Position numbers and translations under genes: made by a program. The notes below the pieces were generated by a model, which searched no databases, was not told the origin of the DNA, and worked only from the letters and a program-made list of their open reading frames with translations. This document shows positions 1-44,839 of a DNA stretch of 44,839 nt, piece after piece (positions within the stretch are counted from its first letter, which is position 1; each line of letters begins with the position of its first letter). Source of the stretch: Oscillospiraceae bacterium (lineage in GTDB: Bacteria; Bacillota; Clostridia; Oscillospirales; Oscillospiraceae); contig SVLK01000014.1 in the NCBI GenBank assembly GCA_015067975.1, positions 1-44,839 on the forward strand, in the 5' to 3' direction.

Positions 1-129
1 AGCTATGTCATCGCCGGCTTCCTGCCCAACGTGATCATCGCTCTGCCCGTTGCCATCGTCCTGATGGTCGGCACTCTGCTGTTCATCGGCAAGAAGAACG
101 GCTCTCTCAGCAAGAAGGCTAAGGTCTGA
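1..129 (+). CDS. C-terminal end of a membrane protein, probably a transporter (partial)
   Basis: The window opens inside a gene. Its last 42 residues contain one long hydrophobic segment (about residues 4-30 of the fragment, rich in Ile, Val and Leu) followed by a short, Lys-rich cytoplasmic tail (ends KKAKV). This is the usual end of a polytopic inner-membrane transporter. The family cannot be named from so short a fragment. The stop at 127-129 is followed 38 bases later by a perfect intrinsic terminator, so this is the last gene of its transcript. Confidence 0.7.
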   Translation, partial: SYVIAGFLPNVIIALPVAIVLMVGTLLFIGKKNGSLSKKAKV

Positions 130-166
130 TTTCTGACCTGCACTTTCAGACACTACTTATAAGTTA

Positions 167-201
167 CAGTCCCGGCAGTGTTTTCTGCCGGGACTGTTTT
201 T
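167..201 (+). terminator. Rho-independent terminator
   Basis: A perfect 12-bp stem (CAGTCCCGGCAG / CTGCCGGGACTG) with a 6-base loop is followed by a run of T. It ends the transcript of the membrane protein gene at the left edge. Confidence 0.95.
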
Positions 202-266
202 GTATATGTGACAAGTTAAAGATTAGATGCCTAAATGTGCAAAAATGCACACTTTTGCGGCAAACA

Positions 267-296
267 AAAATCCTCCTGCAAAAGCAGGAGGATTTT
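267..296 (-). terminator. Rho-independent terminator of the racemase operon
   Basis: A 13-bp perfect stem (arms 267-279 and 284-296, core TCCTCCTGC / GCAGGAGGA) with a 4-base loop lies 4 bases after the stop of the minus-strand gene 301-711. Read on the minus strand it ends in TTTT. Confidence 0.9.
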
Positions 297-300
297 ATCC

Positions 301-711
301 TTAGGAGTGCTTTTTTACGTATTTGTTGAATTTCTTGGTATCCAGACGCCCCTGATAGGTGCTGAGGAATCGCTTGACCGTCAGATTGTTAAGCTGCAGT
401 ATTTTTCGGAATTTCCAAAAACCCAGCATCAGAGGCATGATAGCGCTCACAAATCCCCAGGACTGGACTTCGTAGCAGAACCAAAGGAGAACGCCCAGAA
501 TCAAAGCGGCGATAATCGTGCTGGCAATTTGTTTTTTAGGCTGGATTTTTCGGACTTCTTCCGCGGAGATAATCCCTTCGTCCACCATGGTTTGGGTGAA
601 TCTTTTTTGCACGCCGAACAATGAGATGGCATTGAGGATACAGGGCGCCGCCCCAAAAAAGGCAAACAGAGCGACAACAATATTATATAATAACAGACCA
701 AAATTATCCAT
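301..711 (-). CDS. Small membrane protein of unknown function (136 aa)
   Basis: I do not recognise the family. The 136-residue product has a hydrophobic segment near residues 5-28, a charged middle (about 38-60, with EEVRKIQPKK) and one long or two closely spaced hydrophobic segments at about 60-98, then a basic C-terminal tail (YVKKHS). It is therefore probably an inner-membrane protein with two or three spans. The start is firm: AGGAGG sits 7 bases before the ATG at 711. It begins 18 bases after the stop of the racemase gene and shares its terminator, so the two are cotranscribed. A role linked to the racemase substrate is possible but is inference only. Confidence 0.8.
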   Translation of the reverse strand: MDNFGLLLYNIVVALFAFFGAAPCILNAISLFGVQKRFTQTMVDEGIISAEEVRKIQPKKQIASTIIAALILGVLLWFCYEVQSWGFVSAIMPLMLGFWKFRKILQLNNLTVKRFLSTYQGRLDTKKFNKYVKKHS

Positions 712-729
712 AGAAGGGCCTCCTGAGAG

Positions 730-1821
730 CTATTTTATGAATTTAGGGGGAATATCATTGCGACTGGTTGCATAGAGCATGTTGTTATACGACAGCGTGA
801 ACTCCATAATGTCGCCGGCTTTCAGCTTGCGAGGACAGTCTTCGATGTCGAGAATGCAGTGGTCGGACGAACCACCCAATACGATTACGCCTTCATCAAG
901 ACAGCGCAGACGCTCCATATCGCCTACATCGGCACGACCAAAACCAACAATGCAGCGCTTACGGTTGCCTCGATCCACATAAGTGGGGCGACGGCCAAAG
1001 GCATCGATGACGACCTGTCCCACAGGATAAGAAGGTTTGGTGCGCACTTCCAGCACTTCGCCTTTGAGGATAAAGCCGTCCATGTGAAGCCCCATATCGG
1101 CAATGCCCCATTCCACTTGGAGATCGCGGGCGTTGAGGATCGTTTCCCCAATACGCAGATGGTTGATGCCCTCGGGCATAGACCCCCAGTGCACCAAGGT
1201 GTACGAACTGCTGGCCCCGCCGGAGATGATCTCTAACGGCCGGCCGATTCGCGCCTCCACGTGATGGGCGATAAGCAGTAGAGACTTCATTTTGTCGGGA
1301 GTTGGCTGAATGGACCCATAGCAACCCAGATTGACGCCTACACCGGCCAGATGCACGTGGGGGAGATTCTTCTCTACATAGACGCAGGCGTTGACCATTT
1401 CGTCGTGATTCCAAAAACCCTCGCGCAAGTCGCCCAAGTCTACCATCATAATCACGCGATGCGTTTTACCCAGACGGCAGCAGGCAGCCTCCAACGCATC
1501 GACTACGGTAATGTCACTCTGCAGAGAGGTGTCGCACCAACGAACCACATCTTCCAACTCGGAGATCATCGGCACACGCAGCAGCAGGTAAGGACCGGGA
1601 ACACCGGCTTCGCGGCAGCGCACGATTTCTTCAATGCGGCTGCTGCCCAGCTCTGTACAACCGCATCGGCGCAGCAAATCTGCAATTTCCGGCATGCCGC
1701 TGCAGCCCTTGAACACACCGCAAACCTGAATGCCGTGTTGCTGACAGGCGGTAACGACTTTTTGCGCATTCTCCGCTATATGGGGCAGATTGATTTCCAG
1801 TCTTGGGAACTGACGCTCCAT
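730..1821 (-). CDS. orr: PLP-dependent amino-acid racemase, ornithine-racemase (Orr) type
   Basis: The 363-residue protein belongs to the alanine-racemase N-terminal-domain superfamily, in the branch that includes clostridial ornithine racemase. The PLP lysine is most likely K38 in the VFKGCSG context after the first beta strand. A PLP-phosphate-binding glycine-rich segment (SGGASSS) and a C-terminal beta-domain part (residues about 240-363) follow. These enzymes interconvert L- and D-amino acids in the cytoplasm; the clostridial prototype makes D-ornithine for ornithine fermentation. No oraE/oraS or other ornithine-fermentation genes are visible nearby, so the exact substrate is open. The start has AGGAGGT 6 bases upstream. 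It is the first gene of a two-gene operon with the small membrane protein. Confidence 0.85.
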   Translation of the reverse strand: MERQFPRLEINLPHIAENAQKVVTACQQHGIQVCGVFKGCSGMPEIADLLRRCGCTELGSSRIEEIVRCREAGVPGPYLLLRVPMISELEDVVRWCDTSLQSDITVVDALEAACCRLGKTHRVIMMVDLGDLREGFWNHDEMVNACVYVEKNLPHVHLAGVGVNLGCYGSIQPTPDKMKSLLLIAHHVEARIGRPLEIISGGASSSYTLVHWGSMPEGINHLRIGETILNARDLQVEWGIADMGLHMDGFILKGEVLEVRTKPSYPVGQVVIDAFGRRPTYVDRGNRKRCIVGFGRADVGDMERLRCLDEGVIVLGGSSDHCILDIEDCPRKLKAGDIMEFTLSYNNMLYATSRNDIPPKFIK

Positions 1822-1922
1822 AACAAGACCTCCTTTGCCTCATGATAATAAATTAATTATATCATACTTGTACGGTACATGCCACAGAATTTTCTTGGTT
1901 TAGTGATGAAATACAAAAGAAC

Positions 1923-1950
1923 CGTGCCCTTCTTTTCAAAGAAGGGCACG
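1923..1950 (-). terminator. Rho-independent terminator downstream of degV
   Basis: A 13-bp inverted repeat (CGTGCCCTTCTTT / AAAGAAGGGCACG) with a 2-base centre lies 12 bases after the stop of the DegV gene. On the minus strand it is followed by a T-rich tail (TTCTTTTGTATTT). It closes the regulator-kinase-degV operon. Confidence 0.85.
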
Positions 1951-1962
1951 ATGTGGGAAAAA

Positions 1963-2811
1963 TTAAGCCTTTTTGAAAAACAATACACCCAGACAGTTGG
2001 GGCCGCAGTGGCTGCTGATGGTGCAGCCGGCCACAGAAACAAGGACCTCTTCAAAGGGATGCAGTTCCTTCACCAAAGAAACGACCTTGTCTACGATTTC
2101 CTGTGGCACCTGCGAGTGAGTGATGAAAATACGGCGGGTGTCAATATCGTTGCGACCTTCCAGCCGACCGCGCACATAGTCTAGAACGGATTTTTCCATA
2201 TTGCCGCGATATTTCTTGCCCACACCCATGCCCCCATCGTGTACGCGGATCTCGGGGCGCAGCTGCAGTGCGCGGGCACCCAGCGCGGTGACGCTGGAAC
2301 AGCGGCCACCTTTTTGTAGATATTCCAGTGTCTGCAGAACAAAGCTGGCATCCACCCGCTCCTTCATTTCGTTCAGCCGAGCAACAATCGTGTCGGCAGA
2401 CAAGCCCTGCTGTGCCATTTCTGCAGCTTCAATAACCAAATGTCCACTGCCTGTGGAGAGATTACGGCTGTCTATAACATAGACATTGCCGACTTCTTCG
2501 GCGGCCAGCAGAGCATTTTGATGGGATGCAGAAAGGTTGCTGGACAGATTGATGTGGATGACGGTTTGTCCTTGTTTCACATACTTGGAGAAGACCTCCA
2601 GGTATTCGCCCATAGAAATAGCGGAGGTCTTAGGAAGCGTACCGGTTTTTGCGACGAAGTCGAACAGTTCCGGTGCGGTGATATTTACGCCATCGCGGTA
2701 CAACTCGTCACCCAAAGTGACCGACAGGGCAATGACCTCCACATCATATTTGGCATAGAGCTCCTGCGGCAGATCGCATGTGGAGTCGCAGGTAATTTTA
2801 ATATTTGCCAT
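1963..2811 (-). CDS. DegV family fatty-acid-binding protein
   Basis: The product (282 aa from the ATG at 2811) starts with the diagnostic DegV N-terminus (IKITCDSTCDLP). It also has the SAISMGEY, NLSTGSGHLV and GGRCSS segments of the family. DegV proteins bind a single fatty acid between two domains; in several Bacillota (FakB) they present it to a FakA kinase for phospholipid synthesis. No fakA is seen here, so FakB function is not shown. An upstream in-frame ATG exists at 2856, but AGGAGG lies 6 bases before 2811, which I take as the start. It follows the histidine kinase by 29 bases and is probably cotranscribed with it. Confidence 0.92.
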   Translation of the reverse strand: MANIKITCDSTCDLPQELYAKYDVEVIALSVTLGDELYRDGVNITAPELFDFVAKTGTLPKTSAISMGEYLEVFSKYVKQGQTVIHINLSSNLSASHQNALLAAEEVGNVYVIDSRNLSTGSGHLVIEAAEMAQQGLSADTIVARLNEMKERVDASFVLQTLEYLQKGGRCSSVTALGARALQLRPEIRVHDGGMGVGKKYRGNMEKSVLDYVRGRLEGRNDIDTRRIFITHSQVPQEIVDKVVSLVKELHPFEEVLVSVAGCTISSHCGPNCLGVLFFKKA

Positions 2812-2840
2812 AGCAAACCTCCTGATAGGAAATAAAAGAC

Positions 2841-3869
2841 TTATAGTGCGCCGCAAGGGAGCGTTACCGTAAAACGGCAGCCGACTTCCGGCAGATTTTC
2901 TACGCAGATTGTACCGCCGCAGGAGTCCAAAACGCGACGGGCCAACGCAAGGCCAAGACCGTTGCCTTCCGACATGTGAGAACTGTCCGCCTGATAAAAT
3001 TTATCAAATATGTGAGCTTGGGCAGATTCCGGAATGCCGGGGCCGCTATCCTCCACAGTAAAAACAAAAGACTGGTTTTGGCGGAACAGGCGGATGCGCA
3101 GCAGACCACCATAGGGATTATATTTAATTGCGTTGCCAATCAAATTGATCCACACGTGCTGCAGCATGCTTTCGTTACCCGTGTAAGAAAGGATGTCCAG
3201 ATCCACGTCCAAATCAAGATCCTTTTCAGACCATTTGTTTTCCAGCAGAACGATGGCTTGCCGGATCTGTTCATCCAGTCGATAAGTAGTAGCCGCAGTA
3301 GAAATGGCTTGGTTGTCGATGCGGCTGAGCAGTAAAATATTGCCCACTAGATCGCTCAAGCGCCGGGTGTTGAGCAGGATTTTTTCTACATAGAGCGCCT
3401 GTTCCTCGGTGGGGTGACCACCCTGCAGCAGCATGGCATAGCCTTCAATGGCGTTGATGGGAGTTTTGAACTCATGGGACACATTGGCGACAAAGTCAGT
3501 CTGTACGATTTCGGTAGCACCCAGCTCTCGGGTCATCAAGTTAAAATTATCGTAAATGTCGCGCACCTCGCGGATGCGGCTGGAGGTTTCCTGTCGTACG
3601 GAGAAATCGCCGCTGCCCACCTGCCGCATGGCGCGGCTTAGGCGTACAATCGGGGAAAAGAACTGGTGACTGAGCAAAAAACCCAGCACGCAGCTCAAAA
3701 CCAAACTAAACACGACGACCCACAGCCAAGGCGGCAGACGTAGTTCCAACACATCTTCCAGCAGCCAGCTAAGCAGAATTGCTACGCCGGCGGCAATTAC
3801 GATTTCCAGCAACGCGATCAGCACATAGTAGGGGTGCAGGCTTAATCTTAAACGCAGTTTCTTTTTCAT
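2841..3869 (-). CDS. Membrane sensor histidine kinase (HAMP, HisKA, HATPase)
   Basis: The kinase is 342 aa. It has two transmembrane segments (about 14-36 and 46-67) separated by only about ten residues, so there is almost no extracellular sensor; this layout is typical of kinases that sense the membrane or a partner membrane protein. A HAMP-like linker follows (about 68-120). The phosphoacceptor is H132 in NVSHEFKTP. The ATP-binding domain shows the N box (NLIGNAIKYNP), G1 (DSGPGIP) and G2 (GNGLGLALA). Its ATG at 3869 overlaps the stop of the response regulator (ATGA), indicating translational coupling. The downstream DegV gene suggests a lipid or envelope signal, which is inference. Confidence 0.93.
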   Translation of the reverse strand: MKKKLRLRLSLHPYYVLIALLEIVIAAGVAILLSWLLEDVLELRLPPWLWVVVFSLVLSCVLGFLLSHQFFSPIVRLSRAMRQVGSGDFSVRQETSSRIREVRDIYDNFNLMTRELGATEIVQTDFVANVSHEFKTPINAIEGYAMLLQGGHPTEEQALYVEKILLNTRRLSDLVGNILLLSRIDNQAISTAATTYRLDEQIRQAIVLLENKWSEKDLDLDVDLDILSYTGNESMLQHVWINLIGNAIKYNPYGGLLRIRLFRQNQSFVFTVEDSGPGIPESAQAHIFDKFYQADSSHMSEGNGLGLALARRVLDSCGGTICVENLPEVGCRFTVTLPCGAL

Positions 3870-4537
3870 GCCTTGACCACCTTGTAACCTACGCCGCGGA
3901 CTGTCACAATGCGAAAGTCTTTGCAATCGCGAAAGCGGTCGCGTAAACGGCCGATGTGCACATCCACCGTGTGGGTATCGCTATCACTGCTGTATCCCCA
4001 AATCTCATCCATCAGCTGCTGCCGGGTAAAGATTTTCCCGGGAAAAGAGGCCATCTTGTAAAGAAGCATGAACTCCTTCTGTGGAAGCACCATGCTTTCG
4101 CTGCCGGTGCTGACTGTCAGAGAATCGCACTCCAGCACAGTGGAGCCAATGGTTTGACGCCGCTCGTTGATCATCTGCGCCCTACGCAGCAGTGCGCCGA
4201 CACGCAAAACCATTTCGTTGACATTCACCGGCTTGACCATATAGTCATCCGTGCCGGACAGAAAACCCTGACGCATATCGTCAAAGGAGCCGCGGGCAGT
4301 GATCATCAGTATGGGAAGTGCGTGGCCGCTTTGCCGCAGCGACTGTACGAATTCATAGCCGTCCATCTCTGGCATCATGATGTCGGAGATCACTAAATCA
4401 AAATAGTTATCTTCCATGGCCAGCAGTGCTTCCCGGCCGTTAGATACACCGGTTACTGCATAGCCGTGCTTTACCAGCACATGCTCGAACAGCTGACGCA
4501 GTTCGCGGTCATCTTCAGCAATCAAAATTTTAAACAT
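3866..4537 (-). CDS. OmpR/PhoB-type response regulator
   Basis: The protein is 223 aa with an N-terminal receiver domain: acidic pocket D9/D10, phosphoacceptor D52 in VISDIMMPEMDG, Thr80 in the MITA motif and K102 in KPVN. A C-terminal winged-helix DNA-binding domain follows (about 128-223), ending with the conserved RGVGYK. It is the partner of the overlapping histidine kinase. I chose the ATG at 4537 because the receiver fold begins there (MFKILIAEDD); the ribosome-binding site is weak (GAAAGG, 12 bases away). Targets are unknown. An inverted repeat between its promoter and that of the divergent EamA gene is a candidate site. Confidence 0.95.
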   Translation of the reverse strand: MFKILIAEDDRELRQLFEHVLVKHGYAVTGVSNGREALLAMEDNYFDLVISDIMMPEMDGYEFVQSLRQSGHALPILMITARGSFDDMRQGFLSGTDDYMVKPVNVNEMVLRVGALLRRAQMINERRQTIGSTVLECDSLTVSTGSESMVLPQKEFMLLYKMASFPGKIFTRQQLMDEIWGYSSDSDTHTVDVHIGRLRDRFRDCKDFRIVTVRGVGYKVVKA

Positions 4538-4594
4538 AATGCAACCATACCTTTCGTGTGATGGGCGCATAAGAAAGAGATCTTACGCTACATA

Positions 4595-4669
4595 ATAACA
4601 AAGTTGCCTCAATTAAAAGTCAACCAAAATTCAACTTTTGTTGAGATTTTGCGTTCTTTCTTATTATAA
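4595..4669. promoter_or_regulatory. Divergent promoters with a central palindrome
   Basis: On the minus strand TTGACT (4623-4618) and TGTTAT (4600-4595) are 17 bases apart, upstream of the response regulator. On the plus strand TTGTTG (4638-4643) and TATTAT (4662-4667) are 18 apart, or TTGAGA (4641-4646) and TTATAA (4664-4669) 17 apart, upstream of the EamA gene. Between and overlapping them is the palindrome TCAACttttGTTGA (4631-4644). It could be an operator shared by both promoters. The promoters are predicted from sequence only. Confidence 0.5.
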
Positions 4670-4697
4670 ACATCTCCACGAAAGGATGCAATGAAAA

Positions 4698-5702
4698 ATG
4701 AACAAAGGGGATCTATTGACTTCCGCATATGCTGCCGATACAATAAAACCCAAGAAGACAGGAAAAGAGGCGGAATGTGTGGAGAAAAAAGAAGGATTGC
4801 TGCCCATTGTGACGGCTGTTTTGGGCAATGTCTTTTGGGGCTTCAGCTTTTTGTTTACCCGCATTGCGCTGCAGGAAACAACGCCGGAGATTATGCTGGC
4901 ACTTCGGTTCATCATTTCTTTTGCGCTGATGAACGTACCGTTGCTGCTGGGACGGCAAAAAATTGCATTGAAAGGGAAAAAACTGCTGCCATTACTGGGA
5001 CTTGTCGTTTCCGAGCCTATCGTATTTTTTTCGGAAAGCTACGGTATTTTGCACACAAATGCCACATTTGCAGGTGTTATGGTGGCAGTGGCACCTATTT
5101 TCGCTATTGCATTGGCTGCGCTGGTGCTAAAGGAGATTCCCTCCCGCCGTCAACTGCTGTTCTGCCTAATGCCGATCGTGGGTGTGATTATCATGATACT
5201 GGCGGGTAATTCCCTGGGCGTGGTGACGCCTTTGGGTGTGTTGTTTTTGCTGATCAACTGTATTGGCATTGGATTTTACCGCCTGTGCAACCGTTGGGGC
5301 GGGCAGATTTTCACCCCCTTTGAACGCACCTATATGGTACTGCTTTCCTGCACAGTGGTTTTTCCATCCTCGGCGCTGCTGAGTGTAAATGGAGATGTGG
5401 GGCTGATTTTATCGGCGGCGGTGAATCCGCGGGTGATTCTGCCGGTGCTGGCGCTTTGTCTGCTGTGTTCTATCGGTGCTAATATGTTGGTCAACTATGC
5501 TGCGGGAAAGATGAGTGTGGCTAAAATTTCGGCGTTTGCATCGCTGATTACGCTGTGCTCTACTTTTGCAGGAGTGATCCTGCTGGGTGAGCCGTTCAAC
5601 GCGATGTCGCTGCTGGGAACAGCGTTGATCATTATTGGCGTCTGGCAGGTATCACGGCCGGAGCTGACGGCGGAAAAGAATAAAAAACAAGGGAACGGTT
5701 AA
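4698..5702 (+). CDS. EamA/DMT-family transporter
   Basis: This is a ten-span drug/metabolite transporter (EamA, RhaT-like fold). The repeats start near GNVFWGFSFLFTRIAL and near GVLFLLINCIGIGFYRL. The C-terminus holds the classic pattern of a helix with a conserved Gly-Glu (LLGEPF) and a final helix ending IGVWQVSR. Family members export amino acids, nucleosides or other small metabolites; the substrate is not readable here. Location next to ilvBNCD makes branched-chain amino acids a reasonable guess. The start is uncertain: the ATG at 4698 gives 334 aa, while a GTG at 4779 (307 aa, preceded by AGAGGCGG) matches usual family length better. The gene ends inside a bidirectional terminator. Confidence 0.88.
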   Translation: MNKGDLLTSAYAADTIKPKKTGKEAECVEKKEGLLPIVTAVLGNVFWGFSFLFTRIALQETTPEIMLALRFIISFALMNVPLLLGRQKIALKGKKLLPLLGLVVSEPIVFFSESYGILHTNATFAGVMVAVAPIFAIALAALVLKEIPSRRQLLFCLMPIVGVIIMILAGNSLGVVTPLGVLFLLINCIGIGFYRLCNRWGGQIFTPFERTYMVLLSCTVVFPSSALLSVNGDVGLILSAAVNPRVILPVLALCLLCSIGANMLVNYAAGKMSVAKISAFASLITLCSTFAGVILLGEPFNAMSLLGTALIIIGVWQVSRPELTAEKNKKQGNG

Positions 5703-5717
5703 GTTCCTTTGTTTTTT
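5682..5717. terminator. Bidirectional terminator after the EamA gene
   Basis: Arms 5682-5696 and 5703-5717 (AACAAGGGAAC / GTTCCTTTGTT core) flank a 6-base loop and are bordered by A- and T-runs on both sides. It can stop transcripts from the EamA gene and also any minus-strand transcript from the T-box-like element at 5756-5855. Confidence 0.85.
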
Positions 5718-5755
5718 GCAATTTACGAAAGACATCGGGACAAGAATCCCGGAAA

Positions 5756-5855
5756 GATTCAGATGCGGCTGCGGATATGATCTCCCATCCGCGCTGCCTT
5801 GCACCGACCGGCAGCTCTCTGAAACATCGTGAAGTGACTTTTTTCCTGTCATCGT
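5756..5855 (-). ncRNA. T-box-like stem I, probably a relic or orphan element
   Basis: Read on the minus strand, the segment has the ordered landmarks of T-box stem I: ACGATGA near the 5' side (K-turn), GGAAAAAAGTCA where AGTA is expected, CAGAGAG (AG bulge), a terminal hairpin with arms CTGCC/GGCAG enclosing GGTCGGTGCAA, and finally GCCGCATCTGAAT (3' K-turn strand). The specifier is ambiguous: ATC (Ile) or TCC (Ser) just before GCAGCC. I find no antiterminator motif (AGGGTGGNACCGCG type) downstream. The only following structure is a small CGGGA/TCCCG hairpin and the bidirectional terminator of the convergent EamA gene. No minus-strand gene follows. It is therefore either decayed, displaced by rearrangement, or the leader of an antisense RNA. 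Confidence 0.55.
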
Positions 5856-6100
5856 ATTTGTTCTTTGTTTGTTGTTAGACTAAAAATAACCGAATCAATG
5901 TCGGTTGTCAAAAGGGGATTTTCACTTCGGCGAGATAAAAAGTGCAAATTGTTTCGTAAGAAGAAATAAAACGTGGCGCTTTGGTGGGAGAAAACGAGGA
6001 TGTTTTTCTTCTTCTATGTGAAAAATAACGGCAGAAAGAGAGAGGGGACCTGCGGACTTCGTCACAACATCCAAAATAAAGTGTGGTTTTCATATTTATG
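5856..6100. other. AT-rich non-coding stretch upstream of the ilv promoter
   Basis: About 245 bases with no convincing gene or ribosome-binding site. I see only an imperfect inverted repeat (ACCGAatcaatgTCGGT, about 5891-5906) and purine-rich sequence. It may hold a binding site for a regulator of the ilv promoter, but none is recognisable. Confidence 0.4.
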
Positions 6101-6129
6101 TTGCGATTTACTGTACATGTGGGTATAAT
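6101..6129 (+). promoter_or_regulatory. Promoter of the ilv leader and operon
   Basis: TTGCGA (6101-6106) and a consensus TATAAT (6124-6129) are separated by exactly 17 bases. Transcription would start near 6137, giving a leader of about 430 bases before ilvB that includes a short ORF and an intrinsic terminator. Confidence 0.75.
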
Positions 6130-6190
6130 TGCACTCAAGCAGAATATCTGCCGGTAAATCCGAAAGAAGCGACGCGTCGCGGAGAGTATT

Positions 6191-6310
6191 ATGGTTACGA
6201 TGATGGCTTCCATTTGCATCCTGCTGCCCTACATTATTCTGGCTCTGGTACTGGTCGTACTGGTACGCGGAGAGAATAGTGTGTTTGGTCATGCAAAGGC
6301 GCAGCGGTAA
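6191..6310 (+). CDS. Candidate Ile/Leu/Val-rich leader peptide (39 aa)
   Basis: The ATG at 6191 is preceded by GGAGAG (6181-6186) and opens a 39-codon frame. Residues 8-25 are almost only branched-chain amino acids (14 of 18; 16 of 39 overall: 4 Ile, 6 Leu, 6 Val), followed by a polar tail (RGENSVFGHAKAQR). It lies 54 bases after the predicted transcription start and 46 bases before an intrinsic terminator, upstream of acetolactate synthase. Composition and position resemble the enterobacterial ilv leader peptides that drive ribosome-mediated attenuation. The alternative is an ordinary single-span small membrane protein, since the same run would also make a transmembrane helix. I could not find a convincing competing antiterminator pairing. 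Confidence 0.5.
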   Translation: MVTMMASICILLPYIILALVLVVLVRGENSVFGHAKAQR

Positions 6311-6356
6311 ACAAAGCCGTCGAAAAAACCGGAATACCGGAAAAAGACGAATCACC

Positions 6357-6394
6357 AAAGCCTGTGGCCCGACACAAGGGTTGCAGGCTTTTTT
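6357..6394 (+). terminator. Intrinsic terminator in the ilvB leader (candidate attenuator)
   Basis: The outer stem AAAGCCTG / CAGGCTTT and inner stem CCC / GGG enclose a small loop and are followed by six T. It sits between the ilv promoter and ilvB, so readthrough is needed unless another promoter exists at 6395-6566. A small CCGGaataCCGG hairpin (6329-6340) lies between the short ORF and this terminator. Confidence 0.75.
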
Positions 6395-6566
6395 AGTTTT
6401 CCGAAAGGGGAGAGGATCGTGGAAATCTCCGCCCCCAGCCGCATCAATGGCTTTGAAAATATAATGCGTCTAATATTCTGGAAGTAGCCTGTACCGATGT
6501 CATCGCACTGCAGAAGGGCTTCGGAAAAGTGTAGAATAATCCCCCAGAAAGAAGGAGGAATGTAAT
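6395..6566 (+). other. ilvB 5' leader downstream of the terminator
   Basis: The 172 bases hold a second short translatable frame: GTG at 6419 after AGGGGAGAGG, 22 codons, stop 6485-6487 (begins VEISAPSRING). A different frame then reads 6472-6534 (ends ALQKGFGKV). Both look protein-like but match nothing I know, so they may be fragments of a decayed gene. An imperfect hairpin can form between GAAGTAGCC (6481) and GGCTTC (6517). The AAGGAGGA site of ilvB is at 6551-6558. Confidence 0.4.
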
Positions 6567-8288
6567 TTGAAGATCCGCGCAACGCAGGCCATCTTGGAAT
6601 GCCTGCTGGAGCAGGAAGTGGACACCGTGTTCGGATATCCCGGCGGTACGATCCTGAATGTGTATGATGAACTCTACCGCTATCAGGACAAGATCCACCA
6701 TGTACTTACTGCTCATGAACAAGGAGCCGCCCATGCGGCCGACGGTTACGCCCGTGCTACCGGCAAGGTGGGTGTGTGCTTTGCCACCTCCGGCCCCGGC
6801 GCTACCAATTTGACCACCGGTATCGCTACTGCCTATCTGGACTCGTCTCCTGTGGTGTTTATCACCTGCAACGTGGGCGAAAACCTGCTGGGCAAGGACG
6901 CATTTCAGGAGGTAGACTCTACCGGTATTGCCATGCCGATTACCAAGGCGGCATTTCTGGTGCGCGACGCGCAGTCCATTCCGGATGTGATGCGTCAGGC
7001 CTTTGCTGTAGCAGCCAGCGGTCGGCCCGGTCCTGTGCTCATTGACTTTTTAAAGAATGTAACTGCCCCAACTGAGATGGTGGAGTACGATTTTGTTCCC
7101 TGGCAGGAGAACCGGGGGTGTGACAGTATCCGCCGCCTTAATGCCAGCCACCAGCTGAAAGAGACCCGTGTCAATCAGCAGGATATTGACACGCTGCTGG
7201 ATATGATCGCCGAGGCGAAGAAACCTCTGCTGATTTGCGGCGGCGGTGTGGTCCGCGGCAAAGCCGATACGGAATTCCGCACCTTTGCCGAGAAGATGGA
7301 TGCACCGGTCGCTATTACCGTTATGGGTGGCGGTGGTTTCCCCGGCAGCCATCCGCTGACCACCGGTATGATCGGCATGCACGGCTCACAGGCATCCAAC
7401 GTGGCCTGTGACGAATGTGATCTGCTGATCGCTGTGGGCTGCCGCTTCTCCGACCGCGTGGCGTTGGATCCCAAGACCTTTGCCCAGCAGGCAAAGATTG
7501 TGCAGATCGATATTGATCGCGCAGAGATCGATAAGAACGTGCTGACCGACCATCATATCATCGGCAGCGCCAAGCGCGTCTTACAGCTACTCAACGAAAA
7601 GCTGCCGCAGCACGACCATAGCGAGTGGAAAGAGCACATCCTGCCGTTGCGCGCACATTCTGTAGCGGAGGACAGTGAAAAGCTGACGCCCCAGCAGGTG
7701 CTGGAAGTGATCCGCACACAGGCACAGGATGCTATTGTAGCCACCGATGTAGGCCAGCATCAGATGTGGGCCATCAAGTACCTGCACTTCAGCTACCCCG
7801 GTCAGCTGCTGACTTCCGGTGGATTTGGTACGATGGGCTTCGGACTTGGCGCGGCTATCGGCGCTCAAACGGGCAATGCCGATAAGCGTGTGATTCACGT
7901 CACCGGTGACGGCTGTTTCCGTATGAACTGCCACGAGCTGTGCACTGTGCAGCATTACGGCTTGCCTGTCATCACGGTTGTGTTCAACAACGGTACGCTG
8001 GGCATGGTACGCCAGTGGCAGAACCTGATCTACGGCAAGCGCTTTTCCCAAACCACACTGGACCGTGGTCCTGACTTTGTGAAGTTGGCAGAAGCCTACG
8101 GCCTGCGCGGCTATCGCGTTACTACCCGCGATGAGATGGAAACGGCCTTTGCCGACGCGCTTGCCTGCGGTACCGGCGCTGTTATCGATTGCGTGCTGGA
8201 TATCGACGAGATGGTCCGCCCTATGGTGGCGGCTGGCTCGCAGATCACCCAATTCCTGCTGAAGGAAAAGGAGGGGAGAAGCCTGTGA
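6567..8288 (+). CDS. ilvB: Acetolactate synthase, large (catalytic) subunit
   Basis: The product (573 aa) condenses two pyruvates, or pyruvate and 2-ketobutyrate, in the first common step of valine, leucine and isoleucine synthesis. The catalytic glutamate is E51 in TAHEQGAAHAADGYARATGK. The thiamine-diphosphate motif runs from GDGCFRM to VVFNN near the C-terminus, and a central FAD-type domain carries MGGGGFPGSHP and GCRFSDR. The first codon is TTG, placed 8 bases after AAGGAGGA; the family N-terminus (KIRATQAILECL) begins right there. Its stop overlaps the ilvN start (GTGA). It opens the ilvBNCD operon and follows the leader with the candidate attenuator. Confidence 0.97.
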   Translation: MKIRATQAILECLLEQEVDTVFGYPGGTILNVYDELYRYQDKIHHVLTAHEQGAAHAADGYARATGKVGVCFATSGPGATNLTTGIATAYLDSSPVVFITCNVGENLLGKDAFQEVDSTGIAMPITKAAFLVRDAQSIPDVMRQAFAVAASGRPGPVLIDFLKNVTAPTEMVEYDFVPWQENRGCDSIRRLNASHQLKETRVNQQDIDTLLDMIAEAKKPLLICGGGVVRGKADTEFRTFAEKMDAPVAITVMGGGGFPGSHPLTTGMIGMHGSQASNVACDECDLLIAVGCRFSDRVALDPKTFAQQAKIVQIDIDRAEIDKNVLTDHHIIGSAKRVLQLLNEKLPQHDHSEWKEHILPLRAHSVAEDSEKLTPQQVLEVIRTQAQDAIVATDVGQHQMWAIKYLHFSYPGQLLTSGGFGTMGFGLGAAIGAQTGNADKRVIHVTGDGCFRMNCHELCTVQHYGLPVITVVFNNGTLGMVRQWQNLIYGKRFSQTTLDRGPDFVKLAEAYGLRGYRVTTRDEMETAFADALACGTGAVIDCVLDIDEMVRPMVAAGSQITQFLLKEKEGRSL

Positions 8289-8851
8289 AAAAGGAATTTG
8301 ATTCCCAGAAGAAACTGTATACGCTTTCCCTGTTGGTAGAAGATGTTCCCGGCGTGCTGAGTCAAGTGGCGCGTTTGTTTTCCCGCAAGGGCTACAACAT
8401 CGAGTCCATTGTCTCCGGTGCTACGGACCGCCCCGGCATTACCCGCATTTCCATTGAGATCATTGCCGATGAACTGATGATCGACCAGATCGCTGCCCAG
8501 TGCCGCAAATTGCTGCCGGTGCAGGCGGTGAAGATTCTGGATGAGGAGACCAGTATCCGGCAGGAAAACGCCTTTATCAAGGTGCGTGCTGCCAGCCGTG
8601 CCGAACGCGACGAAGTGCTGCAGTTGGCCAACATTTTCCATGCCAAGGTAATGGACGTGGACAAAGAGGCGCTGACCATCTACGTGTTCGGCAGCCCCGA
8701 TAAGCTGAAAGCGCTGATCCGCATGCTGGAGGATTTCGGCATTATGGAAATTGCCAAAACCGGAACGATTGCTATTGAACGCGGCAGCAATACGATTTAC
8801 GACAATAACAAATTACGGGAGGAATATGATTATGGCAAGAATGTATTATGA
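8285..8851 (+). CDS. ilvN: Acetolactate synthase, small (regulatory) subunit
   Basis: The 188-aa protein has an N-terminal ACT domain ([21 protein letters not shown], about residues 10-90) and a C-terminal domain (about 90-170) as in IlvN/IlvH. It binds valine and adjusts the activity of the large subunit. The start is GTG at 8285, overlapping the ilvB stop by four bases, with GGAGGGG 8 bases upstream, so translation is coupled. Its 3' end overlaps the ilvC start by 20 bases. It is about 20 residues longer than common homologues; the extra length is at the C-terminus and seems to be a by-product of that overlap. Confidence 0.95.
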
Positions 8852-9851
8852 GAAGGACTGCGATCTTGGCAAGCTGGACGGTAAGAAGATCGGTATCATC
8901 GGTTATGGTTCTCAGGGACACGCCCATGCGCTGAACCTGAAGGACTCCGGCTGCGACGTATGTGTTGGTCTGCGCGCCGGCAGCAAAAACTGGGACAAGG
9001 TGCTGGAGGCCGGTTTGAAGGTGGCAACTGTAGCCGATACCGCCAAGTGGGCCGATATCATCATGATCCTCATCAACGATGAGACCCAGGCCGAAGTCTA
9101 TAAGAAGGACATCGCTCCCCATCTGGAAGCCGGCAACGCCCTGATGTTTGCCCACGGCTTCAACATCCACTTCAAGCAGATCGTTCCTCCTGCCGATATC
9201 GATGTGCTGATGATCGCCCCCAAGGGCCCCGGGCATACCGTCCGCTCTCAGTATGTGGCAGGCAAGGGCGTGCCCTGCCTGATCGCTGTAGAGCAGAACG
9301 CCACCGGTAAGGCCTATGATATCGGTCTTGCTTACGCTGCCGGTATCGGCGGAGCCCGCGGCGGCGTCATGGAGACGACCTTCCAGGATGAAACCGAGAC
9401 CGACCTGTTCGGCGAGCAGGCCGTTCTGTGTGGCGGCGTGGTGGAGCTGATGAAGCTGGGCTTCGAGACGCTGGTAGAGGCAGGCTATGCTCCCGAGAAC
9501 GCTTACTTTGAGTGCATCCATGAGATGAAGCTGATCATCGACCTGATCAACAAGGGCGGCGTGGCAATGATGAACTACTCCATTTCCGATACGGCTGAGT
9601 TTGGTGAGTATGTGTCCGGCAGCCGCATCCTGCCCTATGAGGAAACCAAGAAAAACATGAAGGCTGTATTGACCGACATTCAGGACGGCGTGTTTGCCGG
9701 CAAGTGGATTGCCGAGAACAAGAACGGCCGCACGTTCTTCAATGCCAAGCGTGCTCAGCTGGCCAAGCACCAGATGGAAGTGGTGGGCGCTGAGCTGCGC
9801 CGCAACATGCTGTGGGGTGAGGATACCGATCCCGATACTGCGTCTAACTAA
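8832..9851 (+). CDS. ilvC: Ketol-acid reductoisomerase (NADP+)
   Basis: This 339-aa class I enzyme isomerises and reduces acetolactate or acetohydroxybutyrate. The Rossmann motif is [13 protein letters not shown]; the metal site lies in the [20 protein letters not shown] segment and a later E ([10 protein letters not shown]). Several in-frame starts exist; ATG 8832 is 8 bases after GGGAGGA and gives the standard N-terminus (MARMYYEKD), whereas 8826 is too close to that site. It overlaps the end of ilvN and is followed 20 bases later by ilvD. Confidence 0.97.
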
Positions 9852-9871
9852 AAGATAACGGAGGTGCTTCC

Positions 9872-11533
9872 ATGAGAAGCAACGTCATTAAAAGCGGCGT
9901 TCCCGCCGCCCCTAACCGCTCGCTGCTGTATGCGCTGGGTTATACCAAAGAGGAACTGGAGCGACCGATGATCGGCGTGGTCTGCTCTTATAACGAGATC
10001 GTTCCCGGGCACATGAATCTGGATAAGATCGCCGAGGCGGTCAAGGCCGGAATTCGTGCGGCCGGAGGCACACCGGTGGAGTTTCCTGCCATCGCCGTGT
10101 GCGACGGTATTGCAATGGGTCATGTGGGCATGAAGTATTCTCTGGTGACCCGCGACCTGATTGCTGATTCTACCGAAGCTATGGCTATGGCCCACCAGTT
10201 TGACGGTCTGGTGATGATTCCCAATTGCGATAAGAACGTGCCGGGTCTGCTGATGGCAGCGGCCCGCGTCAACGTGCCTGCCATTTTCGTTTCCGGCGGA
10301 CCTATGCTCGCCGGTACGCTGAGCAATGGACGCCGCACCTGCCTGAGCCATATGTTTGAGGCGGTGGGATCCCACTATGCCGGCAAGTTGGACGATGCCG
10401 GACTGGAGGACTACGAGGATAACGCCTGTCCCACCTGCGGTTCCTGCTCCGGCATGTATACCGCAAACTCCATGAACTGCCTCACCGAGGCCATTGGCAT
10501 GGCCCTGCAGGGCAACGGCACGATTCCCGCCGTGATGTCCGCCCGTATCCGTCTGGCCAAGCACGCCGGCATGAAAATCATGGAACTGGTGGAAAAGAAT
10601 ATCCGTCCCCGTGATATTATGACCGCTGCTGCTTTCCACAATGCTGAAACAGTAGATATGGCGCTGGGCTGCTCCACCAATACCATGCTGCACCTGCCAG
10701 CGATCGCCCACGAGTGCGGCATCGAACTGAACTTCGATATGGCCAACGAGATCAGCGATAATACGCCCAACCTATGCCATCTGGCCCCTGCCGGTGACAC
10801 CTACATGGAAGATCTGGATCGCGCCGGCGGTGTGCACGCCGTGATGGCGCAGCTGCTGCAGGCCGGTAAGCTGGATGGCAGCGTCCAGACCTGCACTGGT
10901 AAAACGCTGGCGGAAAATCTGGAAGGCGTGGTCAATCGCAACGAAGACGTGATCCGTCCCATGTCCAACCCCTACAGCAAGACCGGCGGCATCGCTGTTT
11001 TGAAGGGCAATCTGGCTCCCGACGGCTGCGTGGTCAAGCAGGCGGCCGTGGCGGAAGAGATGATGCGCCATACCGGCCCTGCCCGCGTGTTTGACAGCGA
11101 GGATGACGCCATTGCCGCCATCTATGCCGGAAAGATCGTGGCCGGTGATGTGGTGGTGATTCGCTACGAAGGCCCGAAAGGTGGACCCGGCATGCGCGAG
11201 ATGCTCAACCCCACCTCTGCCATCGCCGGTATGGGCTTGGATAAGGATGTGGCCCTCATTACCGACGGCCGCTTCTCCGGTGCTACCCGCGGTGCATCCA
11301 TCGGACATGTGTCCCCGGAGGCTGCTTCCGGAGGCAACATTGCGCTGGTGGAAGAGGGAGACCTCATCAGTATCGACATTCCCGCCCATACTATCGAGCT
11401 GCAGGTCAGCGATGAAGAGCTGGCACGCCGCCGTGCGGCATGGGTCTGCCCCGAACCGAAGATCAAAACAGGCTATCTGGCCCGCTATGCCCGATTGGTC
11501 TCTTCTGCAGACCGCGGCGCCGTGCTGGACTGA
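9872..11533 (+). CDS. ilvD: Dihydroxy-acid dehydratase
   Basis: The 553-aa iron-sulfur enzyme dehydrates dihydroxy acids to the 2-keto acids that precede valine and isoleucine. Cluster cysteines are seen in NCDKNVPG and in [24 protein letters not shown]; the C-terminal domain has [16 protein letters not shown] lies 8 bases before the ATG. Length is normal. With ilvB, ilvN and ilvC it completes the common pathway; the final transaminase (ilvE) and the leu genes are not in this window. Confidence 0.97.
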
Positions 11534-11563
11534 TTACAACCAAAAACGAAGGGACTTGATAAG

Positions 11564-12865
11564 ATGTATCGAGCCATTTCCCGGCTGCTGCTGTATAGTG
11601 ACTTGGGTGAAAACGAAATTCTGGTCTGCCTTGCCCGGATTCTGCGCGATTGGGAGCGGGGCGGTTGCGACCGCGATGAACTGGCAGGACGGATCAATGC
11701 ACAGGTCAAGCGCCTGTTGGATCTTTCCACTGCTTGCGGCTTTAACAAAAATCTGTGGCACTGCTATTTGACATGGCTACTGATGACTAACCACAACTCC
11801 TTTACTGCTACCTGCGAGCGTGTCGGTGCAAGGGAGGGCAGCGTCAACAATTTCGCCAAGAGTGATTTTGCCGTGTTCCGCCGCCTGTTTGAGTATGATT
11901 TCTCCCCCATCGAGAAGGATCTGGGTATCAGTTGCCTGTCTGCTATCTGCGATTACCGCGCCATTGCTAAGCGTGAGCGGCTGTATAACCGCGATATCAG
12001 CGCTCAGGTGCAGACGCTGTGCGCCAAACTGGAGCAGACAAAGGATGAGGAAGAAATGTTCTCCGTGCTGACGGACTATTACCGTCAGTATGGATACGGC
12101 ACCTTTGCTATGAATCGTGCGTTCCGTATCCGCCCCTCCGGCGACGGCGTGGAGTTCCTGCCCATCAGTAATATTGATCGCGTGGTGCTGGATGACCTGC
12201 TGGGCTATGACAAGCAAAAGGCAGAACTGCGCCGCAATACGGAAGCGTTTCTTGCCGGCAATGCGGCGAATAATGTGCTGCTCTATGGTGATGCCGGTAC
12301 CGGTAAATCTACCAGCGTCAAGGCACTGATCAACGAGTACTATGACTGCGGCCTTCGCATGATTGAGATTTATAAACACCAGTTCCGCGACCTTTCAGCC
12401 GTGCTTGCTGAGATCAAAAACCGCAATTACCGCTTTATCATCTTCATTGATGATCTTTCCTTCGAGGAGAACGAGGTGGAGTATAAGTTCCTCAAGGCTG
12501 TCATTGAAGGCGGCGTGGAAACGCGACCGGACAACGTGTTGATTTACGCCACATCCAACCGCCGCCATTTGATCCGCGAAACGTGGAACGATCGCAACGA
12601 TATGGAGCACCACGGAGATATTCACCGCAGTGATACGGTGGAGGAAAAGTTGTCGCTGGCAGCACGTTTTGGCGTCAGTATCAACTACAATGCCCCCACG
12701 CCAAAAGAATTCCGTCAGATCGTCCTGTTTCTTGCCCAAAAGCATGGTATCGATATGCCGGAGCAGGAATTGCTGGCTAAAGCGAATACATGGGAAGTGC
12801 GCCACGGCGGCTTCTCCGGCCGTGTGGCACAGCAGTTCATTCAATATCTGCAAAGTGAGCAATAA
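11564..12865 (+). CDS. DUF815-family AAA+ ATPase
   Basis: The 433-aa protein belongs to the DUF815 group of ATP-binding proteins. The N-terminal half (1-200) is helical and not assigned. The ATPase domain has Walker A GDAGTGKST (242-250), Walker B IIFIDDLSFE (about 294-303), an ATSNRRHL sensor-1-like segment and an RRHLIRETWNDR region typical of DUF815. Its cellular role is unknown. It starts 30 bases after ilvD and no terminator separates them, so it is probably cotranscribed with the ilv operon, although nothing in its sequence points to amino-acid synthesis. A strong terminator follows. Confidence 0.85.
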   Translation: MYRAISRLLLYSDLGENEILVCLARILRDWERGGCDRDELAGRINAQVKRLLDLSTACGFNKNLWHCYLTWLLMTNHNSFTATCERVGAREGSVNNFAKSDFAVFRRLFEYDFSPIEKDLGISCLSAICDYRAIAKRERLYNRDISAQVQTLCAKLEQTKDEEEMFSVLTDYYRQYGYGTFAMNRAFRIRPSGDGVEFLPISNIDRVVLDDLLGYDKQKAELRRNTEAFLAGNAANNVLLYGDAGTGKSTSVKALINEYYDCGLRMIEIYKHQFRDLSAVLAEIKNRNYRFIIFIDDLSFEENEVEYKFLKAVIEGGVETRPDNVLIYATSNRRHLIRETWNDRNDMEHHGDIHRSDTVEEKLSLAARFGVSINYNAPTPKEFRQIVLFLAQKHGIDMPEQELLAKANTWEVRHGGFSGRVAQQFIQYLQSEQ

Positions 12866-12900
12866 AAAAGTCCCGATTCCAACGGAATCGGGACTTTTTT
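12864..12900. terminator. Bidirectional terminator between DUF815 ATPase and ridA
   Basis: A 17-base perfect inverted repeat (AAAAAAGTCCCGATTCC / its complement) with a 3-base loop gives T-runs on both strands. It serves both convergent transcripts. Confidence 0.95.
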
Positions 12901-12908
12901 ATTAAAAT

Positions 12909-13277
12909 TCACTTCGCGGCAATGGCCTCGATTTCGCACAGCACGCCCTTGGGCAGTGCCTTGACAGCCACGCAGCTGCGTGCAGGCTTGGAGATAAAAT
13001 AGCGGGCATAGACCTCGTTGAATGCGGCAAAGTCGCCCATGTCGGAAAGGAAGCAAGTGGTCTTGATCACATTGGCAAAGCTGATGCCGGCAGCTTCCAA
13101 AATAGCGCCCACGTTCTTGCAGCTCTGTTCGGCCTGTGCAGTGATGCCCTCGGGCACTTCGCCGCTGGCGGGATCGACGGGGATCTGGCCGGAGGTAAAA
13201 ACAAAACCGTTGACTTCAAAGCCCTGAGAATAAGGGCCGATGGCGCCGGGAGCCTTGTTGGTTTCCAAAACTTTCAT
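12909..13277 (-). CDS. ridA: RidA family enamine/imine deaminase
   Basis: The 122-aa protein carries the family signatures GAIGPYSQG near the N-terminus, TSGQIP, the catalytic-site CFLSDM, and ARSCVAVKALPKG with the conserved Arg (RSC) and CEIEAIA near the C-terminus. RidA hydrolyses reactive enamines and imines, such as 2-aminoacrylate, made by PLP enzymes. It lies 31 bases after the PatB-like lyase whose chemistry yields 2-aminoacrylate, so the pairing makes biochemical sense. AAGGAG precedes the ATG. Confidence 0.95.
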   Translation of the reverse strand: MKVLETNKAPGAIGPYSQGFEVNGFVFTSGQIPVDPASGEVPEGITAQAEQSCKNVGAILEAAGISFANVIKTTCFLSDMGDFAAFNEVYARYFISKPARSCVAVKALPKGVLCEIEAIAAK

Positions 13278-13308
13278 AACGGATTCTCCTTATTTTAAAA
13301 TTAATCAC

Positions 13309-14478
13309 TTACAGAGCATCTACAGCTGCCTTCAGCTGCTTCATGGCCTGTTCCAGTACGCTGCGGGGACATGCCACATTCAAACGCATAAAGCCGTTGA
13401 GACTGCGGCCAAAGCTGTTGCCGTCGTTGAGACCAAGTTTTGCCTTCTCGATGAAGAAACGGCGCAGTTCTTCGTTGCTCATACCCAGACCGCGGCAATC
13501 CAGCCACATCAGGTAGGTAGCATCGGGAGCGTAGGTTTTGATCTGGGGAATGTTTTTCTCCAGATACTCCACCACATAGTCGAAGTTGGCACTGATGTAG
13601 GGAAGGAGCTGCTCCAGCCACTCCTCACCCTGTGTGAACGCGGCTTCCATGGCTGTCAGGGAGAACGCGTTGTTGCGATGGATGTCCATGTTGGCCCAGA
13701 ACTGGTCAAACTTCTTCTTCATGTAGGCGTTGGGGAACACCACGGTACTGGCTTGCAGACCGGCCAGATTGAAGGTCTTGGTGCCGGAGATGCCGGTAAC
13801 TACATACTTGGCGGCCGCTTCGGACACGGTGGCGGTGGGGATATGTTTTTTGCCGTGGAAAATCAAGTCGGAGTGGATCTCATCGGAGAACAGAGGTACA
13901 TGGTACTTGATGCATAGATCCACCATGCGCTGCAGCTCTTCCTTCGTCCACAAAAAGCCCAGCGGGTTGTGGGGATTGCACAGCAAAAACAGATCTGCGA
14001 TCTTCAGCTTCTCCTCGAAATCCTCCCAGTCCACGATCCATTTTCCGTCGCGCTCCACGATCTGATTTTCAATCACGTTGCGTCCGGACATTTCGGCCAT
14101 ATCATAAAACTCGGAGTATACCGGGGTCTGGATCAGCACATTGCCGCCCACCGGCACGCACAACTGCACCATGGTGCTGATGGTCTGCACGACACCCAGA
14201 CTCCAACTCATCAAAGACTGATCAAATTCCCAGCCGTTGCGCTTTTTCTGCCAGGCGCGAATGGCGGCAAAGTAGCCGTCGTGGCGGTTGGTATAGCCCC
14301 ACAGACCTTCCTGTGCCCGGGCGGTCAGCGCATCAATAATGGGCTGTGCGGTGCGGAAATCCATGTCGGCAATCCACAAGGGGATCACGTCGTTGGTACC
14401 AAACTTCTTCATGCGCTCGTCATATTTGGCGCTGTGATTACCGCTGCGGTCAACCACTTCGTCGAAATTATAAAGCAT
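13309..14478 (-). CDS. patB: PatB/MalY-type PLP-dependent C-S beta-lyase (aminotransferase fold I)
   Basis: The 389-aa protein has the fold-type I aminotransferase pattern of MalY/PatB. The N-terminus contains PLWIADMDF; the middle has CNPHNPLG, FSDEIHSDL and the PLP lysine K234 in SGTKTFNLAG; the end has FMRLNVACPRSVLEQAM. Such enzymes cleave cystathionine, cysteine or cysteine conjugates to a thiol, pyruvate and ammonia. It is cotranscribed with ridA and is divergent from a cysteine-desulfidase gene, consistent with sulfur amino-acid breakdown. The precise substrate and the symbol are by family. Confidence 0.9.
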   Translation of the reverse strand: MLYNFDEVVDRSGNHSAKYDERMKKFGTNDVIPLWIADMDFRTAQPIIDALTARAQEGLWGYTNRHDGYFAAIRAWQKKRNGWEFDQSLMSWSLGVVQTISTMVQLCVPVGGNVLIQTPVYSEFYDMAEMSGRNVIENQIVERDGKWIVDWEDFEEKLKIADLFLLCNPHNPLGFLWTKEELQRMVDLCIKYHVPLFSDEIHSDLIFHGKKHIPTATVSEAAAKYVVTGISGTKTFNLAGLQASTVVFPNAYMKKKFDQFWANMDIHRNNAFSLTAMEAAFTQGEEWLEQLLPYISANFDYVVEYLEKNIPQIKTYAPDATYLMWLDCRGLGMSNEELRRFFIEKAKLGLNDGNSFGRSLNGFMRLNVACPRSVLEQAMKQLKAAVDAL

Positions 14479-14654
14479 ATTTCCGGTGTCCTTTCCCGTT
14501 TGTTAAGGGGCAAATATCTATCTGTTATTTAACCATAGATCTCCGTGTATTTCAAGCGTTTTGCCCTTTTGTGCAAAAGAGGTGGAAACCATGCTTTTTT
14601 TGTAGTAAAATAAAAAAGATCCCCCAATGCTGATTATAAAAGGAGAAAAGAGAT

Positions 14655-15944
14655 ATGTTGACGAAACAGGAACTTCTGACCATTCTGCATCAGGATGTAG
14701 TGCCGGCGTTGGGTTGTACCGAGCCTGTGTGCGTGGCGTTGGCTGCGGCTGACGCCTATCATGCGATTGGTGGTGATGTAGTCTCTGTTAAGGTGGAAGT
14801 CAATGCCGGCATTTATAAAAACGGCATGTCTGTAGGAATTCCCGGCTTTCCTCGCGTTGGCTTGAAGTATGCGGCTGCCCTTGGTACCTATTTGTGTAAT
14901 CCTGAGAAGAAACTGGAGCTTCTGGAAGATATCAATGACGAGGTCATTGCCAAGGCGATTGCGTTGGTGGAGGATCGCCATGTGGTGGTCATGATCAAGC
15001 ATGATGAAACGGCGCTCTACGCACGCGCCGAAATCATCACTACGGCCGGCATCGGTATCAGTGAGATCCGCGGCACGCACTCCAACATTATCTTCACACG
15101 TCGCAATCATGAAACGTTGTGGGAAAAGCCCTACACTCCCGGCGGAGAAGATGAACTGCACAGCAAAATGAAAACCATGACCGTGGCCGGTCTCCGTGCG
15201 CTGGTAGATCAGTGCACCGAGGAAGATCTGACTTATATGATGGAAGGCTTGAAGATGAATGGTGCTTTGGCCGATTACGGCTTGGAGCACGAGATTGGCA
15301 TCGGAATTGCCGGTGCGTTGCGCAAGCAGGTGGAGCATGGCGTCATGGGTGATAATTTGATTACTCGCACCATGCTTCGTGTGGCCAGCAGCGCTGAGGG
15401 GCGTATGAGCGGTTGCCCCTATGCTGTTATGTCCAGCGCCGGCAGCGGTAACCACGGTCTGACCGCCATTATTCCTGTTGCGGAGATGGCTAAGCATGTA
15501 GGGGCGTCTCAAGAAATGACGGAAAAGGCACTGGCTTTCTCCCATGCGTTGACGGTGTATATCAAGCTGTTCACCGGCAAGTTGTCTGCCACTTGCGGCT
15601 GCGGCGTATCTGCAGCTACAGCTTCCAGCGCCGCTATGACATGGCTGCTGGGCGGTGACGACGAGGCCATTGCCGCTGCCATCGTCAATATGAGCGGTAA
15701 TCTGACCGGCATGATTTGTGACGGCGGCAAGATCGGCTGCGCACTGAAGCTGGCGACAGCGACCAATGCGGCTATGATGTGTGCCTTTTTGGCAGCGGAC
15801 GGGATTCGACTGCAGCCTACCGATGGAATTTGCGCTGATACCCCCGAGCAGGTGATCCGCAATATGGGCCGCGTCAGTGCTCCCGGCATGGTGCAGACGG
15901 ATAAGACCATTCTGGAGATTATGATGGAGAAGGATCAGGGCTGA
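14655..15944 (+). CDS. cyuA: L-cysteine desulfidase (CyuA/YhaM, UPF0597 family)
   Basis: The product is 429 aa, the normal length of the UPF0597/CyuA family, related to the alpha chain of iron-sulfur serine dehydratases. It opens with [17 protein letters not shown], and conserved cysteines follow in [34 protein letters not shown] and [12 protein letters not shown]; these are expected to hold a [4Fe-4S] cluster. The reaction is cysteine to sulfide, ammonia and pyruvate. AAAGGAG precedes the ATG. Divergent from patB-ridA across 176 bases that must hold both promoters (a TAAAAT box at about 14603-14608 is one candidate), and followed by its own terminator. Confidence 0.9.
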
Positions 15945-15981
15945 TTGCCTGTCCAAAGTGTTCAGTTTATTCATTAAATAT

Positions 15982-16029
15982 GTCCTCCTGCGTGCCTTGA
16001 TTTTTCAGGATACGCAGGAGGACTTTTTT
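15982..16029 (+). terminator. Rho-independent terminator of cyuA
   Basis: A 12-bp stem (GTCCTCCTGCGT at 15982-15993 with ACGCAGGAGGAC at 16012-16023) with a partly paired loop is followed by TTTTTT. Confidence 0.92.
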
Positions 16030-16046
16030 GTTATGAGAAAAAGAAA

Positions 16047-16079
16047 AAATCCTTGGAAACACTAGGTTTCCAAGGATTT
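16047..16079 (-). terminator. Rho-independent terminator of the tRNA operon
   Basis: A 14-bp perfect stem (AAATCCTTGGAAAC / GTTTCCAAGGATTT) with a 5-base loop begins right at the CCA end of tRNA-Val and is followed on the minus strand by TTTTTCTTTTTCTC. Confidence 0.9.
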
Positions 16080-16155
16080 GGTGGAGACTGCTGGACTCGA
16101 ACCAGTGACCTCCTGCGTGTGAAGCAGGCGCTCTAACCAGCTGAGCTAAGCCTCC
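16079..16155 (-). tRNA. tRNA-Val (CAC)
   Basis: It folds as a cloverleaf on the minus strand: acceptor GGAGGCT / AGTCTCC, D-arm AGCTCAGCTGGTTAGAGC, anticodon arm CCTGC-TTCACAC-GCAGG with anticodon CAC, and T-loop GGTTCGAGTCC. The 3' CCA is encoded. It is the last gene of a three-tRNA operon. Confidence 0.97.
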
Positions 16156-16157
16156 AT

Positions 16158-16232
16158 TGGTGACCCGTACGGGACTCGAACCCATGTTACAGCCGTGAAA
16201 GGGCCGTGTCTTAACCACTTGACCAACGGGCC
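16158..16232 (-). tRNA. tRNA-Glu (TTC)
   Basis: Cloverleaf on the minus strand: acceptor GGCCCGT / ACGGGTC, anticodon arm CGGCC-CTTTCAC-GGCTG with anticodon TTC, T-loop GGTTCGAGTCC and encoded CCA. Only two bases separate it from tRNA-Val. Confidence 0.97.
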
Positions 16233-16253
16233 GAAGATTTTACCCCTGAAGGG

Positions 16254-16285
16254 CACCGGCGAGATGTTTTCACATCTCGCCGGTG
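16254..16285 (-). other. Stable hairpin between tRNA-Met and tRNA-Glu
   Basis: A 13-bp perfect stem (CACCGGCGAGATG / CATCTCGCCGGTG) with a 6-base loop lies in the 54-base spacer. It has no T-run on either side, so it is more likely a processing element of the tRNA precursor than a terminator. Confidence 0.6.
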
Positions 16286-16286
16286 A

Positions 16287-16363
16287 TGGTAGCGGCGACT
16301 GGATTCGAACCGGTGACACTGCGGGTATGAACCGCATGCTCTAGCCAACTGAGCTACGCCGCC
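16287..16363 (-). tRNA. tRNA-Met (CAT), elongator type
   Basis: Cloverleaf on the minus strand: acceptor GGCGGCG / CGCCGCT, D-arm AGCTCAGTTGGCTAGAGC, anticodon arm TGCGG-TTCATAC-CCGCA with anticodon CAT, T-loop GGTTCGAATCC and encoded CCA. It lacks the GGG/CCC anticodon-stem pairs of initiator tRNA. A lysidine-modified tRNA-Ile (CAT) cannot be fully excluded. Confidence 0.93.
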
Positions 16364-16390
16364 ATATCGTTCCTCGACAAGGCAAGAGTT

Positions 16391-16420
16391 ACTATAACAC
16401 ATAGGAATGCGGCTTGTCAA
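16391..16420 (-). promoter_or_regulatory. Promoter of the tRNA operon
   Basis: On the minus strand TTGACA (16420-16415) and TATAGT (16396-16391) are 18 bases apart. The first tRNA begins about 20 bases after the predicted start. Confidence 0.8.
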
Positions 16421-16478
16421 CATCTTTTTTATAAAAATGCTGTCTTTTTTTCGCGCATCCCGGAGGAAGAAAAAAGTA

Positions 16479-16506
16479 TTGCATCTGCGGTTGTTTGCGT
16501 TATGAT
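16479..16506 (+). promoter_or_regulatory. Promoter of the EcsC-family gene
   Basis: TTGCAT (16479-16484) and TATGAT (16501-16506) are 16 bases apart, 26 bases before the coding start, and divergent from the tRNA promoter. Confidence 0.55.
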
Positions 16507-16531
16507 AGAAACAGAAGTGAGGTGGTGACCG

Positions 16532-17347
16532 ATGACGCTGCAGAAGAAAAAGCGTATTGCCATGATCCATAAGGAACTGCGTTTGCTGGAGAAAAAAGAG
16601 GCGCGACTGAAAAAAGCGGCGCTGGAGCGAAAGAGCGCTCGCTGGAAGCAGCTTATGGAGGAAAAACTGCCCGATAAAGTCTATACTGGGCTGGAAAGTG
16701 CATTCTGCAAAGCTTTTTCTCTGGTATTCCGAAAAGGCCGTGCACTGTTGGAAAAAGGAGTGCGCAAGGAGACGATCCTTACCGATCACCGCGTCAGCCA
16801 TTATGTGGTGCAGCAAAAGGGCAGCCGCAGGGAGTTGCGCCGCATGGGGAAGAATGCCGGACGTTCCAATCTGAACAATTTGGCCATCACCACAGTGGAG
16901 GGGATCGGTTTGGGCGCGTTGGGCATCGGTCTGCCGGATATTGTACTGTTTATCGGAACGCTGCTCAAAGGCGTATACGAAACGGCGCTGCATTACGGCT
17001 ATGCTTACGACACCCGCGCCGAGCAAATGCTGATTTTAAAAATGCTGGCAGCCTCGCTTTCCGGTGCAGAAGACTGGGAACGGCGAAATGAGGCGGTAGA
17101 CCGCCTGTTAGCCCGCGGCGCTGTACCGGCCACGGACGAAGTGTTTGAGGCGCAGATACAAAAGACGGCCTCGGCCTTTGCACTGGATATGTTGGTGCTG
17201 AAGTTCATACAGGGTCTGCCGGTGGTAGGCGTGTTGGGCGGCGCAGCCAATCCGGTGTATTATCGAAAAATCATGCGCTATGTGCAGCTCAAATACCGCA
17301 AGCGCTACTTATGGCAACTTTTAAAGCGAGAACAGCAAAGCAAGTAA
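16532..17347 (+). CDS. EcsC family protein
   Basis: The 271-aa protein matches the EcsC family in its central segment: NLNNLAITTVEGIGLGALGIGLPDIVLFIGTLLKGVYETALHYGY is split between a hydrophobic region with glycine repeats (about 113-150) and the conserved GYAYDTRAEQ. The N-terminal 60 residues are strongly charged and probably helical (KELRLLEKKEARLKKAALE), and the C-terminus is basic (KYRKRYLWQLLKREQQ). EcsC was named from the ecs operon of Bacillus subtilis, but its molecular function is not established. GAGGTGG precedes the ATG. It is a single-gene unit between its own promoter and a bidirectional terminator. Confidence 0.85.
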   Translation: MTLQKKKRIAMIHKELRLLEKKEARLKKAALERKSARWKQLMEEKLPDKVYTGLESAFCKAFSLVFRKGRALLEKGVRKETILTDHRVSHYVVQQKGSRRELRRMGKNAGRSNLNNLAITTVEGIGLGALGIGLPDIVLFIGTLLKGVYETALHYGYAYDTRAEQMLILKMLAASLSGAEDWERRNEAVDRLLARGAVPATDEVFEAQIQKTASAFALDMLVLKFIQGLPVVGVLGGAANPVYYRKIMRYVQLKYRKRYLWQLLKREQQSK

Positions 17348-17350
17348 AGA

Positions 17351-17382
17351 AACACCGGAAGGCAATGCCTTCCGGTGTTTTT
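17351..17382. terminator. Bidirectional terminator between the EcsC gene and groEL
   Basis: A 13-bp perfect stem (AACACCGGAAGGC / GCCTTCCGGTGTT) with a 3-base loop has a T-run on the plus strand and TTTCTTTAC on the minus strand. It serves both convergent genes. Confidence 0.88.
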
Positions 17383-17396
17383 GGCTGTAGGGGAGA

Positions 17397-19034
<1,638 letters not shown>

Positions 19035-19065
19035 TTACCTCCAAATCGGGAAATAGACAGTAGTT

Positions 19066-19350
19066 TTATTCAACGATCGCCAGAATATCGCCCTGGCGGA
19101 CAACGATGTATTCCACGTCCTCCAGCGTTACTTTAGTGCCGGCAAACTTATCAGTGATCACCTTATCACCAGCTTTGACGGACATAGTCACGGTCTTGCC
19201 GTCCACAACGCCGCCGGGGCCGACGCTGATTACTTCGGCGATAGAGGGCTTCTCCTTGGCAGAGCCGGTCAGGATAATGCCGCCCTTGGTGGTTTCCTCC
19301 ACCTCGACCATTTTCAGCACGACGCGGTCAGCAAGCGGGGTCAGTTTCAT
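19066..19350 (-). CDS. groES: Co-chaperonin GroES (10 kDa)
   Basis: The 94-aa protein has the GroES signature (LTPLADRVVLKMVEVEETTKGGI), a mobile loop and a C-terminal strand pair (EYIVVRQGDILAIVE). It caps the GroEL ring. It is the first gene of groESL, with AGGAGG before the ATG and a CIRCE operator 46 bases upstream. Confidence 0.99.
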   Translation of the reverse strand: MKLTPLADRVVLKMVEVEETTKGGIILTGSAKEKPSIAEVISVGPGGVVDGKTVTMSVKAGDKVITDKFAGTKVTLEDVEYIVVRQGDILAIVE

Positions 19351-19395
19351 AGCAGGTTCCTCCTTGTAGATGTATCTTTTAAAATTAAAAACAAG

Positions 19396-19436
19396 ATCAG
19401 CGTTAGCACTCGGTAAACTGGAGTGCTAACGCTGAT
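19396..19436 (-). promoter_or_regulatory. CIRCE operator (HrcA binding site)
   Basis: The consensus TTAGCACTC-N9-GAGTGCTAA is present without mismatch (19403-19429). The inverted repeat extends outward by seven more perfect pairs (ATCAGCG / CGCTGAT), giving 16 bp per arm. It lies just downstream of the groES -10 box, so HrcA repression under non-stress conditions is expected. hrcA is not in the window. Confidence 0.97.
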
Positions 19437-19437
19437 T

Positions 19438-19465
19438 ATCATACCACACTATTCGCGTTTTGCAA
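19438..19465 (-). promoter_or_regulatory. groESL promoter
   Basis: On the minus strand TTGCAA (19465-19460) and TATGAT (19443-19438) are 16 bases apart, directly upstream of CIRCE. Confidence 0.75.
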
Positions 19466-19514
19466 GGGGAAAAAAGGAAAAAAGGAAAAAGTTCACAAAA
19501 CCGTTAAAATTTTT

Positions 19515-20441
19515 TCAGCGGGCAGTAGCGTTGCAGTTGCATCCAGCAGGGCCGAAGAAATTCAGCCGCTTGTCGGCCAGCTTGATGGTCACATCGCTGT
19601 TAACGATGCTCTCGCCATCCAGACAGGTAACGATGTCCTCGTGTTCCGAGCGGATACGCACGACCTTCGGCGTGTAACCGTGGGCGAACTTCGGCGCCTT
19701 GTGATATTCGCCCTTGGAATAAGGACCAATAAAGCGCAGGAACTGCAGGCGCGTCACACGGTCCACAATCATCACGTTCATGATGCCGTCATCCATGCGG
19801 GCCTCCGGCATGGGCATAAAGCCGCCGCCGTAGTAACGTCCGTTACAGACGGAGACCACTGCATAGTCACCCTCCACCGCTTCACCGTCCAGCTCTACTG
19901 TCCAGTGAGAGGCAATGTCTTTGAAGAGAAAGTTGACGATAAGTGACACCACATAGCTGCTTTTGCCGTCCAGCAAAGGACTCTCGCTGTATTTATGTAC
20001 ATCACGGCCGATGCGGGCATCCAAACCGGAGCAGGCGATGGTCAGGGCAATACGGCCGCCCACATCGATCACGTCAATGGGGAATTGAGGGCCGTTCCAC
20101 AGATTCTCCGCATCGGCAAACTTGGCGGCATCATCACCGAAGTTCTTCAGAAAATCGTTGCCGGTGCCGACAGGGATACAGGTCATGGCGGCGTTGTCAT
20201 AACCGATGATGCCGTTGGCGACCTCGTTGATGGTGCCGTCGCCGCCGCAGGCGTAAAAGCGCAGATCTTCGCCGGATTCGCAAAGCTTGCGGGCCAGGTC
20301 TGTTGCGTGTCCCTGTTTGCGGGTCAGAATGCACTGCACGTCCAGTCCGTGCTTATCGCGCAGCACGTCGGCCATGTCGTAGATACGCTGGCGGCTGTCG
20401 GATTTGCCAGCTGTAGGGTTGATAATAAATACGTGTTTCAT
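19515..20441 (-). CDS. Diacylglycerol kinase-like lipid kinase (YegS/BmrU/DagK family)
   Basis: The 308-aa protein starts with the family motif INPTAGK and has the nucleotide-binding GGDGTINEVANG and the IPVGTGNDFLKNFG loop, then a beta-sandwich C-terminal domain. Members phosphorylate diacylglycerol or related lipids at the inner leaflet, recycling diacylglycerol from lipoteichoic-acid or glycolipid synthesis. The extreme C-terminus ends CNCNATAR, with two cysteines of unknown use. GGAGG precedes the ATG. The methyltransferase gene lies 83 bases upstream on the same strand. Confidence 0.92.
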   Translation of the reverse strand: MKHVFIINPTAGKSDSRQRIYDMADVLRDKHGLDVQCILTRKQGHATDLARKLCESGEDLRFYACGGDGTINEVANGIIGYDNAAMTCIPVGTGNDFLKNFGDDAAKFADAENLWNGPQFPIDVIDVGGRIALTIACSGLDARIGRDVHKYSESPLLDGKSSYVVSLIVNFLFKDIASHWTVELDGEAVEGDYAVVSVCNGRYYGGGFMPMPEARMDDGIMNVMIVDRVTRLQFLRFIGPYSKGEYHKAPKFAHGYTPKVVRIRSEHEDIVTCLDGESIVNSDVTIKLADKRLNFFGPAGCNCNATAR

Positions 20442-20524
20442 AGATATACCTCCATCGTGGGAGAAATGTCGTTCCGCGGAATATCATATCACTTTGGCGG
20501 GGAAAATTGTGAACGGATTGAAAA

Positions 20525-21640
20525 TTAAACATTTCCATACATGAACAAGTCACATTTGATCATGCCGTTGTAGAGCTTGCGCTTCTTGTCTGCGGTGCGG
20601 CCGAAGGTGCGCTCGAATTCCGTGTGGCTGCTGAGTACCAGTGTGCGCCACTTGGGCGGCAGCTGTTTCCACACCTTGCCCAACTCGCGGTAGAGTTCTT
20701 CTGCTTCCTGTTTTTCCATCAGGCGCTCGCCATAAGGCGGATTGGTCACTAACTGACCGTATTCGCTTTGGCGACGGAAAGTCTTCATATCTGCCACGTC
20801 AAAACGTACAATATCATCTACACCGGCCTTACGGGCGTTGTCTTTGGCGATGGCCACGGCTTTGGGATTCACATCGCCGCCCCAGATATCGTAGCTGCCG
20901 TGGAACTCCTTATCCATAGCCTCGTCTGCGGCATCCAGCCAAATGTTCGCGGTAAGAAAAGCCCACTTCTGCGCATCAAAGCTGCGGTCCAGACCGGGAG
21001 CACGGTTCTTGGCAATCAGGGCAGCTTCAATAGGGATCGTGCCGCTGCCGCAGAAAGGATCGCAGAAGGGATCACGACCGCGGTAACGGGACAAAATCAC
21101 CATGGCGGCAGCCAATGTTTCACGCAGCGGTGCCTCTACACCCACGGCGCGGTAGCCGCGCTTATAAAGTCCTTCGCCGCTGGTATCCAGACAGATGGCG
21201 GCTTGATCTTTAAACAGGGAAAAACGCACCTGGTATTTGATGCCACTCTCCGGAAACTGCTCCATGCCGTAATGGGATTTCAGCCGTTCCACCATGGCTT
21301 TCTTGATAATGGATTGGCAGGCGCTGACAGCATGCAGCTGGGAGGAGATGGAATATCCCTTTACTGGGAACGCAGCATCACGGGGGAGGTAGTCCTCCCA
21401 TGCAATGGCGCGTGTGCCTTGGAACAGCTCTTCAAAACTGTGGGCGGGGAACTCTCCCAGAACCAGCAATACGCGGGCACCGCAACGCAGATTGATGTTC
21501 AGCCGAGCAATGTCGGCCTCACTGCCGCGGCACAGAACACGGCCGTTTTCCACCTGCACGTCTTGCAGACCCAGACGCTTTACCTCGTCGCCCACCAATT
21601 TTTCTAATCCCAAAAGACAGGGAATCAAAAACTTCGCCAT
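20525..21640 (-). CDS. THUMP-domain class I RNA methyltransferase (RlmL N-terminal/YpsC type)
   Basis: The 371-aa protein has an N-terminal ferredoxin-like plus THUMP region (about 1-160) and a C-terminal Rossmann methyltransferase domain with the SAM motif DPFCGSGTIPIEAALIA and the catalytic TNPPYGERL. This matches Bacillota homologues of the m2G2445 methyltransferase half of RlmL, acting on 23S rRNA guanine N2. The rRNA target is inferred from family. GAGGG precedes the ATG. Confidence 0.92.
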   Translation of the reverse strand: MAKFLIPCLLGLEKLVGDEVKRLGLQDVQVENGRVLCRGSEADIARLNINLRCGARVLLVLGEFPAHSFEELFQGTRAIAWEDYLPRDAAFPVKGYSISSQLHAVSACQSIIKKAMVERLKSHYGMEQFPESGIKYQVRFSLFKDQAAICLDTSGEGLYKRGYRAVGVEAPLRETLAAAMVILSRYRGRDPFCDPFCGSGTIPIEAALIAKNRAPGLDRSFDAQKWAFLTANIWLDAADEAMDKEFHGSYDIWGGDVNPKAVAIAKDNARKAGVDDIVRFDVADMKTFRRQSEYGQLVTNPPYGERLMEKQEAEELYRELGKVWKQLPPKWRTLVLSSHTEFERTFGRTADKKRKLYNGMIKCDLFMYGNV

Positions 21641-21764
21641 GCGAAACCCTCATTTCATATCTAATCTATTATATCATATACGACCTTTCGGCAAAGTGCA
21701 AGGAAGAGATATATTGGTTTTGCGCGTCTTTACGAAATCTTAACAAAGACGCCGGTAAAAAAAC

Positions 21765-21867
21765 GGTAGCGTTGCTACCTTGAATGCGGTATAATGTAAA
21801 AAAAGAAATGTCAACTTCAAGTTGCGCAAAAAAGAGTAAAAAAACAACGTGATGCAAATTGAAGTTG
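21765..21867 (+). promoter_or_regulatory. Promoter and candidate operator of the HTH-NfeD gene
   Basis: A consensus TATAAT lies at 21790-21795, with a 6-bp inverted repeat GGTAGCgttGCTACC (21765-21779) over the -35 position. Just after the expected start is a 13-base palindrome CAACTTcAAGTTG (21812-21824), and one arm recurs at 21859-21867 (TTGAAGTTG). Both copies are followed by GCGCAAAA (21825 and 21871). The repeats look like an operator for an HTH protein, possibly the downstream gene product itself. Confidence 0.55.
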
Positions 21868-21922
21868 GTGGCGCAAAAGCTTGGCTTTGTCTATGATAAA
21901 AACAGGGAAGGGGGCAAGAGCG

Positions 21923-22750
21923 ATGGCGTTTGGAGATCGGCTGCAGGAGATCCGCCGTACCAATGGACTGACGCAGGAACAGTTTGCCGAAGAACTGAAA
22001 GTTTCTCGGCAGGCAGTGTCTAAATGGGAGTCCTGCCGCGGCTATCCGGAGATAGAAAAAATCCTGTATATCTGCAATCGTTACGGCGTCACGCCCAATC
22101 AACTGTTTGAGCAAGAGGTTCCCGGCTGCAGCGACATGCCGGAACATATTCCGGCAGCACAGGAAATTCCTTGCAGCACACTGAAATCATCTTTTTCTGC
22201 CTTTCTTTCCAATCTGTCCCCGCGCAATAAGTGGCTGGCGCTGGGCGCGGCGGGCGGCACGTTGGTGCTCTCGCTGCTGATCGGCGCATTTTTGAAAGGA
22301 GGAAGTGCAGATATGATCCCTCTGATTTGGGTGGGCGTAATGGTGATTTTTGGCGTGCTGGAGGCTGCCACTGTGGGGCTGACCTCTATCTGGTTTGTGG
22401 TTGGTGCCATTGGTGGACTGATCGTTTCCATGCTGGGTGGTCAGATCTGGCTGCAGCTGGTGGTGTTCTTCATCGTTTCTATCGGCAGCATGATCGCTGC
22501 CCGCCCGCTGGTAGTCAAGTACATCAATCAGGCCACCACCGCTACCAATGCCGACCGTGTGCTGGGAGCGATTGCCCGCGTCACGGAGGCGATTGACAAT
22601 ACGGTGCCGATGGGTGCTGTGTATGTGGATGGGAAAACGTGGTCTGCCCGCAGTGAAAGCGGTGAAAAGATTGCCGCAGGTACGCTGGTGCGCGTTCTCC
22701 GTATGGAAGGTGTCCGGTTGTTTGTGGAAGAGCCAAAGGAAGAAATATAA
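21923..22750 (+). CDS. Fusion of an XRE-type HTH regulator to an NfeD-family membrane protein
   Basis: From the ATG at 21923 (GGGAAGGGGG 8 bases upstream) the product is 275 aa. Residues 1-65 are a Cro/CI-type HTH (RLQEIRRTNGLTQEQFAEEL, then VSRQAVSKWE). A linker and one transmembrane segment (about 104-124) follow. From residue 131 the sequence is a complete short NfeD protein: three membrane spans (about 132-192) and a soluble OB-fold-like domain beginning TNADRVLGAIARVTEAIDN. NfeD proteins pair with SPFH proteins, and the next gene is one. Inside the gene, AAAGGAGG (22295-22302) sits 10 bases before an in-frame ATG at 22313, exactly where a free-standing NfeD would start. So a separate 145-aa NfeD may also be made. 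The joint may be a recent stop-codon loss or a true fusion. Confidence 0.82.
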   Translation: MAFGDRLQEIRRTNGLTQEQFAEELKVSRQAVSKWESCRGYPEIEKILYICNRYGVTPNQLFEQEVPGCSDMPEHIPAAQEIPCSTLKSSFSAFLSNLSPRNKWLALGAAGGTLVLSLLIGAFLKGGSADMIPLIWVGVMVIFGVLEAATVGLTSIWFVVGAIGGLIVSMLGGQIWLQLVVFFIVSIGSMIAARPLVVKYINQATTATNADRVLGAIARVTEAIDNTVPMGAVYVDGKTWSARSESGEKIAAGTLVRVLRMEGVRLFVEEPKEEI

Positions 22751-22788
22751 AGCAAAATATATTTATTATGTAACAGGAGGTACGAACT

Positions 22789-23709
22789 ATGCCTAATTTG
22801 CCCGGATTCGGATTTATCGTGATTGCCATCGTGGTGGTGCTGGCGCTGCTGGTCATTGTCAAAAACATCTATGTGGTGCAGCAGTCCAAGGCCTATGTGG
22901 TGGAGCGCCTCGGCGCATTCCATGCCGTCATGGGCGTGGGCATCCACGTCAAAGTGCCCTTCATTGACCGTATCGTCAAGAAGGTGTCGCTGAAAGAGCA
23001 GGTGGCCGACTTTGATCCTCAGCCTGTGATCACTAAGGATAATGTTACCATGCAGATCGACACGGTAATCTATTTCCAGATCACCGACCCCAAGCTGTAC
23101 ACCTATGGTGTGGAGTATCCAATGAATGCTATTGAGAACCTCACTGCCACCACGCTGCGTAATATCATCGGCGAAATGGAGCTGGATCAGAGCCTGACCA
23201 GTCGCGATACCATCAATGCCAAGATGCGCTCCATTCTGGACGAAGCCACCGACCCTTGGGGCATCAAGGTCAACCGTGTGGAACTGAAGAACATTCTGCC
23301 TCCTCGCGAGATTCAGAACGCCATGGAAAAGCAGATGAAAGCAGAGCGCGAACGCCGCGAATCCATTCTGCAGGCCGAGGGCCAGAAAGCCAGCCAGATT
23401 CTGGTGGCTGAGGGTGAAAAGCAGTCGGCTATTTTGAAAGCTGACGCTGCCAAGCAGGCCAAAATCATGGCCGCCGAAGCGGAAGCCACCGCTATTTTGA
23501 AGGTGCAGCAGGCATTGGCCGACTCTATGAAGCTGCTGAATGAAGCTGCCCCCAACGATCAGGTCATCAAACTTAAGGCGCTGGAAGCCTTCCAGAAAGC
23601 TGCCGACGGCAAGGCCACCAAGATCATCATCCCCAGTGAGATTCAGGGACTGGCCGGCTTGGCCACCTCTGCCAAGGCGCTGCTGGAAGACGATAAAACC
23701 GCGGAATAA
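22789..23709 (+). CDS. SPFH (stomatin/prohibitin) membrane protein, QmcA-like
   Basis: The 306-aa protein has one N-terminal membrane anchor (about 5-25), the SPFH domain (VVQQSKAYVVERLGAFH to about 190, with TDPKLYTYGVEYP and NILPPREIQNAMEKQM) and a long charged coiled coil rich in Ala/Glu/Lys (about 185-260). Such proteins form large ring assemblies in functional membrane microdomains and interact with NfeD. It starts 38 bases after the HTH-NfeD gene with AGGAGGT before the ATG, so it is the second gene of that operon. The domain order is normal. Confidence 0.95.
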   Translation: MPNLPGFGFIVIAIVVVLALLVIVKNIYVVQQSKAYVVERLGAFHAVMGVGIHVKVPFIDRIVKKVSLKEQVADFDPQPVITKDNVTMQIDTVIYFQITDPKLYTYGVEYPMNAIENLTATTLRNIIGEMELDQSLTSRDTINAKMRSILDEATDPWGIKVNRVELKNILPPREIQNAMEKQMKAERERRESILQAEGQKASQILVAEGEKQSAILKADAAKQAKIMAAEAEATAILKVQQALADSMKLLNEAAPNDQVIKLKALEAFQKAADGKATKIIIPSEIQGLAGLATSAKALLEDDKTAE

Positions 23710-23712
23710 AAT

Positions 23713-23739
23713 AAAGGGCAGGCGTCAGCCTGCCCTTTT
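23713..23739 (+). terminator. Rho-independent terminator after the SPFH gene
   Basis: GGGCAGGC / GCCTGCCC with a GTCA loop is followed by TTTTC. The T-run is short, and the next gene begins only 21 bases later, so some readthrough into the small genes is likely. Confidence 0.75.
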
Positions 23740-23759
23740 CGCAAAGGAGCGTGTGCGTA

Positions 23760-24110
23760 ATGGACGAAAAGAAATTAATGTGCCCCTTCTGCGGTGCGCA
23801 TATGACGCTGCGTCACAGCGGGTATCTCATGCTGCGGGAGAAGAAACTCACCTCTGAGGAATTTTTGGCAGCGGAGCTGTACCTGTGTCCTGCCTGCCGA
23901 TATCTGGCATGGTTTGCCCCGCCCACACCTATTGAGAACTTTGAAGAGGAGAAGCGATTATTGGAAAAAACACAAAACCCGGTTAAGCGATTTGAAATCC
24001 TGTTCGCCGACTACTCGGTAAAACAGCTGCAGAAGGTAATCAACGGCAGGGACTATCTGCCCGAGGCAAAAGAGGCGGCGCAAAAGCTGCTGAGTAAAAA
24101 GGGAGAGTAA
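23760..24110 (+). CDS. Small zinc-ribbon protein of unknown function
   Basis: The 116-aa product has two CxxC pairs (CPFCGAH at 8-14 and CPACRY at about 45-50), which would form one zinc ribbon. The rest is a charged helical C-terminus (EEEKRLLEKTQ, LPEAKEAAQKLL). I cannot name a family. The ATG at 23760 is 10 bases after AAAGGAG; a GTG at 23751 is too close to that site. It lies directly after the SPFH terminator and 12 bases before the next small gene. Confidence 0.75.
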   Translation: MDEKKLMCPFCGAHMTLRHSGYLMLREKKLTSEEFLAAELYLCPACRYLAWFAPPTPIENFEEEKRLLEKTQNPVKRFEILFADYSVKQLQKVINGRDYLPEAKEAAQKLLSKKGE

Positions 24111-24122
24111 GAGGAACAAAAG

Positions 24123-24317
24123 ATGGCAAAAGAAAAACGTTTTGAAAGAGTACACAGTGACGGCGCGATGAGCGGCTGTGAAATCTGGGTGGATACCCAT
24201 ACCGGTGTGCAGTATTTCTTCCACCAAAGCGGCTACGCCGGCGGGATGACCGTGCTGGTGGATGCGGAGGGAAAGCCGCTGCTGTATCGCCGCTCCCCCG
24301 AAGCTCCGGAGTTTTAA
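24123..24317 (+). CDS. DUF6440-like small protein
   Basis: The 64-aa protein has the pattern KRFERVHSDG, then a VDTHTGVQYFFHQSGYAGGMTVLVDAEGKPL-type core (shown here in parts: THTGVQYFF, HQSGYAGG, DAEGKPLL). This resembles the DUF6440 group common in Bacillota, of unknown function. AGAGGA precedes the ATG at a rather long distance. It is followed 12 bases later by the small membrane protein gene. Confidence 0.75.
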   Translation: MAKEKRFERVHSDGAMSGCEIWVDTHTGVQYFFHQSGYAGGMTVLVDAEGKPLLYRRSPEAPEF

Positions 24318-24329
24318 GGGAGGAGTCAG

Positions 24330-24602
24330 GTGAGCAAAGAGAAAAGACTGACCCGTTGGGCCATTGCTGCTGCCCTGGTGGGCGCCGGTGTCGCTTTTGC
24401 CTATTTGGGCGGCAGGTTGTTCACCGTGCTGAATCTGCCGGTGTGGTCGGATGGCACCAAGGGGTGGAACTATCCCGGTGTCATCAGCTATGTGATTTTT
24501 GTTGCAGGAATTACGGTGTTCAATACGACATTGAAAGAAAAAGCAAGGTTTTGGTTTTGGGCGGCGGTGATCGCTCTGGCTGTCATACTGCTTCTCTATT
24601 GA
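24330..24602 (+). CDS. Small membrane protein (90 aa)
   Basis: The product starts at GTG 24330, preceded by GGGAGGAG. It has three hydrophobic segments (about 9-30, 48-63 and 72-90) separated by short polar loops, and ends in a very hydrophobic tail (ALAVILLLY). No family is recognised. It is the last gene of the SPFH-to-here stretch and is followed by a strong terminator. Confidence 0.7.
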   Translation: MSKEKRLTRWAIAAALVGAGVAFAYLGGRLFTVLNLPVWSDGTKGWNYPGVISYVIFVAGITVFNTTLKEKARFWFWAAVIALAVILLLY

Positions 24603-24613
24603 TTTGTGTCATA

Positions 24614-24651
24614 AAAAAGCCAAGTTGTAAAATTTTACAACTTGGCTTTTT
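24614..24651. terminator. Bidirectional terminator between the small membrane protein and FAH genes
   Basis: A long perfect inverted repeat (AAAAAGCCAAGTTGTAAAA and its complement) gives T-runs on both strands for the two convergent transcripts. Confidence 0.92.
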
Positions 24652-24656
24652 GCTGC

Positions 24657-25457
24657 TTATTTCAGCGTGTTCTTCAGCGTACCGATGCCTTCGATGGTCA
24701 CCTCGACCACATCGCCGGACTTGAGCCACTGCTTTTTATCCTCCGGCCAGCCCATCATCACACCGCTGGGCGTACCGGTAAAGATCACATCTCCGGCCTT
24801 CAGCGGAATACGCGGCATCAGGTAATCCACAATGGCCTGTTCGTTGAAAATCAAATCATCGGTGCGGGAATCCTGCCGAACTTCTCCGTTGACGCGGCAC
24901 TGGATGCCGAGTCCGCCCTTGGGCAGGCTCTCGTAGTCCACTGCGTAAGGGCCGATAGGGCCGAAACCGTCATAGCTTTTGCCACACAGCCACTGGGTGG
25001 TGGCCTTCTGCCACTCACGGATGGAGAAGTCGTTGCCGCAGGTGGCGGCAAAGATTTTGCCATTCTCGCCCATGATCAGCACCAGTTCTGCCTCGTAGTC
25101 GATCTCCACGCCGCAGGGCAGGGGGACATCTTCATTGTGTCCGGCCAGTGCGTTGGGCAGCTTACAGAAGATGGTGGGCACTTCCGGCAGTGCCATGCCG
25201 CACTCCAGCGCATGGGCACGGTAGTTCAGACCTACGCACAGCATTTTCTCCATGCCGGTAACGATCGGTGCAAAGGTCAGTGTGCTCTCGTCCAATACCG
25301 GGCCGGTCAGCTCGGCCAAACCGGACAGATCGCCCTTGCGGCACAGCTCCAACATGGTTTTGGGGCAGCCGTCGTTGGCGCTTACGTCGATAACACCCTT
25401 GTCTGTCACCAGACCCAGCACTGCCTCGCCGTTTTTGTAAAACTGCAGAAACTTCAT
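24657..25457 (-). CDS. Fumarylacetoacetate hydrolase (FAH) family protein
   Basis: The 266-aa protein has the FAH fold signature: CVGLNYRAHALECG, the metal-binding acidic residues in EIDYEAELVLIMG, a KSYDGFGPIGP stretch, and GDVIFTGTPSGVMMG near the C-terminus. The family covers hydrolases, decarboxylases and isomerases of 2-keto-enol acids (such as oxaloacetate or homoprotocatechuate products). No aromatic-degradation genes are nearby, so oxaloacetate tautomerase or decarboxylase activity is as likely as anything. The start ATG at 25457 has GGAGGG 8 bases upstream. It begins 22 bases after the RNase J gene and is probably cotranscribed. Confidence 0.9.
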   Translation of the reverse strand: MKFLQFYKNGEAVLGLVTDKGVIDVSANDGCPKTMLELCRKGDLSGLAELTGPVLDESTLTFAPIVTGMEKMLCVGLNYRAHALECGMALPEVPTIFCKLPNALAGHNEDVPLPCGVEIDYEAELVLIMGENGKIFAATCGNDFSIREWQKATTQWLCGKSYDGFGPIGPYAVDYESLPKGGLGIQCRVNGEVRQDSRTDDLIFNEQAIVDYLMPRIPLKAGDVIFTGTPSGVMMGWPEDKKQWLKSGDVVEVTIEGIGTLKNTLK

Positions 25458-25479
25458 ATCCAAATCCCTCCGCAAATAG

Positions 25480-27138
25480 TTAGATTTTGGTCACCATGGG
25501 GATCACCATGGGACTGCGGTGTGTACTTTTGTAGAGATAACTGCTGATGGCGCTGCGTACGGCGCGGCAAATTTCGCCATCGTCTTTGCGCTTGCGTGCA
25601 CTCATGGCTTCTACGGTATCGTAAGCTATATTGCGCAGTTCCTGCAGCAGGTCCTCGGATTCTTTCACATATACGAATCCGCGGCTTACGATCTCCGGCT
25701 CACACAAAAGACGGTTGTCGTGGGAAGAGATGGGCAGCACGATGACGACCATGCCGTCCTGTGCCAGTAATTTTCGGTCGTTGAGGACTACGCTGCCCAC
25801 TTCGCCGGCGCTGCCGCCATCCACAAATACTTCGCCGGCCGGCACACTGATTTCGCTTTTAATGTGTTTGGTAGTCAGCTCAATCACGTTGCCGTTGTTG
25901 GCAATGATGATGTGGTTAGCCGGTGTGCCCATCTGCTGCGCCAACCGCCCATGGATCTGCAGCATGCGCTGTTCGCCGTGCAGAGGGATAAAAAAGCGGG
26001 GACGGGTGAGCGCGTGAATGATCTTCAACTCCTCCTGGCAGGCGTGGCCGGATACGTGCAGCATATCGGCCTTGTCGTATACCACATCGGCGCCCTTGCG
26101 GAACAACTCGTTGATCACACGGCCTACCGTTACCTCGTTGCCGGGGATGGCGCTGGCGGAGATAATCACCTTGTCACCGGCGCCAATGTCTATCTGTTTG
26201 TGGGTGGAGAAGGCCATGCGGTACAGAGCGCTCATCTCCTCACCCTGAGAACCGGTGGTGACGATCACCTGCTGAGACAGAGGAAGGGTTTTGATGCGGT
26301 TGATCTCCATGAGAGTGTTCTTGGGCACTTTCATGTAGCCCAATTCTGTAGAGACCTTCATAATGTTCTCCATGCTGCGGCCCGTCACCGCCACCTTGCG
26401 TCCGCAGGCTGCTGCTGCGTCCAGCACCTGCTGAATGCGGTGTACGTTGCTGGCAAAAGTGGTTACAATGATGCGCTTGTCACAGTTGGAGAAGTGGCGC
26501 TGGAAGGTTTGCCCCACAGCGCTTTCGCTGGTAGTGTAACCGGGGCGCTCCACGTTGGTGGAGTCAGCCAGCAGTGCCAATACGCCTGCCTTGCCCAACT
26601 CGCCAAACCGGGCCAGGTCAATCACGTCGCCGTCAATAGGCGTGGAGTCGATTTTAAAGTCACCGGTGTGTACCACGGTGCCCATACGGGTGTGGATGGC
26701 AAAGGCCACCGAGTCGGCAATGGAGTGGTTGACGTGGATAAATTCCACTTGGAACTTACCGGCCTTCACCGTCTGCCCGGCTTCCACCGTGATGACCTTG
26801 GTGCTGTTCACCAGTCCGTGCTCCTGTAGTTTTAACTTAATCAACCCTGCCGTCAGGCGGGTGCAATAAATGGGGAGGTTCACCTGTTTGAGCACATAGG
26901 GAATCGCGCCGATGTGGTCTTCGTGACCGTGAGTGATGAACAAACCGCGCAGACGGGCCTTGTTCTTGATGAGGTAGGACACATCCGGGATCACGCAGTC
27001 GATGCCGTACATGTCCTCTTCGGGGAAGGCCATGCCGCAGTCCACCACGATGAGTTCCCCGCCGTATTCGTATACGGTCATATTCTTGCCGATTTCGTTC
27101 AAACCGCCAAGAGGGATGATTTTCAATTTTTCAGCCAT
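25480..27138 (-). CDS. rnj: Ribonuclease J
   Basis: The 552-aa protein is a metallo-beta-lactamase/beta-CASP ribonuclease. The metal-binding motif is HGHEDH at residues 70-75, followed by HVNHSIADS, HTGDFKID and the beta-CASP and C-terminal domains (GHACQEELK, PLHGE). RNase J has 5'-3' exonuclease and endonuclease activity and is central to RNA decay and rRNA maturation in Bacillota. AGGAGC lies 9 bases before the ATG at 27138. It is transcribed with the downstream FAH gene from a promoter with a leader of about 240 bases. Confidence 0.96.
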   Translation of the reverse strand: MAEKLKIIPLGGLNEIGKNMTVYEYGGELIVVDCGMAFPEEDMYGIDCVIPDVSYLIKNKARLRGLFITHGHEDHIGAIPYVLKQVNLPIYCTRLTAGLIKLKLQEHGLVNSTKVITVEAGQTVKAGKFQVEFIHVNHSIADSVAFAIHTRMGTVVHTGDFKIDSTPIDGDVIDLARFGELGKAGVLALLADSTNVERPGYTTSESAVGQTFQRHFSNCDKRIIVTTFASNVHRIQQVLDAAAACGRKVAVTGRSMENIMKVSTELGYMKVPKNTLMEINRIKTLPLSQQVIVTTGSQGEEMSALYRMAFSTHKQIDIGAGDKVIISASAIPGNEVTVGRVINELFRKGADVVYDKADMLHVSGHACQEELKIIHALTRPRFFIPLHGEQRMLQIHGRLAQQMGTPANHIIIANNGNVIELTTKHIKSEISVPAGEVFVDGGSAGEVGSVVLNDRKLLAQDGMVVIVLPISSHDNRLLCEPEIVSRGFVYVKESEDLLQELRNIAYDTVEAMSARKRKDDGEICRAVRSAISSYLYKSTHRSPMVIPMVTKI

Positions 27139-27376
27139 AGATAAAAAGCTCCTTTGCAAAATTCAGAATCTGCACGGCGGAGGGCGAAACAAGCAAAAAT
27201 GCATAGCAAAATAAAGGCGGCCCGTGTCCGCAAAAGCCCTGCATCGCCTGCGGACAGAGGGGTACACGCCCACCCGTCGTGTATGTAATTGTGTCGGGCG
27301 ATGCCCGTTTATCAAACCGCGCAGGCCACACTGCCTTGCGCGAAACACACGAAAAATACATGGTTTCCCATGAATT
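27139..27376 (-). other. Long structured 5' leader of the RNase J gene
   Basis: No gene fits here. On the minus strand the leader can form four hairpins in order: GCGCaAGGC/GCCTGCGC (27341-27319), CGGGC-atc-GCCCG (27307-27295), a weaker GGGT/ACCC (27275-27260), and an 8-bp stem TGTCCGCA/TGCGGACA (27256-27225) with a 16-base loop. The loop carries GGCGATGC (27248-27241), which is a perfect complement of GCATCGCC in the second hairpin (27304-27297). A pseudoknot or a switch between pairings is therefore possible. I do not recognise a known riboswitch class. Confidence 0.5.
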
Positions 27377-27382
27377 GAAAAA

Positions 27383-27411
27383 AGTATAGCATAATTTTTT
27401 GGATTTGTACA
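27383..27411 (-). promoter_or_regulatory. Promoter of the RNase J gene
   Basis: On the minus strand TGTACA (27411-27406) and TATACT (27388-27383) are 17 bases apart. Transcription would start near 27376. Confidence 0.6.
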
Positions 27412-27471
27412 GTTTTTTCCGTCGCCGCTATTTGCGCCGCCTCGACAAAATGGGAAAAACAAGGAATTAGC

Positions 27472-27500
27472 TTGTCGGGCGCAGATATTTATGGTACAAT
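27472..27500 (+). promoter_or_regulatory. Promoter of the gdpP operon
   Basis: TTGTCG (27472-27477) and TACAAT (27495-27500) are 17 bases apart, about 80 bases before the gdpP start. Confidence 0.6.
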
Positions 27501-27579
27501 GAATTAATTTTATACTGGATGATTATTCGTATTTTGCCCCTTCGATATATCGCACTGATCCGATAAGGAGAGAACGGCT

Positions 27580-29568
27580 ATGAATAAAAAGATTACCCGC
27601 GTGTTAAAAACCAATATGGCACTGTATTCCCTGTGTCTGGTGGCCTTTGCCGTGGCGGCATTTTTTGTCTCGCCGCTGCTGGCGTTGGGCGAGGTGGTGG
27701 TGATCGTGCTGATCTTCTTGCTCAGCCGCCGCAACACCCGTGCCGCGCAGCAGAGCGTGCGGCAGTACATGGAGCGCTATACCGGCGGTATGGATTCTGC
27801 CCGCTCCAGCAATATGCTCTATACGCCTTTGGCTATGGTGGTTTTTGATCCCTATGGCGGAGATATTCTTTGGGCGAATGATAACTTCCTGCAGCTGACG
27901 GAGCAAAAGGACGTTGTGTTTGACTCCAAGGTGGAACAAATCGTGCCCGGGATGCCGACTCATTGGTTGTTGGAAGGCAAACGGGAGTGTCCGGAACTGA
28001 TACTGTGGAATCACCGACAGTACCGTGTCTTTGGCAGTATCAGCCACGCCGAGGAAATGACCGGCGCCAAAGGGACGCTGGCGTCCACTTACTGGCTGGA
28101 TGTGACGGAGGAAGAGCGGCTGCGGCATACGTTGGAAGACACGCATCCTGTGGTGGCCATCCTGATGGTGGATAACTATGAGGATCTGATGAAAGCTTGC
28201 CCTGAGAGCAAGCGCAGTGCGGTACTGGCAGCGATTGAAGAAAAAATCGGTCATTGGACGGCTGGCGCAGACGGCATGCTGCTGAAATTTGACCGTGACC
28301 GCTATTTGTTTGTGTTTGAAGAACGCAGTTTCGGTGAGTACGCCGAGCGCCGTTTTGATTTGCTGGAGAGTGTCCGTGAGGTGGTCGCCGGTGAAGGTGT
28401 GGCGGCAACGCTGTCCATTGGTATCGGCCGCGACGCGGACAACTTTGACATGCTGTTCAAAAATGCGGCCCTGGCGCTGGAGATGGCGCTCTCCCGCGGC
28501 GGTGATCAGGCAGTGGTGAAAGACCGCAGCAATTTCGAGTTTTACGGCGGCCGTTCCAAGGCTACGGAAAAGCGCACCAAGGTCAAAGCTCGTGTGATGG
28601 CCAATGCGCTGGGTGAGCTGATGGATGACGCAGAGCGGGTCTATATCATGGGGCATAAGTACGCCGATATGGACTGCCTGGGTGCGGCAGCCGGCCTGTG
28701 CGCCATTGCCCGCAAACGGGGTAAAATACCGCACATCGTGATGGATTTGGAAAACAATGCGGTGCATCCGGTGCTGAAAAAACTGATGCAGCTGCCGGAA
28801 TATGCAGGAGTTTTCGTTAACGGAACAGAGGCTTTTTTGCGAGCCCACGCCGACACGCTGCTGATCGTGGTGGACACCAACCGTCCCGGTAGTGTAGAGT
28901 CCGAGCAACTGTTGGACAGTTGTCCCCGCGTAGCGGTCATCGATCACCATCGCCGTGGCAGCAGCTATATTGATAAAATGACGCTCAACTATCATGAGCC
29001 CTATGCCTCCTCGGCCTCGGAGCTGGTGACGGAACTGCTGCAGTATCTTGTGGAGTCCGGAGATCTTTTGAAGGCGGAGGCGGAAGCGCTTTTGGCCGGA
29101 CTTGTGTTGGACACCAAGAATTTCACCAACCGTACCGGCGGACGTACGTTTGAGGCTGCGGCGTATCTGCGTCGTGCCGGGGCTGACACGGCAGATGTGC
29201 AGCGCATGTTCCAAAGTGATCTGGAGGCCATGATCTCCCGCTATGATATTATTCGCCAGGCAGAGATCTACCGCGACCATTTGGCGGTGGCGGCGTTGGA
29301 AAAAGAAAACGACCGTGTGACGGCGGCCAAAGCATCCGATGAGCTGCTGACCATTCAGGGTGTGCACGCATCGTTCGTGCTCTACCCCAAGGGGGACGGC
29401 GTATATATCTCCGCCCGTTCGCTGGGTGATATCAACGTGCAGGTCATCGTGGAAGAGCTGGGCGGCGGCGGCAACTCCACCACGGCCGGAGGTCAGCTGA
29501 CCTATGGCAACGTGGCTGAGGCGAAGGAGCATTTGCTGCGCGCGATTGACAAATATCTGGAAAATTGA
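27580..29568 (+). CDS. gdpP: Cyclic-di-AMP phosphodiesterase GdpP
   Basis: The 662-aa protein has the full GdpP layout: two N-terminal membrane spans (about 14-50), a PAS-like domain (about 75-170), a degenerate GGDEF domain (about 185-320, lacking the GGDEF motif), then DHH and DHHA1 domains. The DHH catalytic residues are visible in MGHKYADMDCLG and VIDHHRRG, and the DHHA1 end has ELGGGGNSTTAGG. It degrades the second messenger c-di-AMP, which controls potassium and osmotic balance. AAGGAG precedes the ATG. It is followed 24 bases later by rplI, the usual order in Bacillota. Confidence 0.97.
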   Translation: MNKKITRVLKTNMALYSLCLVAFAVAAFFVSPLLALGEVVVIVLIFLLSRRNTRAAQQSVRQYMERYTGGMDSARSSNMLYTPLAMVVFDPYGGDILWANDNFLQLTEQKDVVFDSKVEQIVPGMPTHWLLEGKRECPELILWNHRQYRVFGSISHAEEMTGAKGTLASTYWLDVTEEERLRHTLEDTHPVVAILMVDNYEDLMKACPESKRSAVLAAIEEKIGHWTAGADGMLLKFDRDRYLFVFEERSFGEYAERRFDLLESVREVVAGEGVAATLSIGIGRDADNFDMLFKNAALALEMALSRGGDQAVVKDRSNFEFYGGRSKATEKRTKVKARVMANALGELMDDAERVYIMGHKYADMDCLGAAAGLCAIARKRGKIPHIVMDLENNAVHPVLKKLMQLPEYAGVFVNGTEAFLRAHADTLLIVVDTNRPGSVESEQLLDSCPRVAVIDHHRRGSSYIDKMTLNYHEPYASSASELVTELLQYLVESGDLLKAEAEALLAGLVLDTKNFTNRTGGRTFEAAAYLRRAGADTADVQRMFQSDLEAMISRYDIIRQAEIYRDHLAVAALEKENDRVTAAKASDELLTIQGVHASFVLYPKGDGVYISARSLGDINVQVIVEELGGGGNSTTAGGQLTYGNVAEAKEHLLRAIDKYLEN

Positions 29569-29592
29569 CACCACCTAAAGGAGGAATATCCG

Positions 29593-30042
29593 ATGAAAGT
29601 GATTTTGCAAAAAGATGTAAAGGGCAAGGGTAAAAAGGGACAGATGATTGACGTGGCAGAAGGATACGCCCGCAATTTTCTGCTGCCCCAGAAGCTGGCT
29701 GTGCTGGCTACAGCCGATGCTATGAATACTATGAATTTGCAGGCCAAAGCCAAAGCGAAGGCAGAAGCGGAAGCCAAGGCGGCAGCTATGGAGATCGCAG
29801 CGAAGCTGAAGGGCTGCCAGGTGAAGATTGCTGCCAAGGGCGGCAACGGTGGTAAGCTGTTCGGTGCTGTTACCGGTAAGGAAATTGCCGCTGCGCTGAA
29901 AGAAAAGTACGCGATGGAGATCGACAGCAAGAAGCTGGTGTTGGCCGAACCCATCAAGTCCTTCGGCAGCTATGAGGTCAAGGCAAAACTGGGTTTTGAA
30001 ATCAGCGGCACGGTTTATGTGCTGGTCGTGGAGGAAAAGTAA
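29593..30042 (+). CDS. rplI: Large-subunit ribosomal protein bL9
   Basis: The 149-aa protein starts with the bL9 signature ([17 protein letters not shown], then [14 protein letters not shown]). A long Ala/Lys-rich central helix (about 45-75) links to the C-terminal domain with [14 protein letters not shown]. It binds domain V of 23S rRNA. AAAGGAGG precedes the ATG. It lies between gdpP and dnaB, the conserved arrangement. Confidence 0.98.
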
Positions 30043-30049
30043 AGTTTCC

Positions 30050-30098
30050 TGCGCAGAAAATGCGCACTTTTGAAACGAAACCGCCCCCGTTGGGGCGG
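30050..30098 (+). other. Two hairpins in the rplI-dnaB spacer
   Basis: TGCGCAgaaaaTGCGCA (30050-30066) and CCGCCCC-cgtt-GGGGCGG (30081-30098) can form in the mRNA. Neither has a T-run; the second ends 2 bases before the GGGAGG site of dnaB. They may affect mRNA processing or dnaB translation. Confidence 0.5.
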
Positions 30099-30114
30099 CA
30101 GGGAGGGAATTACC

Positions 30115-31458
30115 ATGGATGAATTGCTGGTACGCCAGATGCCCCATTCTCCGCAGGCGGAACAGGCGGTGCTGGGTTCCATGCTCATTGATGCCGATTG
30201 CGTCAAAGACGTGATGGACCAGCTGCAGCCGGAAGATTTCTATCTGCGGCAGAACCGGGAGATCTTCGAGACCATCTATTCCATGTTTATCTACTCCAAA
30301 CCCATCGACGGTGTGACCGTGGCGGGGGAGATGGAGAAAAACGGACTTTATAACGATGCAACGCGGCCATACCTGCTGCAGCTGATGGAGGTGACTCCTA
30401 CCTCTGCCAATGTGATGGAGTATGTGCGTATTGTGCGGGAAAAGGCACTGATGCGTTCGGTGGCGGTAGCCGCCTCCGAAATCACCGCCATGGTGCAGGA
30501 AGGCGGCGCTGCCGGTGACATGCTGGAGTCGGCGGAACAGAAGGTCTATGCCATTCGCCGCGGCCGCAATGCACAAAACATGGTCAGCATCAGTGTGGTG
30601 CTGCAGGATGTGATGAGCCATCTGGCAGAATTGTCGGCTTCCGGAGGCAATACACTGCCCGGTCTTTCCACCGGACTGAGCGCGGTGGACGGCAAAATCA
30701 ACGGCATGAATAAGTCCGACCTGTTGCTGTTGGCGGCCCGTCCCGGTATGGGTAAAACCAGTTTGGCGCTGAACATTGCGCTGAATGCGGCCAAGTCATC
30801 GGGAAAGACGGTAGCCATTTTTTCGCTGGAAATGTCCCGCGACCAGCTGGTGCAGCGGCTGATCGCCAGCGAGGGTTTGGTGGAGAATACCCGCCTTGTG
30901 ACCGGCAATCTGCGCGAGAGCGATTGGGTGAAGATTGCCGAGGCAGCATCCACGCTGAGTCGGTTGGATATCCGCATTGACGATAACCCGCTGCTGACGG
31001 TGGCGGATATGAATGCCAAGTGCCGCCGCCTTGATAACCTCGGCTTGGTAGTCATCGACTATCTGCAGCTGATGACATCCGCCGGAGGTAAAGGCTACAG
31101 CGGCGAAAATCGCCAGCAGGCGGTTTCCGATATCTCTCGTATGATGAAGATCATGGCCAAAGAACTGCAGGTGCCGGTGCTGTGTCTGAGTCAGCTGAGC
31201 CGTGCCAACGAAAAACGAGAGGATAAACGCCCTATGCTGTCCGACCTGCGTGAGTCCGGTTCGATTGAGCAGGATGCTGACATCGTCATGTTTATCTACC
31301 GTGATGACTACTATAATGAAGACTCTGAAAAGAGAAACATTGCTGAGTGCATCGTGGCCAAAAACCGCCATGGTGAAACCGGCAAGGTGGAATTGCGCTG
31401 GATGCCGGACTATACCACTTTCGGCACGCTGGAGCATCGCTACAGCGACGAGGAATAA
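30115..31458 (+). CDS. dnaB: Replicative DNA helicase DnaB
   Basis: The 447-aa helicase has the N-terminal DnaB domain (PHSPQAEQAVLGSMLID) and the RecA-like C-terminal domain with Walker A ARPGMGKT (208-215), Walker B LVVIDYLQLM, and DLRESGSIEQDAD. It unwinds DNA at the replication fork as a hexamer. GGGAGG precedes the ATG at 30115; a further upstream ATG at 30070 falls in the hairpin spacer and is not used. Confidence 0.97.
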   Translation: MDELLVRQMPHSPQAEQAVLGSMLIDADCVKDVMDQLQPEDFYLRQNREIFETIYSMFIYSKPIDGVTVAGEMEKNGLYNDATRPYLLQLMEVTPTSANVMEYVRIVREKALMRSVAVAASEITAMVQEGGAAGDMLESAEQKVYAIRRGRNAQNMVSISVVLQDVMSHLAELSASGGNTLPGLSTGLSAVDGKINGMNKSDLLLLAARPGMGKTSLALNIALNAAKSSGKTVAIFSLEMSRDQLVQRLIASEGLVENTRLVTGNLRESDWVKIAEAASTLSRLDIRIDDNPLLTVADMNAKCRRLDNLGLVVIDYLQLMTSAGGKGYSGENRQQAVSDISRMMKIMAKELQVPVLCLSQLSRANEKREDKRPMLSDLRESGSIEQDADIVMFIYRDDYYNEDSEKRNIAECIVAKNRHGETGKVELRWMPDYTTFGTLEHRYSDEE

Positions 31459-31479
31459 TCTGTAAGTTAGGAGCGGGCC

Positions 31480-32799
31480 ATGGATCTGCTGGCATGGATG
31501 GAACAATGGCATATGCTGCCGGAGAAGGGCGGCGTGATCCTATGCGCTGTGTCCGGCGGGCGGGACAGTGTTTGCCTGCTGCATTATCTGCATGCCATCA
31601 GCGCGCAGTGTGGTTTTTTGGTGGCGGCCGGCCACTATAACCATCACATGCGCCCCACTGCGCAGCGGGATGAAGACTTTGTCCGCAACTTATGCGCGGA
31701 GTTGAATGTGCCTTTTTATACCGACGGCAGCGATGTCTGTGCTGCGGCAAAAGAACGGCGTTTGGGTGTAGAGGAAACGGGCCGGCAGCTGCGCTATGCC
31801 TTTTTAGAGCAGTTGGCTGACCGGATCGGGGCGGCAAAGATCGCCACTGCGCACCACCGGGAAGATCAGGCAGAAACGGTACTGCTGCAACTGCTGCGCG
31901 GTACGGGGCCGGAAGGGCTTGGAGGCATTCCGCCGGTACGAGGGCGGCTGATCCGCCCGCTGCTGCAAACATCGCGGCAGGAGATTGAAGATTATCTGGA
32001 TGCACATGGTTTGAGCCATGTGGAGGACGAGACCAACGAAAGTCTGGCCTTTGCCCGCAATCGGCTGCGAAAAACGGTGATGCCGGAACTGGAAAAAATC
32101 CATCCGGCGCTGCGGCAGAACATCGCCCGTACCGCACAAATCGTGCGGAAGGAAAATGCCTATCTGGACGAACTGGCGCTGCAGCATTTGCCGCCGGAGG
32201 GAACGGAAATATCTTGCAAAGACCTGCTGTGTGCGCCAGAGGTGCTGCGACCGCGTATGGTGCGGCAGTTGCTGGCACGGTTGGCAACAGGGAAGAAAGA
32301 TATTGGTGCTGTCCATGTGGAAGAAATCCTGTGTGCAGTGCAGCGCGGCGGCGAGAGCATGACGGCGTTGCCGGAGAATGCGGCGGCAATCGTGCGCGAT
32401 GGCAGGCTGCGGCTTTGCGTGCTGCCAAATTCTGCGCCCAGGACACGTTTGCAGGAAGGATGCACGCTGTGGGGAGACTGGTGCGTGACACTGCGAAGAA
32501 AAAAAGCAGACGAACGACAGATTCCGCATGCAATTTATCTGTCATGTGATACCATGGAAAAAGCAGTGGAGGTGGACACCTGCGCTGCAGCAGAGCGATT
32601 GACGCTGCCGGGAAGCCGTGGTGGTCGCAGCGTCAAACGGCTGCTGACAGAGCGCGGTGTACCGCCGGAGGAGCGGCTGCTGTCGCCGTGCATCCGTGTT
32701 GACGGACAGTTGGCGGCGGTACACGGTGTGGGAACAGATGAAAACTTTTTGCCGGAAGAAACCGATGAACAAATTGTAATTACTTTCAAAGAAAGATAA
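31480..32799 (+). CDS. tilS: tRNA(Ile)-lysidine synthetase
   Basis: The 439-aa protein has the PP-loop SGGRDS (25-30) of N-type ATP pyrophosphatases, AGHYNHHMRP and the ATAHHREDQAETVLLQLLRG motif, with C-terminal substrate-binding domains (about 330-439). It makes lysidine at position 34 of tRNA-Ile (CAT), which lets the tRNA read ATA. The C-terminal half shows fewer conserved features, as usual for the family. It starts 21 bases after dnaB with TAGGAGC before the ATG. Confidence 0.95.
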   Translation: MDLLAWMEQWHMLPEKGGVILCAVSGGRDSVCLLHYLHAISAQCGFLVAAGHYNHHMRPTAQRDEDFVRNLCAELNVPFYTDGSDVCAAAKERRLGVEETGRQLRYAFLEQLADRIGAAKIATAHHREDQAETVLLQLLRGTGPEGLGGIPPVRGRLIRPLLQTSRQEIEDYLDAHGLSHVEDETNESLAFARNRLRKTVMPELEKIHPALRQNIARTAQIVRKENAYLDELALQHLPPEGTEISCKDLLCAPEVLRPRMVRQLLARLATGKKDIGAVHVEEILCAVQRGGESMTALPENAAAIVRDGRLRLCVLPNSAPRTRLQEGCTLWGDWCVTLRRKKADERQIPHAIYLSCDTMEKAVEVDTCAAAERLTLPGSRGGRSVKRLLTERGVPPEERLLSPCIRVDGQLAAVHGVGTDENFLPEETDEQIVITFKER

Positions 32800-32817
32800 A
32801 AACGGGAGGATATGACC

Positions 32818-33372
32818 ATGTACAAAAGCAATATGGAGCAGGACATTCTGCGTGTGCTGTATACGCAGGAGGAGATCCAGAAGCGCGTAGAAGAGATGGG
32901 CGAAGAGCTGTACGACAAATACCACGACAGAGACCCCCTGTTTGTAGGTGTGCTGAACGGCTGCTTTATTTTCATGGCTGATCTGGTGCGTGCTGCTCAG
33001 ATGAAGAGCCAGCTGGAATTCATTGCCGTGTCTTCCTATAAGAATGGTACTGTCAGTTCCGGCGCCGTGCAGATCACCCGTGACCTGCAGTGTGATATTA
33101 CCGGACGGGATCTGATCGTGGTGGAGGACATTCTGGATTCGGGTAATACCCTCTCTTATCTGAAGGACTATTTGATGAACCGCGGTGCATCTTCTGTGAG
33201 CATCGTGACACTGTTGGATAAGCCCTCCCGCCGTCAGAAGGCCATCTATGCCGATATTGTTGGTTTCGAAGTGCCCGATGAATTTGTGGTGGGTTACGGT
33301 TTGGACTATGCACAGAAGTACCGTAATGTTCCGTATATCGGCGTGCTGAAGCCGGAGGTCTATAATACCTGA
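32818..33372 (+). CDS. hpt: Hypoxanthine-guanine phosphoribosyltransferase
   Basis: The 184-aa enzyme converts hypoxanthine and guanine to IMP and GMP with PRPP. It shows the family segments FVGVLNGCFIFMADL, SSYKNGTVSSG and the PRPP-binding VVEDILDSGNT (101-111). An ATG at 32812 lies one base from GGAGGA; the ATG at 32818, 7 bases away, is the better start. The tilS-hpt-ftsH order is widespread in Bacillota. Confidence 0.96.
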   Translation: MYKSNMEQDILRVLYTQEEIQKRVEEMGEELYDKYHDRDPLFVGVLNGCFIFMADLVRAAQMKSQLEFIAVSSYKNGTVSSGAVQITRDLQCDITGRDLIVVEDILDSGNTLSYLKDYLMNRGASSVSIVTLLDKPSRRQKAIYADIVGFEVPDEFVVGYGLDYAQKYRNVPYIGVLKPEVYNT

Positions 33373-33392
33373 GAATTAAAGGGGGCGACCCG

Positions 33393-33980
33393 ATGGAGAA
33401 AAAACAGCATTATGAAGGCAAACGGGTAGCTCCTTTGACGAGAAAGCAACGGTTTTGGGCCGACTGGGGATACCTGTTGGTGACAGCGCTGGTGGTGCTG
33501 GTGCTGTTTCGTGTGGTGCTGCAGCTGGCATGGGTGCCGTCCGGCTCCATGGAAACGACGATTCCGACCCGTTCGCTGCTGATTTCCGTGCGCCTGCCGT
33601 ATATGGTGGGTGATCCACAGCCGGAACGGGGCGATGTGGTGACGTTTTGGAATGAGGAGATGGATAAGCTGCTGGTCAAACGAGTCATCGGTTTACCGGG
33701 AGATAAACTCTCCTTTGAGGACGGATATGTATATGTAAACGGCGAAAAGCTGGAAGAAACATATCTGCCGAAACAGGGGAATACAGTCAGCACAAACCGC
33801 GCGGAGATTACGGTGCCCGAAGGTTGTCTGTTTTTCCTGGGCGATAACCGTCCCGGCAGCGACGACAGCCGTTATTGGGATCAACCCTGTGTGCCGCTGG
33901 AGACAGTGCGGGCTCGCGTGCTGCTGGTGATCTCCGTGCACAAAGATAACTGTTGGCGCGGCGTCAGAGCCATTGCCTGA
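33393..33980 (+). CDS. lepB: Type I signal peptidase
   Basis: The 195-aa protein has one N-terminal membrane span (about 24-45) after a basic cytoplasmic head. The nucleophile is S52 in VPSGSMETT and the general base K96 in LVKRVIGLPGD; FLGDNRPGSDDSR follows. It cleaves signal peptides at the outer membrane face. It is inserted between hpt and ftsH, which normally adjoin each other, and is translationally close to both (20 and 15 bases). Confidence 0.96.
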   Translation: MEKKQHYEGKRVAPLTRKQRFWADWGYLLVTALVVLVLFRVVLQLAWVPSGSMETTIPTRSLLISVRLPYMVGDPQPERGDVVTFWNEEMDKLLVKRVIGLPGDKLSFEDGYVYVNGEKLEETYLPKQGNTVSTNRAEITVPEGCLFFLGDNRPGSDDSRYWDQPCVPLETVRARVLLVISVHKDNCWRGVRAIA

Positions 33981-33995
33981 CAAGGAGGAAAGCAT

Positions 33996-35816
33996 TTGAA
34001 TCAAAATAAACGCGTCAATCCGATGGCGATTTTGCTGCTGTTGCTGTTGCTGTTTCTGGGCAGCAATATGCTCAAAAGTATACGCATGGCCAACGATGTG
34101 ACGTATCATGAGTTGAAGCAGCTGTTTGAACAGGAAAAAGTGAAGGAGTTTTCCATTGCCGATACGCGACTTACGGCAAAGCTGGCTGACGGAAGCACCG
34201 CAAGTTGCGACTTGTATCACTTCGATCTGTTCTATGAGGATATGAATGAACTGGTGGAGCAGCAGGCTGCAGCAGGGGTCATTACCAGTTACGACTACTG
34301 GGCGGATCACTCCACCAATTGGATGGAGATACTCTTGCCCTGCATTCTGGTGCTGGGTGGATTTTTCCTGATGATGGGTTTTACCAACCGCATGAACGGC
34401 GCGCAGAATGACCGCATGGCAAAATTCGGCGAAGCACGAGTGCAGCAAGGACAGAAAAGCACGAAAACATTCCACGATGTAGCTGGCGCCGACGAAGAGA
34501 AAGAAGAACTGCGGGAAATCGTGGAATTTTTGCGCGACCCTGAAAAATATCTGAGTCTGGGTGCGCACATTCCCAAAGGCGTTCTGCTGGTAGGGCCTCC
34601 GGGCACCGGTAAAACGCTGTTGGCCAAGGCAGTGGCCGGTGAGGCCGGCGTGAAATTTTTAAGCATCTCCGGTTCGGACTTTGTGGAGATGTATGTAGGT
34701 GTAGGTGCCAGCCGGGTCCGTGATCTGTTCCGGGAGGCAAAAAAAGATGCGCCGGCCATTGTGTTTATCGATGAGATCGATGCAGTAGGCCGTCAGCGTG
34801 GCAGCGGCCTGGGCGGCGGCCACGATGAACGCGAGCAGACACTCAACCAACTGTTGGTGGAGATGGACGGATTCGGCAGCAACGAAGGCGTTGTGGTACT
34901 GGCTGCCACCAACCGCGTGGATATTCTGGATCCGGCGCTGCTACGACCCGGACGCTTTGACCGGCAGGTGTATGTGGGATATCCTGACATCAAGGGCCGA
35001 GAGGAGATTTTGCAGATCCACGCCCGCAGCAAGCCTTTAGCGGAAGATGTGAACCTCGGCGAAATTGCCCGAAGCACGGCGGGATTCACAGGTGCCGATC
35101 TGGAGAACCTGATGAACGAGGCGGCACTGCTGGCGGGCCGTAAGGATCGCAATGTCATTACCATGGATGACGTGAAGGAATCGGTGATCAAAGTGATTGC
35201 CGGCCCGGAAAAGCGCAGCCGTGTGGTGCCGGAACGGGAGCGGAAACTGACGGCTTATCATGAGGCCGGCCACGCCATTGTGACACGCGCACTGCCGGAG
35301 CACGATCCGGTGCACCAGATCACAATTGTGCCTCGTGGGCAGGCCGGTGGCATGACCATCTATCTGCCGGAAGAAGACCGTTCGTATCTGTCCAAAAAAT
35401 ACATGGAAGAACAGATCGTAACGCTGTTGGGCGGCCGCGCGGCAGAAAAGATGATGCTGGGCGATATTTCCACCGGCGCATCCAACGACATTCAGCGTGC
35501 TACGAGTATGGCCCGTAAAATGGTGGGTACTTACGGCATGAGCGACAAGATCGGAACGGTGGCCTTTGATAGCGGCCATGACGAGGTTTTTATCGGCAAG
35601 TCTATGGCACAGACCCGCGTCTATTCGGAAAAGACGGCTGCGGAGATGGATGAGGAAATTCGCAGAATCATCGACGAGGCGTATGAGCGCTGCCAGACCA
35701 TTTTGGAACAGTACCGTGAACAACTGGTGGAGGTGGCCGAGTATTTGCTGACCAACGAAACCATGAGTGGCGAGGAGTTTGAGAAGGTCTTTGCCTCGGA
35801 AACACAGAAAGCGTAA
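33996..35816 (+). CDS. ftsH: ATP-dependent zinc metalloprotease FtsH
   Basis: The 606-aa membrane protease has two N-terminal spans (about 8-28 and 109-130), an AAA domain with Walker A GPPGTGKT (200-207), Walker B IVFIDEID, the second region of homology ([19 protein letters not shown]), and the zinc site HEAGH (422-426). It removes misassembled membrane proteins and some regulators. The initiation codon is TTG at 33996, 5 bases after AAGGAGGAA; no ATG fits better. A perfect terminator follows. Confidence 0.98.
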
Positions 35817-35828
35817 AAGAAAACAGGG

Positions 35829-35863
35829 AAAAGGACCGGAAACGATGAGTTTCCGGTCCTTTT
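35829..35863 (+). terminator. Rho-independent terminator after ftsH
   Basis: A 15-bp perfect stem (AAAAGGACCGGAAAC / GTTTCCGGTCCTTTT) with a 5-base loop, 12 bases after the ftsH stop. It ends the gdpP-to-ftsH stretch. Confidence 0.95.
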
Positions 35864-36228
35864 ATGTGGCAAAAAGGCGATGAGATCGAGTGATAAACAG
35901 CGCGGATTGTCTATTTTGACGAAGCAGGATGTGCTTGAAAGGGGGACAATTGTGTAAAGACGGGAAAAGAGCGGCAGGCGAAGGGAATTTCACCGAATTT
36001 GCTGGGCAAAAAATGAAAAATAAGCTTAAAAAACATGAAAACAATTCAAAAAAGCGGAATTTAAGGGAGATATATCGGTTAGAAAGTTAACAATGTGCAG
36101 AATATGAGAGGTGAAAACTCTGGGTGAAAACAAGATGTCTTTGTGCTGCGGACAGCTTGGGGGAAATTTGGGGAAAGAAGGTGATGAAATACAGCGAAAG
36201 TGGGGAAAAGTTTATTGCAAATTACCCC
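35864..36228. other. Gene-free, A/G-rich stretch upstream of livK
   Basis: About 365 bases with no convincing gene. Three copies of GGGGAAA occur close together (about 36162-36211) before the predicted livK promoter and could be regulator sites, but no known motif is recognised. Confidence 0.4.
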
Positions 36229-36257
36229 TTGTAAAGAGAAGCAGATTCCTTTAAAAT
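36229..36257 (+). promoter_or_regulatory. Promoter of the liv operon
   Basis: TTGTAA (36229-36234) and TAAAAT (36252-36257) are 17 bases apart, 67 bases before the livK ATG. A weak GGGC/GCCC hairpin (about 36277-36295) lies in the 5' leader. Confidence 0.6.
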
Positions 36258-36323
36258 ATGTCTATTCTGCGGGAGGGGCAGATTATATCCGCCCACTCCG
36301 GAAAAATTCAGGAGGAAGAAAAA

Positions 36324-37484
36324 ATGAAAAAGTTTTTTGCATTGATCCTCGCGCTGGCTATGGTTCTGAGCCTGGTTGCCTGCGGCGGTAAGGATGACGG
36401 CGCTAAGGTCGTTAAGATCGGCGTGTTTGAGCCTCAGTCCGGTGACAACGGCGCAGGCGGCAAGCAGGAGATCCTGGGCATGCAGTACGCCAACTATGAG
36501 ACTCCCACTGTGGAGATCGGTGGCGAGACCTACAAGGTGGAGCTGGTGTATGCTGATAACGCCTCTTCCAACGACAAGGCGGCTTCCGCTGCCCAGACCC
36601 TGATCTCCAGCGGCGTGTCCCTGGTGCTGGGTTCCTATGGCTCCGGCGTGTCCATTGCTGCCGGTGACACCTTTGCCACTGCAGGTATGCCCGCCATCGG
36701 CGTGACCTGCACCAACCCCCAGGTCACTTCCGAGTGCGAAGTGTACTTCCGCATTTGCTTCCTGGATCCCTTCCAGGGCACCGTTCTGGCCAACTATGCC
36801 AAGAGCGAGCTGAAGGCCACCAAGGCTTACTGCCTGGCCAAGCAGGGCGACGACTACTCCGGCGGCCTGTGCAACTACTTCATCGAGGCGTTCGGCAAGG
36901 ACAACTGCGTGTATGAGCAGTTCCCCGAGGGCACCTCTGACTACTCCACCTATATCACCAATGCCCAGAATCAGGGCTGCGAGGTGTTCTTTGCTCCCGT
37001 CTCCACCGAGGCTGCTGCTCAGATCATCGCCAAGGCCGACACCCAGAATCTGGGCATGCCCGTCCTGGCCGGCGACACCTGGGACTCCAACGTGATCCTG
37101 AACGCTGCCAAGGGTACCGGTGTTGAGATCGCCGTGACGACCTTCTATCAGGAAGGCGCTGACGCCGAATTCGACGCTGCCATCAAGGCGTGGATCAATT
37201 CCGACGCGACTGCCAAGGCCAACAACGGCGGCAACGATGAGCTGGCTGCCGTGACCGTGATGGGTTACGACGCTTACTATGTGGCGCTGGAGGCCCTGAA
37301 GAAGGCCGGCTCCACCGATCCCGCTGACGTGCTGGCTGTGCTGCCTGAGCTGACCTACACCGGCGTGACCGGCGACATCTCCTTCAACGACATCGGCGAC
37401 GCCAACCGCGACACCGCTTTCGTGAAGGCCTGCAACACCGAGACCGGTAAGTGGGACTTTGTGGCTCAGCAGGGCATCAAGTAA
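36324..37484 (+). CDS. livK: Branched-chain amino-acid ABC transporter, substrate-binding lipoprotein
   Basis: The 386-aa product has a lipoprotein signal peptide with lipobox LVAC (Cys20) followed by GG, so it is anchored to the outer face of the membrane. The mature part is a Leu/Ile/Val-binding-protein fold (type I periplasmic binding protein): KIGVFEPQSGDNG, a LVYADNASS stretch and VMGYDAYYVALEALKKAG. It captures the substrate for the LivHMGF permease. The ATG at 36324 has AGGAGG upstream; an in-frame ATG at 36258 would put the signal peptide out of place. It is codon-biased toward C-ending codons, more than neighbours, suggesting high expression. Confidence 0.95.
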   Translation: MKKFFALILALAMVLSLVACGGKDDGAKVVKIGVFEPQSGDNGAGGKQEILGMQYANYETPTVEIGGETYKVELVYADNASSNDKAASAAQTLISSGVSLVLGSYGSGVSIAAGDTFATAGMPAIGVTCTNPQVTSECEVYFRICFLDPFQGTVLANYAKSELKATKAYCLAKQGDDYSGGLCNYFIEAFGKDNCVYEQFPEGTSDYSTYITNAQNQGCEVFFAPVSTEAAAQIIAKADTQNLGMPVLAGDTWDSNVILNAAKGTGVEIAVTTFYQEGADAEFDAAIKAWINSDATAKANNGGNDELAAVTVMGYDAYYVALEALKKAGSTDPADVLAVLPELTYTGVTGDISFNDIGDANRDTAFVKACNTETGKWDFVAQQGIK

Positions 37485-37526
37485 GCAAAGCAGCGTTTCA
37501 ACGCACAAGCGGTTATAACACCAGTG

Positions 37527-37615
37527 CTGGCGGGAGATTTTCTCCCGCCAGCCGCTGTGCTTTCACCGGGCTGCCTCGAAAGGGGAGCTGCCGCTGTCCA
37601 GCGCTCCCTTTTCGG
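37527..37615 (+). other. Intercistronic hairpins between livK and livH
   Basis: An 11-bp stem CTGGCGGGAGA/TCTCCCGCCAG (37527-37551) without a T-run is followed by a second hairpin (37577-37615, arms AAAGGGGAGC and GCTCCCTTTT) that ends in TTTT. The first may protect the livK mRNA and the second may stop part of the transcripts, so that the binding protein is made in excess over the permease. Confidence 0.6.
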
Positions 37616-37659
37616 GACGGTCCGGAAAATTTGCAAACAAAAAGAGGGAGGAACCCCCT

Positions 37660-38586
37660 ATGGAATTGCTGAAAAGCGTTCTGCCGTATCTCATTTCCGG
37701 CGTTTCTGTGGGTGGTCAGTATGCGCTGATCGCCATCGGTTACACCATGGTATACGGCATTTTGCGTCTGATCAACTTCGCCCATGGCGACGTGTTTATG
37801 GTAGCAGGTCTGATCATGGTCTATCTGGCGGCCTCGATGCCGCTGTATGTAGCCATCCCGCTGATGATCGTGCTGACGGTGGCACTGGGCTTCGCTATTG
37901 AACGCGTGGCCTATAAGCCGCTGCGCAACGCACCGCGCATGAGCGTGATGATCTCCGCCATCGGCGTGAGCTACCTCATCCAGAATCTGGCGCTGTACAT
38001 CACCGGCGGATTGAACAAGAATTATCCCGCCATTCCCTGGATCTCGGACAAGGTCAGCATCTTCGGTATGGAGACGACCCGCGTGACTGTGATCACCCCC
38101 TTCCTGACGGTGATTCTGGTGGTGGCACTGGTACTGCTGATCAACCATACTAAGATCGGCATGGCCATGCGCGCCGTGTCCCGCGACTTTGAAACGGCGC
38201 AGCTGATGGGCGTCAAGATCAACAACGTGATCTCGGCCACTTTTATTATCGGCACCTTCCTGGCTGCCGTTGGCTCCATGCTGTACTTCACCAACTATCC
38301 CGGCGTGGTGCCTACCTCCGGTGGTATGCCCGGCCTGAAGGCCTTCGTTGCAGCCGTGTTCGGCGGCATCGGTTCGATCCCGGGCGCGGTGATCGGCGCT
38401 TTTATCATCGGCATCTGCGAGAGTATTATCAAGGGCCTGGACACCATTTTGGTGGTCAACGGCGTTATTGCCGAGCAGGTGGGCTTCTCCACCTTCTCCG
38501 ATGCGTTCACCTTTGCTCTGCTGATCGTCGTTCTGGTCTTCAAGCCTACGGGTCTGTTCGGCGAAAAGACCACAGACAAGGTGTAA
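37660..38586 (+). CDS. livH: Branched-chain amino-acid ABC transporter, permease LivH
   Basis: The 308-aa membrane protein has the LivH pattern: SVGGQYALIAIGYTMVYGILRLINFAHGD at the N-terminus (in parts: GGQYALIAIGYTMVYG, LINFAHGDVFM), and the coupling-helix region MAMRAVSRDFETAQLMG. About eight hydrophobic segments are present. It forms the channel with LivM. AGGGAGGAA precedes the ATG. Confidence 0.96.
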   Translation: MELLKSVLPYLISGVSVGGQYALIAIGYTMVYGILRLINFAHGDVFMVAGLIMVYLAASMPLYVAIPLMIVLTVALGFAIERVAYKPLRNAPRMSVMISAIGVSYLIQNLALYITGGLNKNYPAIPWISDKVSIFGMETTRVTVITPFLTVILVVALVLLINHTKIGMAMRAVSRDFETAQLMGVKINNVISATFIIGTFLAAVGSMLYFTNYPGVVPTSGGMPGLKAFVAAVFGGIGSIPGAVIGAFIIGICESIIKGLDTILVVNGVIAEQVGFSTFSDAFTFALLIVVLVFKPTGLFGEKTTDKV

Positions 38587-38601
38587 GGGGAGGTGGAACA
38601 T

Positions 38602-39774
38602 ATGCTGCAGAAGAAAAACAACAAGAAGAATTTCATCTCCCTGATCGCCGTGGCGCTGTTTCTGGTGCTGGTGCTGGTGCTCGACCAGATCATCCGACCC
38701 ACAGACAAGATGTCCATGCTGCTGACGGTGCTGCAGAAAGGCTCTGTATACGCTCTGGCCGCTGTGTCCATGAACCTGCTGAACGGTTTTACGGGCCTGT
38801 TCTCCCTGGGCCACGCCGGCTTCATGCTGGTGGGTGCTTATACGTACGCCATCTTTACCATTCCTGCCGAGTCGCGCGACACGGTATATCAGTATTATGA
38901 CGCCGCGATCCGCATTTCCTTCCCGGAGGTGCTGCGGGACAACCTGGGTGCGTTTGGCACGGTGTTGGGCGTGGTGCTGGCGGTGCTGCTGGCGGGCCTG
39001 GTGGCTGCATTCTTCGCCTGGCTGATCGGTTTGCCGGTGCTGAAACTCAAAAGCGACTATTTGGCCATCGCCACGCTGGGCTTTGCTGAGATCATCCGCG
39101 CCGTGTTCCAGTGGGGTAAGCTGGGCCCGGTGACGAACGGCTCCAACCTTCTGAAGAGCTTTGAGCGTATCAGCACGTTCAAGCTGACGTTGGGCGAGAC
39201 GACCATCAAGCTGTCCACCTTTGTGCCGGTCTTGATCGCGGTGATCTGCATCGCGCTGATCGTGCTGCTGGTGAACTCTACCTATGGTCGTTCCTTCAAA
39301 GCAATCCGCGATGACGAGATCGCTGCCGAGGCCATGGGAATCAATTTGGCTAAGCACAAGATGATCTCCTTTGTGGCTAGCTCTTTCTTTGCTGGTATTT
39401 CCGGCGCTACCATGGCCATGGTGCTGGGCATTGCACAGGCCAGCAACTTTAAATCCGCTATGACCTATGAGATCTTGTTGATGGTGGTGCTGGGAGGCAT
39501 CGGCTCCATTTCCGGCAGTGTGATCGGCTCTATGCTGTTCGTGGCTGCATCCGAGTGGTGGCTGCGCGGTCTGGATTCCGGAGTGTTTTTGGGCATCAAC
39601 GCCCCCGGAATCTTCCGCAACGGCTTCCGCCTGGTGGTGTTCAGCGTGATCATCATGGTGGTGGTGCTGTTCTTCCGCAAGGGAATCATGGGCGATAAGG
39701 AGCTGCCTGACCTGCTGAAACCCCGTGCGAAAAAAGCCTCGAAGAAGGCCTCGAAGAAGGAGGTCACCAAATGA
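38602..39774 (+). CDS. livM: Branched-chain amino-acid ABC transporter, permease LivM
   Basis: The 390-aa protein has the LivM features: ALAAVSMNLLNGFTGLFSLGHAGFMLVGAY in the N-terminal half (in parts: NLLNGFTGLFSLGHAGF) and the coupling segment GRSFKAIRDDEIAAEAMGIN. The C-terminus carries a short Lys-rich repeat (AKKASKKASKKE). The start ATG at 38602 follows GGGGAGGTGG; a GTG at 38593 lies inside that site and is rejected. Its stop overlaps the livG start (ATGA). Confidence 0.95.
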   Translation: MLQKKNNKKNFISLIAVALFLVLVLVLDQIIRPTDKMSMLLTVLQKGSVYALAAVSMNLLNGFTGLFSLGHAGFMLVGAYTYAIFTIPAESRDTVYQYYDAAIRISFPEVLRDNLGAFGTVLGVVLAVLLAGLVAAFFAWLIGLPVLKLKSDYLAIATLGFAEIIRAVFQWGKLGPVTNGSNLLKSFERISTFKLTLGETTIKLSTFVPVLIAVICIALIVLLVNSTYGRSFKAIRDDEIAAEAMGINLAKHKMISFVASSFFAGISGATMAMVLGIAQASNFKSAMTYEILLMVVLGGIGSISGSVIGSMLFVAASEWWLRGLDSGVFLGINAPGIFRNGFRLVVFSVIIMVVVLFFRKGIMGDKELPDLLKPRAKKASKKASKKEVTK

Positions 39775-40721
39775 GCAAGAATATATTGAAAGTAGAGAAC
39801 GCCACCATGCAGTTTGGCGGCGTGGTCGCCGTTGACAACCTGACCATGGAAGTCAACGAAGGTGAGATCGTAGCGCTGATCGGCCCCAACGGTGCCGGTA
39901 AAACGACGGCCTTCAACGTGATCACCGGCGTATATGCACCGACCAACGGCACGGTGTCCTTTGACGGTGAGATGATCGTGCGTAACCACCCTCACGGCAA
40001 GATGAAGAAGATGTACAAGGGTGAGCATGCCGATATGTATACAGCTGCCTTTGTGGCGGAAGGTCGTCCTCCTGTTGAGGATGAAGAGGCCACTAAGGCG
40101 TGGAACGAGGCGGAGCATGCACGTGATCCCTATGTGGGCAGCGACAAGGTACTGGAGCCGACGCCTGACAAGATCACTGTGCGTGGCATGGCCCGTACGT
40201 TCCAGAATATCCGCTTGTGGAAGAGCCAAACGGTATTCGACAATGTGCTGATCGCTAAGCATATGCGCCGTACCCATGGCTTGGTTTCCGCTATTTTCCG
40301 CTTCAACCGCAAGGAAGAGAAGCAGCAGCGCGAGGAAGTGCTGGAACTGCTGCGTGTGGTGGGACTGGAAGACGTAAAGGATGAGCTGGCTACCAGCCTG
40401 CCTTACGGCAAGCAGCGCCGGCTGGAAATTGCCCGTGCGCTGGCAACCAATCCTAAGCTGCTGCTGCTGGATGAGCCGGCGGCTGGTATGAATCCGCAGG
40501 AGACGCTGGAACTGACCAAGTTTATCGGCGAGATCCGTGACAAATTCCACATGACGATCCTGCTGATTGAGCACCATATGGATCTGGTGATGGATATTTC
40601 CGATCGCATTTATGTGCTGGACTTCGGCAAGCTGATTGCACAGGGTGTTCCGGCTGAAATTCAGAACAACGAGCGCGTCATCGACGCTTATCTGGGGGTG
40701 GCAGACGATGCTGAAGATTAA
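39771..40721 (+). CDS. livG: Branched-chain amino-acid ABC transporter, ATPase LivG
   Basis: The 316-aa ATPase has Walker A GPNGAGKT, the Q-loop region ARTFQNIRLW, a signature-like LPYGKQRRLEIARAL, and Walker B LLLLDEPAAGMNP. It is about 55-60 residues longer than usual LivG because a charged, poorly conserved insert lies between VSFDGEM and ITVRGMARTFQ (about residues 68-128, with PPVEDEEATKAWNEAEHARD). Function is otherwise as for LivG, powering import with LivF. ATGA overlap with livM. Confidence 0.94.
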   Translation: MSKNILKVENATMQFGGVVAVDNLTMEVNEGEIVALIGPNGAGKTTAFNVITGVYAPTNGTVSFDGEMIVRNHPHGKMKKMYKGEHADMYTAAFVAEGRPPVEDEEATKAWNEAEHARDPYVGSDKVLEPTPDKITVRGMARTFQNIRLWKSQTVFDNVLIAKHMRRTHGLVSAIFRFNRKEEKQQREEVLELLRVVGLEDVKDELATSLPYGKQRRLEIARALATNPKLLLLDEPAAGMNPQETLELTKFIGEIRDKFHMTILLIEHHMDLVMDISDRIYVLDFGKLIAQGVPAEIQNNERVIDAYLGVADDAED

Positions 40722-41421
40722 AGATCTGCACGTATCTTATGGCGGCATTCGTGCGCTGCGCGGTGTCGATCTGGAAGTGCCGGACGGTAAGATCGTAACG
40801 CTGATCGGTGCCAACGGTGCCGGTAAGTCTACCATGCTGCGTACCATTTCCGGCTTGGTCAAGGCTGATAGCGGCAGCATCACCTATAATGACAAAGAGT
40901 TGTTGGGTATGCCCATCAATAAGGTGCTGGAAGAGGGTATTGCACAGGTGCCGGAAGGCCGCCGTGTGTTCCCGGATATGACAGTGCTGGAAAATCTGAA
41001 GATCGGCGCCTACCTGCGCAAGGACAAGGCGGAGATCGAAAAGGACATTCAGTGGGTCTATTCTCTGTTCCCTCGTTTGGAAGAGCGCAGCTGGCAGCTG
41101 GCCGGCACGCTGTCCGGCGGTGAACAGCAGATGCTGGCAGTGGGTCGTGCGCTAATGAGCCGCCCCAAAGTGCTGATGATGGATGAACCCTCTTTGGGTT
41201 TGGCTCCGCTGGTGGTGCAGGGTATTTTTGATATTATCCGCACCATCAATGAGCAGGGCGTGACGGTGCTGCTGATTGAGCAGAACGCCAATATGGCTCT
41301 GAAGGTGGCAGATATTGCTTACGTGCTGGAAACCGGTGAGATCACCAAGACCGGCACGGGCGCAGAATTGCTGGCTGACGAGTCCATCAAGGAAGCCTAT
41401 CTGGGCAAAAAGAAGAAATAA
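40708..41421 (+). CDS. livF: Branched-chain amino-acid ABC transporter, ATPase LivF
   Basis: The 237-aa ATPase has Walker A GANGAGKS, the LivF-type VPEGRRVFPDMTVLENL, signature LSGGEQQMLAVGRAL and Walker B VLMMDEPSLGLAP. The start ATG at 40708 is inside the last codons of livG, preceded by GGGGGTGG, so translation is coupled. It completes livKHMGF and is followed at once by a terminator. Confidence 0.96.
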   Translation: MLKIKDLHVSYGGIRALRGVDLEVPDGKIVTLIGANGAGKSTMLRTISGLVKADSGSITYNDKELLGMPINKVLEEGIAQVPEGRRVFPDMTVLENLKIGAYLRKDKAEIEKDIQWVYSLFPRLEERSWQLAGTLSGGEQQMLAVGRALMSRPKVLMMDEPSLGLAPLVVQGIFDIIRTINEQGVTVLLIEQNANMALKVADIAYVLETGEITKTGTGAELLADESIKEAYLGKKKK

Positions 41422-41460
41422 AAAAAGAAGGTGTTTCCCGAGGGAAACACCTTCTTTTTT
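41421..41460. terminator. Bidirectional terminator after livF
   Basis: A 19-bp perfect inverted repeat with core GAAGGTGTTTCCC / GGGAAACACCTTC and a 2-base centre, with A- and T-runs at the ends. It serves livF and the convergent Mrp gene. Confidence 0.93.
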
Positions 41461-41463
41461 CGT

Positions 41464-42285
41464 TTACTGGGAAATCACATCGGCAACGCCGTCCAGCCAG
41501 TTGCCGGAGAAGTTTTCGATGCTGCCTGCATCCACCAGCTGAGCCAGTGCGGGATCAATGGGCATCTTAGCCAGTACCGGCAGACCATAACGCGCGGCAG
41601 CCTCGTCAGTCTTGCCTTCGCCGAAGATGTGGATCTGCTTGCCACAGTCGGGGCAGGCCAGATAGCTCATATTCTCCACCAGACCAACGATGGGAATGTT
41701 CATCATCTGTGCCATCTTGACGGCTTTCTCCACTACCATGCTGACCAGCTCCTGGGGAGAGGTGACGATGATAATGCCGTCCACCGGCAGCGTCTGGAAC
41801 ACATTCAGTGCAACATCACCGGTTCCGGGAGGCATGTCCACGAACATATAGTCTACGTCGTCCCACAGCACGTCAGTCCAGAACTGCTGCACCACGCCGC
41901 CGATAACAGGGCCGCGCCAGACCACGGGATCGGTCTCGTTCTCCAGCAGCAGGTTGACGCTCATCAACTGGATGCCGGTGGCGGTAGAGACGGGCAGAAT
42001 GGCATTCTCCACACCTTCAGCGCGCTCGTGGACACCGAATGCCTTGGGGATGGAAGGGCCGGTAATGTCGGCGTCCAATACGGCGACGCTATGGCCGCGG
42101 CGACGCATAGTGACGGCCAACTGGCTGGTGACCATGGACTTACCGACGCCGCCCTTGCCGGAAACCACGCCGTAAACCTTGCCTACGCGGCAACCGTCGT
42201 GGAGAGGCTTGATCTGAAAGGGGCTGTTTTCGCGCTCACTGCAGTTTTCGCTGCAGCTGCTGCAGTTATGATTGCAATCGCTCAT
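41464..42285 (-). CDS. Mrp/NBP35-family iron-sulfur carrier ATPase
   Basis: The 273-aa P-loop ATPase has the deviant Walker A GKGGVGKS (43-50), the ADITGPSIPKAFG and DMPPGTGDVALN segments of the Mrp/NBP35 group, and a CxxC (CPDC at about 217-220) near the C-terminus for cluster binding at the dimer interface. The N-terminus adds a Cys cluster C-x3-C-x2-C-x3-C (C4, C8, C11, C15), as in NBP35-type proteins. It should carry [4Fe-4S] clusters to apo-enzymes; IlvD and the cysteine desulfidase in this window are such enzymes. GGAG precedes the ATG, and the SbcC-like gene is 70 bases upstream on the same strand. Confidence 0.93.
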   Translation of the reverse strand: MSDCNHNCSSCSENCSERENSPFQIKPLHDGCRVGKVYGVVSGKGGVGKSMVTSQLAVTMRRRGHSVAVLDADITGPSIPKAFGVHERAEGVENAILPVSTATGIQLMSVNLLLENETDPVVWRGPVIGGVVQQFWTDVLWDDVDYMFVDMPPGTGDVALNVFQTLPVDGIIIVTSPQELVSMVVEKAVKMAQMMNIPIVGLVENMSYLACPDCGKQIHIFGEGKTDEAAARYGLPVLAKMPIDPALAQLVDAGSIENFSGNWLDGVADVISQ

Positions 42286-42355
42286 GGCAATGATTCTCCT
42301 TTAATGTGAGTATTACGATAGGTACTATACCACCAAAGTGGGAAGATGTCCAGCG

Positions 42356-44536
42356 TTACAGGGACAGGAGGTGAACGTTGTCGTGGTGGGAGAAGTAGTT
42401 ACTCTCACGCTTTTGACATGTAAAAAGCAGGATCTGGCGATGCTTCGACTCTTCTGCCAGCCAATCCAACGCGGAGTGAAGGCGGGTATCGTCGAAATTT
42501 GCCAGTGCGTCGTCCAAAATGATAGGACAGTTTTTCTCAGCCGGCAGCACCATGTCGCAGATGGCCAGACGTACGGCCAAATACAGCTGGTCGGCCGCGC
42601 CTTGGCTCAGCTGCTGTATGCTGTGGGGGGTGATTTCGCCTTGCGACTCAGCAGAAAGGGAAAAATCGCGGTGCAGCAGGACTTTGTGATATTTCCCGCC
42701 GGTAAAAGCGGAAAATATCTGGGCGGCGCGCTGCCCCAAAGCGGGAGAAAAACGACTTTGCATTGCAAGATCAGCGCGTTCCAGCGCACCCATGGCGACA
42801 GTAAGTGCCTCATATTCCCGCTGCGCTTGCAGCAGTTGCTGCTCCTTCTGATAAAGCCGGCTCTCCAATGCGTCACGATCTCCTGCGGCGTGTAACTGAC
42901 CGGTAAGTCTGTCCAGCCTGGATTGTGCGCTTTGTGTGTTCGCTATGGCGCGGGGCAGCGCATCTTGCAGCTGCGCATAGCTCGTTGCGGGATGGGGCAG
43001 GACTTCGTGGGGGTGAGGGAATGGACCTTGCGGCAAGCGAGCGCGGAGAAACTGGGCCTGTAGCTGCGCTTCGCGAACTGCCTGCTGTGCACGGTCTAAC
43101 CGCGCACGATGTTCAATGGCTTGTTCCAACGCGCCGCGCACATTGGTTAGGTTCGTCGCTTGTGGCGCAAATGCCTGTACGTGGCCCAATAACTGCAGCA
43201 AGCCCTGGCGGCAGTTATCGTGCAAGCCTCTTGCGGTGAGAGTGGCATGCTCGGCCGCTGCTTGCGCTGCGTGGTATTGTTGCTGCAGCTGAGAATAGGC
43301 TTGGATATCGGCTTGTAGTTGTGCGCGTTTGGAAGCAATAACGCGATTGTTTTTGCGGCGTATTATATTATATATGTATAGAGAGACAACAACTGCACTT
43401 GCACCGACGAGCATTAGGAGTGGCGAGGGGGAAAGAAGGAACCATAGTGCCAAATCCATGCCGCTGCCCAGCAAAAGAATCAGTACGGCTACCCAAGGGG
43501 AAAACCGCTTTGGAGTCATAGTGCGCAGCTTTGCATTTAGCTGTGACTCATCAGCGGGGTAGAGTGGGTGTTGCTGCAGGGCTGCGTGAGCTATTGCGGC
43601 GGCCTGCTGTTTTTCCTGTGCTGTGTGCTCTGCTGATTGGGCGTCGGATAAGGTTTGGTCCAAAGTGACAGCTGTGCCGTCCAGACGGGCGAGCTCCGTA
43701 GCATCAGGCAGTGCGCCGAAGGACGATTTCAAAGAAGAAAGCTGGGTCTCTGCGGTCTTGACCTGCTGTTCGGCCAACAGACAGCGCCGCAGAGCTTCTT
43801 GCTTCTGCAACGCTTCCCACTGGGCTAGCCGCTGCCGGATATCCTCTGTTTGTCGGGTGAACTGCTGCACCTGTTCTTTGGCGGCAGTTTCCTGCATCTG
43901 CAAAGATTGCAGATGCTGCAAAGCGTCAGTCAACTGAGCAACTTCGTGTTCCAGCGCGGGAATTGTACCGGTTTTATTATGCTTACGTCGGCTCAGCTGC
44001 TTTTTCAGCCGGTCGTAGCTTTCAGAAAAAGAGATGTCCTCTTGGCCGGAGGAAACCAGCGCGGCAATTCGACGCTCTAATTCAGCGTCTTGATCCAACG
44101 CCAGACCACTTTGGCCAATAAAAGCGCTGCGTACAAAAACGTCACGCCCGATACCGAGAAGCTTTTCGCCAAGATTTTGAGAGGTTATATCGGGAATATC
44201 GGTGGCGGTTCCGGTATATGTGCAGGAAAAAGAGGCCATAGGCGAAGCGGATCGTAAGGTGTCGCGGACGACAGTATATTTTTCCCCATCTGCTTCCAGC
44301 TCCATGCGTCCGCGCATAGCGGCACCGCTCCAAGGGGCAAAGCGATTCTTGTCGGCAGAAGCGCCGCGATCGCGGGTGGGCAGACCGTAAAGCATGGTGC
44401 GAATAAAATGACACCATGTGGACTTGCCGGATTCGTTAGGGGCATAGATGATATTGAGCCCCGGATAGAACGAGACCGAGTCCTGATCCAGTTTGCCGAA
44501 TGTGGCGGTCATATTGCGAATCAACAGAAGCCTCAC
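42356..44536 (-). CDS. SbcC/YhaN-like AAA ATPase with a membrane-spanning middle
   Basis: The 726-aa protein has a Rad50/SbcC-type ATPase head split by coiled coil: Walker A APNESGKST (32-40), FIGQSGL (about 139-145), long Gln/Glu/Ala-rich coiled coils (about 190-320 and 395-600), and at the end a signature LSQGAADQLYLAVRLA and Walker B PIILDDALANFDD. In the middle two hydrophobic spans (about 348-368 and 372-392) interrupt the coiled coil, as in the YhaN group. It is short for this family. A partner nuclease (SbcD/YhaO type) is not in the window. The annotated GTG at 44536 overlaps the AGGAGG; TTG at 44524 is another possible start. Confidence 0.85.
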   Translation of the reverse strand: MRLLLIRNMTATFGKLDQDSVSFYPGLNIIYAPNESGKSTWCHFIRTMLYGLPTRDRGASADKNRFAPWSGAAMRGRMELEADGEKYTVVRDTLRSASPMASFSCTYTGTATDIPDITSQNLGEKLLGIGRDVFVRSAFIGQSGLALDQDAELERRIAALVSSGQEDISFSESYDRLKKQLSRRKHNKTGTIPALEHEVAQLTDALQHLQSLQMQETAAKEQVQQFTRQTEDIRQRLAQWEALQKQEALRRCLLAEQQVKTAETQLSSLKSSFGALPDATELARLDGTAVTLDQTLSDAQSAEHTAQEKQQAAAIAHAALQQHPLYPADESQLNAKLRTMTPKRFSPWVAVLILLLGSGMDLALWFLLSPSPLLMLVGASAVVVSLYIYNIIRRKNNRVIASKRAQLQADIQAYSQLQQQYHAAQAAAEHATLTARGLHDNCRQGLLQLLGHVQAFAPQATNLTNVRGALEQAIEHRARLDRAQQAVREAQLQAQFLRARLPQGPFPHPHEVLPHPATSYAQLQDALPRAIANTQSAQSRLDRLTGQLHAAGDRDALESRLYQKEQQLLQAQREYEALTVAMGALERADLAMQSRFSPALGQRAAQIFSAFTGGKYHKVLLHRDFSLSAESQGEITPHSIQQLSQGAADQLYLAVRLAICDMVLPAEKNCPIILDDALANFDDTRLHSALDWLAEESKHRQILLFTCQKRESNYFSHHDNVHLLSL

Positions 44537-44677
44537 CTCCTTGCGTATACATATAATAATCTAAGGGAATTATAGCATGGCAGCGTTATCTTGTCATGCT
44601 TTTTTGCCCTGCCGGAAAGCCTCAAAAACGGTCGGAAAACTCCTCGAAAAAAAGTTTAAAAAAAGTGAAAAAATAAG

Positions 44678-44709
44678 TTGACAAGATGGAAGGCATGTGT
44701 TAGTATAAT
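44678..44709 (+). promoter_or_regulatory. Strong promoter at the right edge, rRNA-operon type
   Basis: A consensus TTGACA (44678-44683) precedes TATAAT (44704-44709) by 20 bases; TAGTAT at 44701-44706 gives the more usual 17. A/T-rich tracts upstream (44640-44677) resemble UP elements. It is divergent from the SbcC-like gene. Confidence 0.65.
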
Positions 44710-44839
44710 GACTGTTCCGCGATTGGGACGTGTACCTTGTAAATTAAACAATGAACGAAACGAAAAGCACCAGACGGGAGCACAGAAAAGTGCGACTGAA
44801 AAGCTTGCGTCAGTACCGGGTTTAGTCAATTACCGGGAG
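44710..44839 (+). other. Transcribed leader, probably of an rRNA operon
   Basis: No start codon with a ribosome-binding site is seen. The segment ACCTTGTAAATTAAACAATG (44733-44752) resembles the conserved leader and spacer sequence before rRNA genes in Bacillota (CTTTGAAAACTAAACAA type). The window ends before any rRNA body, so the assignment is inference. Confidence 0.5.

Follow-up and report, generated by a model that had tools for sequence, protein, structure and literature searches.

INTRODUCTION

The systems closest to the one described here are leader-peptide attenuators in other Bacillota. Rli60, the ilvD leader of Listeria monocytogenes, provides ribosome-mediated attenuation of ilv genes (PMC5864092). 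Rli60 resembles the present leader by design, in that both occur in Bacillota, encode a peptide rich in branched-chain residues, and can form a four-segment antiterminator/terminator switch, which for Rli60 was tested by mutation and reporter (PMC5864092). It differs in having a 13-residue peptide before ilvD together with CodY, whereas the present peptide has 39 residues and precedes ilvB in a genus for which a search of 32 genomes found no CodY. The ilvD attenuator of Staphylococcus aureus likewise places a Leu/Ile-rich leader peptide and a terminator before ilv genes; the antiterminator proposed for it binds the terminator U tract (PMC5794164), whereas the one proposed here uses the inner 5' arm and loop. 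Upstream open reading frames (uORFs) before ilvB have been described in Corynebacterium, and the ilvB-OMG motif has been suggested to include one (PMC10272879, PMC11109978). The Corynebacterium ilvB-II uORF and ilvB-OMG share with our locus a branched-chain-rich uORF before ilvB with a terminator and an antiterminator, but belong to other phyla (PMC10272879). Finally, the replacement of T-boxes by a his leader in bacilli was proposed in 2010 (PMC2965389).

Here we analyze the region upstream of ilvB in a 44,839-nt stretch of DNA from an Oscillospiraceae bacterium, the whole of which we call the window. T-box leaders read tRNA charge by binding tRNA directly and act through a terminator; they need no leader ORF, unlike the leader-peptide design considered here. 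Within the order, T-box leaders (RF00230) precede the same genes, and none is matched on the operon strand before the window ilvB. The mechanism class is not new, because ilv leader-peptide attenuators have been published for Listeria and S. aureus, and the design is lineage-specific; none of the matches listed in the open-licence literature describes such a leader in Oscillospiraceae. For the same reason, an initial annotation of this DNA took too narrow a view in its premise that T-boxes or CodY are the normal regulators in Bacillota.

RESULTS AND DISCUSSION

Organization of the leader

All features of the leader and operon lie on the plus strand, and their coordinates are those of the window. 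A promoter scan places TTGCGA-17-TATAAT at 6101-6129, and visual inspection shows a TTGCG-like -35 and TATAAT ahead of the G028, G015, G135, and Oscillibacter valericigenes An411 leaders as well. The sequence then offers a ribosome binding site, GGAGAG (6181-6186), and an ORF of 39 codons (6191-6310, with the ATG at 6191 and the stop codon at 6308-6310), which has homologous ORFs in relatives and encodes MVTMMASICILLPYIILALVLVVLVRGENSVFGHAKAQR. Codons 8 to 25 (6212-6265) specify Ile, Leu, or Val at 14 of 18 positions. An intrinsic terminator of 14 pairs (6357-6391), which with its T run extends to 6395, follows and is found by terminator scan, covariation, and folding. The first intact gene past it is ilvB (6567-8288, TTG start), encoding the large subunit of acetolactate synthase, and the remainder of the operon (8285-11533) comprises ilvN (8285-8851), the ilvC ORF (8751-9851), and ilvD (9872-11533). 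The promoter with its consensus -10, the ORF with its branched-chain run, and the terminator ahead of acetolactate synthase had been recognized in the initial annotation and are borne out here.

The codon run exceeds what chance would give. No short ORF in 2000 dinucleotide shuffles of 5703-6566 was as rich, the maximum being 12 of 18 (attained in 5 of the 2000), and the leader ORF ranks highest in its Ile/Leu/Val run among the 481 short ORFs of the window. RNA of 6191-6397 folds with a z of -4.5 relative to shuffles. When the ORF RNA was compared with recodings of the same peptide, it was more stable than resampled codons in 14 of 16 clade representatives (mean z, -1.6; the exceptions are G042 and G288) and more stable than permuted codons in 15 of 16 (mean z, -2.1). 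For the window ORF, 1 of 200 recodings was equally stable.

Antiterminator and terminator

We gathered 27 leaders of this design from six families of the order (f1, f7, f10, f13, f19, and f20), most of them from draft assemblies, and assigned their P1 arms (see below) and terminators by hand from folds and motifs. Across these relatives the Ile/Leu/Val run and the terminator are kept while the peptide changes, and the antiterminator stays complementary with clade-specific changes, the pattern that the initial annotation had proposed to look for by alignment. In the terminator, 9 of 12 pairs show changes on both sides (0/500 shuffles).

The initial annotation had reported no good antiterminator pairing, which does not hold. 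Pairing tests and folding identify a segment at 6280-6292 that makes 12 pairs with 6364-6376, the inner 5' arm and loop of the terminator, through UGUGUU and GGUCAU with GACACA and GUGGCC; in folds, a short extension joins AAAGGC with GCCU. The outer arm, AAAGCCTG, was considered as the main partner of the antiterminator and rejected, the inner arm and loop being preferred. In the close clade the segment, AGTGTGTTTGGTCATGC, is nearly invariant, and over 10 sequences 92.5% of antiterminator cells are paired, a value that drops to 27 to 42% when the partner is slid by 1 to 3 columns. Since the 5' side hardly varies, covariation is scarce here: one pair is changed on both sides (in G690), which is not significant (131/500 shuffles). 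Clades with different sequences provide stronger evidence. In six leaders of a second clade, all 64 of 64 antiterminator cells are paired (0/500 shuffles for cells), 5 of them with two-sided changes (116/500 shuffles for pairs). In G372 and G304 the antiterminator pairs in a different register.

Although antiterminator sequences diverge from clade to clade, they remain matched to the terminators of their own leaders, as judged from one representative set of 16. A segment made up of the second ORF half plus 15 nt binds its own terminator with a mean of -19.4 kcal/mol and those of the others with -16.0 kcal/mol, a preference equaled in 0 of 100,000 permutations (13 of 100,000 for the whole leader), with the own terminator ranked first in only 2 of the 16 rows. 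The fit of the own terminator is poor in G069, G153, and G184, and these three, like G183 and G288, have a best whole-leader duplex that is either weak or located at another site.

A predicted hairpin across the regulatory codons

A second structure, P1, involves the regulatory codons themselves. RNAalifold predicts a stem between Ile-Ile-Leu codons and AGAAUA, which can be extended to ACAUUAUUCU with AGAAUAGUGU; in this form 97% of cells are paired, 3 pairs are changed on both sides, and 4 of 500 shuffles do as well. In the second clade, 97.9% of cells are paired (11/500 shuffles). Folding and covariation place the 5' arm in the window at 6231-6240, inside Ile/Leu codons, and the 3' arm at 6273-6282. 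Over the 27 leaders, with arms assigned by hand, the 5' arm begins at codons 12 to 16, most often at codon 14 (16 leaders). By itself, P1 shares just 3 nt with the antiterminator. The rest of the antiterminator segment is joined to earlier codons by an outer helix, P1b (5' side, 6205-6225; partner, 6282-6303), which is supported by a permutation test over the 16 representatives (0/100,000). Together, P1 and P1b over the regulatory codons can, according to these folding models, sequester the antiterminator segment.

A model for the switch

We consider it very probable that ilvBNCD is controlled by ribosome-mediated transcription attenuation, with the leader sensing the charging of Ile, Leu, and Val tRNAs, a reading that rests on comparative sequence analysis and RNA folding. 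A ribosome would enter the 39-codon ORF behind RNA polymerase. When branched-chain tRNAs are charged, it would clear the codon run, upon which P1/P1b may re-form behind it and hold 6280-6292; with the antiterminator held, the terminator at 6357-6391 would form and transcription would stop. When these tRNAs are short, the ribosome would stall within codons 8 to 25 and keep P1/P1b open, leaving free the antiterminator, which lies about 4 codons downstream. The free segment could then base-pair with the inner 5' arm and loop while the 3' arm of the terminator has yet to be transcribed, which would allow polymerase to read through. In a leader that is not translated, the default would be termination. 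We infer that the ORF is translated, that ribosomes stall in it, that the timing suits the switch, and that starvation elicits a response; the view of the initial annotation that stalling may decide readthrough gains support from the conserved parts in relatives.

The computation itself yields the parts, shows that they are conserved and covary, and predicts a change of pairing once a ribosome is parked on the codons. To represent the stall, the RNA was ended in the terminator loop and everything up to 12 nt past the last codon of the run was covered, 12 nt being the footprint that we assumed for the ribosome. With a ribosome parked at this last codon, the extent to which leader sequence pairs with the terminator 5' arm and loop rises in the window from 0.15 to 0.74. 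The same pairing rises in 21 of the 27 leaders (12 of the 16 representatives) and does not rise in the other 6 of the 27. RNA of 6278-6379 folds into the antiterminator and that of 6278-6397 into the terminator, which at full length is the more stable structure even with the codons covered. The antiterminator must therefore form first, during transcription, for the switch to operate by kinetic priority.

With respect to the off-state, the distance from the stop codon to the antiterminator varies among leaders, and 3 of the 27 (G288, G326, and G360) have an ORF that ends short of the conserved 3' segment and yet keep this segment, although a sequencing error is possible in these. This variation, including stops upstream of the antiterminator, suggests that resetting by P1 is a likelier off-state than masking by a terminating ribosome. 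A more elaborate version would hold that the leaders of the order form one homologous family of structured attenuators, swapped with T-boxes more than once, and that the near-invariant NSVFGHA codons of the window clade add a nascent-chain input; we regard this combination as improbable.

A lost second acetolactate synthase

The region between terminator and ilvB has a history that the initial annotation missed. In G015 and G006 the gene order is leader, ilvB'-ilvN'-ilvB-ilvN-ilvC-ilvD, with a homologous leader before ilvB'. In G028 (L031, 4942-5500) the leader is intact, and after it an internal deletion has joined ilvB', of which the 5' end persists, to a 3' portion of ilvN'. In the window, sequence comparison shows no more than a frameshifted remnant of the ilvN' 3' end, at about 6413-6534 (left edge approximate); this remnant belongs to the small subunit of the second acetolactate synthase. 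Taken as a decay series, from the intact pair through the deletion to the scar, these loci indicate that in the window and in G028 the leader has outlived the genes that it presumably served at the outset, an example of a regulator that persists beyond the genes to which it was once attached.

This history raises the question of whether the attenuator is a mere relic of ilvB'-ilvN', irrelevant to a window ilvB that has its own promoter. The roughly 170 nt, with the ilvN' scar, that separate terminator and ilvB would suit such a reading. However, promoter, ORF, P1, antiterminator, and terminator are all intact in the window, a simple promoter scan found no plus-strand site between the terminator and ilvB, and the leader stands immediately before ilvB itself in An411, G690, and G621, so that we consider a relic very unlikely.

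We find it less likely still that the ORF product is a small membrane protein acting in its own right, next to which terminator and hairpins would be incidental, as the initial annotation had allowed. The leader peptide is indeed hydrophobic, and members of the close clade share its C-terminal NSVFGHA; Pfam and NCBIfam have no match to the peptide, a silence that counts neither way. Our searches, however, lent no support to conservation away from ilvB: every leader in the sequences examined precedes ilvB or ilvB'. Beyond this set there are weak matches in G017 and G012 and 7 of the 11 exact matches to the leader pattern, which fall in other phyla. The third codon positions of the conserved segment are invariant in most of the close clade, and the shortened ORFs of G288, G326, and G360, unless due to sequencing error, end before a segment that is nevertheless retained. 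The C termini of other clades differ and yet complement the terminator.

Leaders and T-boxes in the order

The distribution of leaders and T-boxes was assessed in 100 further ilvB-upstream regions, 96 of which extend to the upstream region of the first gene. A T-box was matched by Rfam on the operon strand at the gathering score in 55 of the 96, and by its motif only in 4 more; 19 have a leader of the present kind, 4 of which (L139 and L208-L210) were judged by ORF and terminator alone and stand outside the 27 folded; 18 have neither, among them L131, L169, L171, L205-L207, and L211-L213. That a T-box or another tRNA- or ligand-binding RNA controls the window operon, with an accidental ORF, is hardly credible, since, common as T-boxes are in these regions, no Rfam family matches the operon strand of the window leader (a T-box before the window ilvB was rejected for want of an RF00230 match there), none of a set of 19 leader loci has an ilv-type Rfam match at E values up to 1, and leader and T-box occur together in 0 of the 96.

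A search with model R1 matched 9 of 394 genomes of the order at an E value of 0.01 or better, under stricter filters with which weak matches are lost. Five of the matches precede ilvB or ilvB', and those in G633, G749, G240, and G550 have no ilv gene within the roughly 3 kb available around the match. Within the genus, 6 of 32 genomes match R1, four of them strongly, and a close ilvB (at least 80% identity) is present in only 4 of the 32. CodY was found in 0 of these 32 genomes, 14 of which are at least 90% complete, in a search that matched 2 of 14 controls, Bacillus subtilis and Lactococcus lactis.

In a tree of 53 IlvB proteins, the nine-leader clade of the window is nested within T-box rows, and the distribution of the leader label requires three changes, of which at least two are imposed by well-supported branches. 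Of the 28 T-box labels in this tree, 24 come from Rfam matches and the other four (L083, L084, L086, and L089) from a T-box motif; leader_L011, with its very long branch, perhaps represents a different paralogue. These results suggest that in this order of gut Clostridia branched-chain synthesis is controlled by ribosome-sensing attenuators where close relatives use T-boxes. Leaders and the T-boxes of relatives precede the same genes, which would allow a comparison of two ways to read tRNA charge. The claim is testable in O. valericigenes An411, a named strain with the leader right before ilvB.

Elsewhere in the window genome there are 12 T-box matches, six of them above the cut-off. A T-box remnant lies on the minus strand of the window at 5700-5861 (26.8 bits, far below threshold). 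In G028 and G015, full T-boxes are located near the leaders (L060 and L061), on the opposite strand and before a divergent gene. The window also carries three consecutive tRNA genes on the minus strand, at 16082-16363.
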